This document shows, piece by piece, positions 1 through 64,000 of a stretch of DNA of 64,000 bases; position 1 is the first letter of the stretch; each line of letters opens with the position of its first letter. The notes under the pieces were generated by a model that did no database searches, had not been told where the DNA came from, and was given only the letters and a program-made list of their open reading frames with translations. Location of the stretch: NCBI GenBank assembly GCA_021732745.1, contig JAKFUK010000001.1, forward strand, positions 1,252,931-1,316,930, read 5' to 3'. The position numbers and the translations under genes are program-made. This DNA is from Nevskia sp. (GTDB taxonomy: Bacteria; Pseudomonadota; Gammaproteobacteria; Nevskiales; Nevskiaceae).

Positions 1-1
1 G

Positions 2-877
2 GTTCCGTCCGGCGACAAGATCGGAACCATTACCGATCTGGTCGGTGGATCGCAGGCGATCGGGTTCACTGCGGATGGTCAGGTCGTGATTCCGAGTCAT
101 CACGATGACTCAGCCGCCGTGACTATCTGGAATGCAAAAACCGGAGCGACGGCGAATGTTGCAGGACCGGATCGCAGCTCCAAGGGCGCAGTGACCAATG
201 CGCTATTTGAATTCGTGATGGATCCTGCGAGAAATAGATTGGCAGGACTGCATTACGTCAAATCTGGTCAGGGTCGCGCATTCGCAATTTCCATTTACGA
301 TGCCCATACCTGGATGCTGATTGCCGACCACACCGGAGGCGGTACCGGTCTGGCCATGTCGCCAAATGCAATGCAGGTGGCTGCAATCAACTCGCTGGGA
401 GGCGTGAATATCGTTGATATGGAATCCGGCGCAGTCAGTTTGCAGTTTCAAGCAAATCTTACTCCGGTGAAAGTCGCCAGTTGGAGTGCAGACGGGAAAC
501 GGATCGCAACAGGTAGTATATCGGGGGGTTTTGGTCGCCTCCCTGGAACGGACACCTATGGCCCCTTGCAGGACGACAATGTGCTGCAACTATGGGACGC
601 CAGGGCAGGAACTCGAATTGCGGTAGCTCGCATCGATGTCGGCGGTGGCGTCGAATCACTCGAATTCAGCAACGATGGCCGTTGGCTGGCAACCACTACC
701 TCGGACGGAACCTGTCGCTTGTGGGACGCCGGCACTCTTGAACCGATCGAGACCATTGCCAAAGGCTTGCATCCGACAACTGCCATCGCTCGTTTCAGCC
801 CGGATTCAAGTCGTCTGGTGGTGATTCGTCGAGGACTTGCGCAAGCCACAATTTACCGTACGCAGTCGGGGAGGTAA
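2..877 (+). CDS. WD40-like beta-propeller protein, 5' end outside the window
   Basis: The reading frame is open from the left edge (base 2) with no stop, so the start is not in the window; a GTG at 86 is inside the frame and is not needed as a start. The visible 291 residues contain WD40-type blades, for example LEFSNDGRWLATTTSDG followed by CRLWDAGT, and an earlier LWDARAGT. These are typical protein-interaction propeller strands. Its stop codon (875-877) overlaps the ribosome binding site of the next gene, so the two are probably cotranscribed and coupled. A WD40 protein beside a PAAR-lipase could be an immunity or accessory protein, but nothing in the sequence proves this. Confidence 0.75.
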   Translation, partial: VPSGDKIGTITDLVGGSQAIGFTADGQVVIPSHHDDSAAVTIWNAKTGATANVAGPDRSSKGAVTNALFEFVMDPARNRLAGLHYVKSGQGRAFAISIYDAHTWMLIADHTGGGTGLAMSPNAMQVAAINSLGGVNIVDMESGAVSLQFQANLTPVKVASWSADGKRIATGSISGGFGRLPGTDTYGPLQDDNVLQLWDARAGTRIAVARIDVGGGVESLEFSNDGRWLATTTSDGTCRLWDAGTLEPIETIAKGLHPTTAIARFSPDSSRLVVIRRGLAQATIYRTQSGR

Positions 878-884
878 GCTCGCC

Positions 885-1922
885 ATGGCAACTCCCGCAG
901 AATATGTTGCACTTTCGCAGTCCGCGTACATAGGCCCAAAAAGTAAAGACAGCCCAGCGGGCTGGACCAGAATCGCAGAATCAACGGTCACCCCAGGAAA
1001 TCAAGGTTCGGCGAATGGCTATTTTGGTGCAGCTTTCCGAAATAATCAGACCGGAGAAATCGTAGTCGCCAATCGAGGAAGCCGGGGCACTCTTGAAGGT
1101 TTGCGACAAGACTGGGGCGGCTCGGATATTAAAATTGCCGCGCAGGGAACACTGGGTATTCCAGATGCATTTGACGACGCCCGCGCGTTTGCGTCAGAAA
1201 TCGACTTCGCGAATCCCGACGCCGTCATCACCTACACAGGCCACTCCCTCGGCGGTGCCGAAGCCCAGGTACAGGCAGCGGTCACCAACGGCAAGGCCGT
1301 CACCTTCGGTGCCCCCGGCGTCGCCTTTGCTGTCTCCAAGGATCAGGCTGCGGCCGCATCCAACAACGTCGTCAACTACGTGCTGCCGGGCGATCTGGTG
1401 GGCATGAGCGGCACCCACATCGGCCAGACGGTCATGATCCTGCCGTCCGGACCGACGGCCATCAAGGACGGCATCGTGCTTGCTGTGTCCGCAGCGGTCG
1501 GCGGGCCGCTGGGTTTGCTGGTGGCGGCGCTCGGGCTGGTCGGGGCCAATCATCCGCTCGGCAATTACGCACAAGCGCTGGCGAGCACATCGGCGGCGGC
1601 CAGTTCCAGTGACGCTGGCGGCGGTGGCGGGGGCAAACCAGCGGCACGGCTGACCGACATGCATGTCTGCCCGATGGTGACCGGCGTCGTGCCGCATGTC
1701 GGCGGGCCGATCCTCGGGCCGGGCGCGCCCAACGTGCTGATCGGCGGGCTGCCGGCTGCGCGAGTCGGCGACATGGTGACCTGCGTCGGCCCGCCCGACA
1801 CTGTGCTGATGGGTTCCGCCAAGGTCCTGATCTGCGGCCAGCCGGCGGCACGAATGGGCGACATGACCGCGCACGGCGGCACGATCGTGATCGGGATGCC
1901 GACCGTGCTGATCGGTGGCTGA
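885..1922 (+). CDS. Lipase-PAAR fusion, putative type VI secretion effector
   Basis: 345 residues starting at ATG 885, preceded at 9 nt by GGAGGT; an in-frame codon further upstream overlaps the previous gene and lacks this site. The N-terminal ~230 residues look like a class 3 / Mbeg1-type lipase: the nucleophile elbow is GHSLGG (Ser121), and LPGD (Asp170) and NHPLG (His223) are plausible triad partners. After a glycine linker (about 244-250) the last ~95 residues are a PAAR domain with repeated PAARxGD and NVLIGG motifs, the spike tip that caps VgrG. This architecture delivers a phospholipase with the spike. The catalytic assignments are by motif only. No T6SS structural gene is visible here. 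Confidence 0.8.
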   Translation: MATPAEYVALSQSAYIGPKSKDSPAGWTRIAESTVTPGNQGSANGYFGAAFRNNQTGEIVVANRGSRGTLEGLRQDWGGSDIKIAAQGTLGIPDAFDDARAFASEIDFANPDAVITYTGHSLGGAEAQVQAAVTNGKAVTFGAPGVAFAVSKDQAAAASNNVVNYVLPGDLVGMSGTHIGQTVMILPSGPTAIKDGIVLAVSAAVGGPLGLLVAALGLVGANHPLGNYAQALASTSAAASSSDAGGGGGGKPAARLTDMHVCPMVTGVVPHVGGPILGPGAPNVLIGGLPAARVGDMVTCVGPPDTVLMGSAKVLICGQPAARMGDMTAHGGTIVIGMPTVLIGG

Positions 1923-1934
1923 TGCAGGCCGCGC

Positions 1935-2864
1935 TCAGCGCGGTCGGTTCAGCGCTCCGAACGGGATGTGTACGCAGGGCAGATCGGCGGCTGCCGGCGT
2001 CAGGTGACTGTGCTGGTCGTCGAAAAAGATGTGCGGCTTCAACACCGACAGCACCTGCTTTTTCTCGATGCCGCCCAGGAAAAATGCCTCGTTCACGGCC
2101 ACACCCCAGTCGCGCATGGTGGTGATCACCCGCTCGTGCGAGGGCGCGTTGCGGGCAGTGACGATCGACACCCGCAGCTTGCGCGCGTAGCCGCGATCCG
2201 CGAGCGCCTTCTGCTCTTCCAGCGCCTGGATGACACGCAGCTTGCGCAGGAACGGGGCCAGCGGCCCGGGGTTCAGCGCAGTGGCAGCATGGCGCTGCTC
2301 GTGCTGGTGGAATTCGTCGATGCCGGCCGCCTGGTAGACCGCTTCCGATTGATCGTCGGCGAGCACGCCGTCGAAATCGAAGGCGATGCGCAGTTCTTCG
2401 TCCTGCTCGCTGTCGACGAACCGCGAATCGAGGACCTGCCCCGCTGCATGGCCGGCTTCGTTGGCGACCCGCACGTCGGTTTCATCCGCCGACAGGAACA
2501 AGCTGATGTCGAGCGCTTCGATATAGGGATGCGGCGAGCGGCCTTGCAGGAAGACCGCGCGGCTGATGCCGAGCCCGTGCGCCTTGATCGAGTCCATGAC
2601 CCGCAGGCCGGTGTCGGGATCGTTCTTCGATAACAGGATCACCTCGACCAGCGGATCGCCAGGCCGCAGGCTGTTCAGCGACAGCAGACGTTTGATGAAC
2701 GGGAAGGCCACGCCCGGCGTCAGCGTCCGCTGGCGGTGGTCGCGCTGGTACTGGCGGTAAGCGGCTTCGCCTTCGTTGTCGAACACCTGATGCGATTCGG
2801 CAAGATCGAACAGGGCGCTGGACGCGAGCCCGACGACGAGTCGGGAGGCAAGGTCGTAAGGCAT
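1935..2864 (-). CDS. 5'-nucleotidase (HAD-like, PF06189 type)
   Basis: 309 residues. The start at 2864 gives MPYDLASRLVVGLASSALFDL, which matches the usual N terminus of this cytosolic 5'-nucleotidase family (start motif LVVGxASSALFDL); upstream in-frame starts at 2912 and 2993 would run into repeat DNA. The phosphatase nucleophile motif is FDFDGVLADD, and later FFDDQ looks like the acidic metal-binding motif. The family removes the 5'-phosphate from nucleoside monophosphates in the cytoplasm. It converges on the lipase-PAAR gene with only 12 nt between stops. No strong ribosome binding site is seen at 2864, so the exact start is less certain than the identity. Confidence 0.85.
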   Translation of the reverse strand: MPYDLASRLVVGLASSALFDLAESHQVFDNEGEAAYRQYQRDHRQRTLTPGVAFPFIKRLLSLNSLRPGDPLVEVILLSKNDPDTGLRVMDSIKAHGLGISRAVFLQGRSPHPYIEALDISLFLSADETDVRVANEAGHAAGQVLDSRFVDSEQDEELRIAFDFDGVLADDQSEAVYQAAGIDEFHQHEQRHAATALNPGPLAPFLRKLRVIQALEEQKALADRGYARKLRVSIVTARNAPSHERVITTMRDWGVAVNEAFFLGGIEKKQVLSVLKPHIFFDDQHSHLTPAAADLPCVHIPFGALNRPR

Positions 2865-2920
2865 GGGACGGGGCGGGGGACTGGAGAGCGGCTTTGCGGC
2901 GAAGCCTGACATGCCGCCAG

Positions 2921-3000
2921 TTTCCAGTTGCTGGTTTCCAATTTCCAGAGAAGCCCAAAACGCGGTGCTTCTCCGGAAACCAACAACTGGCAACTGGAAA
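2921..3000. repeat. Imperfect long inverted repeat (CAGTTTCCAGTTG type)
   Basis: Left arm begins TTTCCAGTTGCTGGTTTCC and ends AGAGAAGC; the right arm begins GCTTCTC and ends CAACTGGAAA. The shared blocks TTTCCAGTTG, TGGTTTCC and GAGAAGC pair around a ~10-nt centre. It lies between two minus-strand genes and can form a hairpin in RNA, but there is no T-run to make it a standard terminator. It resembles short mobile repeat units found between genes. Confidence 0.7.
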
Positions 3001-3010
3001 CCGCTGCCCG

Positions 3011-4237
3011 CTACTTGCGCTCGACCCGGATATCGCCGCTGAAGCTCGACAGTTCCACCCGTGCGCCGCGACCATCGCCCCAGACGTATTCGCGCTTGCG
3101 GCTGCTGTGGTTTTCCACCGTCTGCGCGCCTTCACATTCGGCTTCGCCGCTGAAACTCTTGAGCAGCGCGGTGCCCGACAGCGCCTGCGGCACGATCATG
3201 GTGATCTCGCCGGACAAGGTCTGGCCGCTGACTTGCGCCGCCGGGTCCAGGGCCACGTCGAGATGCATGTCGCCGCTGATCGACTTGAGCTTCAGCTCCG
3301 AGAAACGGCCGCCCCGGGTCAGTTCGACATTGCCGGACACCGTTTCCAGTGCCAGCAAGCCGCTCAGGCCTTCGAGTTCGAGATCGCCGCTGACGCTGTT
3401 GATGCGCGTTGTCTTGGCGGCCGGCGCGGTCAGTTTCAGGTCGCCGCTGACGGTCTGCACCGAGACTTCCGGCGACGCCAGCACCAGTTGCATGTCGCCG
3501 CTGACCGTATTGACCTTGACCGAGCCCTTGACGTCGTTGATCACGACATCGGCGCTGACCGTTTCCAGCTCGACGCGCGCGTTGTGCGGGACTTTCAGCT
3601 CCAGCACCGTGTCGTAGCTGCTGCGCGATTTCTTCGGCAGCTTGACGACGATGTTCAGCTCGTTGGAATCACCCAGGATTTCCAGCGTTTCCAGGGTGCT
3701 GCCGAGACGGCCGCCGATTGCGACTTCGTTCCGGTCCCAGACCGAGACGTCGACGATGCCGGCGACGTTGTTGACATAGACGCGGCCGTTCGACTTCAGC
3801 GAGCGCTTCTGGTCGATCACCGCACCGACGGAATCGCTGCTGCCGTAACGCTCGGCATGGCGGGCGGCGTAGCGGTCGGCATCGGCTTCGGCGGCTGCCA
3901 CCATCGCCTCGATGCGGCCTTCGTCGAACAGATTTTCGAGTTCGGTCAGGCGCTCCAGATGGTGCAGCTCGGCGAGCCCTTCAAGCCCCTTCAAGCCTTC
4001 CAGCGACTGCATCACGCTGCGCTCGATGTGGCCTGCGAGATCGGGGCTCAAGGGGCGGTAGCGCGGCGACGCCGGGGCTTCGGGCGCCACGGGAGCCACC
4101 GGCGCGGCAGGTGCAACCGGAGCTTCGCCGGCCGCTGCCTGCAAGCTCAGGGCCAGCAGGGAGGCGATCATGGCAGTGCGGTGAAAGCGCGGGCGGAACA
4201 TGGCGTCAGGCCTCGGGAAATGCAGATGCGGATTCAT
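3011..4237 (-). CDS. DUF4097 family beta-helix-like exported protein
   Basis: 408 residues. The start ATG (4237-4235) overlaps the stop of the upstream anti-sigma gene as ATGA. A hydrophobic segment near residues 20-38 looks like a signal peptide. After an Ala/Pro-rich linker come about eight repeats built on VSGDxxL / SFSGDxxV from about residue 220 to the C terminus (for example VNTVSGDMQL, INSVSGDLEL, LKSISGDMHL), the hallmark of DUF4097 adhesin-like proteins. The domain is commonly encoded with sigma/anti-sigma pairs and is thought to sit outside the cytoplasm. The molecular function is unknown. It is probably the output or sensor gene of the ECF operon. Confidence 0.85.
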   Translation of the reverse strand: MNPHLHFPRPDAMFRPRFHRTAMIASLLALSLQAAAGEAPVAPAAPVAPVAPEAPASPRYRPLSPDLAGHIERSVMQSLEGLKGLEGLAELHHLERLTELENLFDEGRIEAMVAAAEADADRYAARHAERYGSSDSVGAVIDQKRSLKSNGRVYVNNVAGIVDVSVWDRNEVAIGGRLGSTLETLEILGDSNELNIVVKLPKKSRSSYDTVLELKVPHNARVELETVSADVVINDVKGSVKVNTVSGDMQLVLASPEVSVQTVSGDLKLTAPAAKTTRINSVSGDLELEGLSGLLALETVSGNVELTRGGRFSELKLKSISGDMHLDVALDPAAQVSGQTLSGEITMIVPQALSGTALLKSFSGEAECEGAQTVENHSSRKREYVWGDGRGARVELSSFSGDIRVERK

Positions 4238-5016
4238 GGACGTTCGGCCAGTGCTGCGCGCAGGCCGAGTTGCTGCTGGCGCGCGCTGTCGAGCAGGGCT
4301 TGCAGGTAGGCGGCATCGTCGGGATCGGCGGCCATCGCTTTTTCGATCTGCACTTCGGCGCTGTCGACGATCTGCAGATTGGCGCGCACCAGCGCCCGCG
4401 CTTCCTGCGAGATCGGCCGGTAGCTGGCGCGCTGCAAGGCGGCTGCTTCGGCACCACCACGGCCACTTTGGGGGATATGGCCGATGGTCGCAGCGAACAC
4501 GGCGGCGGATGGCCGGAGCGGTGCCTTGGCGATGGTCGAATCCGGTGCGCCATCGCGCTTGACCACGACGCCGAACACCACTACCAGCGTGGCCGCGACC
4601 GACGCGGCTGCCGTGAGCCAGGGCGCGCGACGGCGGCGAACCTGGCCCACCGCGATGCGCGAAGCGATGCCGGTCCAGAGTTCGCGCGCCGGTGCTGCGT
4701 CGCGCGGCAGGTCGCGCAGCCCGGTCAGCACGGCTTCCGGCAGCGTGCAGTGATCGCGCAGCGCCGGGTCTTCGATGCGGCTGGCGATGCCGGCCCACAG
4801 TTCCGGTGCCGGTACGCTGTCGCGACGCAGCGCGCGCAACTCGGCAGCGACGTCGCTGCTCAGATCGAAATGCTCGCGCTCCTCGGGATCGTCCAGCCGG
4901 GCGGCGATGCCGGCCCACAGGTCGCGGCCCGGGGCGGCATCAACCCGCAAAGTGGCCAGCGGCTCGCGCAGCGCGTCGCCTGGTTCAGGCGCGGCGATGG
5001 AATCGGTGTCGTTCAT
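4234..5016 (-). CDS. Putative membrane anti-sigma factor with triplicated N-terminal repeat
   Basis: 260 residues, start ATG overlapping the sigma gene stop as ATGA. One transmembrane helix is visible at about 136-153 (PWLTAAASVAATLVVVFGVV). Before it are three copies of a ~40-residue unit ending in APxxELWAGIASRI: DAAPGRDLWAGIAARL, VPAPELWAGIASRI and AAPARELWTGIASRI. The cytoplasmic N terminus, single helix and position directly after an ECF sigma gene are what is expected of an anti-sigma factor, although no clear zinc-binding HxxxCxxC motif is present. A C-terminal region rich in Gln/Glu/Leu would be periplasmic. Confidence 0.7.
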   Translation of the reverse strand: MNDTDSIAAPEPGDALREPLATLRVDAAPGRDLWAGIAARLDDPEEREHFDLSSDVAAELRALRRDSVPAPELWAGIASRIEDPALRDHCTLPEAVLTGLRDLPRDAAPARELWTGIASRIAVGQVRRRRAPWLTAAASVAATLVVVFGVVVKRDGAPDSTIAKAPLRPSAAVFAATIGHIPQSGRGGAEAAALQRASYRPISQEARALVRANLQIVDSAEVQIEKAMAADPDDAAYLQALLDSARQQQLGLRAALAERP

Positions 5017-5633
5017 GACAGCATCGCCTGCAGCAGGCGGCGCGCGCGGTGCAGTTGCGCTTTCGAGGTGCCGACGGCGATGCCGGTCAGCTCGCTGATT
5101 TCGTCGTGCTGATAGCCCTCGATGTCGTAGAGCATCAGTACCGTGCGCGCGCCCTTCGGCAGCTTGGCCAGTGCGCGTTCCAGATCGATGCGGCTGCCGA
5201 TGTCTTCCTGGCGCATCGGCTCGATCGGATCGAGCCCGTCGCTGCCGGCTTCGCCATCGGCACCCGGTTGGATTTCGTCCTCGAAGGTCACCCAGCGGCG
5301 CAGCAGGCGGTGTTCGCCGAGCACCACGTTGACGGTCAGCCGGTGCATCCAGGTGCTGAAGCGGCTTTCGCCACGAAAGCTGGACAGCTTTTCCCAGGCG
5401 CGCACGAAAGCGTCCTGGGTGGCCTGTTCGGCGCGCGAGGAATCACCGTGGCAGAGGCGCAGGCAGAGGCCGTAGATGCGGTCGACATTGAGCCGGTACA
5501 GACGTTCAAAGGCCCGGGAATCACCGGCGGCGGCGCGGCGCGCCAGCGCGTGATCTTCCGGCTCGGCCTCAGGGCTCGCGGCAGCGGCTGGCAGGGCGGC
5601 ATCCATCGTCATGGTCGGGATCGCGGTCGTCAT
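5013..5633 (-). CDS. ECF-type RNA polymerase sigma factor
   Basis: 206 residues. Region 2 runs about 40-105 (FERLYRLNVDRIYGLCLRL ... FVRAWEKLSSFRGESRFSTW), and region 4 about 155-205 (RTVLMLYDIEGYQHDEISEL followed by GIAVGTSKAQLHRARRLL), a normal two-domain ECF sigma. It is the first gene of the operon sigma / anti-sigma / DUF4097, with both junctions overlapping by 4 nt, so all three proteins should be made in proportion. Two further in-frame ATGs lie within the first 9 codons, so the start is uncertain by a few residues. It is likely autoregulated, but I could not identify its promoter motif. Confidence 0.9.
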   Translation of the reverse strand: MTTAIPTMTMDAALPAAAASPEAEPEDHALARRAAAGDSRAFERLYRLNVDRIYGLCLRLCHGDSSRAEQATQDAFVRAWEKLSSFRGESRFSTWMHRLTVNVVLGEHRLLRRWVTFEDEIQPGADGEAGSDGLDPIEPMRQEDIGSRIDLERALAKLPKGARTVLMLYDIEGYQHDEISELTGIAVGTSKAQLHRARRLLQAMLS

Positions 5634-5773
5634 TGCTGCTCAGATGCGGCGCGCGGTCCCGGGGTTTGAAGCGCGCCGAGCCGAAACGGCAGCAGTACGC
5701 CGATAATAGGACCGTCGATGGCGGCTGCTGCGCCGTCCGTCGACTTCCCCTCCCGCACCAGGCTCGCCCGCTC

Positions 5774-6541
5774 ATGTCCGCCGTCCATCAACTGAAGGTT
5801 GTCAGCTCTGTCTTCGCCTCGACCGCCCGCGGCTGGCGCGGCAGCCTGTCGTTCCGCCCGACCACGCAGCAGCCCGAGCAATTGCTGCGCCTGTACGAGT
5901 TCGAGGCCAGCCCGTTCTGCCGGCTGGTCCGCGAAGCCTTGAGCGAGATGGATATCGACGTGCTGATCCTGCCCTGCCCGGCCAGCGGCACACGTTTCCG
6001 GCCGGAAGCGGTGAGCCTTGGCGGCAAGGCGCTGTTCCCGTATCTGGCCGATCCGAACACTGGCCGGGCGCTGTACGAATCTGCCGACATCATCGACTAC
6101 CTCGCCGAAACCTATGGCGGCCAGATGCGCGCGCCGCGCGGGCTGCGCCGCAAGGGGGCGATCGCGGCGGCATTCACGGTGTCGCTGCTGCGTGCCGTGC
6201 GCGGCCTGAAAGCGGCACCGTCGAAAGCACCGGAGGAACCGCTGATCCTGTACAGCTTCGAGTCCAGCCCCTACTCGCGGCTGGTCCGCGAACGGCTGTC
6301 CGAACTGGAACTGCCGTACGTGCTGCGCAACACCGCGAAGGCGCGATGGGAAGATGTCGGTCCGCCGCAGATTCGCGCGAAATTCTTCCCGACCTTGCCT
6401 GTGGAAGGCCGCAACCGGCTGGCGCTGCTGGAACGCGAAGGCCGGGTGCAGGTGCCGTATCTGATCGATCCGAACACCGGTGTGGCGATGTTCGAGTCGG
6501 AAGCGATCCTCGCCTACCTCGACCAGACCTACGCCGCGTGA
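5774..6541 (+). CDS. Protein with two tandem glutathione S-transferase N-terminal (thioredoxin-fold) domains
   Basis: 255 residues from ATG 5774. Two consecutive GST-N/glutaredoxin-like domains are visible: the first at about 36-115 with LRLYEFEASPFCRLVREAL and FPYLADPNTGRALYES, the second at about 156-255 with LILYSFESSPYSRLVRERL and VPYLIDPNTGVAMFES. The first has SPFC (one Cys), while the second has SPYS and so lacks a redox Cys. No C-terminal all-helical GST domain follows. Known relatives are annotated as GST N-terminal domain proteins of unclear substrate. The stop overlaps the start of the downstream LysE-type gene. Confidence 0.85.
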   Translation: MSAVHQLKVVSSVFASTARGWRGSLSFRPTTQQPEQLLRLYEFEASPFCRLVREALSEMDIDVLILPCPASGTRFRPEAVSLGGKALFPYLADPNTGRALYESADIIDYLAETYGGQMRAPRGLRRKGAIAAAFTVSLLRAVRGLKAAPSKAPEEPLILYSFESSPYSRLVRERLSELELPYVLRNTAKARWEDVGPPQIRAKFFPTLPVEGRNRLALLEREGRVQVPYLIDPNTGVAMFESEAILAYLDQTYAA

Positions 6542-7197
6542 GCCTGGGCACGACGCTGGCCGGCAGCGGCGCTTCGCTGTTCGCGACGGTGGCGGTCGCG
6601 CATGCGCTGGCGGTAGTAAGCCCCGGGCCGGACCTCGCGGTGGTCACCCGGCAGACGCTGGCCCACGGCCGCCGGGCCGGCGTGCTGACCGCGCTCGGCA
6701 TCGCCGCAGGCATCAGCTTTCATGTCGCCTACGGGCTGTTCGGGCTGGCCTTCGCCATCGAACGCTTCCCGGCGCTGCTCACCGTGCTGCAACTGATCGG
6801 CGCCGCGCTGCTGCTGTGGATCGGCTGGGGCGCGATCCGCGCGCAGCCGCTGGCTGATCCATCGACCCTGCCCGCCGACGACGCGGCGCGTGCGGCAGCC
6901 GGGGATTTCTCCATCGGCCTCGCCACCAACCTGCTGAACGTCAAGGCCATGCTGTTCTTCGTCGCCCTCTGCTCGGCGCTGATCACCGGCACGACACCGC
7001 TGGCCTTCAAGTTCGGCATGGGCGTGTGGATGATCGTCACCACCGGTATCTGGTTCAGCTTCGTCGCCTGGACGCTCGGCCATCCGGCGATCCGCGGCCG
7101 GCTGCTGCGCGTCGGCCATTGGATCGACCGGGTGATGGGCGTGCTGCTGATCGCGCTCGGCGTCGGCATGCTGGCTTCGGTGCTGCGCGGCGGCTGA
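6538..7197 (+). CDS. LysE family amino-acid exporter
   Basis: 219 residues, start GTG 6538-6540 overlapping the previous TGA (GTGA), which argues for translational coupling. The N terminus has the LysE/RhtB signature SPGPDLAVVTRQTLAHGRRAG, and about six hydrophobic segments follow, ending with a helix before the C terminus (MGVLLIALGVGMLASVL). Members of this inner-membrane family export amino acids or related small molecules; the substrate cannot be read from sequence. Its pairing with a GST-like protein may mean that it exports a thiol conjugate, but that is speculative. Confidence 0.88.
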   Translation: MSLGTTLAGSGASLFATVAVAHALAVVSPGPDLAVVTRQTLAHGRRAGVLTALGIAAGISFHVAYGLFGLAFAIERFPALLTVLQLIGAALLLWIGWGAIRAQPLADPSTLPADDAARAAAGDFSIGLATNLLNVKAMLFFVALCSALITGTTPLAFKFGMGVWMIVTTGIWFSFVAWTLGHPAIRGRLLRVGHWIDRVMGVLLIALGVGMLASVLRGG

Positions 7198-7239
7198 AGC
7201 GGCGGCATCATGGGCCGTCCCCAACAGAGGATCCCGAAC

Positions 7240-7659
7240 ATGAGCAACGCCGCCCCGCATCCGACGATCACGCCGTCCTTGCTGTACCACGACGCCCCGG
7301 CTGCAATCGCCTGGCTGGAAAAAGCCTTCGATTTCAAGCCGCATCTGGTGGTGCCGGGCGATGACGGCGGCATCGCTCACTGCCAGATGCGCTTCGGCCA
7401 CGGCATGGTGATGCTCAGTTCCGCCGAGCATTGTCCGCATCCGGAAATGATCACCAGTGTGCGGGCGGCCGGTGGAATCGGCACCCAATGCGTCTGCGCG
7501 TATGTGGCGGATGTCGACGGTCACCACGATCGCGCCGTGGCAGCCGGTGCGGTGGTCACCTTTTCGCTGCGCGATGTCGAATACGGCGGCCGTGCCTATT
7601 CCTGCCGCGACCCCGAAGGCCACGTCTGGCACTTCGGCTCCTACGATCCCTGGGCCTGA
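7240..7659 (+). CDS. VOC (glyoxalase/bleomycin-resistance fold) protein
   Basis: 139 residues from ATG 7240, with AGAGGA at about 8 nt upstream. It has the single-chain VOC layout with two beta-alpha-beta modules: an N-terminal one beginning TPSLLYHDAPAAIAWLEKAF and a C-terminal one with YVADVDGHHDRAVAAGAVV, ending YSCRDPEGHVWHFGSYDPW. The late DPEGHVW motif is typical of PhnB/YciR-like glyoxalase-fold proteins. The actual substrate is unknown. It converges with hpnA. Confidence 0.85.
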   Translation: MSNAAPHPTITPSLLYHDAPAAIAWLEKAFDFKPHLVVPGDDGGIAHCQMRFGHGMVMLSSAEHCPHPEMITSVRAAGGIGTQCVCAYVADVDGHHDRAVAAGAVVTFSLRDVEYGGRAYSCRDPEGHVWHFGSYDPWA

Positions 7660-7684
7660 AGCCGGGATCGGCTCGCGAAGGCGA

Positions 7685-8680
7685 TCAGAGATAGCCGTTG
7701 TCGCGAAACCAGGCCACCGCATCTTCCAGCGCCGCCCGCGCCGGGCGCGGCGCGTAGCCGAGTTCGCGTTTTGCCTTGGCACACGAGAAATACATCCGCT
7801 TCTTCGACATGCGGATTTCCTCGACCGTCGCCACCGGCGCACGGCCGGTGAAGCGGGCGAGGAATTCCGCCGCGTGCGCCACCGGCATCACCGCCGCGTG
7901 TGGCAGCTGGATCTTCGGCGCACGGCGGCCGGTGATGTCGGCAATGGTGGCGAGGATTTCCTTGAGGCTCATGTCCTCGCCGCCGAGCACGTAGCGCTCG
8001 CCGACGACACCTTTCGAGTAGGCCAGCCAGTGGCCTTCGGCAACGTCGTCGACATGGGTGATGTTCAGGCCGGTATCGACGAAGGCTGGCATCTTGCCGG
8101 CGGCGGCATCGCGAACCACGCGGCCGGTCGGGGTCGGCTTCACATCGCGCGGGCCGATCGGGGTCGACGGGTTGACGATCACCACCGGCGCGCCTTTCGC
8201 GCAGAGTTCGCGAACGGCTTCTTCGGCGAGAAACTTCGAGCGCTTGTAGTGGCCGATCATGTCGGCGACGGTCACCGGCGTGTTCTCGTCGCCGGGCTTG
8301 CCGTTCTTTGGAAGCCCAAGCACGGCAACACTCGACGTGTAGACGATGCGCGCAACACCTGCCGCGTGGGCGGCGGCGACCAGTAAACGGGAGCCATCGA
8401 CATTGGCCTGGTACAGCTCGTCCGGATTCGGGGCCCACAGCCGGTAATCGGCGGCGACATGGAACACGGCGTCGCAGCCTTTCACCGCTTTCGTAAGCGA
8501 CGCCGGATCGGTCAGATCGCCTTCGACGACGGTCGCATCGAGACCTTTCAGGTTCTGGCGATTGGAGTTGGGGCGCGACAGCAGGCGCAGCTTGAAACCT
8601 TCGGCCAGCAGGCGACGGGCGACGGCAGAGCCGACAAAACCGGTAGCACCGGTGACGAGGGCGGTGGTCTGCTGGGTCAT
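7685..8680 (-). CDS. hpnA: Hopanoid-associated sugar epimerase HpnA
   Basis: 331 residues; the start at 8680 puts the Rossmann motif TGATGFVG at residues 10-17. The short-chain-reductase catalytic motif YKRSK is present in the middle, and the protein ends SCAKAKRELGYAPRPA...WFRDNGYL as in HpnA and related NAD-dependent epimerases. The location just downstream of hpnG and shc on the same strand supports the specific HpnA name over a generic epimerase. It acts in the cytoplasm, probably on a sugar or polyol head group of the hopanoid side chain; its exact reaction is not settled. Confidence 0.88.
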   Translation of the reverse strand: MTQQTTALVTGATGFVGSAVARRLLAEGFKLRLLSRPNSNRQNLKGLDATVVEGDLTDPASLTKAVKGCDAVFHVAADYRLWAPNPDELYQANVDGSRLLVAAAHAAGVARIVYTSSVAVLGLPKNGKPGDENTPVTVADMIGHYKRSKFLAEEAVRELCAKGAPVVIVNPSTPIGPRDVKPTPTGRVVRDAAAGKMPAFVDTGLNITHVDDVAEGHWLAYSKGVVGERYVLGGEDMSLKEILATIADITGRRAPKIQLPHAAVMPVAHAAEFLARFTGRAPVATVEEIRMSKKRMYFSCAKAKRELGYAPRPARAALEDAVAWFRDNGYL

Positions 8681-8691
8681 CGGAATCGGTT

Positions 8692-9405
8692 TCAGGAATG
8701 GAAGGCGAATGACGGCGCAGCGCGCATCACTTCGCGAAGACTCGACTGCGCGGCATTGAAAGAACGGGCCAGCCCCGGCAGCTTGGCGATCTGCCACGGC
8801 GCTTTCAGCAGGCCGCCGATCATGGTCACGGCTTTCGGCCGGCCGTAGGCGTCGACGCCGTCGATGACCGCGTTCGGCAGGGTCGCTTCGGCGTCGTCGA
8901 CGATGGCGCGAACGACAAGGAACGGCAGGCCGCGCGCTTTCGCGACATCGCCGACCGCCGAGCTTTCCTGGTCGACCGCCACCGCCTGGCTCTGGGTGCG
9001 CGCCAGATACTTGATGCCGGCGTTGAGCAGCGTCAGGCGGGTGGTCAGCAGGCGGCCGTCGACCAGGGTGAGGTCGGCTTCCGCACAGCGCGCAGCAAGG
9101 CGTGCTCGCCATTCCGAATCGACTTCTACCGCATGGCCGTCCATGTAGACCACGGTGCTCGGGCAGACCACGTCACCCGGTTCGAGCGCGGAATCGAGCG
9201 CGCCGGCGGTGCCGAAGCTGAGCAGCGCCGCACAACCTTCATCAGCAAGCTTTTCCGCTGCCAGTTTCGCGGCGACATCGCCGATTCCGGACACATAGAC
9301 GCGCAGGCCGGCGGCGTCATTGAAGCCCGGCACCGGCGCGCGCAGCCCGAGCGCCTTCGCTTCCGACAGCAGCGCCACGACGACGCCGACCGCTGCTTGC
9401 GTCAT
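8692..9405 (-). CDS. hpnG: Hopanoid-associated nucleosidase/phosphorylase HpnG
   Basis: 237 residues. It belongs to the purine nucleoside phosphorylase / MTA-SAH nucleosidase superfamily: LLSFGTAGALDSALEPGDVV and the later VDQESSAVGDVAKARGLPFLVVRAIVDDA are the ribose- and base-binding segments (MTA/SAH nucleosidase has MExxA and RxISD at these places). In hopanoid gene clusters this protein removes adenine from adenosylhopane to give phosphoribohopane/ribosylhopane. It is spaced 11 nt from hpnA and 16 nt from shc, indicating one operon. The assignment rests on family plus context. Confidence 0.88.
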   Translation of the reverse strand: MTQAAVGVVVALLSEAKALGLRAPVPGFNDAAGLRVYVSGIGDVAAKLAAEKLADEGCAALLSFGTAGALDSALEPGDVVCPSTVVYMDGHAVEVDSEWRARLAARCAEADLTLVDGRLLTTRLTLLNAGIKYLARTQSQAVAVDQESSAVGDVAKARGLPFLVVRAIVDDAEATLPNAVIDGVDAYGRPKAVTMIGGLLKAPWQIAKLPGLARSFNAAQSSLREVMRAAPSFAFHS

Positions 9406-9421
9406 CGCGGCAGGCGCCGGA

Positions 9422-11455
9422 TCAAGCCGACGCGCGACGTCCGCGCAGCTGCCGGTAGCGGGCCAGCGCCCACAGCGGGAAGTAGGCGTCGTAGCCGTAA
9501 TACTTCATGTAGAACACCCGCGGGAAGCCCGGCGCGTTGTGGCCCGGGTCATGCCACAGGCCTTCGTACTGGCCTTCCGAGTGCTGGTTGGCGATCAGCC
9601 AGTCGATGCCGGCAGCGATCGACGGATGATCGGCACCGTGCACCGCCATCAGCGCCAGCAGCGCCCAGGCCGTGGTGTTCGGTGTGCTGATCAACTCGCC
9701 CTTGCGCGGCATGGTGCCGGTGAGCTTGGGGTCCAGATAGGTGTCGTTCGACTCGCCCCAGCCACCGTCCGGATTCTGCTTCGATTCCAGGTAGCGGATG
9801 GCTTTCGCGATGTACGGCGCGTCCGGCTTTTCGCCGACCAGCGCCAGCCCGGCGAGTGCAGACCAGGTGCCGTAGATGTAGTTGGTGCCCCAGCGGCCCC
9901 ACCACGAGCCGTCCGGCTGCTGCGACTTCTTCATGTAGCGGATTGCGCGGTTGATCGCCGGGCGATCCTGCGGCCGCTTGAGCACGCCGAGATAGGCCAG
10001 CACGCGGCCGGTGACGTCCTCGGTCGGCGGATCGAGCATCGCCTTGTGATCGGCGAACGGAATCTCGTTGATCCAGTAGTGGGTGTTGTCGGCATCGTAG
10101 GCGCCGAAGCCACCGTTCTTCGATTGCAGGCCGAGCAGCCATTCGGCGGCACGCGACACCGCTTCGTCATTGTGGTTGCTGCCGTTCGGCTCGCGGCCCA
10201 CCAGGTGCATGACACCGGCGACCACGGCCGTGTCATCGAGATCCGGGTAGTACTCGTTCCAGTACTGGAAGGCCCAGCCGCCCGGGCGCAGCTTCTTGTC
10301 GGGTGCTGCCTGAATCCAGTCGCCGACGTGATCGAGTATCTGCCGCGGCTTCATCCAGTTTTCGGCGCGGCGCAGCGCTTCGCGGGTCTTGGCACGGCTG
10401 GAGCCGTCCGGGGAATCGGCGTGCAGCAGCGCCATCATCGCCCAGCCGGTATCCCAGGTCGGCGACAGGCAGGGCTGCACATAGGCACTGCCGTCGGGCG
10501 TGTACTGGATCAGCTTCTGGATCGACTTGAGACAGGTCGCGCGCAGCGGATGTTCGGCCGGATAGCCGAGCAGCGCCAGCGCTTCGTAGCAGTTGACCAT
10601 CGCCGGGAAGATGCCGTTGATGCCGTCCTCGCCATTGAGGCGGGCGACGAACCAGCTCTCGGCCTTCTTCAGCGCCTTGGCACGGAACGGGCGGGTCCAG
10701 ACGCTATCGAGACTGCGGCCGAGCTTGTCGAGCAGCAGGAAGGTCTTGGCGAAGAGCGTGTCGTTGCGGAACCACTGGGTTTCCTGCTCGGGCGGGCGCA
10801 CGAACAGTTCGCGGATGTGGATCTCGCGCGGGTTCTTGGCCTTGGCCTTCAGGCTGCAGAGCACGAACAGCGGCACCATCACCGCGCGCGCCCAGGTCGC
10901 AACCTTGTAGATCTCGAATGGGAACCAGCGCGGGAACAGCACGATCTCGACCGGCACGTACGGCGCAGCCGTCCACGGCACCTGGCCGAACATCGCCAGC
11001 AGGATGCGGGTGAAGACGTTGGACTTGGCCGCACCGCCGAGCGCGAGAATCGCTTCGCGGGCGCGAACCATGTGCGGCGCGGATTCGTCGTCGCCAGCGC
11101 ACTTCAGCGCGTAATAGCTCTTGACCGTGCACGACAGATCAATCGCCCCCGGCTGGTCGTAATTGCGGTACTGCGGCCATCCGCCATGCCCGTCCAGCAC
11201 CTGCTGGGCGCGGATGAACTTGGCGATCTGCTCCTGCAGCACGTCGTCGATCTCATCCATGAAATGCATCATCAGGATGTATTCGGCGGGGATCGTGCAG
11301 TCGGCCTCGAACTCGAAGCACCACTCGCCATCCGGCTTCTGGAGCTTCAGCAGGGCTTCGCGAGCGACGTCGATCGCTTCATGCAGGCGGCTTTCGGCTT
11401 CGGCGGCCAGCGTGCGCGGATCGCGTCGGAGACGGACGACAGTCGGTGCGTTCAT
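9422..11455 (-). CDS. shc: Squalene-hopene cyclase
   Basis: 677 residues, a normal length. The catalytic DXDD motif is DLDDTA with the aspartates at 405, 407 and 408. Several QW repeats are visible, for example QKPDGEWCFEFE near residue 40, QQPDGSWWGRWG, QNPDGGWGES and the C-terminal SEGQYEGLWHDPG. The enzyme cyclises squalene to hopene/hopanol at the inner membrane. It stands between the squalene synthase gene (51 nt upstream) and hpnG, so it is the core of a hopanoid operon reading sqs-shc-hpnG-hpnA. The long frame on the opposite strand is a codon-bias shadow. Confidence 0.96.
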   Translation of the reverse strand: MNAPTVVRLRRDPRTLAAEAESRLHEAIDVAREALLKLQKPDGEWCFEFEADCTIPAEYILMMHFMDEIDDVLQEQIAKFIRAQQVLDGHGGWPQYRNYDQPGAIDLSCTVKSYYALKCAGDDESAPHMVRAREAILALGGAAKSNVFTRILLAMFGQVPWTAAPYVPVEIVLFPRWFPFEIYKVATWARAVMVPLFVLCSLKAKAKNPREIHIRELFVRPPEQETQWFRNDTLFAKTFLLLDKLGRSLDSVWTRPFRAKALKKAESWFVARLNGEDGINGIFPAMVNCYEALALLGYPAEHPLRATCLKSIQKLIQYTPDGSAYVQPCLSPTWDTGWAMMALLHADSPDGSSRAKTREALRRAENWMKPRQILDHVGDWIQAAPDKKLRPGGWAFQYWNEYYPDLDDTAVVAGVMHLVGREPNGSNHNDEAVSRAAEWLLGLQSKNGGFGAYDADNTHYWINEIPFADHKAMLDPPTEDVTGRVLAYLGVLKRPQDRPAINRAIRYMKKSQQPDGSWWGRWGTNYIYGTWSALAGLALVGEKPDAPYIAKAIRYLESKQNPDGGWGESNDTYLDPKLTGTMPRKGELISTPNTTAWALLALMAVHGADHPSIAAGIDWLIANQHSEGQYEGLWHDPGHNAPGFPRVFYMKYYGYDAYFPLWALARYRQLRGRRASA

Positions 11456-11506
11456 CGTGCGGATTTCTTCAGTGGTGCCTGCACGGACTATCGACCGTGC
11501 GGGGAA

Positions 11507-12580
11507 TCAAGCTTCCAGCGGCGCCTGGGCCGGCTGGGTGGCGATCTGCGGCAGGCCGCTGGCCGTGCGCTTGAACAAAAAGCGCAGCCAGGTGTTGCTG
11601 CGGATGCCGATCGAGGTGAGCGTCATCGTCCACATCACCGAAGTGCGGGAAATTTTCACTTCGGCGGCGTTGCGGTAGCCCGGCGTGGCGACGATCTTGC
11701 GCAGGGTCAGCAGCGCCATGCCGATGTTCCACGCGCAGAACTTGCGGATGCCGGTGTCGTTTGGCGAAATCGCCAGGGTGAATTCCAGCGCGTAGGCCAG
11801 CTGCGCATGGGTGACGGCGACCAGTTCGTTGAGCGCGCGCGTGCAGGCATCGCACTGCGTCGCAGGATCGAGCTTCAGCAGGTCGATGCCGTGCTGGCCG
11901 AATTCCCGGCGCGGCATCCAGCTGACGCCGCGTTCGCGGTCTTCCCAGATGTCCTTGAGGATGTTGGTCATCTGCAAGCCCTGGCCGAAAGCCACGGCGT
12001 AGCGAGCCAGATCATCGCGACGGCGTGCGGTTTCGGGTGCGTAGGCGCAGAACAGGTCGCGCAGCATTTCGCCGACCACACCGGCCACGTAGTAGCAGTA
12101 GTTGCCGAGTTCGTTGAGATCGCGCAGGCCCTGCGGCCCGGCTTGCAGCGAATAACGATGCATGCCGCGACACATGATCCGCACGCAGCGCTCGATAGCC
12201 AGACGGGCGACCGGGTCGAAGCTTGAGGTCATGGTCAGCACCAGCTGGGTGCTGCGGACCAGTTCGAGTTCGGTCGGCGAGGTGGCCGAGGACAGCTTCG
12301 GCGCCAGCTCGTCGACGAAGGCCTGCACCGAACCACGGCCGCCGACCAGATCGGCGAAGGCTTCGGTCAGCCGCACCTTGTCGTCGGAGCCGAGTGCGGG
12401 CTCGTCCTCGATGGTGTCGGCGATCCGGCAAAGTAAATAGGCGTTCGACACCACGCTGCCGAGCGGCTGCGGCAGCTGCGGAATGGTCAGCGCAAAGGTG
12501 CGCGACACGCCCGGCAGGATGTGCGCCTGGAACGCGGACGCGATCAACAGCGCATCCGTGGTTGATTGCTCAATCGTCAT
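11507..12580 (-). CDS. Squalene synthase (eukaryotic/Methylococcus-like single-enzyme type)
   Basis: 357 residues from ATG 12580 (a TTG one codon upstream is possible). The two aspartate-rich substrate motifs are ADTIEDEP (about 54-61) and NILKDIWED, separated by YCYYVAGVVGEMLRDLF, which is the squalene-synthase form of the central helix. SRTFALTIPQLP near the N terminus also fits squalene synthase rather than HpnC/HpnD. It should condense two farnesyl diphosphates and reduce the product to squalene with NADPH. No HpnC, HpnD or HpnE gene is visible nearby. It is first in the hopanoid operon. Confidence 0.88.
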   Translation of the reverse strand: MTIEQSTTDALLIASAFQAHILPGVSRTFALTIPQLPQPLGSVVSNAYLLCRIADTIEDEPALGSDDKVRLTEAFADLVGGRGSVQAFVDELAPKLSSATSPTELELVRSTQLVLTMTSSFDPVARLAIERCVRIMCRGMHRYSLQAGPQGLRDLNELGNYCYYVAGVVGEMLRDLFCAYAPETARRRDDLARYAVAFGQGLQMTNILKDIWEDRERGVSWMPRREFGQHGIDLLKLDPATQCDACTRALNELVAVTHAQLAYALEFTLAISPNDTGIRKFCAWNIGMALLTLRKIVATPGYRNAAEVKISRTSVMWTMTLTSIGIRSNTWLRFLFKRTASGLPQIATQPAQAPLEA

Positions 12581-12770
12581 CAAGGAGTTCGAGGCGTTAG
12601 CCGGCAGGCGGTACGGGTCGCTCGCCGCGATGTCGGTTCCCAGAGCCGAATCGAGCGGATCATGTGCGCGTCACGGCGTGATTCTTCGTCATACAAGCGA
12701 ACCCGCCGGTCTTTTCTGCCGGGCATTCTAGCAATGTTGCATCGCAGTGCGTCGATCCCTTGTCCCGGAC

Positions 12771-12790
12771 CTGTCCCGCGCACGGGACAG
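12771..12790. other. Short perfect hairpin downstream of apt
   Basis: CTGTCCCG and CGGGACAG pair around CGCA, directly after the apt stop on the minus strand. It lacks a T-run, so it is at best a weak terminator or transcript-stabilising hairpin. Confidence 0.5.
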
Positions 12791-12791
12791 C

Positions 12792-13337
<546 letters not shown>

Positions 13338-13489
13338 GGCGTTCGGGATGAGGCTGGCTTGTTCGGGGTTCGCCGTTCGGTTCACACTTCGCGCCCTGAA
13401 AGGCTCGCCCGACGGCGTTTCAAAGCCAGTTTGGCAGCTTCAAGCAGCGCCTGTCTTTGGCGGCTGCGCCCCACCATCGAGTCCCGATC

Positions 13490-14389
13490 TTGAATCCAGC
13501 TGCCAGTTTCGCCACCCGCCTGCCCGCTTACCGCAGCCGTCTCGATGCCGCCCTCGATCGCGCCCTGCCGCCGCTCGGCAGCGATCCGGCCGCGCTGCAC
13601 GAAGCGATGCGCTACACCTGCAACGGCGGCAAGCGCCTGCGTGCGCTGCTGGTCTATGCCGCTGGCGAAGCGCTGGGCCTCGATGCCGGATTGCTCGATG
13701 CCCCCGCGGTCGCCGTCGAACTGATCCACGCCTACTCGCTGGTCCACGACGACCTGCCGGCGATGGACGACGACGATTTGCGCCGCGGCCAGCCGACCGT
13801 CCACAAGGTCTGGGACGATGCGATGGGTGTCCTGGTCGGCGATGCGTTGCAGACGCTGGCCTTCGAAACCCTGACCCGCGACATCCCCGCCGATGGCGAA
13901 GCCGCCCGCCGCCTGCTCGGCGTGATCGCAGCACTTGGGGCTGCTTCGGGCTCGATGGGCATGGTCGGCGGCCAGGCGGTCGACATCGAATCGGAAGGCC
14001 AGCGCATTCCGCTGGAACGCCTGCAGTCGCTGCATGCGCGCAAGACCGGCGCGCTGATTCTGGCCTGCCTGAAGATGCCGCTGGCGCTGGCGGCCCCGTC
14101 CGCCGACGTGGCCACTGCACTGACGGATTACGGCCGCCTGCTCGGGCTGGCCTACCAGATCCAGGACGATGTGCTCGACATCACCCAGTCCACCGAACAG
14201 CTTGGCAAGACCGCCGGCAAGGACGTGGCGCAGGAAAAGTCGACCTACCCCGCCCTGCTCGGCTTCGATGCCGCCAAGGCGCTGGCCGAGAAGACCTTCG
14301 CTGACGCCCGTTCAGCGCTAGCTGCGCTCGGCGACAAGGCCGACGGCCTGCGCTGGCTGGCGTTGGAGATCGAGGGGCGAAATCACTGA
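13490..14389 (+). CDS. ispA: Farnesyl/geranyl diphosphate synthase
   Basis: 299 residues if translation begins at TTG 13490; another TTG at 13457 would give 310, and neither has a convincing ribosome binding site. The first aspartate-rich motif is DDLPAMDDDDLRRG at 87-100 and the second is YQIQDDVLDITQ in the C-terminal third; GGKRLRALL (47-55) binds the isopentenyl diphosphate. It makes the C15 precursor used by the squalene synthase encoded 1 kb away on the other strand, so substrate supply, condensation and cyclisation are grouped. The neighbours xseB and dxs, frequent in other genomes, are absent. Confidence 0.92.
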   Translation: MNPAASFATRLPAYRSRLDAALDRALPPLGSDPAALHEAMRYTCNGGKRLRALLVYAAGEALGLDAGLLDAPAVAVELIHAYSLVHDDLPAMDDDDLRRGQPTVHKVWDDAMGVLVGDALQTLAFETLTRDIPADGEAARRLLGVIAALGAASGSMGMVGGQAVDIESEGQRIPLERLQSLHARKTGALILACLKMPLALAAPSADVATALTDYGRLLGLAYQIQDDVLDITQSTEQLGKTAGKDVAQEKSTYPALLGFDAAKALAEKTFADARSALAALGDKADGLRWLALEIEGRNH

Positions 14390-14400
14390 CGGCGACTTTT

Positions 14401-14800
14401 CCGTCGTTCAACAAAAAGCCCGACATCGAGTCGGGCCAGCAGCGGTAACTCGCCCGCTCTCTCGCCCTTGATTGAACCCCCGGCGGCTGCCGCCGCTTCG
14501 AATCCCACCCTCGGCTTTTCCGTCGTTCAACAAAAAGCCCGACATCGAGTCGGGCCAGCAGCGGTAACTCGCCCGCTCTCTCGCCCTTGATTGAACCCCC
14601 GGCGGCTGCCGCCGCTTCGAATCCCACCCTCGGCTTTTCCGTCGTTCAACAAAAAAGCCCGACATTGAGTCGGGCCGCCGGCGGAAACGCGCCCGCTCTC
14701 TCGCCCTTGATTGAACCCCCGGCCGCTGCGCGGCTTCGAATCCCACCCTCGGCTTTTCCGTCGTTCAACAAAAATGCCCGACATTGAGTCGGGCTTTTTT
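14401..14800. repeat. 119-bp tandem repeat array of terminator hairpins plus a tRNA-Ser fragment
   Basis: Three full 119-bp units (14401-14519, 14520-14638, 14639-14757) and a partial fourth (14758-14800). Each unit starts CCGTCGTTCAAC, then holds the hairpin GCCCGAC-N5-GTCGGGC flanked by an A-run. It continues with TTGATTGAACCCCCGG and ends with TTCGAATCCCACCCTC, a 16-nt match to the T-arm/acceptor part of tRNA-Ser but inverted relative to the intact tRNA gene beside it. The first two units are nearly identical; the third has diverged. It has the regular period of an array but no unique spacers. Confidence 0.9.
14772..14800. terminator. Bidirectional Rho-independent terminator of tRNA-Ser and ispA
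   Basis: Stem GCCCGAC (14776-14782) / GTCGGGC (14788-14794), six T on the plus side and a run of A on the other, so it can stop transcription from both directions. It is the last copy of the hairpin repeated in the 119-bp array. Confidence 0.85.
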
Positions 14801-14806
14801 GTTGAA

Positions 14807-14894
<88 letters not shown>

Positions 14895-15184
14895 AGGGTG
14901 CTCAAGCGCCGGTGCGCCGGGGGTCGATTCCGGACGCGGGCTTTGTTGCTTCAGCCCGTCTATTCTATCAATCCGGCTGGCACTGCGCAGGACTTTTTGT
15001 TCGATCGACGGCCAGCCGGGCTTGGCGGATCGGCTGGCATGCGCCTGGGCCGGAACACTGGACCGACCTTCGATCCGCAAAGTGGCCCGCAACCGCACAC
15101 AAGAACAACGCCGCTGCCGGACCGAGGATGGTTCGAGCGATGGCAGGCACGCGAGACCGACATGACGACCGGAACAGTTGCACG

Positions 15185-16624
15185 ATGACGGCCACGCCGC
15201 GCCAGGTCTGGGCGCTGCGCAGCGTGCTGGTGGCGGCTGTGGCGCTGGCGGTGCTGGCCACCTGCTCGCCGCAGCCGGGCACGCTGGAGCGGGTGCTCGG
15301 CAACGGTGTGCTGCGGGTGGCAACCACCAATAGCCCGACCACCTGCTACGACGGCCCGGCCGGGCCAACGGGTTACGAATGCGATCTGCTGCGCGGCTTC
15401 GCCGAGCAACTCGGCGTGAAACTGGAATTGGTCTATCTGGCCAACAGCGCACAGGTGCTGGATCACGTAGCCGGCGGCAGGGTCGATATCGGGGCCGCCG
15501 GCATCAATGTCACCGCCACCCGCAGCGAACAGGTGCGCTTCACCAAGCCGGTGCAGATGGTGCGCCAGCAACTGGTGTATCGCAGCGACCAGAAAAAGCC
15601 GCGCGATCCCGGCGATCTCGATGGCAAGCTCGCGGTGCCGCAAGGCAGTTCGATGGCCGAACGGCTGCTGCAACTGCGCGGCAGCCGCTATCCGACCCTG
15701 CAATGGCTGGAAGTGCCGGATGCCGGCGGTAACGATCTGCTGGCCCGAGTCGCCGATGGCGAGCTGACCTACACCATCGCCAATTCCGATCTGGTGGCGC
15801 TCAATCGCCGCCACGCGCCGAAACTGAAAGTGGCTTTCGATCTGTCCGGCAACGAGGATATCGCCTGGGCCTTGCCGAGCGCGCGCGACACCAGCCTTTA
15901 CGACCGGGTGCAGAATTATCTGACCACCCTTCCCGATGCCGAGCTGGCCAGCCTTCGCGATCGTCATTTCGGGGTGGTCGAAAGCGACGAATACCTGGGC
16001 GTGGTCCGTTTCGTCACCGATGTGAAGCAATTGCTGCCGAAGTACCAGCGCCATTTCGAGGACGCCGCCGAGCGTTACGGGCTGGATTGGCGAACGCTGG
16101 CGGCCGTCGGCTACCAGGAATCGAAGTGGAACCCGGACGCCGTCAGCTTCACTGGCGTGCGCGGCATCATGATGCTGACGCTCGACACCGCCGCGCATCT
16201 CAAGGTCAAGGATCGCGAGGATCCGGCGCAAAGCATCGAAGGCGGCGCTCGCTACCTGCAGCAACTGCTGCGACAGCTTCCAGCCTCGATCGCCGAACCG
16301 GATCGCACCTGGATGGCGCTGGCCGCCTACAACCAGGGGCTGGGCCATCTGCACGATGCCCGCAAGCTGGCGCAGAAGGTCGGCAAGAACCCCAATCGCT
16401 GGGAGGATGTGCTCGAAGGCATGCGCCGGCTGTCGCAGGAACAGTGGTATTCGCAAACCAAGCACGGCTATGCGCGCGGCGGCGAAGCGGTGCGCTTCGT
16501 CACCAATGTGCGCAGCTACTACGACGTGCTGCTGTGGATGACGGGCGGCGCAGCCATTGCCCCGAGCACCGAAGCGCAGGCTGCGGCGATCAAATCCGCA
16601 GCCGAGTCACCGGCTGACCCTTGA
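15185..16624 (+). CDS. mltF: Membrane-bound lytic murein transglycosylase F
   Basis: 479 residues from ATG 15185. Hydrophobic N terminus with a Cys at about residue 27 (VLATCSPQ), consistent with a lipoprotein or signal anchor. Residues ~38-265 form a periplasmic solute-binding (SBP-3) domain (RVLGNGVLRVATTNSPTT, YECDLLRGFAEQLGV). The C-terminal ~285-440 is an SLT/lysozyme-like domain with AAVGYQESKWNPDAVS (catalytic Glu in QES) and ALAAYNQGLGHL. This two-domain order is MltF. It cuts glycan strands in peptidoglycan at the outer membrane. Its 3' end overlaps the ferredoxin gene by 35 nt, tail to tail. Confidence 0.92.
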   Translation: MTATPRQVWALRSVLVAAVALAVLATCSPQPGTLERVLGNGVLRVATTNSPTTCYDGPAGPTGYECDLLRGFAEQLGVKLELVYLANSAQVLDHVAGGRVDIGAAGINVTATRSEQVRFTKPVQMVRQQLVYRSDQKKPRDPGDLDGKLAVPQGSSMAERLLQLRGSRYPTLQWLEVPDAGGNDLLARVADGELTYTIANSDLVALNRRHAPKLKVAFDLSGNEDIAWALPSARDTSLYDRVQNYLTTLPDAELASLRDRHFGVVESDEYLGVVRFVTDVKQLLPKYQRHFEDAAERYGLDWRTLAAVGYQESKWNPDAVSFTGVRGIMMLTLDTAAHLKVKDREDPAQSIEGGARYLQQLLRQLPASIAEPDRTWMALAAYNQGLGHLHDARKLAQKVGKNPNRWEDVLEGMRRLSQEQWYSQTKHGYARGGEAVRFVTNVRSYYDVLLWMTGGAAIAPSTEAQAAAIKSAAESPADP

Positions 16625-16922
16625 GCAGATGCTCGGCGACGATCTCGTCGACGTCCGCTTCATTGGCATAGCGATACCAGACGCCTTCCGGGTAGACCAC
16701 CATCACCGGCCCCTGCTCGCAGCGGTCCAGACAGCCGGCCTGATTGACCCGCGCGCGGCCAACGCCGGTGATCGCCGCCTTCTTGACCTTCAACTTGCAG
16801 TAGTCGCGCAGTGCCTGCGCCCCGTGGTCTTCGCAGGACGCGCGGCCGTCGCTGCGTTGGTTGCAGCAGAAAAAAACGTGATGCTTGAAGTACGGCGCGG
16901 GCGTGTCGGCGGCGTCGCTCAT
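16590..16922 (-). CDS. Thioredoxin-like [2Fe-2S] ferredoxin
   Basis: 110 residues from ATG 16922, which overlaps the stop of the DUF481 gene as ATGA. The N terminus HHVFFCCNQRSDGRASCEDHG and the later GCLDRCEQGPVMVVYPEGVWY supply the four cysteines of a thioredoxin-like 2Fe-2S ferredoxin, as in Azotobacter Shethna-type/NuoE-like proteins. It is a small soluble electron carrier of unknown partner. Being coupled to an outer-membrane protein gene is unusual; the pairing may just reflect compaction. Confidence 0.85.
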   Translation of the reverse strand: MSDAADTPAPYFKHHVFFCCNQRSDGRASCEDHGAQALRDYCKLKVKKAAITGVGRARVNQAGCLDRCEQGPVMVVYPEGVWYRYANEADVDEIVAEHLLKGQPVTRLRI

Positions 16923-17734
16923 GGCGTTCCGAACGAATATCCGAGGTTGATGGTGGAAATCTGGTCGACGTGGCGGGTGTCTTCCGGCACCTGCGAGTTG
17001 TAGCGGATTTCGTGGTTGAAGGTCGCGAACAGGTTGCCGACGATGGTCAGCTTCAGCGCGCTGATCGGGTTGACATAGACATTGGTGACGCCGGCTTCCG
17101 CGCGCAGCGTCTGGCTGAATTCCGCGTTTGGCGAGATCTTCCACACGTACTTGCCACCGAGCGTGCCGATCGCTGCCGTCTCGTAGATGTCGTCCTGATC
17201 CTTGGTGCGATTGGCACCGACGCCGGTTTCGATGTCGAGCGTGTGCACCGGCCCGGTCAGCACATGACGGCCGTAGCCGACCGTCACCGCATAGCGCTCG
17301 GCGACACCAGCGAAGCGGTCGTTGTCATAGGCGAGGTTGGTGTAGGCGTAGTTGCGTGCGTCGAACTGGTAGTCGGTCTTGTTGGCGGCCGAATAGCGTT
17401 CGTCGGTGGTCAGACCGTCGCGCGTGCCACTGAAGGCCAGCGCGCTGAAACGATTGCCCCAGCGCGTGCGCCGGTATTCGATGGCACCACGGGCGTTCAC
17501 CGAGCGAGTGCTGGTATTGCCGCTGGTGTTGACCACGCCGATGGCGATATCGCCTAGCCACGGCGATTTCACGACCGGCGGTGGCGGCGGTGCCGCTTCG
17601 GGAGCGGCCTCCGCGACGGCGGGAACCTCGGCGGCCGGCTCATCGGCAGCAGCGGCCGCGGCGGCGGATATCAACAGGACAGCAAACGCGTTGCGGAACG
17701 GTGCAATGACAGACATCGTGACTTTCGACTCCAT
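16919..17734 (-). CDS. DUF481 outer-membrane beta-barrel protein
   Basis: 271 residues with a signal peptide (hydrophobic residues ~16-30, cleavage near AAAADEP). An Ala/Pro/Glu linker precedes the DUF481 domain from about residue 60 (WLGDIAIGVVNTSGNTSTRSV). The alternating amphipathic strands and the final aromatic-rich strand ISTINLGYSFGTP fit an outer-membrane barrel of the YdiY type. A second ATG at 17716 has a better-spaced GGAG and may be the true start. Function of the family is unknown. Confidence 0.82.
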   Translation of the reverse strand: MESKVTMSVIAPFRNAFAVLLISAAAAAAADEPAAEVPAVAEAAPEAAPPPPPVVKSPWLGDIAIGVVNTSGNTSTRSVNARGAIEYRRTRWGNRFSALAFSGTRDGLTTDERYSAANKTDYQFDARNYAYTNLAYDNDRFAGVAERYAVTVGYGRHVLTGPVHTLDIETGVGANRTKDQDDIYETAAIGTLGGKYVWKISPNAEFSQTLRAEAGVTNVYVNPISALKLTIVGNLFATFNHEIRYNSQVPEDTRHVDQISTINLGYSFGTP

Positions 17735-17805
17735 GCTTCCAGAGGATTGAATGGCCTGCCGGACGACGGCGAAACCGCTCGGCAGTGCGTGCTAGTTTTG
17801 CGGCC

Positions 17806-19035
17806 ATGTCGCCGCAGCCTACGCCCCGCCCGTTTCCGCTCGCCGATGCCGATCTCTGCGTGAAATGCGGCCTCTGCCTGCCGCATTGTCCGACCTACGG
17901 ACAATCGCAAAACGAAGCGGACTCGCCACGCGGCCGGATCATGCTGATGCAGGGCTTGGCGACCGGCCGCATTGTCCCGTCATCCACCCTCGAACGCCAC
18001 CTTGACGGCTGCCTCGGCTGTCGCGCCTGCGAGCGGGTCTGCCCGGCTACCGTGCCGTATGGCGCGCTGATCGACGCCGGCCGCGCCCTGCTCGCCGAGC
18101 AGCGCCCGGCACGGCTCCAGCAATCACGATGGATCAGCGCCGTGCTGTCGCGGCGGCCGCTGCGGCGCGTGCTGGCGGCACTGCTCCGGGTCTACGGAGC
18201 GACAGGCTTGCAGGCGCTGATCCGGCGCTTCCGGCTGTTGGGGCACGGTCCGCTGGTGCGGCTTGAATCGACGCTGCCGACACTGACCCGCCCCGCCCGA
18301 TCGAAACTGCCGGTAATCGACGCGCCGCGCGGCACGGTCGCAATCTTCAGCGGCTGCGTCGGCGACATCGCCGATCCCGATCTGTCTGCCGATCTGGCCG
18401 CGCTGCTCGCCGATTGCGGATTCACCGCCAGCACGCCCGCCACCCAGACCTGCTGCAGCGCGATCGACCAGCATGCCGGCGATCCGCTGCGCGCGGCGCG
18501 GCTGGCATCGCGCAATCTCGAAGCGTTCGGCGACGGCAGCACGCCGATCCTGAGCTTGGCCACCGGCTGTGCGGCGACGCTGGCCGACTACCCGCGTCTC
18601 GTCGACAACGGCCAGCCGTTCGCGCAGCGGCTGCGCGATCCGATCGCCTTCCTGCTCGAACACAGCGAGCGCCTGCGCTTCAAGCCGACACCGCTGCGGG
18701 TGGCGATCCACGAGCCCTGCACGCAGAAGAACGTGATCCGGCAAGGCGAGGCGCTGCGCCGCTTGCTGGCCCGCGTGCCCGAACTGGAAATCGTGGAACT
18801 GGACGCTTCAGGCCGCTGCTGTGGTGCCGCCGGCACTCATTTCGTCAGCCACCCCGCAGAAGCCGATGCGCTGCTGCAACCGAAGCTCGCTGCGGCGGCG
18901 ACGCTGGCACCGGATGTGATCGTCAGCGCCAACATCGGTTGCGCGCTGCATTTAGCTGGCGGCTTGCGCCGGGCGGGCGGGCTCAGCCTGGAGGTGCTGC
19001 ACCCGCTGCGTCTGCTGGCACGATGCCGGGCTTGA
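17806..19035 (+). CDS. glcF: Glycolate oxidase iron-sulfur subunit-like protein
   Basis: 409 residues from ATG 17806. Two 4Fe-4S clusters are encoded near the N terminus: CVKCGLCLPHCPTYG and CLGCRACERVCPATVPYG. Two CCG-type domains follow, with TCCSAIDQHAGDP and the late GRCCGAAGTHFVSHP. This is the GlcF subunit that passes electrons from glycolate (or D-lactate) oxidation to the quinone pool at the inner membrane. GlcD/GlcE are not in the window, so the substrate is not certain. The last 53 nt overlap lptE on the opposite strand. Confidence 0.87.
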   Translation: MSPQPTPRPFPLADADLCVKCGLCLPHCPTYGQSQNEADSPRGRIMLMQGLATGRIVPSSTLERHLDGCLGCRACERVCPATVPYGALIDAGRALLAEQRPARLQQSRWISAVLSRRPLRRVLAALLRVYGATGLQALIRRFRLLGHGPLVRLESTLPTLTRPARSKLPVIDAPRGTVAIFSGCVGDIADPDLSADLAALLADCGFTASTPATQTCCSAIDQHAGDPLRAARLASRNLEAFGDGSTPILSLATGCAATLADYPRLVDNGQPFAQRLRDPIAFLLEHSERLRFKPTPLRVAIHEPCTQKNVIRQGEALRRLLARVPELEIVELDASGRCCGAAGTHFVSHPAEADALLQPKLAAAATLAPDVIVSANIGCALHLAGGLRRAGGLSLEVLHPLRLLARCRA

Positions 19036-19573
19036 CCTCGGGCGCATCCGGATCGGCCCCCGCCAGCCGCGCTTCGACTCTCAGCAGCACCCGCTCCGCC
19101 AGTTCGTCCTGGATGTAGCGGCGCAGGCGCGCTTCTTCGGCCTCCTTGGCCAGAATCTGCTGGGCGCTGAAGCTGTAATCGCGCGACACGGTCTGCGATT
19201 CCGGCGCGATCAGCACCTCCGACTTGCCGTCGACCGTCCGCCGCATCTCGAAGGTCACGCGAGTGACCAGCCGGTATTCGATGGCGCGACCATCGGTGCC
19301 GATCGACAGCACTTCCTGCGCCTCCTGCAAGTTGGTCAGGCGCAGCACGGTGGCCGCGTCGCCCGCCTTCGACTTCACTTCGCCGCCGCCACGGACAATG
19401 CGCGCCTTCAGCGCTTCCTCGACTGGTGGCGTGGTCACCCGGTAGGGATCGACCAGCTCGACATGCACCGATTTCAGCGCTTTCGGCAGCGGCCGGCTGC
19501 CCACCGGGTGGAAGCCGCAGGCGGCAAGCGTGGCAGTCAGCAGCAGGACAGTGGTTCGTGAAATCAAGGTCAT
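18983..19573 (-). CDS. lptE: LPS-assembly lipoprotein LptE
   Basis: 196 residues from ATG 19573 (a TTG one codon upstream is possible). Lipoprotein signal with lipobox LAAC, followed by GFHPVGSRPLP, the conserved start of mature LptE. The domain ends in a charged helix LAKEAEEARLRRYIQDELAERVL. LptE plugs the LptD barrel and helps place LPS in the outer membrane. It follows leuS on the same strand, the standard gammaproteobacterial order leuS-lptE, but here a 150-bp gap full of repeat sequence separates the two. Confidence 0.92.
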   Translation of the reverse strand: MTLISRTTVLLLTATLAACGFHPVGSRPLPKALKSVHVELVDPYRVTTPPVEEALKARIVRGGGEVKSKAGDAATVLRLTNLQEAQEVLSIGTDGRAIEYRLVTRVTFEMRRTVDGKSEVLIAPESQTVSRDYSFSAQQILAKEAEEARLRRYIQDELAERVLLRVEARLAGADPDAPEVKPGIVPADAAGAAPPG

Positions 19574-19592
19574 CAATCAGCGCTCGATAAAG

Positions 19593-19716
19593 CCCTTCTC
19601 GCCCCGGGAGAAGGGTTGGGATGAGAGACTTTCAGGCGGAGAACGCACTGATTGGGAAGTCCCTCACCCCCAACCGCCGGAGTCATGCTCCGGCCCCGGA
19701 AGGGAGAGGGGGGGGT
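19593..19716. repeat. GGGAGAAGGG/CCCTCACCCC repeat pair between leuS and lptE
   Basis: A left arm around CTTCTCGCCCCGGGAGAAGG (19594-19613) followed by TTGGGATGAGAG, and a right arm starting CCCTCACCCCCAACC (19661) and ending GGAAGGGAGAGG. The right part also carries the internal hairpin GCCGGAG-TCATG-CTCCGGC. The arms are of the same type as the 41-bp inverted repeats that bound the DUF559 insertion 1.5 kb away inside leuS, but only ~35 bp separate them, so this looks like an empty or decayed copy. Confidence 0.75.
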
Positions 19717-19723
19717 CACGGCA

Positions 19724-22700
19724 TCACACCACGAAATTCACCAGCTTGCCCGGCACCACCACCTGCTTCCTGATCGCCGCACCCGCAAGGAAGCGCTGCA
19801 CGGTCTCATCCGCAAGCGCGGCCGCGATGATCGCGTCCTGCGTGGACCCGGCCGGCACGCTGATCTGGCCACGCAGCTTGCCGTTGACCTGCACCACCAT
19901 CGCGATCGAATCCGAGACCCGGGCATCGGCCTCCGGCTCCGGCCATTCGGCGTCGATCACCGGTGTGGCGTTGCCCAAGGCCAGCCACAGTTCGTGGGCG
20001 GCATGCGGCACGATCGGCGACAGCACGCGGACCAGCGCCGACAGCGCTTCATTCAGCACCGCACGCCCCTGCGGGCTGCGGTCCTCGAACTTGGCCAGCG
20101 CGTTGACCAGCTCCATGCAGGCGGCCACCGCCGTGTTGTAGTTGTGGCGGCGGCCGAAGTCGTCGCTGATCTTGGCCAGCTGATCGTGCAGCTTGCGGCG
20201 GATGTCCTTCTGGGCCGAGGTCAGCGCAGCGCGGTCGAGCGGCTCCGTGGCGCCGAGGGCTGCGTGGTCGGCCACCAGGCGCCACGCCCGCTTCAGGAAG
20301 CGCAGCGCGCCGTCGATGCCGGCATCGCTCCATTCCAGCGTCTGCTCCGGGGGTGCGGTGAACATCATGAACAGACGCACGGCGTCGGCACCGTGCGAGT
20401 CGATGATCGCGGCCGGATCGACGCCATTGTTCTTGGACTTCGACATGGTGCCGAGGCCGACTGCGGTCACCGCTTCGCCGGTCGCCTTCAGCACATGGCT
20501 GCCGTCGGCGGTCTTGTCGACATCCTTCGGATTGATCCAGTCGCGGCCGCCGGCATCGGTGACGCGATAGAAGCCTTCGGCCAGCACCATGCCCTGAGTC
20601 AGCAAGCGCTTGAACGGCTCGGCGACCGCCGGCAGGCCGCAGTCGCGCATGAGTTTCGAGAAGAAGCGCGCGTACAGCAGATGCAGGATCGCGTGCTCGA
20701 TGCCGCCGATGTACTGGTCGACCGGCAGCCAGTAGGCGGCGCGCTCGTCGACCATGCCGGTCTGGCAGCCGGCGCTGGCGAAGCGGGCGTAATACCAGCT
20801 GGAATCGACGAAGGTGTCGAAGGTATCGGTCTCGCGCCGCGCCGGCTTGCCGCATTGCGGACAGGGCACGTTGACGAAGCTGTCGAGGCGCAGCAGCGGA
20901 TTGCCGCGACCATCCGGCACCAGATCTTCCGGCAGCCGCACCGGCAGCTGATCGGCCGGCACCGGCACCGCGTCGCAATCCGTGCAGTAGATGATCGGGA
21001 TCGGGCAGCCCCAGTAGCGCTGCCGCGACACGCCCCAGTCGCGCAAGCGGTAGTTCACCCGGCGACGGCCAGCGTTCTGCGCTTCGAGCTTCGCCGCAAT
21101 GCCGTCGAAGGCGGCCTTGAAGTCGAGGCCGCTGAACTCGGCGGAGTTGATGGTGATGCCCTTTTCCGTGAAAGCGGCCGCCGAAAGATCAGGCGCTTGT
21201 CTCCCCTCTCCCCCCGGGAGAGGGGCTGGGGGTGAGGGCGCTTCAGAGCTAGCCAAAGCCTCCCAAAGAAAACCAAGCACATCCTCCGTCCGCGAAAACA
21301 GCTCCGAATTCCACACCCGCAACGTCCGAATCCCCTGCGCCGCCAAGAACGCATCGCGCGCGGCATCTCGCCGTGCATGCGCGTCCTCGTTGTGCTGCCC
21401 GCCATCGAGCTCGATGGCGAGCTTCTGCTCGTGGCAGTAGAAATCGAGCACATACGGCTCGGCCGGATGCTGCCGTCGAAACTTGTGGCCGCCAAAGCGG
21501 CGATCGCGCAGCAGGCTCCAGAGATACTGTTCGGCGTCGGTCTGATCGGCGCGCAGTTCTCGGGCGAGTGAGCGCAGTGGGTCGGGAAGGCGCGGCTTTT
21601 CCCTGGCTGGGATGGCGGGCTCGGCGACGCCCTCACCCCCGGCCCCTCTCCCGGGGGGAGAGGGGAGACCAGCCGCCGCGATCACCGCCTTGATCGGCAA
21701 ACCGTACTTCACCGCAAACTCCCAATCCCGCTGGTCATGCCCGGGCACCGCCATCACCGCGCCGGAGCCGTAGCTCATCAGCACGAAGTTGGCGGCGTAG
21801 ACCGGAATGCATTCGCCGGTCAGCGGATGGATGACGTCGATGCCCAGCGCCACGCCGCGCTTCTCCATCGTTTCCATCGCCGCTTCGGTGACGTCGCCAC
21901 GGCTGGCTTCGTCGACGAAGGCGGCCACGGTCGCATCACGCGCGGCCGCTTCCAGCGCCAGCGGATGCTGGGCGGCGACACTCACGAAGGTCACGCCGTA
22001 TAGCGTGTCCGGGCGCGTGGTGAAGACAGTCAGCTTCTCGTCGCGGCCGGCGACCGTGAAGTCGATCTCCAGGCCCTCCGACCGCCCGATCCAGTTCTCC
22101 TGCATCCGCCGCACCGCTTCCGGCCAGTGTTCGAGCTGCTTGACCTCGGCCAGCAGTTCGTCGGCGTAGGCGGTGATCTTCAGGAACCACTGCGGAATCT
22201 CGCGCTGCTCGACGATCGCGCCACTGCGCCAGCCGCGGCCGTCGATCACCTGCTCGTTGGCCAGCACGGTCTGGTCGACCGGGTCCCAGTTGACGCGCGA
22301 GTTGCGGCGATAGATCAGGCCGCGCTTCAAGAGTTCGATGAAGAACCACTGCTGCCAGCGGTAGTACTCCGGCTCGCAGGTCGCGAGGCGGCGATCCCAG
22401 TCGTAGCCGATGCCAAGCTGCTTCAGCTGCCCGCACATGGTGTCGATGTTTGAGTAGGTCCACTCGGCCGGCGGCACCTTGTTCTTGATCGCGGCGTTCT
22501 CGGCCGGCAGGCCAAACGCATCGAAGCCGATCGGCTGCAACACGTTCTTGCCCTTCATCCGCTGGTAGCGGCTGATCACATCGCCGATCGTGTAGTTGCG
22601 CACGTGGCCCATGTGCAGCTTGCCCGACGGGTACGGGAACATCGACAGGCAATAGAACTTGTCCGCTCCCGGCTTCTCGACCGCCTTGAAGCTCTGCTGG

Positions 22701-22759
22701 GCTGCCCAGAACGCCTGGGCGCTGGACTCGACGTCGACGGGGCTGTAATCGGCTTTCAT
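19724..22759 (-). CDS. leuS: Leucyl-tRNA synthetase carrying an in-frame DUF559 domain insertion
   Basis: 1011 residues, against about 860 for E. coli LeuS. All hallmarks are present: PYPSGKLHMGHVRNY (HIGH box, 49-52), the CP1 editing domain with GHDQRDWEF, and MSKSK at 772-776, ending in the C-terminal anticodon-binding and tail regions. Between VIAAA and APDLSAAAFTEKG, residues ~364-520 are foreign to the family. They comprise a Pro/Gly-rich arm, a complete DUF559 (Vsr/PD-(D/E)XK-like nuclease) domain and a second Pro/Gly arm. Deleting them restores a normal ~855-residue LeuS. The insertion point is a surface segment late in CP1, roughly E. coli residues 366-372. No stop or frameshift is present. 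Confidence 0.95.
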   Translation of the reverse strand: MKADYSPVDVESSAQAFWAAQQSFKAVEKPGADKFYCLSMFPYPSGKLHMGHVRNYTIGDVISRYQRMKGKNVLQPIGFDAFGLPAENAAIKNKVPPAEWTYSNIDTMCGQLKQLGIGYDWDRRLATCEPEYYRWQQWFFIELLKRGLIYRRNSRVNWDPVDQTVLANEQVIDGRGWRSGAIVEQREIPQWFLKITAYADELLAEVKQLEHWPEAVRRMQENWIGRSEGLEIDFTVAGRDEKLTVFTTRPDTLYGVTFVSVAAQHPLALEAAARDATVAAFVDEASRGDVTEAAMETMEKRGVALGIDVIHPLTGECIPVYAANFVLMSYGSGAVMAVPGHDQRDWEFAVKYGLPIKAVIAAAGLPSPPGRGAGGEGVAEPAIPAREKPRLPDPLRSLARELRADQTDAEQYLWSLLRDRRFGGHKFRRQHPAEPYVLDFYCHEQKLAIELDGGQHNEDAHARRDAARDAFLAAQGIRTLRVWNSELFSRTEDVLGFLWEALASSEAPSPPAPLPGGEGRQAPDLSAAAFTEKGITINSAEFSGLDFKAAFDGIAAKLEAQNAGRRRVNYRLRDWGVSRQRYWGCPIPIIYCTDCDAVPVPADQLPVRLPEDLVPDGRGNPLLRLDSFVNVPCPQCGKPARRETDTFDTFVDSSWYYARFASAGCQTGMVDERAAYWLPVDQYIGGIEHAILHLLYARFFSKLMRDCGLPAVAEPFKRLLTQGMVLAEGFYRVTDAGGRDWINPKDVDKTADGSHVLKATGEAVTAVGLGTMSKSKNNGVDPAAIIDSHGADAVRLFMMFTAPPEQTLEWSDAGIDGALRFLKRAWRLVADHAALGATEPLDRAALTSAQKDIRRKLHDQLAKISDDFGRRHNYNTAVAACMELVNALAKFEDRSPQGRAVLNEALSALVRVLSPIVPHAAHELWLALGNATPVIDAEWPEPEADARVSDSIAMVVQVNGKLRGQISVPAGSTQDAIIAAALADETVQRFLAGAAIRKQVVVPGKLVNFVV
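21200..21668 (-). mobile_element. 469-bp DUF559-bearing element with 41-bp terminal inverted repeats, inserted in leuS
   Basis: Bounded by 21200-21240 and 21628-21668, inverted copies matching at 40 of 41 positions (outer end TCTCCCCTCTCC, inner end GGTGAGGGCG); each arm also contains the small palindrome CTCTCCC-CCC-GGGAGAG. Between them the minus strand encodes a full DUF559 domain: LRADQTDAEQYLWSLLRDR, then FRRQHPAEPYVLDFYCHEQK, LAIELDGGQH (acidic catalytic-type residues) and GIRTLRVWNSELFSRTEDVL. The arms are translated as PSPPGRGAGGEG and PSPPAPLPGGEGR. No target duplication is obvious. Net effect on LeuS is about 157 extra codons in frame. Confidence 0.85.
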
Positions 22760-22843
22760 GAGGCGGCTGGGTTTGGCGCGCGTCGGGACGACGGGCTGCG
22801 GGGCCGCACAGTTTACAGACTGGTTCCGCTGCCTCCCGCGCCT

Positions 22844-24091
22844 TCAGGCACAGCGGCGGTTGATGACTGTCAGCAGGCGGCTCAGCGCGATCAGGTGGGT
22901 GCCGAGAATCGCCTTGCCAGTGGTCAGCAGTGCGGCCGAGATGTGCCGCGAAGGATCAGCCCAGCCGAGCACGTTCATGAAACCGAGGTGGCCGTAGGCC
23001 TCCGGCGTGTCCGGGCCGTAGAGGCCGGCGGGCCGCGCACCGAGCATCATGCCTTCGCTGTATTGCAGCGGAATCATCAGCATGCGGTCGATGCCGATGC
23101 GGCCAACCGGCTTGCGCAGCCGCGCCACGGTTTCGGCCTTGAGAATCCGCTGGCCATCGGCGACCCCGCCGTCGAGCAGCATCTGGAAGAAGCGGCTGGT
23201 TTCGTCGGCGGTTGCGTAGATGTTGCCGGCCGGGATCACCGCCTGCTTGAAGCTAGGTGTGTTCGAGGCGCGCACCACTTCCGGAAACGGCACGAACAGC
23301 GCGCGTTCGGCGACCGTCGACAGCGGAAAGCGCACCGGCGCGCCGGCTTCGTAGTTCAGCGCCACATCGGGCCAGTGCGGCTTGGCGATACCGTAGGTGA
23401 AGTGCTTGAATTTCAGCGGCTTGCGGAGCTTTTCATCGAGATAGTCGGTGATCGGCGCGCCGGTGACCCGCTTCAGCACCTCGGCAAGGATGAAGCCGCC
23501 GGTCATCGCGTGATAAGCCTGCTGGCGCGTTGCGGTCGGCGGCGATTCGCAGATCAGGCGGATCACCCGGTCCCAGTCCTCCATCAGCTCGACCTTCTTG
23601 TCGGCCGCCCGGATCTTCATCATTGGAAAGCCGCCGCGATGGGCGAGCACATCGCTGATCGTGGTGTCCTGCTTGCCGGCCTGACCGAACGCCGGCAGGT
23701 AATGGCTGACCCGCTCCTCCAGCCGGATACCGCCGTCCTCGGCGAGCTTGTGGATCAGTACGGCGGTGACTGCTTTCGAGGCCGAGAACAGGCAGATCGG
23801 CGTTTCCGGCGTCAGCAGGCGTTTCGGCGCATCGACCGGATCGGCCGGGCCGTTGCCGCTGGCGTGGCCGATGCTGCGATTGAACACGACTTCGCCGTGG
23901 CGGCGCAGCGTGAACGCGACACCGGGATAGGCGCCGCTGCGGTACAGGCCTTTCAGCGCTGCCCAGATCGCCTTGGTGTCAGCGGCGGACAGGCCGGCGC
24001 GCGCGGCCGTGTTTTCGACATCGTCGGCAATGGTGGTGACAGCATGCAGGTCGCGCGGCACGCGCACCTTCATCGGCTGGAATACGGGCAT
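22844..24091 (-). CDS. Serine hydrolase of the beta-lactamase/class C (EstB-like) family
   Basis: 415 residues from ATG 24091; a further in-frame ATG at 24136 adds 15 residues without clear features. The catalytic SxxK is SASK in CLFSASKAVTAVLIHKL, about residue 120, and a tyrosine motif appears as YHAMTG. HRGGFPMM before it and HLGFMNVLGWADP near the C terminus (in place of HTG) are typical of this esterase/carboxypeptidase-like family. No signal peptide is evident, so it is probably cytoplasmic. Substrate unknown; a true beta-lactamase role is unlikely. Confidence 0.85.
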   Translation of the reverse strand: MPVFQPMKVRVPRDLHAVTTIADDVENTAARAGLSAADTKAIWAALKGLYRSGAYPGVAFTLRRHGEVVFNRSIGHASGNGPADPVDAPKRLLTPETPICLFSASKAVTAVLIHKLAEDGGIRLEERVSHYLPAFGQAGKQDTTISDVLAHRGGFPMMKIRAADKKVELMEDWDRVIRLICESPPTATRQQAYHAMTGGFILAEVLKRVTGAPITDYLDEKLRKPLKFKHFTYGIAKPHWPDVALNYEAGAPVRFPLSTVAERALFVPFPEVVRASNTPSFKQAVIPAGNIYATADETSRFFQMLLDGGVADGQRILKAETVARLRKPVGRIGIDRMLMIPLQYSEGMMLGARPAGLYGPDTPEAYGHLGFMNVLGWADPSRHISAALLTTGKAILGTHLIALSRLLTVINRRCA

Positions 24092-24168
24092 GGGTTTGGG
24101 AGATCGAACGGCTGTCGCAAAACCATAACAGAACACTTGTTCCGTTTTTTCGGCGCTAGAGTGCGGTG

Positions 24169-25158
24169 ATGAACGAAAACCATCGCTACATCAAGATCGA
24201 CCAGCCCGGTACGCCGGATGTCATGCAGCTTGCCGAAGGGCCGCGCCCGGTGCCCGGAGCGAACGAGGTGCTGATCAGGGTCGCCGCTGCCGGCATCAAT
24301 CGTCCCGACGTGTTGCAACGCAGGGGCGTGTATCCGCCGCCGCCGACAGCGTCACCGATCCTCGGGCTGGAAGCGGCCGGCATCGTGACCGCGATCGGCA
24401 GCAAAGTCGCGCAGTGGCGGATCGGCGATGCCATCTGCGCGCTGACGCCGGGCGGTGGCTACGCCGAATATTGCGTCACGCCGGCCGCGCACTGCCTGCC
24501 GGTGCCGGCGGGGCTGTCGATGATCGAAGCGGCGGCGCTGCCGGAAACCGCGTTCACGGTCTGGGGCAATCTGTTTCGGCGCGGGCGGCTCGCCGCCGGT
24601 GAAACGGTGCTGATCCACGGCGGCGGCAGCGGGATCGGCACCACGGCGATCCAGTTCGCGAAAGCCTTCGGTGCCCGTGTGTTCGTCACTGCCAACGGTG
24701 CCGACAAGTGCGCGGCCTGCGTCGCCCTCGGTGCCGATGCCGCGATCGACTACGCGAGCAGCGATTTCGTCGCCGAAGTGCAGAAACTGACCGATGGCCG
24801 GGGCGTGGATGCGGTGCTCGACATCGTCGGCGGCGACTACACGGCGCGCAATCTGGCCGCACTCGGGCTCGACGGCCGGCTGATTCTGGTCGGCTTCCAG
24901 CGCGGCACTGCCGCGACGATCGATCTGAGCGCCATCCTGCGCAAGCGGATCGTCATCACCGGCTCGATGCTGCGGCCGCAGACTCATGACGAAAAGGCGC
25001 TGCTGGCAAGCGATCTGAAGGACAAGGTCTGGCCGCTGATCGAAGCCGGAAAGATTCGCCCGCCGATCGCCGCGACCTTTGCGTTGGCGCAGGCCGCAGA
25101 CGCCCATCGGCTGATGGAATCGAGCCAGCACATCGGCAAGATCGTGCTGACGCTCTGA
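24169..25158 (+). CDS. NAD(P)H-quinone oxidoreductase, zinc-independent MDR family
   Basis: 329 residues from ATG 24169 (GTG one codon upstream also possible). GroES-like N-terminal domain with AAGINRPDVLQRRGVYPPPP, then the Rossmann segment ETVLIHGGGSGIGTTAIQFAKAFGARV. Both are close to the PIG3/TP53I3-like quinone oxidoreductases, which use NADPH and lack the structural zinc cysteines. It faces away from the serine hydrolase gene with 77 nt between starts. Confidence 0.9.
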   Translation: MNENHRYIKIDQPGTPDVMQLAEGPRPVPGANEVLIRVAAAGINRPDVLQRRGVYPPPPTASPILGLEAAGIVTAIGSKVAQWRIGDAICALTPGGGYAEYCVTPAAHCLPVPAGLSMIEAAALPETAFTVWGNLFRRGRLAAGETVLIHGGGSGIGTTAIQFAKAFGARVFVTANGADKCAACVALGADAAIDYASSDFVAEVQKLTDGRGVDAVLDIVGGDYTARNLAALGLDGRLILVGFQRGTAATIDLSAILRKRIVITGSMLRPQTHDEKALLASDLKDKVWPLIEAGKIRPPIAATFALAQAADAHRLMESSQHIGKIVLTL

Positions 25159-25184
25159 CGGCTGAGTGACGACCCGTTTTGTAG

Positions 25185-25202
25185 GTCGGGTTTCAACCCG
25201 AC
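25185..25202. repeat. Small palindrome GTCGGG-TTTCAA-CCCGAC
   Basis: A perfect 6-bp stem after GTAG, following the oxidoreductase stop. It is of the common TGTAGGTCGGG intergenic-repeat type; the lack of a T-run makes it a poor terminator. Confidence 0.55.
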
Positions 25203-25268
25203 GGCGCTGCCGCCGATTGACGGCCGCGCCGTCGCCATGAATGGCGACCTGCAACAAAAGTCACTGAA

Positions 25269-26411
25269 TCAAGCCATCTGCAAATGCATCGAGCGCATCC
25301 GCTCGCGCTGCTCGCGCAGACGGTCTTCGAGCACCAGCAACTGCTGGCGCATGTCGCTGTGCTGCCACTGGTCGGCGAGCTTGTCGCGCGCCGCTTCGAT
25401 GCGCTGGCTTTGCAGGTGGCTCCAGGCGTCGACGGTCGCCTTGAAGGTTTCCATCTCGTGCTCGAACTGCTGGCGCATGGCGGCCAGACGACCTTCGTGC
25501 TTGCAGCGGGTCATGCGCTCACGCACCGCTTCGAACTGCCGCTGCACCATCGCGCGCTGGATGCGGAACTCCGGCACCCGGCGCAGTTCGCGAGTGATGC
25601 CGACCACCGACAAGCCGGCGATCAGCCATTTGGTCGGGTCGAACTGCCACCAGCGGACGCCGTTTCGGTAGTCCCACTGAAACAGGTGGTGGTAGTTGTG
25701 ATAGCCCTCGCCGTAGGTCAGGAAAGCGAGGATGTCGTTGTCGCGCGCCGAGTTCTCGACCGTGTAAGGACGCCGCCCCCAGTAATGGGCCAGCGAGTTG
25801 ATCAGGAAGGTGACGTGGTGGTTGACCACCAGGCGCAACAGGCCAGCGACCATCAGATAACCCCAGACATCGCCAGCCGCAAGGCCGATCAGCATCGGCA
25901 CGCCGATGTTCATGAACAGGGCCAGCGGCAGGTAGTAGCGGTGCTGGAGCATGACCAGCCGGTCATCGCTCAGGTCGCGGGCGTTCGAGTAATCGGTCGC
26001 GGCACTCGGGTAGTCGCGCAGCATCCAGCCGATATGGGCGTACCAGAGGCCGCGATTGATCGAATAGGGATCGTGGTCGATGTCGTCGACATTCGAGTGA
26101 TGGATGCGGTGGGTCGAGGCCCAGACCAGCACCGAGTTCTGGAACGCCATCGCCCCGAACAGCAGATAGAAGATTTTCAGGCTCCCGTGCGCCTGATAGG
26201 CGCGATGCGCCCAGAGACGATGGTAGCCGCCGGTGATCGACAGGCCGCAGGCGTAAAGCAACACCAGACCGGCGATCCAGGCCCCTGCGCCGATCGGGAA
26301 ATTGAGCCAGTACCAGGGAAAAACGGTCAGCGTGAGGCCGGTGCTGACGGTGAACATGATCAGCGCCGGCAGGTTGTACGGCGGGCGGGATTCAGGCTTT
26401 GCAGCGGTCAT
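25269..26411 (-). CDS. Acyl-CoA/acyl-lipid delta-9-type fatty acid desaturase with a coiled-coil tail
   Basis: 380 residues. The first ~255 are a membrane desaturase with four hydrophobic helices and three histidine boxes: HRLWAHR, HRIHHS and HNYHHLF, the di-iron ligands of the SCD/OLE1/DesC family. About residue 265 onward is a ~115-residue highly charged region (VRERMTRCKHEGRLAAMRQQ ... DRLREQRERMRSMHLQMA) that should be helical/coiled coil. Desaturases of this group usually end soon after the last box, so the tail is an addition. It introduces a double bond in acyl chains at the inner membrane. The cold-shock gene upstream suggests, but does not show, a cold response. Confidence 0.9.
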   Translation of the reverse strand: MTAAKPESRPPYNLPALIMFTVSTGLTLTVFPWYWLNFPIGAGAWIAGLVLLYACGLSITGGYHRLWAHRAYQAHGSLKIFYLLFGAMAFQNSVLVWASTHRIHHSNVDDIDHDPYSINRGLWYAHIGWMLRDYPSAATDYSNARDLSDDRLVMLQHRYYLPLALFMNIGVPMLIGLAAGDVWGYLMVAGLLRLVVNHHVTFLINSLAHYWGRRPYTVENSARDNDILAFLTYGEGYHNYHHLFQWDYRNGVRWWQFDPTKWLIAGLSVVGITRELRRVPEFRIQRAMVQRQFEAVRERMTRCKHEGRLAAMRQQFEHEMETFKATVDAWSHLQSQRIEAARDKLADQWQHSDMRQQLLVLEDRLREQRERMRSMHLQMA

Positions 26412-26466
26412 CGAGATGGCTCGCGGAATGGCTTCGAGGCGGTATCGGCAGCAAATCGTCGAACAT

Positions 26467-26496
26467 AAAAAAACCGCAGCCGAAGCTGCGGTTTTT
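26467..26496. terminator. Bidirectional Rho-independent terminator
   Basis: Stem AAACCGCAGC / GCTGCGGTTT with loop CGAA, with A-run before and T-run after. It ends the cold-shock transcript on the minus strand and separates it from the desaturase gene. Confidence 0.92.
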
Positions 26497-26512
26497 CAAT
26501 TCGCGGGCTCTG

Positions 26513-26722
26513 TTAGAGCGGGCGAATCTGCGTCGCCTGCATGCCCTTCGGGCCGCGCTGCGCCTTGTACTCAACGCGCTGGCCTTCCTTCAAGGTCTTG
26601 AATCCGGTGCCCTGGATTTCCTTGAAGTGAGCAAAAAGGTCTTCGCCGCCGTCGGCCGGGGTGATGAACCCAAAGCCCTTGGCGTCGTTGAACCACTTAA
26701 CGGTACCCATCGAATCTGACAT
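26513..26722 (-). CDS. Cold-shock domain protein (CspA family)
   Basis: 69 residues. RNA-binding motifs RNP1 KGFGFI and RNP2 DLFAHF are intact, and [14 protein letters not shown] is the family start. AAAGGA lies 8 nt before the ATG. It binds single-stranded RNA/DNA as an RNA chaperone. The upstream ~150 nt (26723-26880) is AT-richer than its surroundings and may be a long 5' leader as in cspA, but no cold box could be identified with confidence. Confidence 0.95.
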
Positions 26723-27004
26723 TGCTACATTCCTTTAACGATAATTGACGATATGTTCGCGATGCATGCGCATCGCATTTGCGGACGATCAAGAAATGTA
26801 GCCGGGAAACGACAGAACCCGTTCGTAGCGGGGAAACTGACCACGGTGAATACCTTGCTTGAAACGACTGCCAGCGCACTGTACGCGCTAATTTTGCCGC
26901 TGTCTAACAAACCGGACACCCGCTGCGAAGCCCGTCACGATTGGCTTTCGGCATTGCCATGCGGCATCGAAGCGCTTCGTTTGCATGGCTTTGACCAAGG
27001 ACTG

Positions 27005-27439
27005 TCACTGCGCCACCAGCGAGCGCGAAACCGACTCGATCAAGCCTTCCGCCTGCCAGCGTGACAGCGCCCGGTCGACCGCCGCATAGCTGCCGGACAG
27101 CAGCCACGACGAACCCAGCGACTGCATGCTGACGTCCGGGATAGCCGGCAGGCCGCCCTTGGCGCGGCAGATCGCGATCGCCCGCAACTCCGGCGAATCG
27201 GCCGGCAGGGTGCGAACGGCCTGGACATCGTGCAGACGCACCAGCACCTGGGCGACCAGCCGCCGCTGCCGCGCCGTGCCCTCGAACACCACCAGCACGC
27301 GCGCCGGGCGGCGATGGGCATCGGCGATCAAGGCGCGCATCGACAGGCCGCGATGGGCGAACACCGCCGAAATCGCATGGGCGATGCCGGGCCGCTCGGC
27401 GACATCGAGCACGTAGACGACGCAATCGGCGTCAGTCAT
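27005..27439 (-). CDS. ACT-domain regulatory protein paired with a malate dehydrogenase-like gene
   Basis: 144 residues from ATG 27439, overlapping the end of the upstream dehydrogenase gene by 8 nt. The N-terminal ~75 residues form an ACT-type ferredoxin fold (CVVYVLDVAERPGIAHAISA, VFAHRGLSMRALIADAHRRP), like the regulatory subunits of acetolactate synthase. A C-terminal half (PADSPELRAIAICRAKGGLP...) has no domain I recognise. ACT domains bind amino acids to regulate enzymes, so this could be an allosteric or sensory partner of the dehydrogenase; that is inference from the overlap. Confidence 0.72.
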   Translation of the reverse strand: MTDADCVVYVLDVAERPGIAHAISAVFAHRGLSMRALIADAHRRPARVLVVFEGTARQRRLVAQVLVRLHDVQAVRTLPADSPELRAIAICRAKGGLPAIPDVSMQSLGSSWLLSGSYAAVDRALSRWQAEGLIESVSRSLVAQ

Positions 27440-28496
27440 GGCTCCAGTCCTCGATTCGGGCAGCAATGGCGATCTGGGCCGCGTGCAGCGCCGCGCGCTC
27501 TTCCCCGCTCATGTCGAGATCGGTGACCGTCGACCAGCCGCGCAGCCCGCAGATCACCGGCACGCCAAGCACGCCGCGCGGGCCGTCCCAATCCTCCGGC
27601 TCCAGCCAGACCTGCGCCGGCAGCACTGCCTGCGCACCGCCGAGCAGCAATTCGACCATTTCGGCGGTGACGGCGGCGGTCGAGATCGCGGTCTTGGCAC
27701 CGGAGATATGGGTGATCAGCGGCAGCAGCACGGCGCGCAGGTCCGGTGGCTGCGCCTCTGCCAGCCGGAATGCTTCGGCGACCCGCGATTCCGCCAGCAA
27801 CTGGCCGAGTTCCCGTTTTCCGGCCGCGAGTGCTGCGGCGAAGTCCGACGGCCGGCGATCGCCAAGCAGGCGGGCGCGGGCAGCGGCGTTTTCATCGTCA
27901 TCGAAACCATGTATCCACAGCCGGCTCAGCACCGGCACCAGCGCATCGCCGTGCTCGCCGAGCATGTAGGCATGCACGCGCTGGCGGCGGACACCGAAAT
28001 CGGCGGCGATCTCGCGGCGCAGCCGCATGCTGTCCTGCCAGGCACCCATGCCCAGCACTCGTCGCCGGCCGAGGTGCCTGGCGAACACGGCAACACCGAG
28101 TTCAACCGGATTGGTGACCACGATCACCAGCTCCTGGCCGTGACCGCGTTCGGCGATGACGCGGGCGTAACTCTCGAACACTTCGCGATTGGCGCGCGCC
28201 AGCGAATGGCGATCGACGACCTGGTTCGGCGTGGTCGGCGCGGTGCGGCCGGCGCAGAACAGGATCAGGTCGGCAGCGACATCTTCCGGTGCCAGGGCGA
28301 CGTCGATTTCCGGGGTGATTTCGGCGAAGGCGTCATACAGATCGGCGCGCAGGCCGTGCAGCGCGCGGTGGCTGGCGCCGTCACGACGGCCCACCAGTTG
28401 CAGGCGGCTGCGTGGCGACAGCAATTGATGAGCGACGATCTGAACGGCGAGTTGCCGGCCGACGTCGCCGTTGGCTCCGATGATGGCGATATCCAC
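27432..28496 (-). CDS. Malate/lactate dehydrogenase family protein
   Basis: 354 residues, start GTG 28496 (no ATG in frame nearby). The NAD-binding loop is IIGANGDVGRQLA, the catalytic histidine motif MLGEHGDALVPVLS is intact, and VVTNPVELG is present. The substrate loop, usually GxxRKPGMxRxDL, here reads GRTAPTTPNQVVDRHSLARAN, so the specificity arginines are shifted or altered. True malate dehydrogenase in this group is normally shorter (about 310-330). I therefore call the family, not the substrate. It is cotranscribed with an ACT-domain gene. Confidence 0.8.
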   Translation of the reverse strand: MDIAIIGANGDVGRQLAVQIVAHQLLSPRSRLQLVGRRDGASHRALHGLRADLYDAFAEITPEIDVALAPEDVAADLILFCAGRTAPTTPNQVVDRHSLARANREVFESYARVIAERGHGQELVIVVTNPVELGVAVFARHLGRRRVLGMGAWQDSMRLRREIAADFGVRRQRVHAYMLGEHGDALVPVLSRLWIHGFDDDENAAARARLLGDRRPSDFAAALAAGKRELGQLLAESRVAEAFRLAEAQPPDLRAVLLPLITHISGAKTAISTAAVTAEMVELLLGGAQAVLPAQVWLEPEDWDGPRGVLGVPVICGLRGWSTVTDLDMSGEERAALHAAQIAIAARIEDWSHD

Positions 28497-28836
28497 GTTG
28501 CAGATTTCCCTGAGTCCGCTTGATGCGGCTGTGATGCTTCCAGTCGGCTATTTTGGGTAGTGACGGCCTCACCGAAGGAAAACAGCGGCAAGGCCACCAT
28601 CTCTCGCAGCATGCGCGCCAACTCCATGACCACACTGCGCTCAGGCAACGCATCTTTCAGAAAAGCAGGCTGCCGTCGAAATGGCTTTTGTGCACCCTGT
28701 ATCGGCACCCGATCTGAGGCCAGCTACTAGATATTGTGTTTGCTGTCCAGCGATGACACTATTGGATGTGACCTCGGAATTGTCAGCGAGAGGCGTTGAA
28801 CGATCGGGTCATTTCCTTGAATGTTGGGAGGTTCCC
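28497..28836. other. Intergenic region between the dehydrogenase and histone-like genes
   Basis: 340 bp between divergent genes. It must hold both promoters, but I see no convincing gene, repeat or hairpin. The last 20 nt contain TGGGAGG, a good ribosome binding site for the histone-like gene. Confidence 0.5.
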
Positions 28837-29079
28837 ATGGCTGTGAAGAAAGCTGCTGCCAAGAAAGCCGTCGCAAAGAAAGCGGTCGCGACGAAGGCTG
28901 TTGCGAAGAAAGCCGTCGCCACCAAGGCGCCTGCCAAGAAAGCGGTTGCCACCAAGGCTGTTGCCAAGAAAGCGGCCGCTGCTCCGGCCAAGAAAGCCGC
29001 TGCTGCGCCGGCCAAGAAGGCGGCTGCTGCACCGGTCAAGAAGGCTGCTGCAAAGAAGGCTGCTGCAAAGAAAGCCTGA
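28837..29079 (+). CDS. Lysine/alanine-rich histone H1-like nucleoid protein
   Basis: 80 residues made almost entirely of A, K, V, T and P in AxKKAVAxKA-type repeats (for example AVAKKAVATKA and AAAAPAKK). Start ATG 28837, with GGGAGG 6 nt upstream; frames extending further upstream lack this site. Such tails resemble the C terminus of histone H1, AlgP or HctB and bind DNA through charge. The array is low complexity and prone to length change. It is followed by its own terminator. Confidence 0.82.
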   Translation: MAVKKAAAKKAVAKKAVATKAVAKKAVATKAPAKKAVATKAVAKKAAAAPAKKAAAAPAKKAAAAPVKKAAAKKAAAKKA

Positions 29080-29104
29080 TCGGTTCAAAGAGGCGTCAGA
29101 TGTC

Positions 29105-29133
29105 AGGCTCGGCACGCTCTGCCGAGCCTTTTT
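29105..29133 (+). terminator. Rho-independent terminator of the histone-like gene
   Basis: Stem AGGCTCGGCA / TGCCGAGCCT with loop CGCTC, followed by TTTTT. Confidence 0.92.
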
Positions 29134-29147
29134 CATGTCCGCCACGT

Positions 29148-30140
29148 TCAAGCAGCCGCAGCCAGCGCCAGGACTGAATCGTCGATCCCGAAAAAGCGCG
29201 CCACCGCTCGCCGCTGCGCCAGACCGCAGGTTTCGCCGCTGATCGAACGCCAGAATGCGTCGGCGTCGGGGTGATCCTCGCAATACCAGCGGATGTGCTT
29301 GCGACCGATGCGCACACCCTGCGCCTCGCCATACAGGCCGGACATCGCCACCAGATGCTCGACCAGCAGTCGGCCGATCCACTCCCGCGACGGCACCGGC
29401 AAGTGCTTGCCGGTCGCCAGGAAGTGGCTGATTTCGCGGAAGAACCACGGCCGGCCCTGAGCTGCGCGGCCGATCATCAGGGCATCCGCCCCGGTCGCCG
29501 CCAGCACCTGACGCGCCTGCTCCGGCGTGCGGATGTCGCCATTGGCGATCACTGGAATCCGCACCGCCTGCTTGATGGCGGCGATGGTGTCGTACTCGGC
29601 GGCACCCTCGAAACGATCTTCGCGGCTACGGCCGTGCACGGCGAGCGCGGCGATGCCGCGGTCTTCGGCGATGCGGGCAATGGCCACGCCATTGCGCTCC
29701 GAGCGCGACCAGCCAGTACGGATTTTCAAGGTCACCGGCACCGGCACGGCCGCGACCACCGCTGCGCAGATGCGGGCGACCAGCGCTTCGTCGCGCAACA
29801 ACGCCGAGCCAGCATCGACCTTGCAGACCTTTTTCGCCGGGCAGCCCATGTTGATGTCGATGATGTCGGCCCCGTGATCGACGTTGTGGCGCGCCGCGTC
29901 CGCCAATGCTTGCGGATCGTGGCCGGCGATCTGCACCGAGACCGGGCCGGGCTCGCCGACGTGGTCCATCCGGGTGCGCGATTTTTCGGTCTTCCACATG
30001 CGCGGATCGGAGATGGTCATCTCCGAAACGCTCAGCCCGGCACCGAGCCGGCGGCACAGCATGCGGAACGGCCGGTCGGTGACACCGGCCATCGGTGCCA
30101 GCACCAGCGCCGGTTCGATTACATGAGTCCCGATTTTCAT
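29148..30140 (-). CDS. dusB: tRNA-dihydrouridine synthase B
   Basis: 330 residues. LAPMAGVTDRPFRMLCRRLGAG opens the FMN-binding TIM barrel; the catalytic cysteine is in INMGCPAKKVCK, and VTLKIRTGW and IANGDIRT follow as in DusB. It reduces uridines in the D-loop of tRNA using NADPH. DusB is often followed by fis; here the histone-like gene lies beyond its 3' end in convergent orientation and no fis is seen. Confidence 0.95.
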   Translation of the reverse strand: MKIGTHVIEPALVLAPMAGVTDRPFRMLCRRLGAGLSVSEMTISDPRMWKTEKSRTRMDHVGEPGPVSVQIAGHDPQALADAARHNVDHGADIIDINMGCPAKKVCKVDAGSALLRDEALVARICAAVVAAVPVPVTLKIRTGWSRSERNGVAIARIAEDRGIAALAVHGRSREDRFEGAAEYDTIAAIKQAVRIPVIANGDIRTPEQARQVLAATGADALMIGRAAQGRPWFFREISHFLATGKHLPVPSREWIGRLLVEHLVAMSGLYGEAQGVRIGRKHIRWYCEDHPDADAFWRSISGETCGLAQRRAVARFFGIDDSVLALAAAA

Positions 30141-30178
30141 CCGTGCATTCTCGCTGATGCTGGGGTCGGAAAAGCGGG

Positions 30179-30293
30179 TCTCACGCAGAGAACGTCAAGG
30201 ACGCAGAGAGAAGCAAACGCAAGGACAAACTGGAAAATCCCCCAGAAAGCTTTTCTTCGCCGTTCTCTGCGTCCTTTGCGCTCTCTGCGTGAG
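30179..30293. repeat. CTCACGCAGAGAACGC-type inverted-repeat element, copy 1
   Basis: Left arm TCTCACGCAGAGAACG then TCAAGGACGCAGAGAG; right arm TTCTCTGCGTCCTTTGCG then CTCTCTGCGTGAG. The arms pair in inverted orientation around about 45 nt. Related copies lie at 43468-43652 and 54620-54742. No coding capacity. Confidence 0.85.
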
Positions 30294-30362
30294 CAACGCT
30301 TTCCCGGCCCGAACGGTGCCCCAAGTCACGCGACAGCGAGGTCGCTCCATTAAACTGCCGTG

Positions 30363-31388
30363 ATGAATCCCAACGCCAATGGCTCACGCCTGCATCGCGC
30401 CGATGCCTTGTCGCTTGCCGCTGCCGCCGTGGCGATGGTGGCGGTGCTGTATCTGCACCTGCTGTCGGCGCTGATCGCCGGTCTGCTGGTCTATGAACTC
30501 GTACACGTACTGGCGGCGCGGCTGCGCGTGGCCTCGCTGGGACGGGAGTCGGCCAAGATCGTGGCCGTGGCGCTGCTGGCGGTGGTGGTGGTCGGCCTGC
30601 TGACGGCCGCCGTACTCGGTATCGGCAATTTCCTGCGCAATGGCACCGACAGCCTGCCAGCACTGCTGGAACGGCTGGCCGAAGCGATCGACAACTCCCG
30701 CGACCGCTTGCCGGAATGGATCGTCAGCTCGCTGCCCAGCGATGCCGAAGCGCTGCGCCGCGATCTGGTCGGCTGGCTGCGCGCGCACAGCGCCACCGTG
30801 CAGGGTTTCGGCAAGTCCTTTGGCCGCAGCCTGGCGCACATCCTGATCGGCATGATCGTCGGCGCCATGCTGGCGCTGCGCGAAGCGACCCCGAACACCA
30901 CGCGCGGGCCGCTGTCGCGCCTGATCGCCGAACGCGCCTCCAGGCTCGCCGAATCATTCCGCCGCGTGGTCTTCGCCCAGACCTGGATCGCCTCGATCAA
31001 TGCCTTGTTCACCTGGCTGTATCTCGGTGTGGCGCTGCCGGCGTTTGGTGTCGAGCTGCCGCAGGTCAAGACTCTGGTGCTGGTGACCCTGATCGCCGGC
31101 TTGCTGCCGATCCTCGGCAACCTGATCTCGAACACGGTGATCGTCGCGGTCAGCATCGGCCATTCGCTGGAGCTGGCGTTCATCTCGCTGGCCTATCTGA
31201 TCATCATCCACAAGCTCGAATACTTCCTGAACGCCCGGATCATCGGCTCGCAGATTCGCTCCCGCGCCTGGGAACTGCTGATCGCGATGATGGTGATGGA
31301 ATCGGCGTTCGGGATCAGCGGCATCATCGCGGCACCGATCTTCTATGCCTATTACAAGGAAGAGTTGTCGCGCCTGCGGCTGATCTGA
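30363..31388 (+). CDS. AI-2E family (PerM-like) permease
   Basis: 341 residues from ATG 30363. About eight hydrophobic segments, with the family pattern of two or three helices, a long amphipathic middle (about 100-170) and a C-terminal group ending ILGNLISNTVIVAVSIGHSL and HKLEYFLNARIIGSQIRSRAW. LEYFxNARIIGxxI is characteristic. Family members are inner-membrane exporters; the substrate is unknown and the AI-2 name should not be taken literally. Confidence 0.88.
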   Translation: MNPNANGSRLHRADALSLAAAAVAMVAVLYLHLLSALIAGLLVYELVHVLAARLRVASLGRESAKIVAVALLAVVVVGLLTAAVLGIGNFLRNGTDSLPALLERLAEAIDNSRDRLPEWIVSSLPSDAEALRRDLVGWLRAHSATVQGFGKSFGRSLAHILIGMIVGAMLALREATPNTTRGPLSRLIAERASRLAESFRRVVFAQTWIASINALFTWLYLGVALPAFGVELPQVKTLVLVTLIAGLLPILGNLISNTVIVAVSIGHSLELAFISLAYLIIIHKLEYFLNARIIGSQIRSRAWELLIAMMVMESAFGISGIIAAPIFYAYYKEELSRLRLI

Positions 31389-31422
31389 AGCCGCGCTTTC
31401 GTCTCAAGACCTCTCGACTGCC

Positions 31423-32430
31423 ATGGTCAGTGCCCTCGATCCGGCTGCCGCCGCCGAACCGCCGCATCCCCACGATTTTTCCGAGCAGCTGATTCTTCAG
31501 CTCTACGAGGATCTCGACGGCTTCCTGTTCGACGGCAGCGAAGCCGTGGACAACGCCTGGCCGCTGGTCGTCGACGCCGTCCGTGCCGGCCGCATGCGCG
31601 GCGCGGTGCCGCTGGTGTTTGCCCGCGCCACCCTCGCCGCCCATCACCGGCTGGTGTTCGACGAGCCACCGCCCGATGAAAGCCTGGCGCTGGACGCCGC
31701 GGGCGACGCGATCGCCAGCTTCCTGCCCGAGGCCCGCGCCCAGTTGCCAGCGTTGAAGAACCACGCCGAGCGCCTGACCCGGCAGATGGCGATCGCCGAA
31801 CAGTCGCCGGATGCCATCCATGTGCCGCTGTCGCAGACCATCCAGCGCTTTTATGTGGCGCTGGGACAGGAAAACGCAGCCGCCGGCAGCCGGGCGCTGA
31901 TCGAGATGCGCTCGATCATCCTGCATCTCGATGCCTGCGCCGTGATGCTCGATCAGGCCGAATCGGCACCCGAGCCGATCCGGGTGATTCGCCCGGATCG
32001 CTTCCACGACTACTTCATGCACTACGCCAGCCTGGCCCGGACACCGGACAGCGCGCGCGGCGAGCGGCCGCTGGCAACGCTCGCCGAAGGCGGCCGGATC
32101 ACCGCCGTGATCACCGAAGACCAGCACCCGCTGGAAGCGGCCGCCACCGCGGTGCGCGCCACCATCCACGGCGACGACATCACCCGCGACCACGCCCTGG
32201 TCCGTATCCGGGCGCTGCTCGAGGTGCTCGACGGCCTGCGCCGTGCGCCGAATCCGCTGCTCGGCGATGCCGTCGGCGACGACACCGTGCATCTGAGCCT
32301 GGTGCTGGCCGCCGCGACTGCGCCGCTTTCGGCATCGAGCGGCTTCCGTTTCCCGGCAATCGCCCAGATCGCACGCTTCAACCAGCACCTGCTGCGCCGC
32401 GCCGCAGCGGTCGACGGCGCGCCGCACTGA
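31423..32430 (+). CDS. Conserved-looking hypothetical protein, soluble, alpha-helical
   Basis: 335 residues, 34 nt after the permease gene on the same strand. I do not recognise a family. It is acidic and alanine-rich with no signal peptide or membrane helix. Segments such as FSEQLILQLYEDLDGFLFDG and EQSPDAIHVPLSQTIQRFYV look helical. Codon use matches the neighbours and the frame is open throughout, so it is most likely a real gene. Confidence 0.6.
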   Translation: MVSALDPAAAAEPPHPHDFSEQLILQLYEDLDGFLFDGSEAVDNAWPLVVDAVRAGRMRGAVPLVFARATLAAHHRLVFDEPPPDESLALDAAGDAIASFLPEARAQLPALKNHAERLTRQMAIAEQSPDAIHVPLSQTIQRFYVALGQENAAAGSRALIEMRSIILHLDACAVMLDQAESAPEPIRVIRPDRFHDYFMHYASLARTPDSARGERPLATLAEGGRITAVITEDQHPLEAAATAVRATIHGDDITRDHALVRIRALLEVLDGLRRAPNPLLGDAVGDDTVHLSLVLAAATAPLSASSGFRFPAIAQIARFNQHLLRRAAAVDGAPH

Positions 32431-32788
32431 GCGGCCCGTGCCCGACTTCGGGCAGGGCTTGCACAAGCGCGAGGCATGAGGCTTGGCGGTGCCGATATCC
32501 GGTCGCCGGTCCGGCGCGCGGCAACGTGGCGAAAGCCGGCAGGAGAAAGCCTGTCACAGTGCTGCAATGCAGCAGAAATCCGGCCTGAATCAAGCGTTTG
32601 CTTCAAGCTGACAAGCGGCCTATTCTCGGTTCAGCAGTGAAAGTAGGCGGTTCGGATTGCGGCGCGATCCTTGCTGCAACGCCGAGTCATCGACAAACCG
32701 AACGTCCAACGCCGGGGAGCAGCCGTAATGGTTGCTGCAGCGCTGGCCGTTGCATTCGCAAACACAAAATCCGGGAGTGGGTCCAACC
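32431..32788. other. Intergenic region upstream of the M36 protease
   Basis: 358 bp with no convincing gene. The final 25 nt include GGGAGTGG, the ribosome binding site for the protease at 32789. Promoter elements could not be assigned. Confidence 0.5.
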
Positions 32789-35700
32789 ATGAAGAAATAT
32801 GCGATCGGACTGATCGCTGCGGCCCTGGGCGCATCAAGCGCCCATGCGGCCCTGGCGCCAGCCAATTACGACGCGGCACTCAGTGCTGAGTCGCGCGACA
32901 ACGGCAGTGGGACTGCCAAAACGCGCAAATCCGCCGCCCAGCTCGGCAATGCGCCGGTGCGCAAGGGCTCGGTGTCAGTCACCAATTCGGCGAAATCGAC
33001 GCGCGCCGGGGTCAAGTCGACCTACGACGCCAAGCTCGATGCGATGACCTTCCTGTGGGCCGATGCCAGCATGCCGATCGCGCCGCTGGCGCCGGTCAAG
33101 TCGCAGAAGCTCGCCGAGACAGCCGCCCGCGATTACCTGCTCGCGCAGGCCGGTCCGCTCAAGCTGTCGAAGCAGACGGTTGCCGATGCCCGCATGGTCG
33201 AAGTGCATGACTTGGGCCGCGGCCCGGTCATCGCCCGCTTCCGCCAGTACAACGAAGGCATCGAAGTGTTCGGGCAGAACCTGAACGTGATGATGGGCCG
33301 CGACATGAAGCTGGTCGCGACCTCCGGCTACTTTGCACCGGCCAGCGCCTTCGAGAAAACCTCGAAATCCGCTACTGCACTGCGCGACAACAAGTTTTCG
33401 CTGAGCGCCGAGCAGGCGCTGGCGAAGGCATTCGCCGATTTCAGCAGCCAGACGGTGTCGCCGTCGCTGTTCTCCGCCAAGGCACAGAAAGGCGAGTACA
33501 CGACCTACGACATCGCCGCCAACGCGGGCGAAATCCTCGCCTACGGCACGCCGCGCGCGAAAAAGGTCTGGTACTACAACGAAGGCAAGCTGACGCCGGG
33601 CTGGTATGTCGAACTGAGCGGCCGCTCGGTCGATCTGGCCGACGACTACAGCTACAGCTACGTGATGTCGGCGGTCGATGGCGACGTGCTGTTCCGCAAG
33701 AACCTGTCGGAAGATGCCGCGTTCAACTATCGCGTTTTTGCCGATTCCACGGGCATCAACCAGCCGTTCGATGGCCCGATCGGCAACAACACCGCACCGT
33801 ACGAGGGCGGTCCGGCGGTCAACCCGCGCGTGCCGCGCATTGGCGCGACGCCGAACGTGGTCACCCTGGCCAATGGTCCGATTTCGACCAATGATCCCTG
33901 GCTCGACGACGAAGCCACCACCACCACCGGCAACAACGTCGATTCCTATCTGGATATCTTCGACGGTGGCGTATTCCCCCCGGGCACCAACCCGGCCGAT
34001 CGCGTGGACGGCTTCACGCCGAACAGCATCGACCAGCGCGGCATCCTGAACGGCGCGAACACCTTCTCGTATCCGTACACGGCCGACGCCAACCCGGCGA
34101 CCGCCTCGCAGCGCAATCACGCGGTCGTGCACCTGTTCTATGTCAACAACTGGCTGCACGACTGGTGGTACGACAACGGTTACGACGAAGTCGCCGGCAA
34201 TTCGCAGACCGACAACTACGGTCGTGGCGGTGAAGAAGACGATGTGATGCTGGTTGAAGGCCAGGATTTCTCCGGCCGCAACAACGCCAACCAGCGCACC
34301 CCGGCTGACGGCGGCTCGCCGCGTCAGCAAATGTATGTCTTCGACGGCCCGATCAACGGTGAACTGACGGTTGCGCCGCCGGTCGGCGCGATTGCCTTCA
34401 CCACCGCCAGCTTCGGCGCCCAGACTTTCGACGTCACCGCTCCGGTGGTCGCCTCGGCACCGCTCAACGGTTGCACGGCGTTCACCAACGCAGCAGCAGT
34501 TGCCGGCAACATCGCCATCATCGACCGCGGCGTCTGCGGCTTCGCGGTCAAGGCGGCGTTCGCGCAGGCGGCCGGTGCCGTCGGCGTGATCATCGCCAAC
34601 AACGTGGCCGGTCCGGCCATTGGGCTCGGCGGCGCTGATCCGGCCGTCACCATCGGCACCCTCGGCATTTCGCAGGCCGATGGCGGCGTGATCCGCGCAG
34701 CGCTGCCGACCACGGCACGCCTGCGTCGCGCCCCGTCGATCGATGTCGACGGCACGCTCGACACGCAGATCATCGCCCACGAGTGGTTCCACTCCACGTC
34801 GAACCGTCTGGTCGGCAATGCTTCGGGTCTGTCGAACCAGCAGGGTCGCGGCATGGGTGAAGGCTGGTCGGATTTCGCCGGCCTGATCCTGTCGGTCCGT
34901 CCGGAAGACCGCAATGTCACCGGCAACGATCGCTACCAGGGTGCCTATCCGGTTGCTGTTTATTCGACGCTGGATTCGTACTACGGCATCCGTCGCGCGC
35001 CGTACTCGACCAATCTGAACGTCTTCCCGTTCACCTTCCGGCACATCTCCGATGGCGTGGCACTGCCGAACAACGCTCCGATCCTGATCTTCGGTGCCAA
35101 CTCGCAGGTTCACAACACCGGCACCATCTGGGCGAACACCCTCTGGGAGTTCTACGTCAACCTGCTGAACGATCCGCGTTACACCTTCACCCAGGCGCGC
35201 GAGCGCATGAAGGACTACGTGATCGCCGGCCTGAAGATGACGCCGAACGCGCCGACCCTGCTCGAAGCGCGTGATGGTGTGCTGGCGGCTGCACTCGCCA
35301 CCAACGAGGCTGATTTCGGCCTCGCCGCAACGGCGTTCGCCAAGCGCGGCATGGGTGCCGGTGCCATCGCGCCGAACCGCAACAGTGCCACCAACCAGGG
35401 CCCGAACGCGGTTGAAGACTTCACGGTCTTCGCGGGCAATCTGTCGGTGACCGACGCTTCGCTGGACTTCACCTACTTCGACGGCGCGCTGGGCTTCATC
35501 GACAACGATGGCGTTCTCGATCCGGGTGAAACCGCGCTGCTCACGGTGTCGATGGTCAACAACGGCACGGCGGCCATCACCTCCGATGTGACCGCGTCGA
35601 TCAGCTCCAACGGCGGCCTGGTGTTCCAGACCACCGCTGGCCGCACCGGCACCCCGGTGGTCGCACCGGCGGCAGTCGGCACGATCACCTTCCCGGCCAC

Positions 35701-37189
35701 GACGGCCGCGCCGATCGCCATTGGTGCATCGGTTACCGGCACCATCGAAGTGGCGCTTGGTTCGGCCACCACCACGGCGCAGTCGGTGATCGTCTCGGTC
35801 GCCTTCCCGCAGGTCGGTGCGACGCCAACCACGGTGTTCGAGCCGGGCGCGCAGCAGATCGCCATCGACGTCAACTACGACATCCGGGCGGCTACCCGCA
35901 CTACCGACAACCTCGAACAGCCACAGGCTTCGGTCATCGACTGGGGTCGTACGCTGATCGGTGGCGGCAGCAACTGGCAGGTCGTCAACGGCAATGTCGC
36001 GCCGTATCTGTTCGCCACGGGCAACATCTGGTCGGTGCCGAACAATTCGGCAGCGTCCGATGTGCGTCTGACCACCCCGGCATTGACGGTGGCAGCGGCG
36101 AGCGGCCTGACCATGTCGTTCCAGCATTACTTCCAGTTCGAGGGGGCCGGTCTGCTTCCTGATGGCACCGTTGCCGGTTTCGATGGCGGCGTGATCGAAA
36201 TCAGCAGCGATGCCGGTGCGACCTGGCGTGACGTGGTGGCAGCCGGCGGCACGTTTACCGTGGGCGGCGGCTACAACGGCGTGATTCTCGCGCTGGAAGC
36301 CGATGGCACCTTCGCTCCGTTCGGTGCGGAAACGCCGGCTGCTGGCTTCGTGTTCGACAACTTCGACGCGGCGGGCGGCTTGCTTGAATCCGTCACGCTG
36401 AGCTTGCCGAACAGCTTTGCCGGTCAGACGGTTCGTCTGCGCTTCCGCATGGCGACCGACACCTCGGTGGGTGACTTCGGGTGGTCGATCGACAATGTGT
36501 CGTTCACTGGCATCACCAACACGCCGTTCAGTTCGGTGGCAGCAGAGAACGGGGTTGCCGACAACGCAGCACCGGTGGCAGCTGCGGGTGCTGACCGCAC
36601 GGTCTCGGCCAACCGCGTGACCACGCTGAACGGCACGGCCTCGACCGACGATGTCGGCATCGTGTCCTACCTCTGGACGCAGACGGCAGGTCCGACGGTC
36701 ACGCTGACCGGTGCGACCACGCCGAGTGCAACCTTCACGGCAACGGTGAACGGCACTTACACGTTCAGCCTCAGGGTCACCGACGTGCGCCAGGCCACGG
36801 GCACGGATTCGATCACGCTGACGGTGGTGTCGCCGCCGGTGTCGAATGCCGGTCCGGACCAGAGCGTGCGGCCGTTCTCCGATGTCGTGCTCGATGGTCG
36901 CGGTTCGACCGCCCCGTCGGGTGGCACGCTGAGCTATGCCTGGCTGCAGACCAGCGGCCCGGCGGTGACCTTGGTCAACGGCAGCACCTCGGTGGCGCGC
37001 TTCGCAGCGGGTGAAACCGGCGTCTACGTGTTCCGTCTGCGCGTCACGGATTCGCGCACCGGTGCCACGACCGATGATTCGGTGTCCATCAACGTGACGA
37101 TTCCGGCCGGCGGTTCGTTCGGCTACCTGATGCTGCTGCCGGGCCTCGTGGCCGTCTGGCTGCGTCGCCGTCGCCGCATCGGCACCTAA
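32789..37189 (+). CDS. Secreted M36 (fungalysin) metalloprotease with PA insert, PKD-like repeats and a GlyGly-CTERM tail
   Basis: 1466 residues from ATG 32789. Signal peptide MKKYAIGLIAAALGASSAHA, then a propeptide (FTP-like, about 60-300). The catalytic M36 domain has the zinc motif HEWFH at 664-668 and the third ligand region GEGWSDF (Glu691). A PA domain is inserted ahead of it (about 560-630: GNIAIIDRGVCGFAVKAAFA). Two PKD/REJ-like Ig domains lie near 1270-1435 (ADRTVSANRVTTLNGTAS, PDQSVRPFSDVVLDGRGS). The C terminus GGSFGYLML...AVWLRRRRR is a GlyGly-CTERM signal, cut by rhombosortase in type II secreting bacteria. It is therefore probably exported and surface-processed. Confidence 0.92.
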   Translation: MKKYAIGLIAAALGASSAHAALAPANYDAALSAESRDNGSGTAKTRKSAAQLGNAPVRKGSVSVTNSAKSTRAGVKSTYDAKLDAMTFLWADASMPIAPLAPVKSQKLAETAARDYLLAQAGPLKLSKQTVADARMVEVHDLGRGPVIARFRQYNEGIEVFGQNLNVMMGRDMKLVATSGYFAPASAFEKTSKSATALRDNKFSLSAEQALAKAFADFSSQTVSPSLFSAKAQKGEYTTYDIAANAGEILAYGTPRAKKVWYYNEGKLTPGWYVELSGRSVDLADDYSYSYVMSAVDGDVLFRKNLSEDAAFNYRVFADSTGINQPFDGPIGNNTAPYEGGPAVNPRVPRIGATPNVVTLANGPISTNDPWLDDEATTTTGNNVDSYLDIFDGGVFPPGTNPADRVDGFTPNSIDQRGILNGANTFSYPYTADANPATASQRNHAVVHLFYVNNWLHDWWYDNGYDEVAGNSQTDNYGRGGEEDDVMLVEGQDFSGRNNANQRTPADGGSPRQQMYVFDGPINGELTVAPPVGAIAFTTASFGAQTFDVTAPVVASAPLNGCTAFTNAAAVAGNIAIIDRGVCGFAVKAAFAQAAGAVGVIIANNVAGPAIGLGGADPAVTIGTLGISQADGGVIRAALPTTARLRRAPSIDVDGTLDTQIIAHEWFHSTSNRLVGNASGLSNQQGRGMGEGWSDFAGLILSVRPEDRNVTGNDRYQGAYPVAVYSTLDSYYGIRRAPYSTNLNVFPFTFRHISDGVALPNNAPILIFGANSQVHNTGTIWANTLWEFYVNLLNDPRYTFTQARERMKDYVIAGLKMTPNAPTLLEARDGVLAAALATNEADFGLAATAFAKRGMGAGAIAPNRNSATNQGPNAVEDFTVFAGNLSVTDASLDFTYFDGALGFIDNDGVLDPGETALLTVSMVNNGTAAITSDVTASISSNGGLVFQTTAGRTGTPVVAPAAVGTITFPATTAAPIAIGASVTGTIEVALGSATTTAQSVIVSVAFPQVGATPTTVFEPGAQQIAIDVNYDIRAATRTTDNLEQPQASVIDWGRTLIGGGSNWQVVNGNVAPYLFATGNIWSVPNNSAASDVRLTTPALTVAAASGLTMSFQHYFQFEGAGLLPDGTVAGFDGGVIEISSDAGATWRDVVAAGGTFTVGGGYNGVILALEADGTFAPFGAETPAAGFVFDNFDAAGGLLESVTLSLPNSFAGQTVRLRFRMATDTSVGDFGWSIDNVSFTGITNTPFSSVAAENGVADNAAPVAAAGADRTVSANRVTTLNGTASTDDVGIVSYLWTQTAGPTVTLTGATTPSATFTATVNGTYTFSLRVTDVRQATGTDSITLTVVSPPVSNAGPDQSVRPFSDVVLDGRGSTAPSGGTLSYAWLQTSGPAVTLVNGSTSVARFAAGETGVYVFRLRVTDSRTGATTDDSVSINVTIPAGGSFGYLMLLPGLVAVWLRRRRRIGT

Positions 37190-37210
37190 GCTTCACGCAG
37201 TTCGCTGACC

Positions 37211-37245
37211 ATCCCGGGGAGCTTCGGCTCCCCGGGATTTTTTTT
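37211..37245 (+). terminator. Strong Rho-independent terminator of the protease gene
   Basis: 12-bp stem ATCCCGGGGAGC / GCTCCCCGGGAT with TTCG loop and an 8-nt T-run. Confidence 0.95.
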
Positions 37246-37281
37246 GTGCGCCGGATTCCGGTAGCGGCTAGTCTCGAAGGC

Positions 37282-37890
37282 ATGAATCCTTCGATCCGCC
37301 AACTGGTCATCGCTGTGCTGATGAGCCTCACGCTTGCCGCGTGCACCTCCCCGGCCCCGCCGCCCGGCACGGCGACGCCAGTGCCGGCCATCGGCATCAC
37401 GCCGCCGACAGCGGCATCGAATCCGACTCCAGGGCCGACCGTACCCAAGCGGCATGCCGCAAGCCCCGCCGACAAGCCGACGGACTTCGACGTGGAATTG
37501 AGCCGCAGCGGCTGTTACGGGCGCTGCCCGTCCTATCGGGTAAGCCTGCGCGGCGACGGCGCAGTGCGCTTTGTCGGCGAGCGCTACACGGCTGTCACTG
37601 GCGAGCACCAGGCGCAGATTTCGGCGGCGGAGGCGGCCGCGTTCCTGGCCAGGCTACGCAGCGAACCGTTCGCCTCGCTCAAGGGCCGCTACACCCCGGA
37701 TGACCCGCGTTGCGGGCCGGTGGCAACCGACATGGCTTCGGTCAGCATCGCCATCACCGACAACGGCGCAACGCGCCGCATCGAGCACTACCTGGGCTGC
37801 GCCAACGCACCGGCCAGCCTGTACGCGCTGGCGACTGCCATCGACGAAATCACCGGCAGCGCGCGCTGGGTCAACGCGCCGACCGAGTAA
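37282..37890 (+). CDS. DUF6438-type lipoprotein
   Basis: 202 residues from ATG 37282. Lipoprotein signal ending LTLAAC, a Pro/Thr-rich linker, then a domain with VELSRSGCYGRCPSYRVSL and GDGAVRFVGERYTAVTGEH, matching the DUF6438 pattern (GCYGxCPxY). A second Cys pair appears at DDPRCGPVATD and YLGCANAP. Probably anchored in the outer or inner membrane facing the periplasm. Function unknown. Confidence 0.78.
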   Translation: MNPSIRQLVIAVLMSLTLAACTSPAPPPGTATPVPAIGITPPTAASNPTPGPTVPKRHAASPADKPTDFDVELSRSGCYGRCPSYRVSLRGDGAVRFVGERYTAVTGEHQAQISAAEAAAFLARLRSEPFASLKGRYTPDDPRCGPVATDMASVSIAITDNGATRRIEHYLGCANAPASLYALATAIDEITGSARWVNAPTE

Positions 37891-37899
37891 GTCTCAGGA

Positions 37900-38199
37900 T
37901 CAGGCCGCGCCAGTCCAGTCGGCCAGCAGCGGCGCGTGCAGCACCGGCTTGAACTCGACATAGCGATAGCGGGCAAAACCTTCGCGCACATAAGGATCGG
38001 AGGCGAAAAAGGCTTCGATCGTCTCCTGCGAATCGCCACGGACGAGGATCACGCCGCCGACGCCGGACGCCTGAGGCCCGGCGCATAGCACCATGCCCTG
38101 GTCGATGCCGGCCTGCAGATACACACGATGCGCGCCGCGCACGGTTTCCAGCGTGGCCAGCGGAACGAGGTAGGTGCTTTCGACGAGGAAATGCTTCAC
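37900..38199 (-). CDS. YciI-like protein
   Basis: 99 residues, a dimeric alpha-beta barrel of the YCII family: HFLVESTYLVPLATLETVRG, then GMVLCAGPQASGVGGVILVRG and FFASDPYVREGFARYRYVEF, with the conserved DPY/F segment. Small cytoplasmic protein of unknown role. Confidence 0.85.
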   Translation of the reverse strand: MKHFLVESTYLVPLATLETVRGAHRVYLQAGIDQGMVLCAGPQASGVGGVILVRGDSQETIEAFFASDPYVREGFARYRYVEFKPVLHAPLLADWTGAA

Positions 38200-38236
38200 G
38201 GCGAGGACTCGGTGGCGAACGGAACGGCTGCGCAGT

Positions 38237-38611
38237 CTAAAGCGTCCGCGCCGCGTGTACCGCCAGCAGCGCCCAGCCGATCAGGAACAGCAGGCCACCG
38301 ACCGGAGTGACGGCACCGAGCACGCGCACGCCGCTCAAGGTCAGCGCATACAGGCTGCCGGAAAACAACAGCACGCCGATGGCGAAACACCAGCCCGCCG
38401 CATTCGCAAGCGGCCCGGGCCGCGTTGTCGCCAGCAAGCCAACCGCGATCAGCGCCAGCGCATGCCAGAACTGGTATTCGACACCGGTGCGCCAGACCGC
38501 GAGCAGCTCCGGCGTCAGTCGCGATCGCAGCGCATGAGCGCCGAAAGCACCAAAGGCCACGCCGATGAAGCCGTAGAGCGCGCCGAGCAGCACCATCCAT
38601 TTTGCAGTCAT
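38237..38611 (-). CDS. DUF423 membrane protein (YgdD-like)
   Basis: 124 residues with four transmembrane helices and the family motif GAFGAHALRSRLTPE near residue 20, then YQFWHALALIAVGLL. Small inner-membrane protein of unknown function, 37 nt from the YciI gene on the same strand. Confidence 0.88.
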   Translation of the reverse strand: MTAKWMVLLGALYGFIGVAFGAFGAHALRSRLTPELLAVWRTGVEYQFWHALALIAVGLLATTRPGPLANAAGWCFAIGVLLFSGSLYALTLSGVRVLGAVTPVGGLLFLIGWALLAVHAARTL

Positions 38612-38641
38612 GGGAACTCGTTTCGATCAGGGGGATCGCCG

Positions 38642-39307
38642 TCAGCGCGCATCGTAGCCGCGCCCGTCGTCCTCGATGTCGACGACGATGCCGTTTTCCA
38701 GCAATACCCGGCGCAGCAGGGAGTTCGCGCCGAAGTTGTAGGTCCATTCCTCGCGGTAGATGGCGGCGACGAAGTTGCCCGGCAGCGGGATGCTGCGCCG
38801 GCCGTCGCGGCGGATCGCCGGGCTCAAGAGGCTCAGCTCACGACGCGCTTCCGGCTCGCCGCAGCGTGCCAGCAACCGGTATTTCGACAGGCCGTCGACC
38901 AGGTCGTAAGGCGTGCAGCGCGGGTTTTCCGGTGGCGTGAAGCCGTAACCGTCGGTGTCGATATCGACCAGACGACCATCGCGGAAGCGCAGCAGGCGCA
39001 GCAACTGGTTCTGGCCGAAGTTGTAGGTCCAGACTTCGATCGTGTTGAAAACCTGGCCGCGACGCGGATCGAACTGCGGCTGCAGATCGCGCAGCGCCGG
39101 CTCGCCACAGGCCGCGCGGACTTTGGCGGCGGAATCTTCGGTGGCGACGATCCGCTGGCCGCAGCGCAGGGTGCTGCCGGCACAAGCGTCGAAAGCGACC
39201 AGCGCCAGCAGCAGCAATGCGCCGGAACCGAGCCGGCGCAGGAAGGTCTGTAGGCCACGCCGGTCTGCGTACACTGTTGCGATCTTCGATTTTCTTCGGG
39301 TTTCCAT
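38642..39307 (-). CDS. DUF2845 repeat protein, exported
   Basis: 221 residues if started at ATG 39307. A GTG at 39274 would give a more normal signal peptide (LLLLALVAFDACAG) and avoid overlap with the divergent dsbD start. Two DUF2845-like units follow: LRCGQRIVATEDSAAKVRAACGEP with VWTYNFGQNQLLRLLRFRDG, then a second with LARCGEPEARRE and EWTYNFGANSLLRRVLLENG. Each has a CGEP turn and a YNFG strand. Periplasmic, function unknown. Confidence 0.78.
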   Translation of the reverse strand: METRRKSKIATVYADRRGLQTFLRRLGSGALLLLALVAFDACAGSTLRCGQRIVATEDSAAKVRAACGEPALRDLQPQFDPRRGQVFNTIEVWTYNFGQNQLLRLLRFRDGRLVDIDTDGYGFTPPENPRCTPYDLVDGLSKYRLLARCGEPEARRELSLLSPAIRRDGRRSIPLPGNFVAAIYREEWTYNFGANSLLRRVLLENGIVVDIEDDGRGYDAR

Positions 39308-41438
39308 GCGCGTTCTACCGTACACCACCGCCCTCGTCGTGGCGCTAGGCAGCAGCTTGTTGATGGCATCCGCGCAGGCGGCAGCGGTCAAGACCGACCA
39401 TGTCGAAGCCGAACTGCTGGCCGAATCCACCGCCCTGGTCGCTGGCGCCGACAACAGCCTGGCGCTGCGCCTGACGCCGGAAGCCGGCTGGCATGTCTAC
39501 TGGCGCAATCCGGGCGATTCCGGGCTCGCCACCACCCTGAGCTGGACCTTGCCGGACGGTGTCCTTGCCGGCGATCTGCAATGGCCATATCCGCATCGCG
39601 AAACCCTGGGGCCGATCGTCAACTACGGTTACGCCGAATCGGTGCTGATGCCAGTCAGCGTCAACATCGCCGCCGATGTCGTCACCCCGGAACCGCTGCT
39701 GCTGCGCGCCAAGGCCAAATGGCTGGTCTGCAAGGACATCTGCATCCCCGGCAGCGCCGATCTGGAACTGGCGCTGCCGCTGGCCGACGAAGCCCGGCCG
39801 GCCGCCGTCGACGAACGCTGGCGCGAGGCTTTCGCCAAGGCCCGCAGCGAGTTGCCGCAGCCAGCCCCGGCCGACTGGCAACTGCGCTTCCAGGTTTATG
39901 AAAAGGCTGAAGAAAAGTCCCTTTCCCTGGCGATACTCGGTGCCGGCATCGGCAGTGCCGATGACCTCGAATTCTTCCCCTACGCCAACGATCTGCTCAG
40001 CCATTCGGCCGTCACCCGACGGATGCTGGACGCCGACGGCAGCCTGCGCCTGTCGCAGACGCTCAGCGATTACTTCGTGAAGGCACCCTCCACGGTCGAC
40101 GGCGTGCTGGTCATCCACGACGGCGGCGGCGACAAGGCCTGGGAGATTCATGCCACGCCGGGGCCGGTGGCGCTGGTGCCGGTGTCTGCCCAGCCGCCGC
40201 CGAAGCTCGAGGAAGCAGCGATTCCCGCCGCGCCGCCCGCCTATCCGCTAGTGCTGCTTCTGGCCCTGCTCGGTGGCCTGGTGCTGAATCTGATGCCCTG
40301 CGTGTTCCCGGTACTCTCGATCAAGGCGATCAGCCTTGTCGACGCGCGCGGCAGCAGCGCCCGCAAGCAGCGCAGCCATGCGCTGGCCTACACGGCCGGC
40401 GTGCTGGCCAGCTTTCTCGGCCTTGCCGGCCTTTTGATCGCGCTGCGCGGTTCGGGAGCGGCGATCGGCTGGGGCTTCCAGTTGCAGCATCCGGGATTTG
40501 TTGCCGCCCTGGCCTATCTGTTCTTCGCGATGGGCCTGTCGCTATCCGGTGTCGTCGAATTCGGCACCCGCTTGATGGGTGTCGGTCAGTCGCTGGCGAG
40601 TGCGGAAGGCTATCGCGGCTCTTTCTTTACCGGCGTGCTGGCGGTGGCCGTGGCCAGCCCCTGCACCGCTCCGTTCATGGGCACGGCGCTTGGCTATGCG
40701 CTGTCGCAGCCGGCGATCGTGGCGCTGACCGTGTTCGCCGCATTGGGGCTGGGCCTGGCCCTGCCGTTCCTCGCCATCGGCTTCGTGCCAGCGCTCGCGA
40801 AGGCTTTGCCGAGGCCTGGCAAATGGATGGAAAACTTCAAGCAATTCATGGCGTTTCCGCTGTACCTGACCACCGTCTGGCTGCTCTGGGTGCTCGGCGG
40901 CCTGACCGATCGCAACGGCATGACCGTGGCGCTGCTGGGGCTGACCTTGATCGCCTTCGCGCTCTGGCTGTGGAATCGCAGCGGGGTGGTTCCGACCGTG
41001 CTGAAGTTCGCCGCGATGGCCTCCGCCATCGCCCTGCTGGCAACGCCGCTGCTGGCCAAGCAGCTCGCCGGGCCGGCAGCGGCAACGGGCGGCAGCGCCC
41101 ACGAACCGTATTCCGAAGCCCGGCTCGGTGAACTGCGCGCCGAAGGCCGCACCGTGTTCGTCAATTTCACCGCCGATTGGTGCATCACCTGCAAGGTCAA
41201 CGAGCGCGTGGCGCTGGCCTCGTCGCGGGTGCGCGAAGCCTTCGCCGAAGGTCAGGTCGTCTGGCTGGAAGGCGACTGGACGCGCGAGGACCCGCTGATC
41301 ACCCAGACCCTGGAGCGCTTCGGCCGCTCCGGCGTGCCGCTGTACCTGGTGTATGCCGGCGCTGCCGAAGCCGCCGTGCTGCCGCAATTGCTGACGCCGG
41401 ACATCGTCCTTGGCGCGCTGCCGCCAACATCGCCCTGA
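39306..41438 (+). CDS. DsbD-family protein-disulfide reductase
   Basis: 710 residues. Signal peptide (VALGSSLLMASAQAAA), an N-terminal periplasmic domain with GWHVYWRNPGDSG and the pair WLVCKDICIPG, then about eight transmembrane helices beginning near residue 310 (LNLMPCVFPVLSIKAI carries the conserved membrane Cys). A C-terminal periplasmic thioredoxin domain has FTADWCITCK. It passes electrons from cytoplasmic thioredoxin to periplasmic disulfides. The N-terminal domain is the ScsB/COG4233 type rather than the E. coli DsbD alpha type. A redoxin gene follows by 26 nt. Confidence 0.92.
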   Translation: MRVLPYTTALVVALGSSLLMASAQAAAVKTDHVEAELLAESTALVAGADNSLALRLTPEAGWHVYWRNPGDSGLATTLSWTLPDGVLAGDLQWPYPHRETLGPIVNYGYAESVLMPVSVNIAADVVTPEPLLLRAKAKWLVCKDICIPGSADLELALPLADEARPAAVDERWREAFAKARSELPQPAPADWQLRFQVYEKAEEKSLSLAILGAGIGSADDLEFFPYANDLLSHSAVTRRMLDADGSLRLSQTLSDYFVKAPSTVDGVLVIHDGGGDKAWEIHATPGPVALVPVSAQPPPKLEEAAIPAAPPAYPLVLLLALLGGLVLNLMPCVFPVLSIKAISLVDARGSSARKQRSHALAYTAGVLASFLGLAGLLIALRGSGAAIGWGFQLQHPGFVAALAYLFFAMGLSLSGVVEFGTRLMGVGQSLASAEGYRGSFFTGVLAVAVASPCTAPFMGTALGYALSQPAIVALTVFAALGLGLALPFLAIGFVPALAKALPRPGKWMENFKQFMAFPLYLTTVWLLWVLGGLTDRNGMTVALLGLTLIAFALWLWNRSGVVPTVLKFAAMASAIALLATPLLAKQLAGPAAATGGSAHEPYSEARLGELRAEGRTVFVNFTADWCITCKVNERVALASSRVREAFAEGQVVWLEGDWTREDPLITQTLERFGRSGVPLYLVYAGAAEAAVLPQLLTPDIVLGALPPTSP

Positions 41439-41464
41439 TCACCCCTGCAACTGGAGGATTCACC

Positions 41465-42073
41465 ATGCGCCTCATGCACAAGCTCGCCGCCTTCGTCGCC
41501 GGCGTCACCTTGTCCGCCGCTGCCCTCGCCGGCCCGTCGGTGGGCCAGCCAGCACCGGCCTTTTCGGCAGTCGACAGCAACGGCAAGACCGTCTCGCTGG
41601 CCGATTTCAAGGGCCGGACCGTGGTGCTCGAATGGAGCAACGACGGCTGTCCGTTCGTGAAAAAGCACTACGGCAGCGGCAACATGCAGGCGCTGCAGAA
41701 GGCCTACACCGCGAAAAACGTGGCCTGGCTGACGGTCATCTCCTCCGCACCGGGCAAGCAGGGCCATGTCGATGGCGCTGCGGCCAACAAGCTGTCGGTC
41801 GATCGCGGTGCCGTGCCGACCGCCGTGCTGCTCGACGCCAGCGGGGCCGTCGGTCGTCTCTACGACGCCAAGACCACGCCGCAGATGTTCGTCATCGACA
41901 CCAAAGGCGTGCTCGCCTATGCCGGCGGCATCGACAGCATTCCGACCGCCGATGCCGACGACATCGCCAAGGCCACGCCCTATCTGAAGCTGGCGGTCGA
42001 CGCTGTGCTCGCCGGCCAGCCGGTGCTGAGCCCGGCGACCAAGCCCTACGGCTGTTCGGTCAAGTACGGCTGA
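41465..42073 (+). CDS. Periplasmic redoxin (AhpC/TSA-like, single peroxidatic-type Cys)
   Basis: 202 residues from ATG 41465 with GGAGG 6 nt upstream. A signal peptide ends at about residue 22 (AAALAGPS). The thioredoxin fold has VLEWSNDGCPFVKKHY, where the usual CxxC is reduced to CPF, and TTPQMFVIDTKGVLAYAGGI. The lack of a second active-site Cys suggests peroxiredoxin-like rather than oxidoreductase chemistry. It should receive electrons from the DsbD-type protein encoded just before. Its end overlaps the symporter gene by 14 nt tail to tail. Confidence 0.87.
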   Translation: MRLMHKLAAFVAGVTLSAAALAGPSVGQPAPAFSAVDSNGKTVSLADFKGRTVVLEWSNDGCPFVKKHYGSGNMQALQKAYTAKNVAWLTVISSAPGKQGHVDGAAANKLSVDRGAVPTAVLLDASGAVGRLYDAKTTPQMFVIDTKGVLAYAGGIDSIPTADADDIAKATPYLKLAVDAVLAGQPVLSPATKPYGCSVKYG

Positions 42074-43433
42074 GGCGTCCGGCGCGCGGGCCGAACGGCG
42101 CGAGCACGGCGTAGGCGCAGACGGCGGCGGCCAGCGATGCCAGATACGGCATCGTGGCGTCGAGGTTTGACGCCAGCACATAGACCGCAACGCTGGCGAT
42201 CAGCGCCGCCGCAGCACTTGCAACTCCGCCGACGGCGGGCGCAAAGATCGCGACCACCATCAGCACCAGCACCCCGGCCGAGGCCAGCCCCGAGGCCTGT
42301 TCGACGAGTGCGTACAGACTGTCGCTGCCAAGCGAGATCAAGTAGGCGATGACGCCGAACGCCACCACCGCCGCGCGGTTCAGGCGCAGCTTGGCGCGCT
42401 CGCCGAGCCGGTCTCCCGCCAGCGGCGCGATCAGGTTGTGCGCCGCCAGCGAACCGGCGACCAAGAGCGCACCGGACAGGGTCGACAGGATCGCCGACAC
42501 CAGCGCCCCGAGAAACACCACGTACAGGATCACCGGCAACTGGCTCTGCGCGTAGCGCGACAGCACCTGTTCGGGCTCGACACCGGTGCCGAGCGTGGCG
42601 GCCGCACCGAGCCCGATCACGACTGGAATCAGGCCGACGGCCAGATAGAGAAAGCCGGCCGCGACGGTCGCCGACCGCGCCAGCTTCGCATCGCGCATCG
42701 CCAGCACCCGCGAGGTGAGTTCCTGCGCGGCGATGGTGCCGAAAATCGGCACCGCCAGCACTTCGATCAGCGGCCGGGCCCGGGCCGGCGCCCGCGCGGC
42801 TGCTGCGGCGGCGGTGTCCGGCAGCGCCTCGAAACCGCCGAGCAGCACGAACACCGCGAGCAGCAGCAGGAGCCCCAGAATCAGCACCAGACCTTGCACG
42901 AGATCGGTCCAGGCATCGGCCCACATGCCGCCGACGGCGGTGTAGACGATGACCACGAAAGCGGCGAGACCCGTGGCGGCGATGAAGCTCAGGTCGCTGA
43001 CCGAGGCGATCACCTGCCCGAACGCCCGCACCTGCGCGGCCGCCCACAGCAGCGACGAAGGAATCATCACCAGCGCGGCCAGCCGTTCGATGCCGGAACC
43101 CCAGCGATTGCGAAACAGATCGGCCAGGGTCAGCAGGCCGCGCTTGCGCAGGGCGGCGGCGAAAAACAGACCCATGGCGACGATGCCGAGCGCGTAGCCG
43201 AAGGGATCGGCAGCCACTGCCGTCAGCCCGCCCGAATAGGCCTCGGCCGTCGCGCCGATGCAGGTTTCGGCCCCGAACCAGGTCGCGAACACCGAAAACA
43301 CCGCCAGCCAAGGCCCGAGACTACGGCCGGCCAGCAAGTAATCGCTCTCGGTCTGAGGCTTGCGTGCCAGCAGGAAAACCACGGCCAGTTGCAACAGCAC
43401 GTAGCCGAGCAGCGCGATCAGGATCCAGTTCAT
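42060..43433 (-). CDS. Sodium:solute symporter (SSS family)
   Basis: 457 residues with about 12-13 transmembrane helices. ESDYLLAGRSLGPWLAVFSVFATWFGAE is the SSS N-terminal pattern (split here: SDYLLAGRSLGP then FATWFGAET), and TAVGGMWADAWTDLVQG is the conserved TM5-6 region. It co-transports an organic solute with sodium; the substrate is not readable. Repeat element copy 2 lies directly upstream. Confidence 0.9.
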   Translation of the reverse strand: MNWILIALLGYVLLQLAVVFLLARKPQTESDYLLAGRSLGPWLAVFSVFATWFGAETCIGATAEAYSGGLTAVAADPFGYALGIVAMGLFFAAALRKRGLLTLADLFRNRWGSGIERLAALVMIPSSLLWAAAQVRAFGQVIASVSDLSFIAATGLAAFVVIVYTAVGGMWADAWTDLVQGLVLILGLLLLLAVFVLLGGFEALPDTAAAAAARAPARARPLIEVLAVPIFGTIAAQELTSRVLAMRDAKLARSATVAAGFLYLAVGLIPVVIGLGAAATLGTGVEPEQVLSRYAQSQLPVILYVVFLGALVSAILSTLSGALLVAGSLAAHNLIAPLAGDRLGERAKLRLNRAAVVAFGVIAYLISLGSDSLYALVEQASGLASAGVLVLMVVAIFAPAVGGVASAAAALIASVAVYVLASNLDATMPYLASLAAAVCAYAVLAPFGPRAGRLSRT

Positions 43434-43467
43434 GCGGGGGTTCGCGGGCGGGTGATAGAAACGGCGA

Positions 43468-43652
43468 TCTCACGCAGAGAACGCAAAGGGCGGCAGAGAA
43501 CAGCGAAAGCGAGATGTCGCTTTTCGCATGAAGGACACAAAGAAAACCAGAGTGGGCAGCGTCATATTTCCGTTGTCTTTCCCTGGCGGTCTTGGCGCGA
43601 AACGTCTTTCCTCGCTTCTGGCTGTTCTCTGCGTTCTTTGCGTTCTCTGCGT
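43468..43652. repeat. CTCACGCAGAGAACGC-type inverted-repeat element, copy 2
   Basis: Left arm TCTCACGCAGAGAACGCAAA then GGGCGGCAGAG; right arm TTCTCTGCGTTCTTTGCG then TTCTCTGCGTG. The 120-nt centre contains further nested palindromic pieces and no convincing gene. It occupies most of the divergent space between the symporter and the isoaspartyl peptidase, so it may carry or disturb their promoters. Confidence 0.85.
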
Positions 43653-43714
43653 GCAACCTGTTCCTGTCCGACAGCACGCGAGCATCGTGCCCGCCGTGCT
43701 GGCACCATCCCGGC

Positions 43715-44668
43715 ATGAAAACCGACCTCTCCCTGATCCGCTTTGCCCTGCACGGCGGTGCTGGCGAACTGCCGCGCGATGCGCCGCCGCAGGATGCGCA
43801 GCGCGCCGCCCTGCGCGCCATTGCCACCGAAGCGACGGCGCTCTTGCAGGCCGGCGGCAGCGCCCTCGATGCGGTGACGCGGGCGGTCGAGCAGCTGGAG
43901 CAATGCCCGCTGTTCAATGCCGGCATCGGCGCGGTGCTGAACCGCGACGGCCTGCCGGAGCTGGATGCGGCGATCGCCCGTGGCGAGGATCGCGGCACCG
44001 GCGCGGTGGCCGGCGTGTCGCGCGTGGCCAGCCCGATCCGGCTGGCGCGCGCCATCATGGAGCGCACGCCGCATGTGCTGTTCGCCGCCGAGGGGGCGGA
44101 GCGCGTGGCACGCGAACTTGGCTTGCCGATGGTGGCACCCGCGTCCTTCATCATTCCGCTCCGGCTGGAACAGCTCGCCGCCGCCAAACGCAGCGGCAGC
44201 ATCGCGCTCGACCATGTCGACGACGACGATATCGACCCCGACGCCGCCTTCGGCACCGTCGGTGCCGTTGCCCGCGATGCGCAAGGTCGCCTCGCGGCCG
44301 CCACCTCCACCGGCGGGCTGACCAACAAGCTGCCCGGCCGTATCGGCGATACCGCGATCTTCGCGGCCGGCACCTTTGCCGATGACACGAGCTGCGCGCT
44401 GTCCTGCACCGGCACCGGCGAAGCCTTCATCCGCGCGGCCTTCGGGCAGGCCGTGCACGGGCGCATGGTCTGGGGCGGAATGTCGCTCGACGACGCAACC
44501 CAGGCCGCGCTCGACGACGTGCGCCGTCATCACGGCCGCGGCGGCTGCATCGCCATCGGCCGCGATGGCGCGCTCACCTTGCCCTTCAATGCCGGCGTGC
44601 TGTATCGGGCCTGGGCTGGGTCGGACGGCCGGATTCGGGTGGCGATTCGCCGCGATGACGCTGAATAA
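43715..44668 (+). CDS. iaaA: Isoaspartyl peptidase / L-asparaginase type 2
   Basis: 317 residues from ATG 43715. An Ntn hydrolase: FALHGGAGELP at the start, NAGIGAVLNRDG, and the autocleavage site AFGTVGAVARD with the nucleophile Thr181. The enzyme splits into two subunits at that threonine and hydrolyses isoaspartyl dipeptides and asparagine. TCTGTG-like CTGTGEAFIR near the C terminus completes the site. Cytoplasmic. Confidence 0.92.
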   Translation: MKTDLSLIRFALHGGAGELPRDAPPQDAQRAALRAIATEATALLQAGGSALDAVTRAVEQLEQCPLFNAGIGAVLNRDGLPELDAAIARGEDRGTGAVAGVSRVASPIRLARAIMERTPHVLFAAEGAERVARELGLPMVAPASFIIPLRLEQLAAAKRSGSIALDHVDDDDIDPDAAFGTVGAVARDAQGRLAAATSTGGLTNKLPGRIGDTAIFAAGTFADDTSCALSCTGTGEAFIRAAFGQAVHGRMVWGGMSLDDATQAALDDVRRHHGRGGCIAIGRDGALTLPFNAGVLYRAWAGSDGRIRVAIRRDDAE

Positions 44669-44841
44669 AGGTCAAAAATCGCGAAAATGCGCCTCCAGAC
44701 CTCGAATCGGCGCAATTTGTGCGTTTCTCCCATCAACTTGCCGCTGGCTTTCCGCGCGTCCACGAAATATCGTGAGCCGGTCGGGCCCGATGCAGGCCCT
44801 TTGCCATTCCGTTTCAGCCCATCGTTACCAAGGAGCAGGTC

Positions 44842-45132
44842 ATGAAGTCAGTCATGTTGTCGGGTCTCGTCGCTGCCGTGTCGCTGTCGATGGCCGCCTG
44901 CACGGCTCGTCCGCCGATCGAAGTCATCAATACCGATACCCAGGAAGTCGTCAGCCTGACGCCGAACCAGGCGCGCGATGCCGAAGCCCGGGTCTGCACC
45001 AAGGAAAAGATCGTCGGCACGCGCTTCCCGGTCACCCAGTGCACGACCCAGGAAGAGCGCGATGCCCGCCGCCGCCAGGCGCAGGAAGATCACGACCAGC
45101 GCCAGCGCCGGACCCAGATTCCGGGCTTCTGA
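44842..45132 (+). CDS. Small lipoprotein with a charged C terminus
   Basis: 96 residues. AAGGAG precedes ATG 44842 by 9 nt. Lipobox SMAAC, two further Cys in EARVCTKEKIVGTRFPVTQC that could form a disulfide, then a basic/acidic helix (EERDARRRQAQEDHDQRQRR). Similar short lipoproteins are common in gammaproteobacteria, with no known role. Only 3 nt separate its stop from the convergent cyclase stop. Confidence 0.8.
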   Translation: MKSVMLSGLVAAVSLSMAACTARPPIEVINTDTQEVVSLTPNQARDAEARVCTKEKIVGTRFPVTQCTTQEERDARRRQAQEDHDQRQRRTQIPGF

Positions 45133-45135
45133 GGC

Positions 45136-46431
45136 TCATGCCGCCGGCAGCGCGTACAGGCTGACCGGCTCGGCATAGCCCTTAACGATCAGCGGTGCGC
45201 GGCTTTCCAGCCCCGCATCGCGGGCCAATTCCTGCGTGCGGCCGTCGATCAGGATTTCCCGGTCGACGGCCTGCTCGCAGAGTCTCGACGCCAGGTTCAC
45301 GGCCGGGCCGACGGCCGTGTATTCCAGCCTTGTTGCGCCGCCGATAATGCCGACGGTGACAAAGCCGCTGGCCACGCCGACGCCGATGCCAAGACGATGC
45401 TCGGCACTGCTCCAGCGCCGCGTCACTTCCGCCCCCACCTCGCGCACCCGATGAGCAATGCCCAGCCCGATCGCCGCATGATCGGCCAGCGGCAGCGGCG
45501 CACCGACCAGAATCAGGATGCCGTCGCCTGCATAGTCCTTGATGGTGCCGCCGAATTCGGCGACCACCACGCCGACGGCGTCGTAGTAATCGCGCAGCAC
45601 TTCGATCACCCGTGAACTCGGGTGCGCCTGCGCGTAGGCCGTGAAGCCGCGCAGATCGCAGACCACGACGCTGATCTCCAGAAAATTCTGCTCCATCGCC
45701 TGCTTCATGCCGCGTCGGCGCACCAGATCGGCGACCTGGGTAGACAAAAAGCGCGACATGAACTGGCCGCGCTGCCCTTGCAGGACGTGGTACTGCGTGG
45801 CGCCGATCAGCATGATCATCTCGCCCACCAGCAGGGCGATCGGCGCTGCCGGTTCGGTGAGCACGAAGCTGCTCATGAACAAGGGCATCGACACTGCAAC
45901 CGCCACCACCCGGACCCGCTCCGGACGGTCCGGCTGACGGCGCAACAGCAGCAGGATCGAGATCAGCCCGGTCAGGCCCGAAAACAGGATTGGCCCGGCG
46001 AACAGCCAGAAACCGGATCGGCTCAGGCTGTCGGCGCTGCCGGCAGCGAACTGGAAATCGCGGATGCGCAATTCCGGGGCGGCGATCGCGAACACGCTGT
46101 ACAGCACGGCCGATAGCTGCCCGAGCCTCAGCATGTGATCGCCACCACGGGTGTCGAGCGCACCTGCGGGAATCGTCCGCCGCACCCGCAGCAGCCACTC
46201 GAGCACGCCGATGATGGCTGCCGATTCGGGAATCGCCAGCCAGCCGCCGAGCGTTGGATGAGCCGAAACGAAGGCGTGATTGCCGCCATTCAGGAAGATC
46301 GAAATGCCGATCAGGGCGAGTGTGGCCGCCAGCGCCCGGGAGGTCGGCGATTCGCGATCAGCCGAGATGAACGCCAGCGCCATGCCCAGCGCCACCAGCG
46401 ACACCAGCACCTGCGGGATCAAGGCCTCCAT
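45136..46431 (-). CDS. Membrane-bound class III adenylate/guanylate cyclase
   Basis: 431 residues from ATG 46431. The N-terminal ~190 residues hold six or seven transmembrane helices. A class III cyclase catalytic domain follows (about 235-425), with VVVCDLRGFTAYAQ (first metal Asp), FGGTIKDYAGDGILILVG (second Asp) and YTAVGPAVNLASRLCEQA. Both metal aspartates are present, so it is probably active. It makes cAMP (or cGMP) in response to a membrane signal that cannot be inferred. Confidence 0.9.
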   Translation of the reverse strand: MEALIPQVLVSLVALGMALAFISADRESPTSRALAATLALIGISIFLNGGNHAFVSAHPTLGGWLAIPESAAIIGVLEWLLRVRRTIPAGALDTRGGDHMLRLGQLSAVLYSVFAIAAPELRIRDFQFAAGSADSLSRSGFWLFAGPILFSGLTGLISILLLLRRQPDRPERVRVVAVAVSMPLFMSSFVLTEPAAPIALLVGEMIMLIGATQYHVLQGQRGQFMSRFLSTQVADLVRRRGMKQAMEQNFLEISVVVCDLRGFTAYAQAHPSSRVIEVLRDYYDAVGVVVAEFGGTIKDYAGDGILILVGAPLPLADHAAIGLGIAHRVREVGAEVTRRWSSAEHRLGIGVGVASGFVTVGIIGGATRLEYTAVGPAVNLASRLCEQAVDREILIDGRTQELARDAGLESRAPLIVKGYAEPVSLYALPAA

Positions 46432-46600
46432 GGGCACCGATCATAACCGCGCGGCCACTCCGCTCATCGGTCGATCGACGCCGCTCGATTCGTCGATATC
46501 GCGGCCAAAACCCGCTTGTTCCGAAGCGCCCGCCGGTCATCGGCGGATCGCGGCATGCCAGGCGCGGCCGACCAGAATCCGCTCCATCAACGAGGGCACC

Positions 46601-47671
46601 ATGAACGCATCGGTCGACACATCGCTGGTTATCGCAACGTACTGCATCGCAGTCGTGGCGACCGGCTGTGCGCTCGCCCTCGGTGCCCGGCTCGTCTCTC
46701 TCGGCGCGGTCCGCCGCCCCGTCTGGTACGCACTTTCGGCACTCGCCACCGGCTCCGGCCTGTGGGCGATGCACCATGTCGGCAGCCGCGCGATGGGCAT
46801 GGTCAGCGCCCTTGATGCCGCCCCTGGCATGGCCCTGCTGTCCTGGGTCATCACCGTCGGCATCGCGCTGTTTGCACTGAACATGATTGCCCGCAGCCGC
46901 CTGAATCTGGCTGCCGTGCCGACGCTCGTCACTTCATTGGCGATTGGTGGATTCCTCACCGCCATGCAGCAGTACGGCATTGCCGTCGGCGGCGCGGCAC
47001 CAGTTCATGCATCGGCGGACAGCGGCCTGATCGCTGCCGCGATCGGCAGTTGCGCCATGCTCGGCGTGCTGGCGGCCTTGATCGGCGACCAGAAGTGGGC
47101 CGAGATTCGCGATGCCCGCGACCGCGAACAACTGGAAGTGCAGCGCATTCATCGGCTGGCCTACTACGACGAAGTCACCGGCCTGCCCAATCGCAGCCTG
47201 TTTACGGAAAAGTTGCTGAAGCAGCTGGTCGACGCCGGCCACCGCGAAACGGCACCGTTCGGACTCATCTATGCCGAACTGCGCGACTACCGCCTGCTGC
47301 TGCAACGCTTTGGCGATGAACGCATCAACGCCGTGCTGAAGGCCCTGACCGGCCGCGTCGGCGGCGAACTGCTCGAAGGCGATGTGCTGGCACGACTGGC
47401 CAGCGACGGCCTGATCCTCTTCGTCCGCGAACACACCGGCCGCGACACCGCCACCGCCGTTTCCCGACTGTGCGCACTGCTGTCCACACCGATTGTCGAG
47501 AACGGCGACAGCTTTCGCTTCACCTGGGGCATCGGCCACAGCCGCTACCCGGAACACGGTCAATCGACTCAGGCGTTGATTCGCGCCGCCACCGCCGTGC
47601 AGCGCCAGATCGGCACCGAAGCCCCGGCACTGGCTTCCTCCACCCGGCCGCGATACGCGCTGGCGTCCTGA
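46601..47671 (+). CDS. Membrane protein with MHYT-like segment and degenerate GGDEF domain
   Basis: 356 residues from ATG 46601. Seven hydrophobic segments fill residues 1-165, with WAMHHVGSRAMG where MHYT-domain proteins have MHYTG. A diguanylate-cyclase-like domain follows from about 190 (RLAYYDEVTGLPNRSLFTEKL). The GG(D/E)EF signature position reads ASDGLILFV, so the active-site motif is lost. It should not make cyclic di-GMP, and may sense or interact. No EAL domain follows. Confidence 0.82.
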   Translation: MNASVDTSLVIATYCIAVVATGCALALGARLVSLGAVRRPVWYALSALATGSGLWAMHHVGSRAMGMVSALDAAPGMALLSWVITVGIALFALNMIARSRLNLAAVPTLVTSLAIGGFLTAMQQYGIAVGGAAPVHASADSGLIAAAIGSCAMLGVLAALIGDQKWAEIRDARDREQLEVQRIHRLAYYDEVTGLPNRSLFTEKLLKQLVDAGHRETAPFGLIYAELRDYRLLLQRFGDERINAVLKALTGRVGGELLEGDVLARLASDGLILFVREHTGRDTATAVSRLCALLSTPIVENGDSFRFTWGIGHSRYPEHGQSTQALIRAATAVQRQIGTEAPALASSTRPRYALAS

Positions 47672-47708
47672 TTCCGCAACACCCGCTTTTTCCCAGACCC
47701 TGAGCCTT

Positions 47709-47746
47709 GGGCCGCGACGAGTTAACCCTCTCGCGGCCTCTTTTTT
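47709..47746. terminator. Rho-independent terminator between converging genes
   Basis: Stem GGCCGCGA / TCGCGGCC with a 13-nt loop and a T-run on the plus side. It ends the degenerate-GGDEF transcript; little A-run is present for the other direction. Confidence 0.82.
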
Positions 47747-47755
47747 GGGCGTCGT

Positions 47756-49528
47756 TCAGCCGCTCGGCTTGTCGGCTGCCGCTGCATCGGCCTCGAACAG
47801 CTGTTCGAGTTCCCGGGAGAAATCCTTGGCGGTCTGGATCAGTGCTTTTTCGTCGCGATAGATGGCGTGCTGCTTGAGCAGGGTTTCCTGATCGAAGCGG
47901 CGGAAGCGATCGAGTTCGCGCTTGACCTGCGCTTCGGGTTCGCCGAGCGCGCGCATCAGCTCGCCGGTGATTTCCAGACTCGATGCATAAGCACGACGGA
48001 CGATGTCGGTGATGCCGAGATCCATCAGCCGCATCGCGTGGTTGCGGTCACGCGCGCAGGCGAAGACGCGCAGGTTCGGGAAATGGCGGCGCACCACTTC
48101 GGCCACCCGCAGGCTTTGTTCGGCATCGGCAATCGCCAGCACGAAGAAGCGCGCCTTGTCGGCCTTGGCGGCGCGCAGCACCTCCACTCTTCCGGCATCG
48201 CTGTAGAAAATCGTGTTGCCGAACTGGCGCACGAAATCAACCTGTTTGGCGTCGCGCTCGAGCACCGTGTAGGGAATCTTCTTGACCCTGAGCATACGGC
48301 CGACGATCTGTCCGAACGGCCCGAAGCCGGCCAGGATCACCTCGTGCTCGGGCACGTCGATGGCGTCGTAGACCGGCGCTTCGTCGCGTCGATGGCGAAA
48401 GCGCGCAACCAGCGCGTACAGCGGCGGTGTGGCGATCATCGACGCGGTGACGACCACGATCAGCAGATCGCGCTCCGTCTCCGCCATGATGCCGGCCGTC
48501 ACTGCGATACCGAACAACACGAAGGCGAATTCTCCGCCCTGCGGCAGCGCGAAAGCCAGCGAGCGCGCGGATTCCGCCGGCAGCCCCGAGATCCGGCCAA
48601 TTCCGTACAAGATCAAGGCCTTGACGCCGATCAGCACGACCACCGCGACGATGATCGTCAGCGGTTCGGCGAGCACCAGCGACAGCTTCGCCGACATGCC
48701 GACGGCGATGAAGAACAGCCCGAGCAGCAGGCCCTTGAACGGCTCGATATCGGCTTGCAGCTCGTGGCGGTACTCGGAATCAGCCAGCAGCACGCCGGCC
48801 AGGAAAGCGCCAAGCGACATCGAAAGCCCCACCGATTCCATCGCCAGCGCCGTACCGGTGACCGTCAGCAACGCAGCGGCCGTGAACAGCTCCGGCATGT
48901 CGATCGAGGCCAGTCGGCGGAACACTGGCCGCAACAGATAGCGCCCGCCGATCACCACCAGAAACAGCGCGCCAATCGCCTTGACGGCACCGATCCAGCC
49001 CCCGCCTTCGCCAGACCCCGGCAAGGACGGTCCGAGGAACGGCAGCAGCGCCAGAAACGGGATCACCGCCAGATCCTGAAACAGCAGGATCGCGAACGCG
49101 GCGCGGCCATGGCGATCGGGCAATTCCTTGCGCTCGGCGAGCATCTGCAGCACGAAGGCGGTGGACGACATCGCAAGGGCGAAGCCGGCCACCAATGCCG
49201 CCACCGGCGGCAGACCGTACAGCAGGGCAAGACCGGCGAGTGCGGCGGTCGACAGCATTACCTGCGCGCCGCCGAGCCCGAAAACGTGATGGCGCAGCAG
49301 CCAGAGCCGGGAAATCTGCAATTCGAGGCCAATCACGAACATCAGCAGCACCACCCCGAATTCCGAGGCGTGCAGCACCCGATCGACATCGTCGATCAAG
49401 CCCAGCCCGCTCGGGCCGATCAGCATGCCGGCAAACAGGTAGCCGAGCACGGCACCGAGGCCGAAACGCTTGAACAGCGGCACGGCAATCACGGCCGCAG
49501 CAAGGAACAGCGCGATTTCGGTCAGCAT
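47756..49528 (-). CDS. Kef-type monovalent cation:proton antiporter (CPA2)
   Basis: 590 residues. About 12 transmembrane helices (1-385) with GYLFAGMLIGPSGLGLI and FGVVLLMFVIGLELQ, then a TrkA-N nucleotide-binding domain (from about 400: VILAGFGPFGQIVGRMLRVK) and a charged C terminus. This is the KefB/KefC architecture, normally a potassium efflux system gated by NADH or glutathione adducts. No KefF/KefG ancillary gene is adjacent. Confidence 0.92.
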   Translation of the reverse strand: MLTEIALFLAAAVIAVPLFKRFGLGAVLGYLFAGMLIGPSGLGLIDDVDRVLHASEFGVVLLMFVIGLELQISRLWLLRHHVFGLGGAQVMLSTAALAGLALLYGLPPVAALVAGFALAMSSTAFVLQMLAERKELPDRHGRAAFAILLFQDLAVIPFLALLPFLGPSLPGSGEGGGWIGAVKAIGALFLVVIGGRYLLRPVFRRLASIDMPELFTAAALLTVTGTALAMESVGLSMSLGAFLAGVLLADSEYRHELQADIEPFKGLLLGLFFIAVGMSAKLSLVLAEPLTIIVAVVVLIGVKALILYGIGRISGLPAESARSLAFALPQGGEFAFVLFGIAVTAGIMAETERDLLIVVVTASMIATPPLYALVARFRHRRDEAPVYDAIDVPEHEVILAGFGPFGQIVGRMLRVKKIPYTVLERDAKQVDFVRQFGNTIFYSDAGRVEVLRAAKADKARFFVLAIADAEQSLRVAEVVRRHFPNLRVFACARDRNHAMRLMDLGITDIVRRAYASSLEITGELMRALGEPEAQVKRELDRFRRFDQETLLKQHAIYRDEKALIQTAKDFSRELEQLFEADAAAADKPSG

Positions 49529-49611
49529 CGAAAGGTCTTCGGCGACGCCGCGTCGTCGGCGCGTTTTCCGTTATCGTCAGGTTTCACCCCTGACCACTTC
49601 TAGGACTCGCG

Positions 49612-50535
49612 ATGCAGCCACGCGGCGGATGGATATCGGCTTTCATCATAGCCTGCGCACCTGCCGCCTTTGGCGACGACGCGCCGCTACCGGTCGAGGC
49701 CAGCGAGCCGCCCGCCGAAACTGCGACCGCGACGGCCACCGAGGAGCCGGTCATCGAAACCGAAGCGCCGCCGAAAGACGCGCCCTGGAGCATCGCCACC
49801 GACGTCGAAAGCTTTTCGCTGACCTCCGACGCCCGCGGCCTGTCGCTGCACAAGCCGATGTACCTGCTGCCCGGCACCTATTCCGGCCGCTATCCCGGCA
49901 ACAACAGCGAAGTGCTGTTCGCGATCAGCCTCAAGTTCCGCGTCCACAAGTCAGTGCCGCTGTATCTCGCCTACTCGCAGAAATCCTATTTCCAGGCCCT
50001 GAACGGTTCGGAATCCAAGCCGTTCCGCGAGAACAACTTCAACCCCGAAGCCTTCTTTCGACTCAAGCCCAAGCGTCCGGAAAAGTGGTGGCATCTCGCC
50101 ACCGACGTCGGCATCGAGCACGAATCCAACGGCCAGTCGCTGCCCGATTCGCGAAGCTGGGACCGCCTCTACATCGCCCCGTACTGGCAGCGCGACAAGA
50201 CGCTCGTCTACTGGAAATGGTGGTGGCGCATCCCGGAAGACCAGAACCGCCCGCCGACCGACCCCAAGCGCGACGACAACCCGGACATCCAGGACTTCAC
50301 CGGCTACACCGAACTCAAAATCCAGCAGCAGTTGTTCAAGCACCACCAGATCAGCAGCAATTTCCGCTACAACCCGACCACGGGGCGCGGCTCTGCCGGC
50401 ATCGTCTACACCATCCCCGGCCCCGGCGACGCCTTCTTCTGGACCTTCTATGCCTTCAACGGCTACGCCGAAAGCCTGCTCGACTACGACCGCTCGGTGA
50501 CGCGGGTGGGGGTCGGGATTTCGGTGGCGCGGTGA
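49612..50535 (+). CDS. pldA: Outer-membrane phospholipase A
   Basis: 307 residues with an N-terminal signal (FIIACAPAAFG). The OMPLA active-site segment reads IEHESNGQSLPDSRSWDRLY, with His170 and Ser172 as nucleophile pair. The residue corresponding to the E. coli catalytic Asn156 is Asp184 here. The rest has 12-strand barrel features, ending in VTRVGVGISVAR. The enzyme hydrolyses phospholipids that reach the outer leaflet of the outer membrane. Confidence 0.92.
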   Translation: MQPRGGWISAFIIACAPAAFGDDAPLPVEASEPPAETATATATEEPVIETEAPPKDAPWSIATDVESFSLTSDARGLSLHKPMYLLPGTYSGRYPGNNSEVLFAISLKFRVHKSVPLYLAYSQKSYFQALNGSESKPFRENNFNPEAFFRLKPKRPEKWWHLATDVGIEHESNGQSLPDSRSWDRLYIAPYWQRDKTLVYWKWWWRIPEDQNRPPTDPKRDDNPDIQDFTGYTELKIQQQLFKHHQISSNFRYNPTTGRGSAGIVYTIPGPGDAFFWTFYAFNGYAESLLDYDRSVTRVGVGISVAR

Positions 50536-50542
50536 CCGGCAA

Positions 50543-50881
50543 TCATTCGAGCAGCGCGGCGAATCGTTGCAGGGCGTCGTCGATGACCACCTGCGGCACC
50601 CGCTCGACCTTGCGCGCCTTGCGCGCGCCGAGGTCCATCATGCGCACCTTGTTGACCAAGGCAACGCCCTGCGTGCGGCAACCGGTTCCAGTCAGCGACA
50701 CGGCAAAACCGGCGTAGCGCGTGTAGTCGCCACCCTGGGTGATCGGTGCGACCAGCACATCACCCAGCGCGTTGAAATCTCGTGTGGTCAGCACTAGAGC
50801 CGGGCGCGTTCCCTTTTGCTCGTGACCGAAAGCGGGATCAAGCGGAACACTCACGACATCGCCGCGATCGAATACCGGCAT
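50543..50881 (-). CDS. mazF: MazF/PemK-type endoribonuclease toxin
   Basis: 112 residues, start ATG 50881 overlapping the antitoxin stop by one base (TGATG). FDRGDVVSVPLDPAFGHEQK and GTRPALVLTTRDFN are the MazF/ChpB toxin opening, and VAPITQGGDYTRYAGFAVSL follows. The N-terminal GDVV and the RPALVL strand form the RNA-binding face. It cuts mRNA at a short sequence when freed from its antitoxin. Closer to the ChpB branch than to E. coli MazF itself. Confidence 0.9.
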   Translation of the reverse strand: MPVFDRGDVVSVPLDPAFGHEQKGTRPALVLTTRDFNALGDVLVAPITQGGDYTRYAGFAVSLTGTGCRTQGVALVNKVRMMDLGARKARKVERVPQVVIDDALQRFAALLE

Positions 50882-51132
50882 CACCAGACCTCCTGCCCTG
50901 CGGGTCTTGCCGCCTCCCACAAGACCATGTCCGCCGGTGGTGCGGCTTTCAGATCGCACTGCGCGATCATCTCCGCGAGGGTGTGTCGCATTTTTCGCGT
51001 CAGCATGATCTCGCCGTCGGGCGTCGTCGCCAGCGTCATCGCCTGTCCCGCCGCGATCCCCAGATCCCTCAGCACCGCTGGCGGCAATACCGCCACCGTA
51101 CTGTTCCCGTACCTGCGCAGAACGATTTCCAT
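50881..51132 (-). CDS. mazE: MazE/ChpS-type antitoxin, AbrB fold
   Basis: 83 residues. N-terminal SpoVT/AbrB DNA-binding domain (LRRYGNSTVAVLPPAVLRDL, where GNSxxVxLP is the family core), then an unfolded-looking C terminus ending ARPAGQEVW that would wrap the toxin. Directly before mazF; the pair should autorepress through the inverted repeat upstream. Confidence 0.9.
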   Translation of the reverse strand: MEIVLRRYGNSTVAVLPPAVLRDLGIAAGQAMTLATTPDGEIMLTRKMRHTLAEMIAQCDLKAAPPADMVLWEAARPAGQEVW

Positions 51133-51195
51133 GCTTTACCTCTGTCAATTAGTGTTGGGCACAGGGTAAGCGTCGACGTCAATCGAGTAAAGCAT
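51131..51195 (-). promoter_or_regulatory. Candidate mazEF operator: 9-bp inverted repeat across the promoter region
   Basis: ATGCTTTAC (51131-51139) and GTAAAGCAT (51187-51195) are perfect inverted copies 47 nt apart; the inner one overlaps the mazE start codon. AbrB-fold antitoxins bind such repeats. A TTGACG at about 51175 on the minus strand could be a -35 box, but no good -10 follows. Confidence 0.45.
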
Positions 51196-51270
51196 TGCTT
51201 GACGGAGATCGCCCCGGATTACATCCGGGCTACTCGCCGAAATCATCGTCTTCAGGGATCTGCGCCCGCG

Positions 51271-51687
51271 TCATGGTCGCGGTCGCAGTGCCGCGAAAAC
51301 CGCGAACCAGGCCACGAACAGCCAGAGAGCACCCGCCGTCAGCGCTGCCGTCGCCGCCGTGCCGGCCTGCACGGCAATCGCTGCGTGAACCAGGCAAAAC
51401 CCGATCAGGAATAGTGCGGCCTTGCTCCGCGCCCAGGGTTTGAAAAAGGAAGCCACCAACAGCACCGCGACCGTCGCCGACAACGTGGCATACAGCACGT
51501 CCCCGATCGCAGCCATCCAGGGACCACTACTGCCCGAGACGCGACGCAAGGCCGGGAACAGGAACGGCGTTTCGACGTGCATCGCCCATTGGGCCAATCC
51601 CGACAACCACAAACACGCGGAAACGGCTCCGCTCAGAACGATGGCAACACCGCGAGCAGCACTGAACTCGTTGTTCACTGATCCCAA
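51271..51687 (-). CDS. Small four-helix membrane protein, unknown
   Basis: 138 residues with four hydrophobic segments (for example GVAIVLSGAVSACLWLSGLA and AAIGDVLYATLSATVAVLLV). I recognise no family. Hydrophobicity pattern and codon use suggest a real inner-membrane protein. Confidence 0.6.
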   Translation of the reverse strand: MGSVNNEFSAARGVAIVLSGAVSACLWLSGLAQWAMHVETPFLFPALRRVSGSSGPWMAAIGDVLYATLSATVAVLLVASFFKPWARSKAALFLIGFCLVHAAIAVQAGTAATAALTAGALWLFVAWFAVFAALRPRP

Positions 51688-52180
51688 TCCTGTATCAAGC
51701 CGCTGATCGCCGAATTGTGCCTGCGCTTTTTGGGATGCGCGCTAGGGGAAGGAATGCCTGGCAGATAAGTGTGGAGAAACAGCTTTTGATGTTGATGTTG
51801 ATGTTATTGCTGTTGCTGTTGCCGTAAATCCCCCTTTGAGCGCGCCGAGCATCGCAGGACATGGCGGAATAGGCCCCGCAGGGGGCGAGGCAGGAGCCGA
51901 AGCCTTTTCGCCGCGCCAGGGATGGCGCGTCGAAAAGCCCCGACATGGCCGAGAAGCGGAGGGCATCGGTTCGCGCTTCTGCTTCATGCGAACCGACGCA
52001 GCGACGGGGGCCGCCCTTCTTTGGTGACTTTCTTCGTGCGGTACGAAGAAAGTTACTCGCGCGATAGCGCGAAATAGTTCGATGCGGCCAGCAGCAAAAG
52101 CGAATTCAGGCGGCACCGATTCCGTCGGGATGCGCGATGAAGCCGCTTTCCCGACCTACTCAAGGTACTCGTTTCGCGAC
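51688..52180. other. 493-bp non-coding region with paired hairpins, resembling degenerate intergenic repeat DNA
   Basis: Contains a microsatellite-like stretch of TGATGT/TGTTGC units (about 51788-51825), then GC-rich sequence with CAGGGATGGCGCGTCGAAA. At the end are two adjacent perfect hairpins: ACTTTCTTCGT-GCGGT-ACGAAGAAAGT (52027-52053) and TCGCGC-GATA-GCGCGA (about 52057-52072). The block resembles long non-coding repeat regions found in Xanthomonas-like genomes. No gene is supported. Confidence 0.55.
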
Positions 52181-52492
52181 CTATTCGATCTCCTTACATC
52201 GCAAAGCTTCAGCAGTCACCGCTGCACCATCCAGACCACTGGTACCGGTAGCGAGTACAAAGATCGCATTTCCACCACGCCGGGCAACCTCGTTGATCGC
52301 CTTGTTCATGGAGTTAGATGCCTTATTGAGACCAAGCTGCTGATCGGTGCTTACGATCCCAAGAGGTTCACACGAACCTTTCTGATCTGCGGTGACGAGC
52401 CGAACCCTGTTAGCGCCAGGATCAAGAGAGGTCGCACAACCTGACAGCAATACGACCGCAGTTTGTAAGGACATGATGGCCAAGCGTTTCAT
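52181..52492 (-). CDS. DUF4156-type small lipoprotein
   Basis: 103 residues, lipobox LLSGC at about 16-20. The mature part has GANRVRLVTADQKGSCEPLG and ARRGGNAIFVLATG, matching the DUF4156 pattern (VRxV near the start, GxC, then GGNAI). Probably periplasm-facing; function unknown. Confidence 0.78.
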   Translation of the reverse strand: MKRLAIMSLQTAVVLLSGCATSLDPGANRVRLVTADQKGSCEPLGIVSTDQQLGLNKASNSMNKAINEVARRGGNAIFVLATGTSGLDGAAVTAEALRCKEIE

Positions 52493-52614
52493 TGCGTGTC
52501 CTCAGTGATCAAGGGGAAAGAGAGACGGCTCAAGTTCCATCACGCAATTTGTTAACGACTGAATAACGTGTCGAATCCGAAATAGTGCACAAAAAGCGCG
52601 CAGCGCTGAAAATA

Positions 52615-54018
52615 TTACATCACCCCAGAAGCCACCTCCGGAATCTGCTCCAGCGCATCCTCGATGATCTCCAGTGAGTGTCGGCACTCCTGCTGCGTCG
52701 ATACACCACCCAAGCAGACCCGCACTGCTTCCGGTGCTGGCCCGGTTACGGTAAAGGCGTCGGAGACGACCACGCCGACGCCGCTGGCCCGCAGATGCGT
52801 GGAGAACTCGATGCGGTTCCACGGTGCTGGCACCCTTAGCCAGAGATGGAAGGCTTCGGGCTTCGCGGAATAGTCCGCGCGTTTGAGCACTTCCGCCGCG
52901 ATCTTCTGGCGGGCGCGGGATTCCTCGCGAATGGCGTCGGTCGCCAGTTTCACGGTGCCGTCGTTGATCCATTGCGTGGCCAGATACGTGGTGATCGGCG
53001 ACGCCATGACGCTGGAGGTCCGCAAACTCGATGACAGCCGCGCCGTGTACCGCGTGTTCGGTGCCGCCAGATAGCCGACTCGCAAGCCTGCGCCCACACA
53101 CTTCGCAAAGCCGGTGACGTGGAACACCAGTTCCGGGGCGAGCACGGCGAGCGGTGTCGGGGCGATACTCGGCAGAAAGCCGTAGGCATCGTCCTCAATG
53201 ATCGGCACCGAGTAGCGTCTCGCGATTTCGACGATCGCTTCGCGTCGCGCCTGCGACATGGTCGCGGTGGTTGGATTGAGCAGCGTCGGATTGCAATAGA
53301 GCGCTTTCGGCAGCAGCGAAGCGCAGGCGGCACCGAAGGCTTCCGGGTCGATGCCTTCGTTGTCGCAGGGCAGGCCCATGAGGCGGATGCCGAGCTGCGC
53401 GGCCAGCCCTTTCACGCCCGGATAGGTCACCGCTTCGCAGCAGATGGTTTCCCCGGCGCGGGCCAGCACGCTGAACAGCGCGAGCAGTGCGGATTGCACG
53501 CCGGGCACCACCAGCACGCGGTTCGGCGGCAGTTCCGGAATGCGCTCGCCGAGCCAGCGGGCACCGGCTTCGCGATCCGCCGGGCCGCCGCCGAATTCCT
53601 GGTAGCGCAGCAGCGAATGCAGGTCCGGTACCTCGCGCAAGCTGCCGAGACCGTTGCGCAGCATCTGGTGGATGACCGAATCCTGCGGCTCCGGCGGCAT
53701 GTTCATGGTCATGTCGATCAAGCCGACCACGGCTGGCGAGCGGACCACGGTGGGCGTCGGCGCCGCCGGCACCACGAAGGTGCCGCGGCCGGCCTGGGAG
53801 TCGATCAGCTTGCGGCGCTGCGCTTCGGCATAACCGCGCGAGACGGTGGTGAAGTTCAGATCGAGATGCTTGGCCAGCGCCCGTAGCGGCGGCAGGCGTT
53901 GTTCGGCGGCGAGACGGCCGGAGGCGATGTCCTCGGCGATCGCATCGGCGATCGCCAGATAGGCGGGCTTGGTGCTGGCGCGAATCATCGCGGCCCAGCG
54001 GTTCGGCGTGGTGCCCAT
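52615..54018 (-). CDS. MocR-type transcriptional regulator (GntR-HTH plus aminotransferase domain)
   Basis: 467 residues from ATG 54018. N-terminal winged-helix GntR domain (about 20-85: KPAYLAIADAIAEDIASGRL, LDLNFTTVSRGYAEAQRRKL), then a fold-type I aminotransferase domain with the PLP lysine probably in VTGFAKCVGAGLRVGYL and YCNPTLLNPTTATM. MocR proteins regulate genes of amino-acid, nitrogen or PLP metabolism and bind direct repeats. It is transcribed away from the orphan MSMEG_0570-like gene, and the shared 289-bp region contains such a repeat, so it is a candidate regulator of the nearby Nit1C genes. Confidence 0.88.
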   Translation of the reverse strand: MGTTPNRWAAMIRASTKPAYLAIADAIAEDIASGRLAAEQRLPPLRALAKHLDLNFTTVSRGYAEAQRRKLIDSQAGRGTFVVPAAPTPTVVRSPAVVGLIDMTMNMPPEPQDSVIHQMLRNGLGSLREVPDLHSLLRYQEFGGGPADREAGARWLGERIPELPPNRVLVVPGVQSALLALFSVLARAGETICCEAVTYPGVKGLAAQLGIRLMGLPCDNEGIDPEAFGAACASLLPKALYCNPTLLNPTTATMSQARREAIVEIARRYSVPIIEDDAYGFLPSIAPTPLAVLAPELVFHVTGFAKCVGAGLRVGYLAAPNTRYTARLSSSLRTSSVMASPITTYLATQWINDGTVKLATDAIREESRARQKIAAEVLKRADYSAKPEAFHLWLRVPAPWNRIEFSTHLRASGVGVVVSDAFTVTGPAPEAVRVCLGGVSTQQECRHSLEIIEDALEQIPEVASGVM

Positions 54019-54219
54019 GGTGTCGGTCCTGTCGTGCGGCGTCCGGTCAGGCCCTGCACGACAGCGGTGCAAGTGCATATTCCCGAACGAAATTCGGCGA
54101 GTCAGCGTCGACAGCCAGCATGGCTGCCTACGAATTTTCCGGAATTGCGGACCGCTCCTGCCGCCCTCGCATCACGGGCGAACGAGCAAATATGCCGTCA
54201 ATTCATCGGTCTGGCGTAA

Positions 54220-54240
54220 TGATCGCACGGTGATCGCATC
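54220..54240 (+). promoter_or_regulatory. Direct repeat GATCGCA-N4-GATCGCA upstream of the sigma-54 promoter
   Basis: Two identical heptamers 11 bp apart, one helical turn, ending 16 nt before the -24 element at 54256. A matching pair stands in the same place before the Nit1C cluster (56849-56869), and a GATCGTAT version before the porin gene. Confidence 0.7.
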
Positions 54241-54255
54241 AGCGAAAGCAGTGAT

Positions 54256-54271
54256 TGGCATATCGCTTGCT
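54256..54271 (+). promoter_or_regulatory. Sigma-54 promoter of the orphan MSMEG_0570-like gene
   Basis: TGGCATATCGCTTGCT matches the TGGCAYRN4TTGCW consensus at every defined position. It lies 37 nt before the start codon at 54308, a normal leader length. Confidence 0.82.
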
Positions 54272-54307
54272 GAAGCCGCTGGTGAAGCTTCTAGCGGGAG
54301 TCTGGAC

Positions 54308-54595
54308 ATGCCCGAAGTCCATTTTCGCGTTCGCTGGCCCGACCACACGGCCACCCGTTGCTATTCACCGTCCGCGACGATCCGCAGTTCGCTTCAGGCC
54401 GGGCTGACGTGCCCGGTGGCGCAGTTCGTCAAGATCAGTCGCATGGCGCTGGAGAAAGGCAGCGAACGGGTGCGCCGCAAGCACGGCTTCGCCTGCGGCC
54501 GCGCGGAAATGCAGATCGCGATCATCGAAAGCTTCGCGGCGCGCTACGCCAGCCAGCCGGATGCGCAGGTGACGATCGAGGCTTACGAGGACTGA
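54308..54595 (+). CDS. MSMEG_0570-family protein, orphan paralogue
   Basis: 95 residues from ATG 54308, with GCGGGAG about 9 nt upstream. It is clearly homologous to the Nit1C cluster member at 61423: both begin MPE(V/L)xFxVRWPDxT, continue CYSPSxTIR, then share SERVRxxxGxAC and end with a TVT/VTI strand. Both are of the MSMEG_0570 family, small proteins of unknown function found with Nit1-type nitrilases. A second copy outside the cluster, with its own sigma-54 promoter, is unusual. Confidence 0.85.
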   Translation: MPEVHFRVRWPDHTATRCYSPSATIRSSLQAGLTCPVAQFVKISRMALEKGSERVRRKHGFACGRAEMQIAIIESFAARYASQPDAQVTIEAYED

Positions 54596-54619
54596 TTTCT
54601 ACTGGGCAAACGAAAGCGA

Positions 54620-54742
54620 TCTCACGCGGAGAACGCCAAGGACGCGGAGAAAAGCCAAAGCAAGATTGGTTCGAACAACAGCTTCGCCTTTACTCGCTTT
54701 GTTGTCGCTTTTCTCTGCGTACTCCGCGTTCTCTGCGTGAGA
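54620..54742. repeat. CTCACGCAGAGAACGC-type inverted-repeat element, copy 3
   Basis: Left arm TCTCACGCGGAGAACGCC then AAGGACGCGGAGAAAAG; right arm TTTTCTCTGCGTACTCCGCG then TTCTCTGCGTGAGA. It lies between the converging orphan MSMEG_0570-like gene and the porin gene and could also end their transcripts. Confidence 0.85.
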
Positions 54743-54756
54743 CCCCGCTTTTCGCC

Positions 54757-56055
54757 TCAGAACGAGATGAAGAAACCGATGTTGTAGTTCGTCGTGTTGA
54801 TGCTGTCGCCGTTGTTGGCCTTGGACTTGGCGTCGGTGAACTCGGTGGTCAAGGTCAGGTTGTCGAGCAGCTTGTGATACAGGCCCACCGTGTACTTGCT
54901 GTTGGCTTTCAGCAGCACGCCACCGTCGACATCGCCATCAGTGGAGTTCAGGCGGCTGATGCCGTAATTCGCCCCGAGCGTGGTCTTGCCGTAGGTGTAA
55001 GTCGCCTGGATGTAGCCACCCTGGGAGATGCGCGCCTTGCCGGTGGGCGAGAAACCTTCGATGAAGTACGAATACGCGCCCAGGCCTTCGCCGTAGTAGT
55101 AGTGGCCGACGATGGCGGCACCGGCGTACGCAATCTTGCCGGTGAAATCGGCGCCGATGGCGGTCGGGTTGTTGTCGGTCAGCGTGGCACCGGCACCCGG
55201 GGCGCTCAGCTCGTGCTTCTGGTACAGACCGCTGAACGAGGCGAAGCCGCCGATGCCCTTGGCATCGCCGAACTTGTACTTGATCTGGCCCTGGAAGCCG
55301 GGAGCCGGCTTCGCCGAACTGGACGAGCTGGCACTGATGCCGGTCACGCTCAAGGAATCGAGCGGCTGGAAGATGCCGATCGCCGCCGTCAAACCGCCGA
55401 AATCCGGCGAGATATAGGTGATCCCGGCGTTCGGCGTCGAAAACAGATGGCCGAAGCCGATGGTGCCGAGCGTGGTGTTGGCCGGCGACAGCGCGGTACG
55501 CACGCTGGCCACGCCGACCGAGATCAGGGTGATGTCGTTGACGATGGCGTCGAATCCCAGAAACGAGTAATCGCGGCCGATTTTCAGGGTGCCGAGTTCG
55601 GCGGTCGAGAAAGTGGCGTAGAGCTGGCGAACATCGAGATTCGGCGTTCCCAGCGCCACATTGCCGCTGCCGCCAGTCTGGATGTTCGGGCCGTTGCCAA
55701 AGGCGAAATCATTGTTGGCGACACCCGGATAAAAGCCGTAGGCGACGGCGGTATCGACACCCGAAACCTTGGTCTTGATGCCGAGCACGATGCCGTTCGG
55801 CAGGTTGCCGGAGTTCAGGCTGGACGCCTTGCTCGATTCGCCGGGCGGTGCCGCGCAAAGCAGGCTACCGGCCACAGCACCCGGCGTCTTGTCGCAGGAC
55901 GTGAAGGTGTAGTTGGTGTTGACGTTGCCGGTGACGCTGAACGTGACGCCATTGGTTTCCACGGCGAACGCATGGGCGGTGCCGCAGCCGAAGCCGGCGG
56001 CGAGGAACAGCGTTGCGGCGCTGCCACGCGCCAGGATGCGGGTATTGCAGGTCAT
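54757..56055 (-). CDS. Porin-like outer-membrane protein
   Basis: 432 residues. Signal peptide (AATLFLAAGFGCGTAHAFA), then a Gly/Thr/Asn-rich region of alternating strands: VTGNVNTNYTFTSCD, LDVRQLYATFSTAELGTLKIGRDYSFL and a final strand TTNYNIGFFISF ending in Phe, as outer-membrane barrels do. LKIGRDxS and the overall plan match trimeric gram-negative porins (Porin_4 type). A sigma-54 promoter 90 nt upstream ties it to the nitrogen-responsive genes on either side; it may admit nitriles or other small N compounds. Confidence 0.8.
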   Translation of the reverse strand: MTCNTRILARGSAATLFLAAGFGCGTAHAFAVETNGVTFSVTGNVNTNYTFTSCDKTPGAVAGSLLCAAPPGESSKASSLNSGNLPNGIVLGIKTKVSGVDTAVAYGFYPGVANNDFAFGNGPNIQTGGSGNVALGTPNLDVRQLYATFSTAELGTLKIGRDYSFLGFDAIVNDITLISVGVASVRTALSPANTTLGTIGFGHLFSTPNAGITYISPDFGGLTAAIGIFQPLDSLSVTGISASSSSSAKPAPGFQGQIKYKFGDAKGIGGFASFSGLYQKHELSAPGAGATLTDNNPTAIGADFTGKIAYAGAAIVGHYYYGEGLGAYSYFIEGFSPTGKARISQGGYIQATYTYGKTTLGANYGISRLNSTDGDVDGGVLLKANSKYTVGLYHKLLDNLTLTTEFTDAKSKANNGDSINTTNYNIGFFISF

Positions 56056-56144
56056 GGTGCTAACTCCCTTCGGATTGATCGGTCGGTACGCGAGGCTTGA
56101 ATCCCGAACCGGCAGCGGACGCCGCCGGCTTCGGCGACCGCTTT

Positions 56145-56160
56145 TGCAACTGATATGCCA
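56145..56160 (-). promoter_or_regulatory. Sigma-54 promoter of the porin gene
   Basis: On the minus strand TGGCATATCAGTTGCA matches TGGCAYRN4TTGCW at every defined position. It lies about 90 nt before the porin start at 56055. Confidence 0.82.
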
Positions 56161-56175
56161 ACAGTTGCAATTGAA

Positions 56176-56192
56176 ATACGATCAATACGAGT
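56176..56192 (-). promoter_or_regulatory. GATCGTAT half-site (with a degenerate neighbour) upstream of the porin promoter
   Basis: Reading the minus strand, ACTCGTAT (56192-56185) is followed by GATCGTAT (56183-56176), which ends 15 nt before the -24 element. The second half-site matches the GATCGCAT repeats of the other two promoters at 7 of 8 bases and at the same spacing; the first is weaker and the period is 9, not 11. Confidence 0.5.
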
Positions 56193-56848
56193 GATTGTTT
56201 CTAAAATTGTTGCTTAAGAACGAAATTTTCCGCGAGACAATTTTTTGCAGGCGATCGCGCGAATGCGCAGCTGACTCGGCGCGCCGGTGCGCTTCACCGG
56301 GTTATTGCGCTTGTCTTATCTCCCGCCAAGCCGTTGTTAAATATCAAATAAAAAAGAATTTCCGCACGTCCTTTCGCCCTCACGCGCGGCGGACAGCCAC
56401 TCACCGAGCGATTCGCAGACACCCGAGCGATGCCGATACTCCCTGCAACTGTTGCGAAACGCGGCTCAAGAAGCTCGAAATCTGCACCGGAATTGCTCAT
56501 GCTCAATCCGCCATGCAATCGCTCGCAGGGAACAATCGCGAGACAGTACAAACACTTGCGCGCCGTGTTTTGTTTTGGTGCGCGCACCTGTGATCGGCAA
56601 GAGCCGACAGCCGATGCGAAATCAAGCCGCGTGCGTCTGCCATGGCCGACATCCCGGCGTCGATACCGCGTTCTGAAGCCGGAATCATCAACACGCACCA
56701 TCAGCGCGCGAATCGGAGTGCAAATGCCCGTTTTTTGCTCGCGAATCCCGAATCAGCTCCTCAGTGTCGAAGAGCAAGGCGGCCGAGCACCAGTCTGGAA
56801 ACGCCGACTGCGAAACAAATTGCCAGACAAACCAACAGTCTTGGTGTT

Positions 56849-56869
56849 TGATCGCATTGTGATCGCATT
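56849..56869 (+). promoter_or_regulatory. Direct repeat GATCGCA-N4-GATCGCA upstream of the Nit1C promoter
   Basis: GATCGCATTGT then GATCGCATTT, the same 11-bp period as the repeat at 54220-54240, ending 15 nt before the -24 element at 56884. Confidence 0.7.
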
Positions 56870-56883
56870 TTTATCTGAAGCGA

Positions 56884-56899
56884 TGGCATGCGGTTTGCG
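56884..56899 (+). promoter_or_regulatory. Sigma-54 promoter of the Nit1C cluster
   Basis: TGGCATGCGGTTTGCG matches TGGCAYRN4TTGCW except for the last base (15 of 16). It stands 101 nt before the first gene. Confidence 0.75.
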
Positions 56900-56999
56900 A
56901 TGACCCCGTCGTGCAGCCGGACCCGGCGCACAGCACGCCGTCCCGCCAGCCAACACATCCGCCAACACACCCACTTACCCCCAGACAGGAGCGAAGCCC

Positions 57000-57479
57000 A
57001 TGCCAGCCGTTACCACTCCCCCGACCAAGAAAGGCGATTTCTTCGTTGATTACGAAGAGAAAGTCTTTGAAGACGTGAAGGCCAAGCCCGGCGAGAAGGC
57101 GCTGGTCACCTTCCACACCGTTGCCTTTGAAGGCTCGATCGGCCTGGTCAACATCCTTCAGGCCAAGCGTTTGCAGCGCAAAGGCTTCGAGACCTCGATC
57201 CTGCTCTACGGCCCCGGCGTCACGCTCGGCATTCAGCGCGGCTTCCCGACCATCGGCGACGAAGCCTTCCCCGGCGCGCAGAATTTTTCCGGCCAGTTGA
57301 ACGCCTTCATGGCCGAAGGCGGCAAGGTTTATTGCTGCCGCTTCGCGCTGCAGATGCTCTACGGCCACGGCGAGCACTCGCTGCTGCCCGGCATTCGTCC
57401 GATCAATCCGCTCGATGTGCTGGACCTGTGCCTGATGCATCGCGAAGGCGCGTTCGTGATCCACACCTGGACGGTCTGA
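57000..57479 (+). CDS. MSMEG_0572/Sll0783-family protein (Nit1C gene 1, nitrogen-starvation response family)
   Basis: 159 residues from ATG 57000, with AGGAG 9 nt upstream. The sequence [20 protein letters not shown], then [22 protein letters not shown] and FNAxGG-like [18 protein letters not shown], places it in the family that opens the conserved Nit1C gene cluster. That family is induced by nitrogen starvation in other bacteria. The fold resembles DsrE-like proteins; the biochemical role is unknown. It is first in the transcript behind the sigma-54 promoter. Confidence 0.85.
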
Positions 57480-57604
57480 AGTCGCGGTTTTTCCCCCTGC
57501 CCCATCCGTCTGACCCGACGCCGCGAGCGCGGCGCTGGTCAGCCGGTTGGTGGCGTTGTTCCTGCATTACCGAATCACCCGCCGGATCTCAACGGACGCA
57601 CGTC

Positions 57605-58642
57605 ATGCCAGCCAAGAACATCGTCCGAGTCGCCGCCGCCCAGCTGAATCCGGTGCTCGACTCCGCGACCGGCACCGTCGACAAGGTGCTGAACGCGATT
57701 GCCGATGCGGCACGCGAGGGCGCGCAGCTGATCGTGTTCCCGGAAACGGCGGTCCCGTACTACCCCTACTTCTCCTTTGTCACGCCCGCCGTCTCGATGG
57801 GCGCGATTCATCTGAAGCTGTACGAGGATTCGCCGAGCATTCCCGGCCCGGTCACCGATGCCATTGCCGCTGCCGCGAAAGCTGCCAGCATGGTCGTGGT
57901 GCTGGGCGTCAATGAACGCGATCACGGCACGCTCTACAACGCGCAAGTCATCTTCGACGCCGACGGTACGATGCTGCTCAAGCGCCGCAAGATCACCCCG
58001 ACCTATCACGAGCGGATGATCTGGGGCATGGGCGATGGCTCCGGCCTGAAGGTCGTGGAGTCCGCCGTCGGCCGCATCGGCGCGCTGGCCTGCTGGGAGC
58101 ATTACAACCCGCTGGCCCGCTACGCGCTGATGGCGCAGCACGAGGAAATCCACTGCTCGCAGTTCCCCGGCTCGCTGGTCGGGCCGATCTTTGCCGACCA
58201 GATGGAAGTGACCATGCGTCACCACGCGCTGGAATCCGGCTGCTTCGTGGTCAATGCCACCGCCTGGCTGACGCCGGAACAGAAGCGGCAGCAGGCACCG
58301 ACGCCCGAGCTGGAAAAGGCCTTCGCCGGCGGCTGCTACACCGCGATCATCACGCCCGAAGGCCGCCATGTGGTGGAGCCGCTGCGCGACGGCGAAGGCC
58401 TGCTGATCGCCGACTGCGACCTGAACCTGATCACCAAGCGCAAGCGGATGATGGATTCGGTGGGCCATTACGCGCGCCCGGAACTCCTGAGTCTGGTGCT
58501 CGATTCCCGCGCCGCAGCACCCGCAAGCGGTCTGCCGATGCCGGGCATGAGCTTGCCGCCTGCCGAAGCGGCTCCGATTGAAACCCCTGCCTCCGACCGC
58601 GTCGTCGCCCTGCCCGAAACACGCAAGGCCGCGCTGCGCTGA
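57605..58642 (+). CDS. Nit1-type nitrilase (Nit1C gene 2)
   Basis: 345 residues from ATG 57605. The catalytic triad is visible: Glu47 in [12 protein letters not shown], Lys129 in [13 protein letters not shown] and Cys163 in [14 protein letters not shown]. CWEHxxPLARY is diagnostic of aliphatic nitrilases of the Sll0784/Nit6803 group. It hydrolyses nitriles to acid plus ammonia; clusters of this kind have been linked in the literature to growth on cyanide. A Pro/Ala-rich C-terminal tail of about 45 residues is probably flexible. The stop overlaps the next start (TGATG). Confidence 0.93.
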
Positions 58643-59787
58643 TGCCCACTCCGGGAATGCCCATGAACGACGCCAACACCTCGCAGCTGCTGACCGAGTT
58701 GCAATCGCATGGCCTGCGACTCGCCGATGACACGGCAGGCGCGCCCAGCCGCCGTGGCGGCGCCGGCCCCAGCGATCACAAGGCGGTGACCATCGATGGC
58801 CGGACGATCATGGTGCCGGTGCACTCGGCGGATGCCTTGTCATCCGCCTATGAGGTAGGCCGGCCGCGCGCCGATGGCAGCGCCACGCTCAAGCGCAACA
58901 GCATTCCGATCAAGAACATCTCGTTCCCGAAGCAGCCACGCTTCTACAAGATGCAGACCTTCGATGGAATTCCGTACTGGAAAATTGCGACCCTGCACGG
59001 CTCGGACGTGCTGGCGACCACGGTGCTGCAGACCTGCGTCCGCTACGGCCGGCGCAGCACCTCCTGCCAGTTCTGCGCGATCGGCGAATCGCTGAAGGGC
59101 GAGCGCACCATCAACCGCAAGACGCCGGCGCAGCTCGGCGAAGTGGCGCGCGCCGCGATGCTGCTCGACGGCATCCAGCACATGGTGATGACCACCGGCA
59201 CGCCGAATTTCACCGATCGCGGTGCGGAAATCCTCTGCGAAAGCGCATTCGGCGTGAAGGCGGCGACCGTCAACCACGCGTGCTTCGCCAGCGGCCTGCC
59301 GATCCAGGGCCAGTGCGAGCCGCCGGATGATCCACGCTGGTATCAGCGGATGAAGAACGCCGGCATCGACACGCTCGGCATGCACATCGAGGCCGTGTCG
59401 CAGTCGGTGCGCGAGCAGATCATGCCGGGCAAGGCGACGGTCACCGTCGATCACTACCTGACCGCGTTCGAGCAGGCGGTCGCCGTGTTTGGTCGAGGCC
59501 AGGTGTCGACCTACATCCTGTACGGCCTCGGCGATACCCGGGAAGCCGTGCTGGCGATGAGCGAAAAGCTGATCGCGCTCGGCGTCTATCCCTTCGTGGT
59601 GCCGTTCGTGCCGATCGCCGGCACGCCGCTGGAGAACCAGCGTTCGCCGGATGCAGCCGAGATGCGCGAGCTGCTGGCACCGCTCGGCAAGATGCTGGTC
59701 AGCGGCGGGCTCAAGTCCGCCGATATCAAGGCTGGCTGCGGCAAGTGCGGGGCCTGCTCCTCGCTGTCGGCCTACGAGCAGGCGTAA
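58642..59787 (+). CDS. MSMEG_0568-family radical SAM protein (Nit1C gene 3)
   Basis: 381 residues, ATG 58642 overlapping the nitrilase stop by one base; a second ATG five codons later is possible. The cluster-binding cysteines appear as Cys132, Cys142 and Cys145 (TCVRYGRRSTSCQFCAIG), a CX9CX2C spacing instead of the usual CX3CX2C. A Cys-rich C-terminal motif CGKCGACS is present at about residues 368-375. KAATVNHACFASGLPI and STYILYGLGDTREAVL belong to the TIM barrel. The reaction is unknown, but the family is only found with Nit1-type nitrilases. Confidence 0.88.
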   Translation: MPTPGMPMNDANTSQLLTELQSHGLRLADDTAGAPSRRGGAGPSDHKAVTIDGRTIMVPVHSADALSSAYEVGRPRADGSATLKRNSIPIKNISFPKQPRFYKMQTFDGIPYWKIATLHGSDVLATTVLQTCVRYGRRSTSCQFCAIGESLKGERTINRKTPAQLGEVARAAMLLDGIQHMVMTTGTPNFTDRGAEILCESAFGVKAATVNHACFASGLPIQGQCEPPDDPRWYQRMKNAGIDTLGMHIEAVSQSVREQIMPGKATVTVDHYLTAFEQAVAVFGRGQVSTYILYGLGDTREAVLAMSEKLIALGVYPFVVPFVPIAGTPLENQRSPDAAEMRELLAPLGKMLVSGGLKSADIKAGCGKCGACSSLSAYEQA

Positions 59788-59790
59788 GCG

Positions 59791-60369
59791 ATGCACGCCA
59801 CCGACTGGATTCCTGCCTGCGCCGCAACCGAAACCGTCGCTGCTTATCGGCCAGTGGAATACCGCGTGAAACTGGCGACCGAAGCCTGGGAACTGCGCGA
59901 AGCCCGCGCCTTGCGCCGCGCGGTGTTCTGCGCCGAGCAGCGCCTGTTTGATTTCACCGACGCCGACGACATCGACGATGACCGTGGCGCGCTGACCCTG
60001 GTCGCCGTGTCCTGCATCCACAGCATGTCCGAGGATGTGGTCGGCACGGTGCGGGTACACGCGCTTGGTAGCAACGTCTGGCAAGGCTCACGACTAGCAG
60101 TGCGCCGCGACTATCGCGGTCAGGCCTGGCTGGGCAGCGAGCTGATCCACCTCGCGGTCAGCCTCGCCCATGCACGCGGCGCAGTGCGTTTCATCGCGCA
60201 AGTCCAGCAGCAAAACGTGGTGCTGTTCGAGCGCCTGCATTGGCGCGCGCTGGAAGCCATCGAACTCCGTGGTCGCCCGCACATGCGGATGGAAGCCGAC
60301 CTCGCCCATTACCCGCCCTGTCTGTCGGTGGAGCGCGGCTTCATCACCACGCTGCGGAGTGCTGCGTGA
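59791..60369 (+). CDS. MSMEG_0567-family GNAT N-acetyltransferase (Nit1C gene 4)
   Basis: 192 residues, 3 nt after the radical SAM gene. GNAT fold with EARALRRAVFCAEQRLFDF, VVGTVRVHALGSNVWQGSRL and RGQAWLGSELIHLAVSLAHARGA, where the acetyl-CoA loop (normally RGxGxG) reads RGQAWLG. The acceptor substrate is unknown. Its stop overlaps the GTG start of the AIR-synthase-like gene. Confidence 0.87.
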   Translation: MHATDWIPACAATETVAAYRPVEYRVKLATEAWELREARALRRAVFCAEQRLFDFTDADDIDDDRGALTLVAVSCIHSMSEDVVGTVRVHALGSNVWQGSRLAVRRDYRGQAWLGSELIHLAVSLAHARGAVRFIAQVQQQNVVLFERLHWRALEAIELRGRPHMRMEADLAHYPPCLSVERGFITTLRSAA

Positions 60370-61430
60370 GCACGTCGCTGAATGAGCTGATCGGGCAATT
60401 GCGCAGCGGTCGCGGTGTCGCCCACAAGCGCGACATCAGCGCGGTAGTCGCGGCCCTCGGCATCGGCGGTGACAGTGCCATCCAGGTCGGCGACGACTGT
60501 GCAGCGATTCCCGATCCGTCCGGCGATGGCTGGCTGCTGCTGGCGATCGAAGGCTTCCTCAGCGAGTTCGTCGAACGCGAACCGGCCTTCGCCGGCTGGT
60601 GCGGCGTGATGGTCAATGTCTCCGACATCTACGCCATGGGCGGCCGGCCGATCGCCGTGGTCGACGCGATCTGGAGCCGCGACGCCGTGCACGGCAGCAC
60701 GATCCTCGAAGGCATGGCGGCAGCAGCGAAGGTTTACGGCGTGCCGGTGGTCGGCGGCCATGCCAATACCCGCGCCAGCAGCGAACAGCTTTCCGTGGCC
60801 ATCCTCGGCCGCGCCACGGCTTTGTTGTCGAGCTTTGAAGCGAAGCCCGGCGATGTGCTGATCGCTGCCACCGACCTGCGCGGCAGCTATCGCCAGCATT
60901 TCTCCAATTGGGATGCCGCCAGCGGCAGCGACCCAGAACGCTTGCGCGGCGATCTGGAAATCCTGCCGACGCTGGCCGAGCAAAAGCTTTGTTGTGCCGC
61001 GAAAGACATCAGCAATGCCGGACTGCTCGGCACCCTGCTGATGCTGCTGGAGTGCTCCGGTGTCGGTGCGGAGGTCGATCTCGATCAGGTGCCGATGCCG
61101 GCCGATGCCGATCCGGCGCGATGGCTGCTGCACACCTTTCCAAGCTACGGCTTCCTGCTCGCCGTGCGGCCCAGCCGGGTCGACGAAGTGCTGGCGCGCT
61201 TCCATGCCCGCGACATTTCGGCATCGGCCATCGGCCGCTGCACGGCTGCTTGCCAGCTGTACTTGAGCGATGACGGCAACAGCGCGCAGGCCTGGGATTT
61301 CGATGAGGAAGCGCTGATCGGTTGCGGGCCGTCGCCTTCCGGCGCGCCTCCACCACCCCGTCATCTTGACTTGGGCGCGATGCCCGAAGTTCGAACGCTC
61401 ACACCTCTCGCCTCCCGAGAAAATGCCTGA
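60366..61430 (+). CDS. AIR-synthase-like ATP-binding protein, Sll0787 type (Nit1C gene 5)
   Basis: 354 residues, GTG start 60366 overlapping the previous TGA (GTGA). PurM/SelD superfamily: IQVGDDCAAIPDP near the start, GWCGVMVNVSDIYAMGGRPIAVV (the metal/ATP site NVSDIxAMGG) and VPVVGGHANT, with a C-terminal domain LTLL-like AKDISNAGLLGTLLMLLE. Relatives such as PurM and ThiL use ATP to activate an oxygen; the substrate here is not known. The end overlaps the next gene by 8 nt. Confidence 0.87.
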   Translation: MSTSLNELIGQLRSGRGVAHKRDISAVVAALGIGGDSAIQVGDDCAAIPDPSGDGWLLLAIEGFLSEFVEREPAFAGWCGVMVNVSDIYAMGGRPIAVVDAIWSRDAVHGSTILEGMAAAAKVYGVPVVGGHANTRASSEQLSVAILGRATALLSSFEAKPGDVLIAATDLRGSYRQHFSNWDAASGSDPERLRGDLEILPTLAEQKLCCAAKDISNAGLLGTLLMLLECSGVGAEVDLDQVPMPADADPARWLLHTFPSYGFLLAVRPSRVDEVLARFHARDISASAIGRCTAACQLYLSDDGNSAQAWDFDEEALIGCGPSPSGAPPPPRHLDLGAMPEVRTLTPLASRENA

Positions 61431-61707
61431 ACTCCGCTTCGAAGTCCGCTGGCCCGACGACACGACCACGCTCTGCTATTCGCCGTCATCGACGATTCGC
61501 GACGCCTTCACGCCGGGCCAGCCGTACCCGCTCGCCGATTTCGTGCGCCGCAGTCAGGCGGCGCTGAATCTGGCCAGCGAGCGCGTGCGCCAGCGCTACG
61601 GCTACGCCTGTTCGAGTGCGGCGCATCAGTTGTCCGAGATCGAACGACGCGCCAGCCAGTACCAGACCGATCCCGCCGCGACGGTCACCGTCATCCGCTT
61701 CACCTGA
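61423..61707 (+). CDS. MSMEG_0570-family protein (Nit1C gene 6)
   Basis: 94 residues from ATG 61423, overlapping the end of the AIR-synthase-like gene. MPELRFEVRWPDDTTTLCYS and SSTIRDAF, then ASERVRQRYGYACSSAA, match the orphan paralogue at 54308. Small, soluble, of unknown function; usually the second-to-last gene of the cluster. Confidence 0.87.
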   Translation: MPELRFEVRWPDDTTTLCYSPSSTIRDAFTPGQPYPLADFVRRSQAALNLASERVRQRYGYACSSAAHQLSEIERRASQYQTDPAATVTVIRFT

Positions 61708-61733
61708 CCGCCGCGACTCACGACTGACGAAAG

Positions 61734-63047
61734 ATGAACGCCATGACCCGCCTACTCCCACCCAATCCCCAGACCAGGCACTACCCCGTCATCGTCATCG
61801 GCGGCGGCCAGGCCGGCCTGTCCGCGAGCTGGCATCTGAAGCAGCGCGGCATCGCCCATGTGGTGTTCGAGAAGCAGCGCATCGCTCACGAATGGCGCAA
61901 CCATCGCTGGGATTCGTTCTGTCTGGTGACGCCGAACTGGCAATGTACGCTGCCGGGCTTTCCGTATCAGGGCAGCGATCCCTATGGCTTCATGCTGAAG
62001 GACGAGATCGTCCAGTACATCGAGGCTTTCGTCGCCAGCTTCGATCCGCCGGTGCTGGAAGGCGTGGCGGTGACCCGGCTGAGCCGGACCGGCAGCGGCT
62101 ATCAGGTGACCACCAGCATCGGCGAATACACGGCTGATGAAGTGATCGTCGCCAGCGGGGCCTATCAGGTGCCGGTGAAGCCGGCCTGCGCCGAACGTCT
62201 GCCGCCGGCGATGTTGCAGATGCACGCCCCTGCCTACCGCAATCCGCAAGCATTGCCGGAAGGCGCAGTGTTGATCGTCGGCACCGGCCAGAGCGGCTGC
62301 CAGATTGCCGAGGACCTGCATCTGGCCGGTCGCAAGGTGCACTTGTGCGTGGGCGGCGCCCCGCGCGCGCCGCGTCGCTATCGCGGCAAGGACGCGGTCG
62401 AATGGCTGAACAAGATGGGTTACTACGACATCGGCATCGACGAGCATCCGAACAAGGATCGCGTGCGCTCGAAGTCCAATCACTATCTCACCGGCCGAGA
62501 CGGCGGCCGCGAGATCGACCTGCGCAAGTTCGCCGCCGAAGGCATGGAACTGTACGGCCGGCTCGACGACATTCGCGGCACCACGCTCCACTTGAAGCCC
62601 GATCTGGAAAAGAACCTCGATAGCGCCGACACCACACTCGAATCCATCAAGGACAGTATCGACGCCTACATCGCCAAGACCGGAATCGAGGCGCCGACCG
62701 AGCCGCGCTATGTGCCGGTCTGGAAGCCGGAAGCCGAGCGCAACGAACTGGATTTCGTCGCTGCCGGCATCAGCACGGTGATCTGGTGTATCGGCTATCG
62801 CTCGGACTACCGCTGGATCGACGTGCCGGTGTTCGACGGTCGCGGCTATCCGGGTCACGACCGCGGCATCACCACGGTGCCTGGCCTGTACTTCATCGGC
62901 CTGCCCTGGCAGTACACCTGGGGCTCGGGGCGTTTTTCCGGCGTGGCGCGCGACGCGCAGCACATCGTCGAGCGGATCGCATCAAGGCTGCACAGCAACG
63001 CGCCGAGGGCGATGGCGGGTTTGAATGCGCTGGCGCTCGGAAGCTGA
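61734..63047 (+). CDS. MSMEG_0569-family flavin-dependent oxidoreductase (Nit1C gene 7)
   Basis: 437 residues from ATG 61734 (a second ATG at 61743 is possible). FAD-binding Rossmann motif VIVIGGGQAGLSASWHLKQRG at residues ~17-37 (GGGQAG core), the second dinucleotide fold VLIVGTGQSGCQIAEDLH for NAD(P)H, and GLYFIGLPWQYTWGSGRFSG near the C terminus. The layout is that of class B flavin monooxygenases. It completes the conserved seven-gene order. Its substrate is unknown. Confidence 0.9.
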   Translation: MNAMTRLLPPNPQTRHYPVIVIGGGQAGLSASWHLKQRGIAHVVFEKQRIAHEWRNHRWDSFCLVTPNWQCTLPGFPYQGSDPYGFMLKDEIVQYIEAFVASFDPPVLEGVAVTRLSRTGSGYQVTTSIGEYTADEVIVASGAYQVPVKPACAERLPPAMLQMHAPAYRNPQALPEGAVLIVGTGQSGCQIAEDLHLAGRKVHLCVGGAPRAPRRYRGKDAVEWLNKMGYYDIGIDEHPNKDRVRSKSNHYLTGRDGGREIDLRKFAAEGMELYGRLDDIRGTTLHLKPDLEKNLDSADTTLESIKDSIDAYIAKTGIEAPTEPRYVPVWKPEAERNELDFVAAGISTVIWCIGYRSDYRWIDVPVFDGRGYPGHDRGITTVPGLYFIGLPWQYTWGSGRFSGVARDAQHIVERIASRLHSNAPRAMAGLNALALGS

Positions 63048-63053
63048 GGCTAT

Positions 63054-63222
63054 TGTAGGCGGGTCGCGACCCGCCGTTTTGGCCTCGGCGCGAACGTCAT
63101 GGCGGGTCGCGACCCGCCCTACAACGCTGGCGCTGGGTAGCTGAGCAAGATCCGACGTAGGGCGGGCCATGCCCGCCTTCACCTCATCAATGGAACGAGC
63201 CGGCGGCCACGGGCCGCCCTAC
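63054..63222. repeat. Cluster of YGTAGGGCGGG-type palindromic intergenic repeats
   Basis: TGTAGGCGGGTCGCGACCCG, GGCGGGTCGCGACCCGCCC then TACA, GTAGGGCGGG-CCAT-GCCCGCC and GGCGGCC-ACG-GGCCGCCCTAC occur within 170 bp in alternating orientation. These resemble widely seen REP-like units. The last one includes the stop codon of the convergent hydrolase gene. Confidence 0.78.
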
Positions 63223-64000
63223 GCGGACCTCAGCCTGTCGTGAAACCGCAGCACCGCCTCCAGTACCACCTCCGGCGCCTCGGTCTGCGGGTAATGCCCG
63301 ACATCCGGCAGCAGCGTCACATCCGGCTTCGGAATCAGCTCGCGGAAGCGCTCGACCATATGCGCCCCCGAAATCGGATCGAGTGCGCCGTCGATCAGAT
63401 GTAGCGGCACCACCGTGTTCTGGAGCGCGCCGACCCAGCGCTCGCGGTTGGCGCGGCGTTCGAGGATGTAGCGGATCATCCGGTGCAGCCGGCGATGGCC
63501 GTTGTCATGGGCAAGCAGCGCCCAGTACACGCTCAGCTCTTCTGCTGACGGCTTGGTCTGCGGCCCGAACACCAGCGCGAAGCTCGGCATGAAGCGCGCC
63601 TCCGTCATCAGCGCCGATACCAGCAGCCCGAGCGGCGACAGCAGCAGCTTCTGGGCGCGCGAAGCACGATGGGTTTCGGGAAACAGCCCGCCGTTCAGCA
63701 GCACGCAGGAGACGATTTCCAGCGACCGATCGCCGATCGCCCGGCGTTCAGCATCGCGGGCCAGCAGTTCCTGGGCCACGGTGTCGCCCACGTCATGGGC
63801 CAGCAGATGCACGCGCCGGACACCGCGATCGCGCAGCAGCGCTTCGGCGATGTCGGCCTGCTCGAAGATCGAAAAATCGCGGCCGGCCGGCTTCGCCGAA
63901 AAGCCGTAGCCGAACATGTCGAAAGCCAGCACATGACCGAAGCGCGCGGCGAGCGCATCCCAGATCGGATACCAGTCGAACGATGCCGTCGGGAAGCCGT
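63219..64000 (-). CDS. Alpha/beta hydrolase, 5' end outside the window
   Basis: The frame is open to the right edge, so the start lies beyond 64000; about 259 residues are visible. GFPTASFDWYPIWDALA then VLAFDMFGYGFSAKP are standard for this fold, and the nucleophile elbow reads HLLAHDVGDTVAQEL, with Asp rather than Ser at the nucleophile position. This fits the epoxide hydrolase/haloalkane dehalogenase branch. The catalytic His is in LLPDVGHYPQTEAPE. Substrate unknown. It converges on the Nit1C cluster across the repeat block and is probably not part of it. Confidence 0.88.
   Translation of the reverse strand, partial: GFPTASFDWYPIWDALAARFGHVLAFDMFGYGFSAKPAGRDFSIFEQADIAEALLRDRGVRRVHLLAHDVGDTVAQELLARDAERRAIGDRSLEIVSCVLLNGGLFPETHRASRAQKLLLSPLGLLVSALMTEARFMPSFALVFGPQTKPSAEELSVYWALLAHDNGHRRLHRMIRYILERRANRERWVGALQNTVVPLHLIDGALDPISGAHMVERFRELIPKPDVTLLPDVGHYPQTEAPEVVLEAVLRFHDRLRSA

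What the first reader, a model, noticed from the sequence alone, without database searches (positions are those of the whole stretch)
21200..21668. A complete DUF559 nuclease-like domain inserted in frame into leucyl-tRNA synthetase, bounded by 41-bp inverted repeats
Seen: leuS is ~150 codons too long, and the excess (residues ~364-520) is a whole DUF559 domain whose edges coincide with inverted repeats that match at 40 of 41 positions. The repeats are themselves translated (PSPPGRGAGGEG, PSPPAPLPGGEGR), leaving LeuS open. Known: DUF559 belongs to the Vsr/PD-(D/E)XK nuclease group, and the CP1 editing domain is a large surface insertion able to tolerate length change. Inference: a small nuclease-bearing element entered an essential gene and survives because it is read through in frame, perhaps spreading like a homing element without intein-type splicing, since no splice-junction blocks are visible.
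Basis: partly seen in the sequence, partly recalled or inferred. Interest (0 to 1): 0.93.

Follow-up and report, generated by a model that had tools for sequence, protein, structure and literature searches.

The report
Nuclease module living inside essential enzymes
The only leucyl-tRNA synthetase gene of a bacterium that is likely a Nevskia carries, read through in frame between two palindromic repeats, a complete predicted DNA-cutting domain; similar repeat-bordered modules sit in frame in other housekeeping genes of unrelated bacteria, and they have likely spread by a homing-like copying process that would leave them permanently inside the host protein.

Summary
Confirmed, and larger than described. 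The genome's single leuS (likely Nevskia) holds a 471-nt (157-codon) insert, window 21199-21669: two palindromic arms around a full DUF559 domain, with no in-frame stop and no ATG; its predicted fold matches homing endonuclease I-Bth0305I and Vsr. Close kin have the empty site. The nearest LeuS (P0134, 99% identical elsewhere) lacks the insert, and 27 of its 37 mismatches adjoin the insert. P0001, from another lineage (89% elsewhere), has the insert and an identical 37/37-residue 3' flank; in the rest of the gene their kinship is rejected (AU p 2.6e-33). Insert plus flank is thus a recombined tract, as homing co-conversion would leave. It is not unique: 40 of the 80 kept DUF559 loci of named genomes lie deep in long frames (MetG, HrpA, MetH, ValS, RecG, TlyA, restriction-modification genes), and 100 of 120 listed long DUF559 proteins have repeat-like peptides on both sides. 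Repeats without the nuclease are translated inside ValS, PrmC, UvrA, Tgt and UreC of this genome. Palindromes inside reading frames were known; in the listings I saw, no paper describes an unspliced nuclease-bearing version. Cutting, mobility and direction of transfer are untested.

The parts
19724..22759 (-). leuS, 1011 aa, the only leucyl-tRNA synthetase over the family cut-off in the genome, holding the insert
   Evidence: ORF; Pfam; TIGR00396
21199..21669 (-). Inserted element, 471 nt = 157 codons, residues 364-520; no in-frame stop, no ATG, first GTG/TTG only at residue 437 inside the nuclease core
   Evidence: empty site in relatives
21628..21673 (-). 5' arm (gene sense): palindromic repeat translated as LPSPPGRGAGGEG; open in 5 of 6 frames
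   Evidence: 44/46 complementary to the other arm; frames
21195..21240 (-). 3' arm (gene sense): palindromic repeat translated as PSPPAPLPGGEGR; open in 5 of 6 frames
21643..21665 (.). 23-nt hairpin core of the 5' arm, 10-bp stem
21203..21225 (.). 23-nt hairpin core of the 3' arm, 10-bp stem
21257..21574 (-). DUF559 nuclease-like domain (PF04480), residues 396-501, catalytic-type residues all present
   Evidence: residues; model m52db93a0897e matches 3hrl, 3r3p, 1vsr
21113..21688 (-). Recombined tract, residues 358-549: insert plus adjoining LeuS residues in which the window differs from its 99%-identical nearest LeuS (P0134); the 3' part matches P0001 fully

Best explanation
The insert is a palindrome-bordered module coding for a complete predicted Vsr-like (DUF559) nuclease, without a start or stop of its own, that is read in frame inside the cell's only leuS and has likely spread by a homing-like process. 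Shown: the module, its arms, the open frame, the empty sites, the recombined tract around it, and similar in-frame modules in many genes of several phyla. Inferred: (1) the nuclease, made as part of the host protein, cuts DNA at or near matching element-free alleles or repeat sites; (2) repair copies the module together with neighbouring host DNA (co-conversion), so it passes between lineages at the same site and now and then enters a new gene; (3) only insertions that keep the frame and fall in tolerant linkers survive in essential genes, helped by arms that are open in five of six frames; (4) nothing is spliced out, so the host enzyme keeps a tethered nuclease domain; (5) the short repeats elsewhere in the genome are relatives without the nuclease.
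For: Empty site in close relatives at DNA level. Recombined tract: window LeuS and P0134 are 99% identical over 722 columns, yet 27 of their 37 mismatches adjoin the insert; window and P0001 share 37/37 residues 3' of the insert while 89% identical elsewhere, and one clade for them in the rest of the gene is rejected, AU p 2.6e-33. DUF559 stands at the same LeuS site in two more, distant LeuS clusters, P0193 and P0224. 40 of 80 kept named-genome loci lie inside long frames; hosts. Borders: 48 of 78 loci have flanking inverted repeats at score 18 or more, against 1 of 66 far-flank and 18% of mispaired controls; 100 of 120 listed long proteins have repeat-like peptides on both sides, 116 on the 5' and 103 on the 3' side, against 128 of 2400 control pieces per side. 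dN/dS of the domain 0.04-0.26 in the 6 of 11 pairs with unsaturated dS. ATG within 20 codons before to 5 after the core start: 6 of 42 long-frame against 27 of 36 free-standing copies (16 against 32 if 40 codons are allowed). Fold: I-Bth0305I and Vsr. Repeat-rich genomes have DUF559 more often, 36/53 against 42/316.
Against: No target-site duplication seen; the insert replaces about three codons. The DUF559 domains of window and P0001 differ by 12.5%, so the exchange is not recent, and its direction is open: P0134 may have lost the insert by conversion to an allele it shares with G011. P0001 is known here as protein only, and this is one pair of lineages. DUF559 copies cluster by host gene (42 label changes against 156 in shuffles), which vertical descent would also give; well-supported branches force only one origin for MetG, MetH and HrpA. 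Host and insert distances correlate in several genes. The genome has 7 Y1_Tnp (RAYT-type) matches, which may move the repeats. 17 of 53 repeat-rich genomes lack a strong DUF559, and 42 of 78 DUF559 genomes have fewer than 5 repeats. In the 30 best class loci only 14 had arms at score 18 or more. Catalytic-type residues are kept in 174-175 of 175 host-borne copies, but the contig scan used ELDGGQ and KFRRQH peptides as bait, so for those loci this is partly built in. Activity and mobility are untested.
Confidence: 0.58

Rival explanations
1. Hitch-hiker on the repeats: the palindromic repeats are moved by a RAYT-type (Y1_Tnp) nuclease, and DUF559 is cargo caught between two repeats, without a role in movement.
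For: 7 Y1_Tnp matches in this genome, matches in 15 of 18 genomes of the genus; Y1_Tnp in 44 of 53 repeat-rich genomes against 197 of 316 others, Fisher p 0.003. 10 of 23 repeat loci of this genome show two cores 80-89 nt apart, as in REPIN pairs (recalled).
Against: The link of the repeats with DUF559 is stronger (odds ratio 13.8 against 3.0); of the 9 repeat-rich genomes without Y1_Tnp, 5 have DUF559 and 4 have neither, while 13 have Y1_Tnp without DUF559. The nuclease is under purifying selection in host-borne copies. By eye the arms do not end in the GTAG or CGTC heads of the repeats in PMC3733652 (passages).
Confidence: 0.2
2. Domain fusion kept for the host: DUF559 was fused to LeuS and other enzymes because it gives the host a use (repair, defence), and was then inherited vertically with some loss.
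For: DUF559 labels cluster by host gene; purifying selection; many hosts are restriction-modification genes, where a nuclease makes sense.
Against: Patchy presence with empty sites in close kin (LeuS; MetH empty in 39 of 41 genomes, this one included); related modules in unrelated enzymes; repeat borders; other genes of this genome carry the repeats alone; incongruent tract in LeuS.
Confidence: 0.12
3. Plain recombination: the module is inert baggage that moved with ordinary homologous exchange of leuS segments between Nevskia strains, with no part for its nuclease.
For: LeuS of this genus has at least three linker alleles at the site (window type, empty type, P0134/G011 type), so change at this place occurs without DUF559 too.
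Against: Does not explain related modules in unrelated genes, nor purifying selection on the domain.
Confidence: 0.15

Closest known systems
In-frame palindromic repeats in reading frames (Rickettsia palindromic elements; GTAG/CGTC REPs in ORFs, PMC3733652, passages read)
   Same: Palindromic repeat inserted in frame and translated in housekeeping genes such as uvrA; the repeats alone in ValS, PrmC, UvrA, Tgt and UreC of this genome look of that kind.
   Different: Those are described as short repeats without a gene; here two arms enclose a complete nuclease domain.
EDxHD homing endonuclease I-Bth0305I (PDB 3r3p; named in PMC9403480, passages read)
   Same: Nuclease fold; recombined flank tract as after homing.
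   Different: I-Bth0305I is listed as a mobile intron protein; here no intron or intein was found and the domain is predicted to stay in the host protein.
Inteins with homing endonuclease (recalled)
   Same: In-frame insert with a nuclease in essential genes.
   Different: No splicing domain found; flanked by palindromic repeats.
REP/RAYT 'REPtrons' (PMC8266576, abstract and outline seen)
   Same: Palindromic repeats together with a nuclease gene and many repeat-only copies in the genome.
   Different: DUF559 has a Vsr-like fold and is not a HuH enzyme; it is translated in frame inside other genes.
Vsr-like DUF559 proteins such as Caulobacter VsrA (PMC12907096, passages read)
   Same: Same domain family; Vsr fold match.
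   Different: Described as a free-standing gene with a proposed mismatch-repair role.

Membership tests
DUF559 (PF04480) family | Profile match over the curated cut-off | tested here: met
   112.6 bits, cut-off 20.6
DUF559 (PF04480) family | Catalytic-type residues present (their role is recalled) | tested here: met
   E, D, E, D, H all present in the window copy
Homing endonuclease (EDxHD type) | Fold of I-Bth0305I/Vsr | tested here: met
   Foldseek E 1.7e-4 to 3r3p, 1.5e-2 to 1vsr; sequence profile E 0.0035 to 3r3p
Homing endonuclease (EDxHD type) | Cuts the element-free allele | not testable with these tools
   needs an enzyme assay
Homing endonuclease (EDxHD type) | Co-conversion of flanks on transfer | tested here: inconclusive
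   tract 358-549 fits; one pair of lineages, protein level for P0001, direction open
Intein | Splicing (Hint-type) domain | tested here: not met
   Pfam at E 1e-3 shows LeuS domains, DUF559 and a related nuclease model only
Insertion sequence / MITE | Transposase gene or target-site duplication | tested here: not met
   no transposase family in the insert; no duplication seen at the LeuS site
REP/RAYT REPtron | Y1_Tnp (HuH) gene between the repeats | tested here: not met
   DUF559, not Y1_Tnp, lies between the arms; Y1_Tnp genes exist elsewhere in the genome
In-frame palindromic element (RPE/REP in ORF) | Palindromic repeat translated in frame | tested here: met
   arms translated in LeuS; repeat alone in five other genes
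In-frame palindromic element (RPE/REP in ORF) | No gene cargo | tested here: not met
   complete DUF559 domain inside

The most novel reading that the evidence does not exclude
A new class of mobile element: a nuclease gene with no start, stop or splicing of its own, framed by palindromes that stay open in five of six reading frames, which homes from lineage to lineage and now and then from gene to gene by living permanently as a domain of essential proteins, with repeat-only derivatives spreading behind it through the genome.
Probability: 0.43. Interest if true: 0.95.

Novelty: new variant of a known kind. Interest (0 to 1): 0.87.

Why it matters
It would show how a selfish nuclease can hide in genes that cannot be lost, without any splicing device; it would explain many of the 'fused' DUF559 proteins in databases (655 long ones at E up to 1e-8); and it would give a nuclease candidate for the spread of a common family of palindromic repeats. 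The natural insertion places in LeuS, MetG, MetH, RecG, HrpA, ValS and BioA could also serve protein engineering.

Tried and rejected
Assembly artefact: unlikely, because independent record P0001 carries the same insert and other genomes show the same architecture. Second leuS: none over the cut-off. Old insertion in all relatives: rejected by empty sites. Target-site duplication: looked for, none seen. Full LeuS model: core about 90 pLDDT, insert about 30-70, so nothing is claimed from the placing of the domain; the domain was modelled again alone with a deeper alignment. Alignment A3 misplaced domain fragments and was not used. DUF559 against host identity by gene (at most 14 rows a gene) gave no clear homing signal: the two correlate in MetG (0.60), HrpA (0.91), BioA (0.76) and PglX (0.84). 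The reversed-pattern control was useless because the pattern is nearly symmetric; one search used no mismatches. DNA of P0001 was not found: a search of 18 genomes of the genus showed no other DUF559 in LeuS. Phages: no match in 50,697 records; plasmids: 34 of 72,556 records, all under 60% identity, at E up to 1e-10. Weak toxin-subunit rows (E 0.11 or more) are chance and were not followed. Literature: searches (14 papers, all listed; passages read of 2; none; 4; 501 papers, 15 listed; 13, 12 listed; 14, 12 listed; 4,729, 12 listed; 53, 10 listed; 10): no title or abstract start in these listings describes DUF559 between palindromic repeats or in frame in housekeeping genes. Most listed papers were not opened, only open-licence papers are held, and PMC3239194 was not held.

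Full report
What is there. The window's leuS (19724-22759, minus strand, 1011 aa) contains a 471-nt, 157-codon insert at 21199-21669 (residues 364-520). Pfam reads the LeuS editing domain to residue 362, DUF559 at 396-501, then LeuS again. The borders are inverted arms of 46 nt with 44 matches (61 nt at 87% when extended). Each arm has a 23-nt core that folds as a 10-bp hairpin; the whole arms fold only slightly better than shuffles. The pattern is far above chance in the window: 3 hits against 0.01 expected, up to 3 mismatches. Inside the insert there is no in-frame stop and no ATG; the first GTG or TTG comes at residue 437, within the nuclease core, so the domain depends on LeuS translation. 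The genome has one leuS over the cut-off and two DUF559 domains.

Empty sites. One search found LeuS in 61 genomes (this one included); I read 33 loci through the site, of which 31 were readable, three of them second copies of a locus already read. The close kin G015, G005, G008, G014, G002 and G010 show an uninterrupted sequence of the type IAAA-ADGP-APDLS. The DNA alignment shows that the insert replaces about three codons and leaves no visible target-site duplication. At the same place other LeuS genes have in-frame inserts that by eye look repeat-like, without DUF559: G016, G025, G030 and G022, and P0139, P0198, P0200 and P0132 (120 LeuS proteins, 33 of which my pattern did not parse). Of these 120 proteins three carry DUF559: P0001, P0193 and P0224; the last two have other arms. 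A single DUF559 clade for the four LeuS copies is not rejected (p-AU 0.783), on few columns.

A recombined tract. P0134, the nearest LeuS, is 99% identical to the window over 722 columns outside the region, but has no DUF559 and a different linker allele, shared with G011; 27 of its 37 mismatches to the window fall at residues 358-367 and 522-549, next to the insert as aligned. P0001, from another lineage (96-97% identical to P0122 and G014, which are empty), has the insert and 37 of 37 residues of the window's 3' flank (524-560), although it is 89% identical to the window elsewhere. Other members of the window's and P0001's group have 76-89% in that flank, except G011 and P0134 (57 and 51%); outgroups have 59-70%. 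A tree of the rest of the gene (25 rows; G007 and G010 of the earlier set of 15 were left out as partial, 12 database proteins added) rejects window + P0001 as a clade, AU p 2.6e-33. So insert and flank share a history that the rest of the gene does not. Homing co-conversion gives this; ordinary recombination could too. The DUF559 domains of the two differ by 12.5%, so this is not a recent event, and P0134 may have lost the insert rather than the window gained it.

Not one gene but many. A search of long proteins (0.55-1.75 times the LeuS length) for residues 364-524 gave 655 with E up to 1e-8, 120 listed. By precomputed domains and source names the listed hosts include LeuS, MetG, MetH, ValS-like, RecG, HrpA, BioA, aconitase-like, and HsdS, HsdM, HsdR and other methylase genes. 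All 20 that I fetched to read show repeat-like peptides on both sides by eye; by a simple peptide test on the 120, 116 have them on the 5' side, 103 on the 3' side and 100 on both, against 128 of 2400 control pieces of the same proteins. Record titles name Proteobacteria, Planctomycetes, Chloroflexi, Verrucomicrobia, Nitrospirae, Kapabacteria, Actinomycetes and a Dethiobacter; the copies inside long frames come from Proteobacteria, Chloroflexi, Planctomycetota, Kapabacteria and one untitled bacterium. 40 of 80 lie in frames that run at least 120 aa upstream and 100 aa downstream, four of them reaching a contig end. All 44 frames of 400 aa or more were scanned with NCBIfam: best hits are MetG 9, HrpA 5, Mur-ligase/cyanophycin-synthetase-like 4, MetH 2, ValS 2, RecG 1, TlyA 1, HsdM 7, HsdR-type 2, PglX-like 2, CcrM-like 2 (weak), BREX-type 1 (weak), and 6 with no named host; the ligase-like, HsdM, PglX, CcrM, TlyA, ValS and some other hits are under the family cut-off. 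For restriction-modification hosts a useful fusion is harder to exclude. For MetH, 39 of 41 relatives, this genome included, have the empty site (70 nt or less between the two halves), one (G020) has the insert and one (G001) was not joined on a contig; G031 and G025, outside that set, have the insert too.

Borders and repeats. Of 78 loci that could be scored (2 of 80 lay too close to a contig end), 48 have flanking inverted repeats at score 18 or more, against 1 of 66 far-flank pairs and 18% of mispaired flanks; in the 30 class loci that the search gave as loci it is 14 of 30 against 0 of 30 and 7%. Since the arms are themselves palindromes, direct pairing scores as well (14 of 30), so this shows paired palindromes, not orientation. 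The window's arms are open in five of six frames each, and in other hosts similar peptides appear in different frames (for example PSPPAPLPxGEG, LTPALSQRERG, PHPNPLPEGEG). In this genome the pattern occurs 43 times (20 forward, 23 reverse); 10 of 23 repeat loci show two cores 80-89 nt apart. Without DUF559 the repeat is translated in frame inside ValS, PrmC, UvrA, Tgt and UreC (10 frames scanned, 5 gave these families, 5 gave none); empty sites for these were not looked up. Across 369 genomes of the class, 78 have a strong DUF559 (E up to 1e-15, my cut after seeing the list; 112 at E up to 1e-3); 36 of the 53 genomes with at least 5 repeats are among them, against 42 of the other 316 (Fisher 6e-16). 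The same test for RAYT-type Y1_Tnp gives 44 of 53 against 197 of 316 (p 0.003). Species are not independent, so these p values are too small.

Nuclease. Profile and model agree: 3hrl (endonuclease-like), the I-Bth0305I catalytic domain (3r3p, sequence E 0.0035, Foldseek 1.7e-4) and Vsr (1vsr, 0.015); mean pLDDT 89. The five catalytic-type positions are kept in 174-175 of 175 copies labelled as host-borne and 47-48 of 48 others. Two cautions: which of them do the catalysis is recalled from the Vsr/EDxHD literature, and the contig scan used the peptides A[IV]ELDGGQ and KFRR[QE]H as bait, which builds part of this in for its 80 loci (not for the 120 proteins, found by other words). dN/dS of the domain is 0.04-0.26 in the 6 of 11 pairs with unsaturated dS. 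An ATG stands within 20 codons before to 5 after the core start in 6 of 42 long-frame copies and 27 of 36 free-standing ones (16 and 32 with 40 codons), so long-frame copies mostly lack a near start of their own.

Tree. With 221 domains, host-gene labels need 42 changes against 156 in shuffles. The labels MetG, MetH and HrpA need 4, 3 and 2 changes on the tree, but well-supported branches force only one each. The LeuS copies stand next to the MetH copies of related Nevskiaceae (SH-aLRT 94, not starred). The alignment is short and 96 of 209 inner branches are open. Clustering by host gene fits both homing to the same site and vertical descent; related modules in different genes of one family fit movement.

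How it likely works, and what is not shown. My reading: the host-borne nuclease cuts empty alleles or repeat sites, repair copies the module and flanks, and only frame-keeping insertions in linkers survive. Cutting, copying, target choice and the role of the arms are inferred. The main rival is that RAYT-type enzymes move the repeats and DUF559 is cargo. Known precedents cover the parts (palindromes in reading frames, PMC3733652; REP/RAYT, PMC8266576; EDxHD homing enzymes, PMC9403480), but in the listings named under Tried and rejected I saw none that joins them.

Noticed in passing
window 19593-19705: Another, diverged pair of the same repeat family lies between the end of leuS and the next gene.
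   Followed up: partly
LeuS P0134 and L029/L075 (G011): A third, unrelated linker allele (IQYAHLK..NTNFYLYVPT) at the same LeuS site, in P0134 in a protein otherwise 99% identical to the window's LeuS.
   Followed up: partly
protein P0002 (1243 aa): A ValS-like protein with two DUF559 modules and several repeat-like peptides in one gene.
   Followed up: no
protein P0018 (857 aa): Many repeat-like peptides in a row after a DUF559 domain.
   Followed up: no
L158 against L128, L141, L145, L164: HrpA copies of one DUF559 clade sit at two different places of the gene.
   Followed up: no
L141/L128, L145/L164, L147/L167: Synonymous divergence of DUF559 is higher than that of the host gene around it, hinting at separate acquisition; weaker codon bias could also cause it.
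   Followed up: no
L066, L067, L068, L072: A free-standing DUF559 with similar upstream sequence in four Nevskiaceae genomes, its reading frame running through the 5' repeat peptide.
   Followed up: partly
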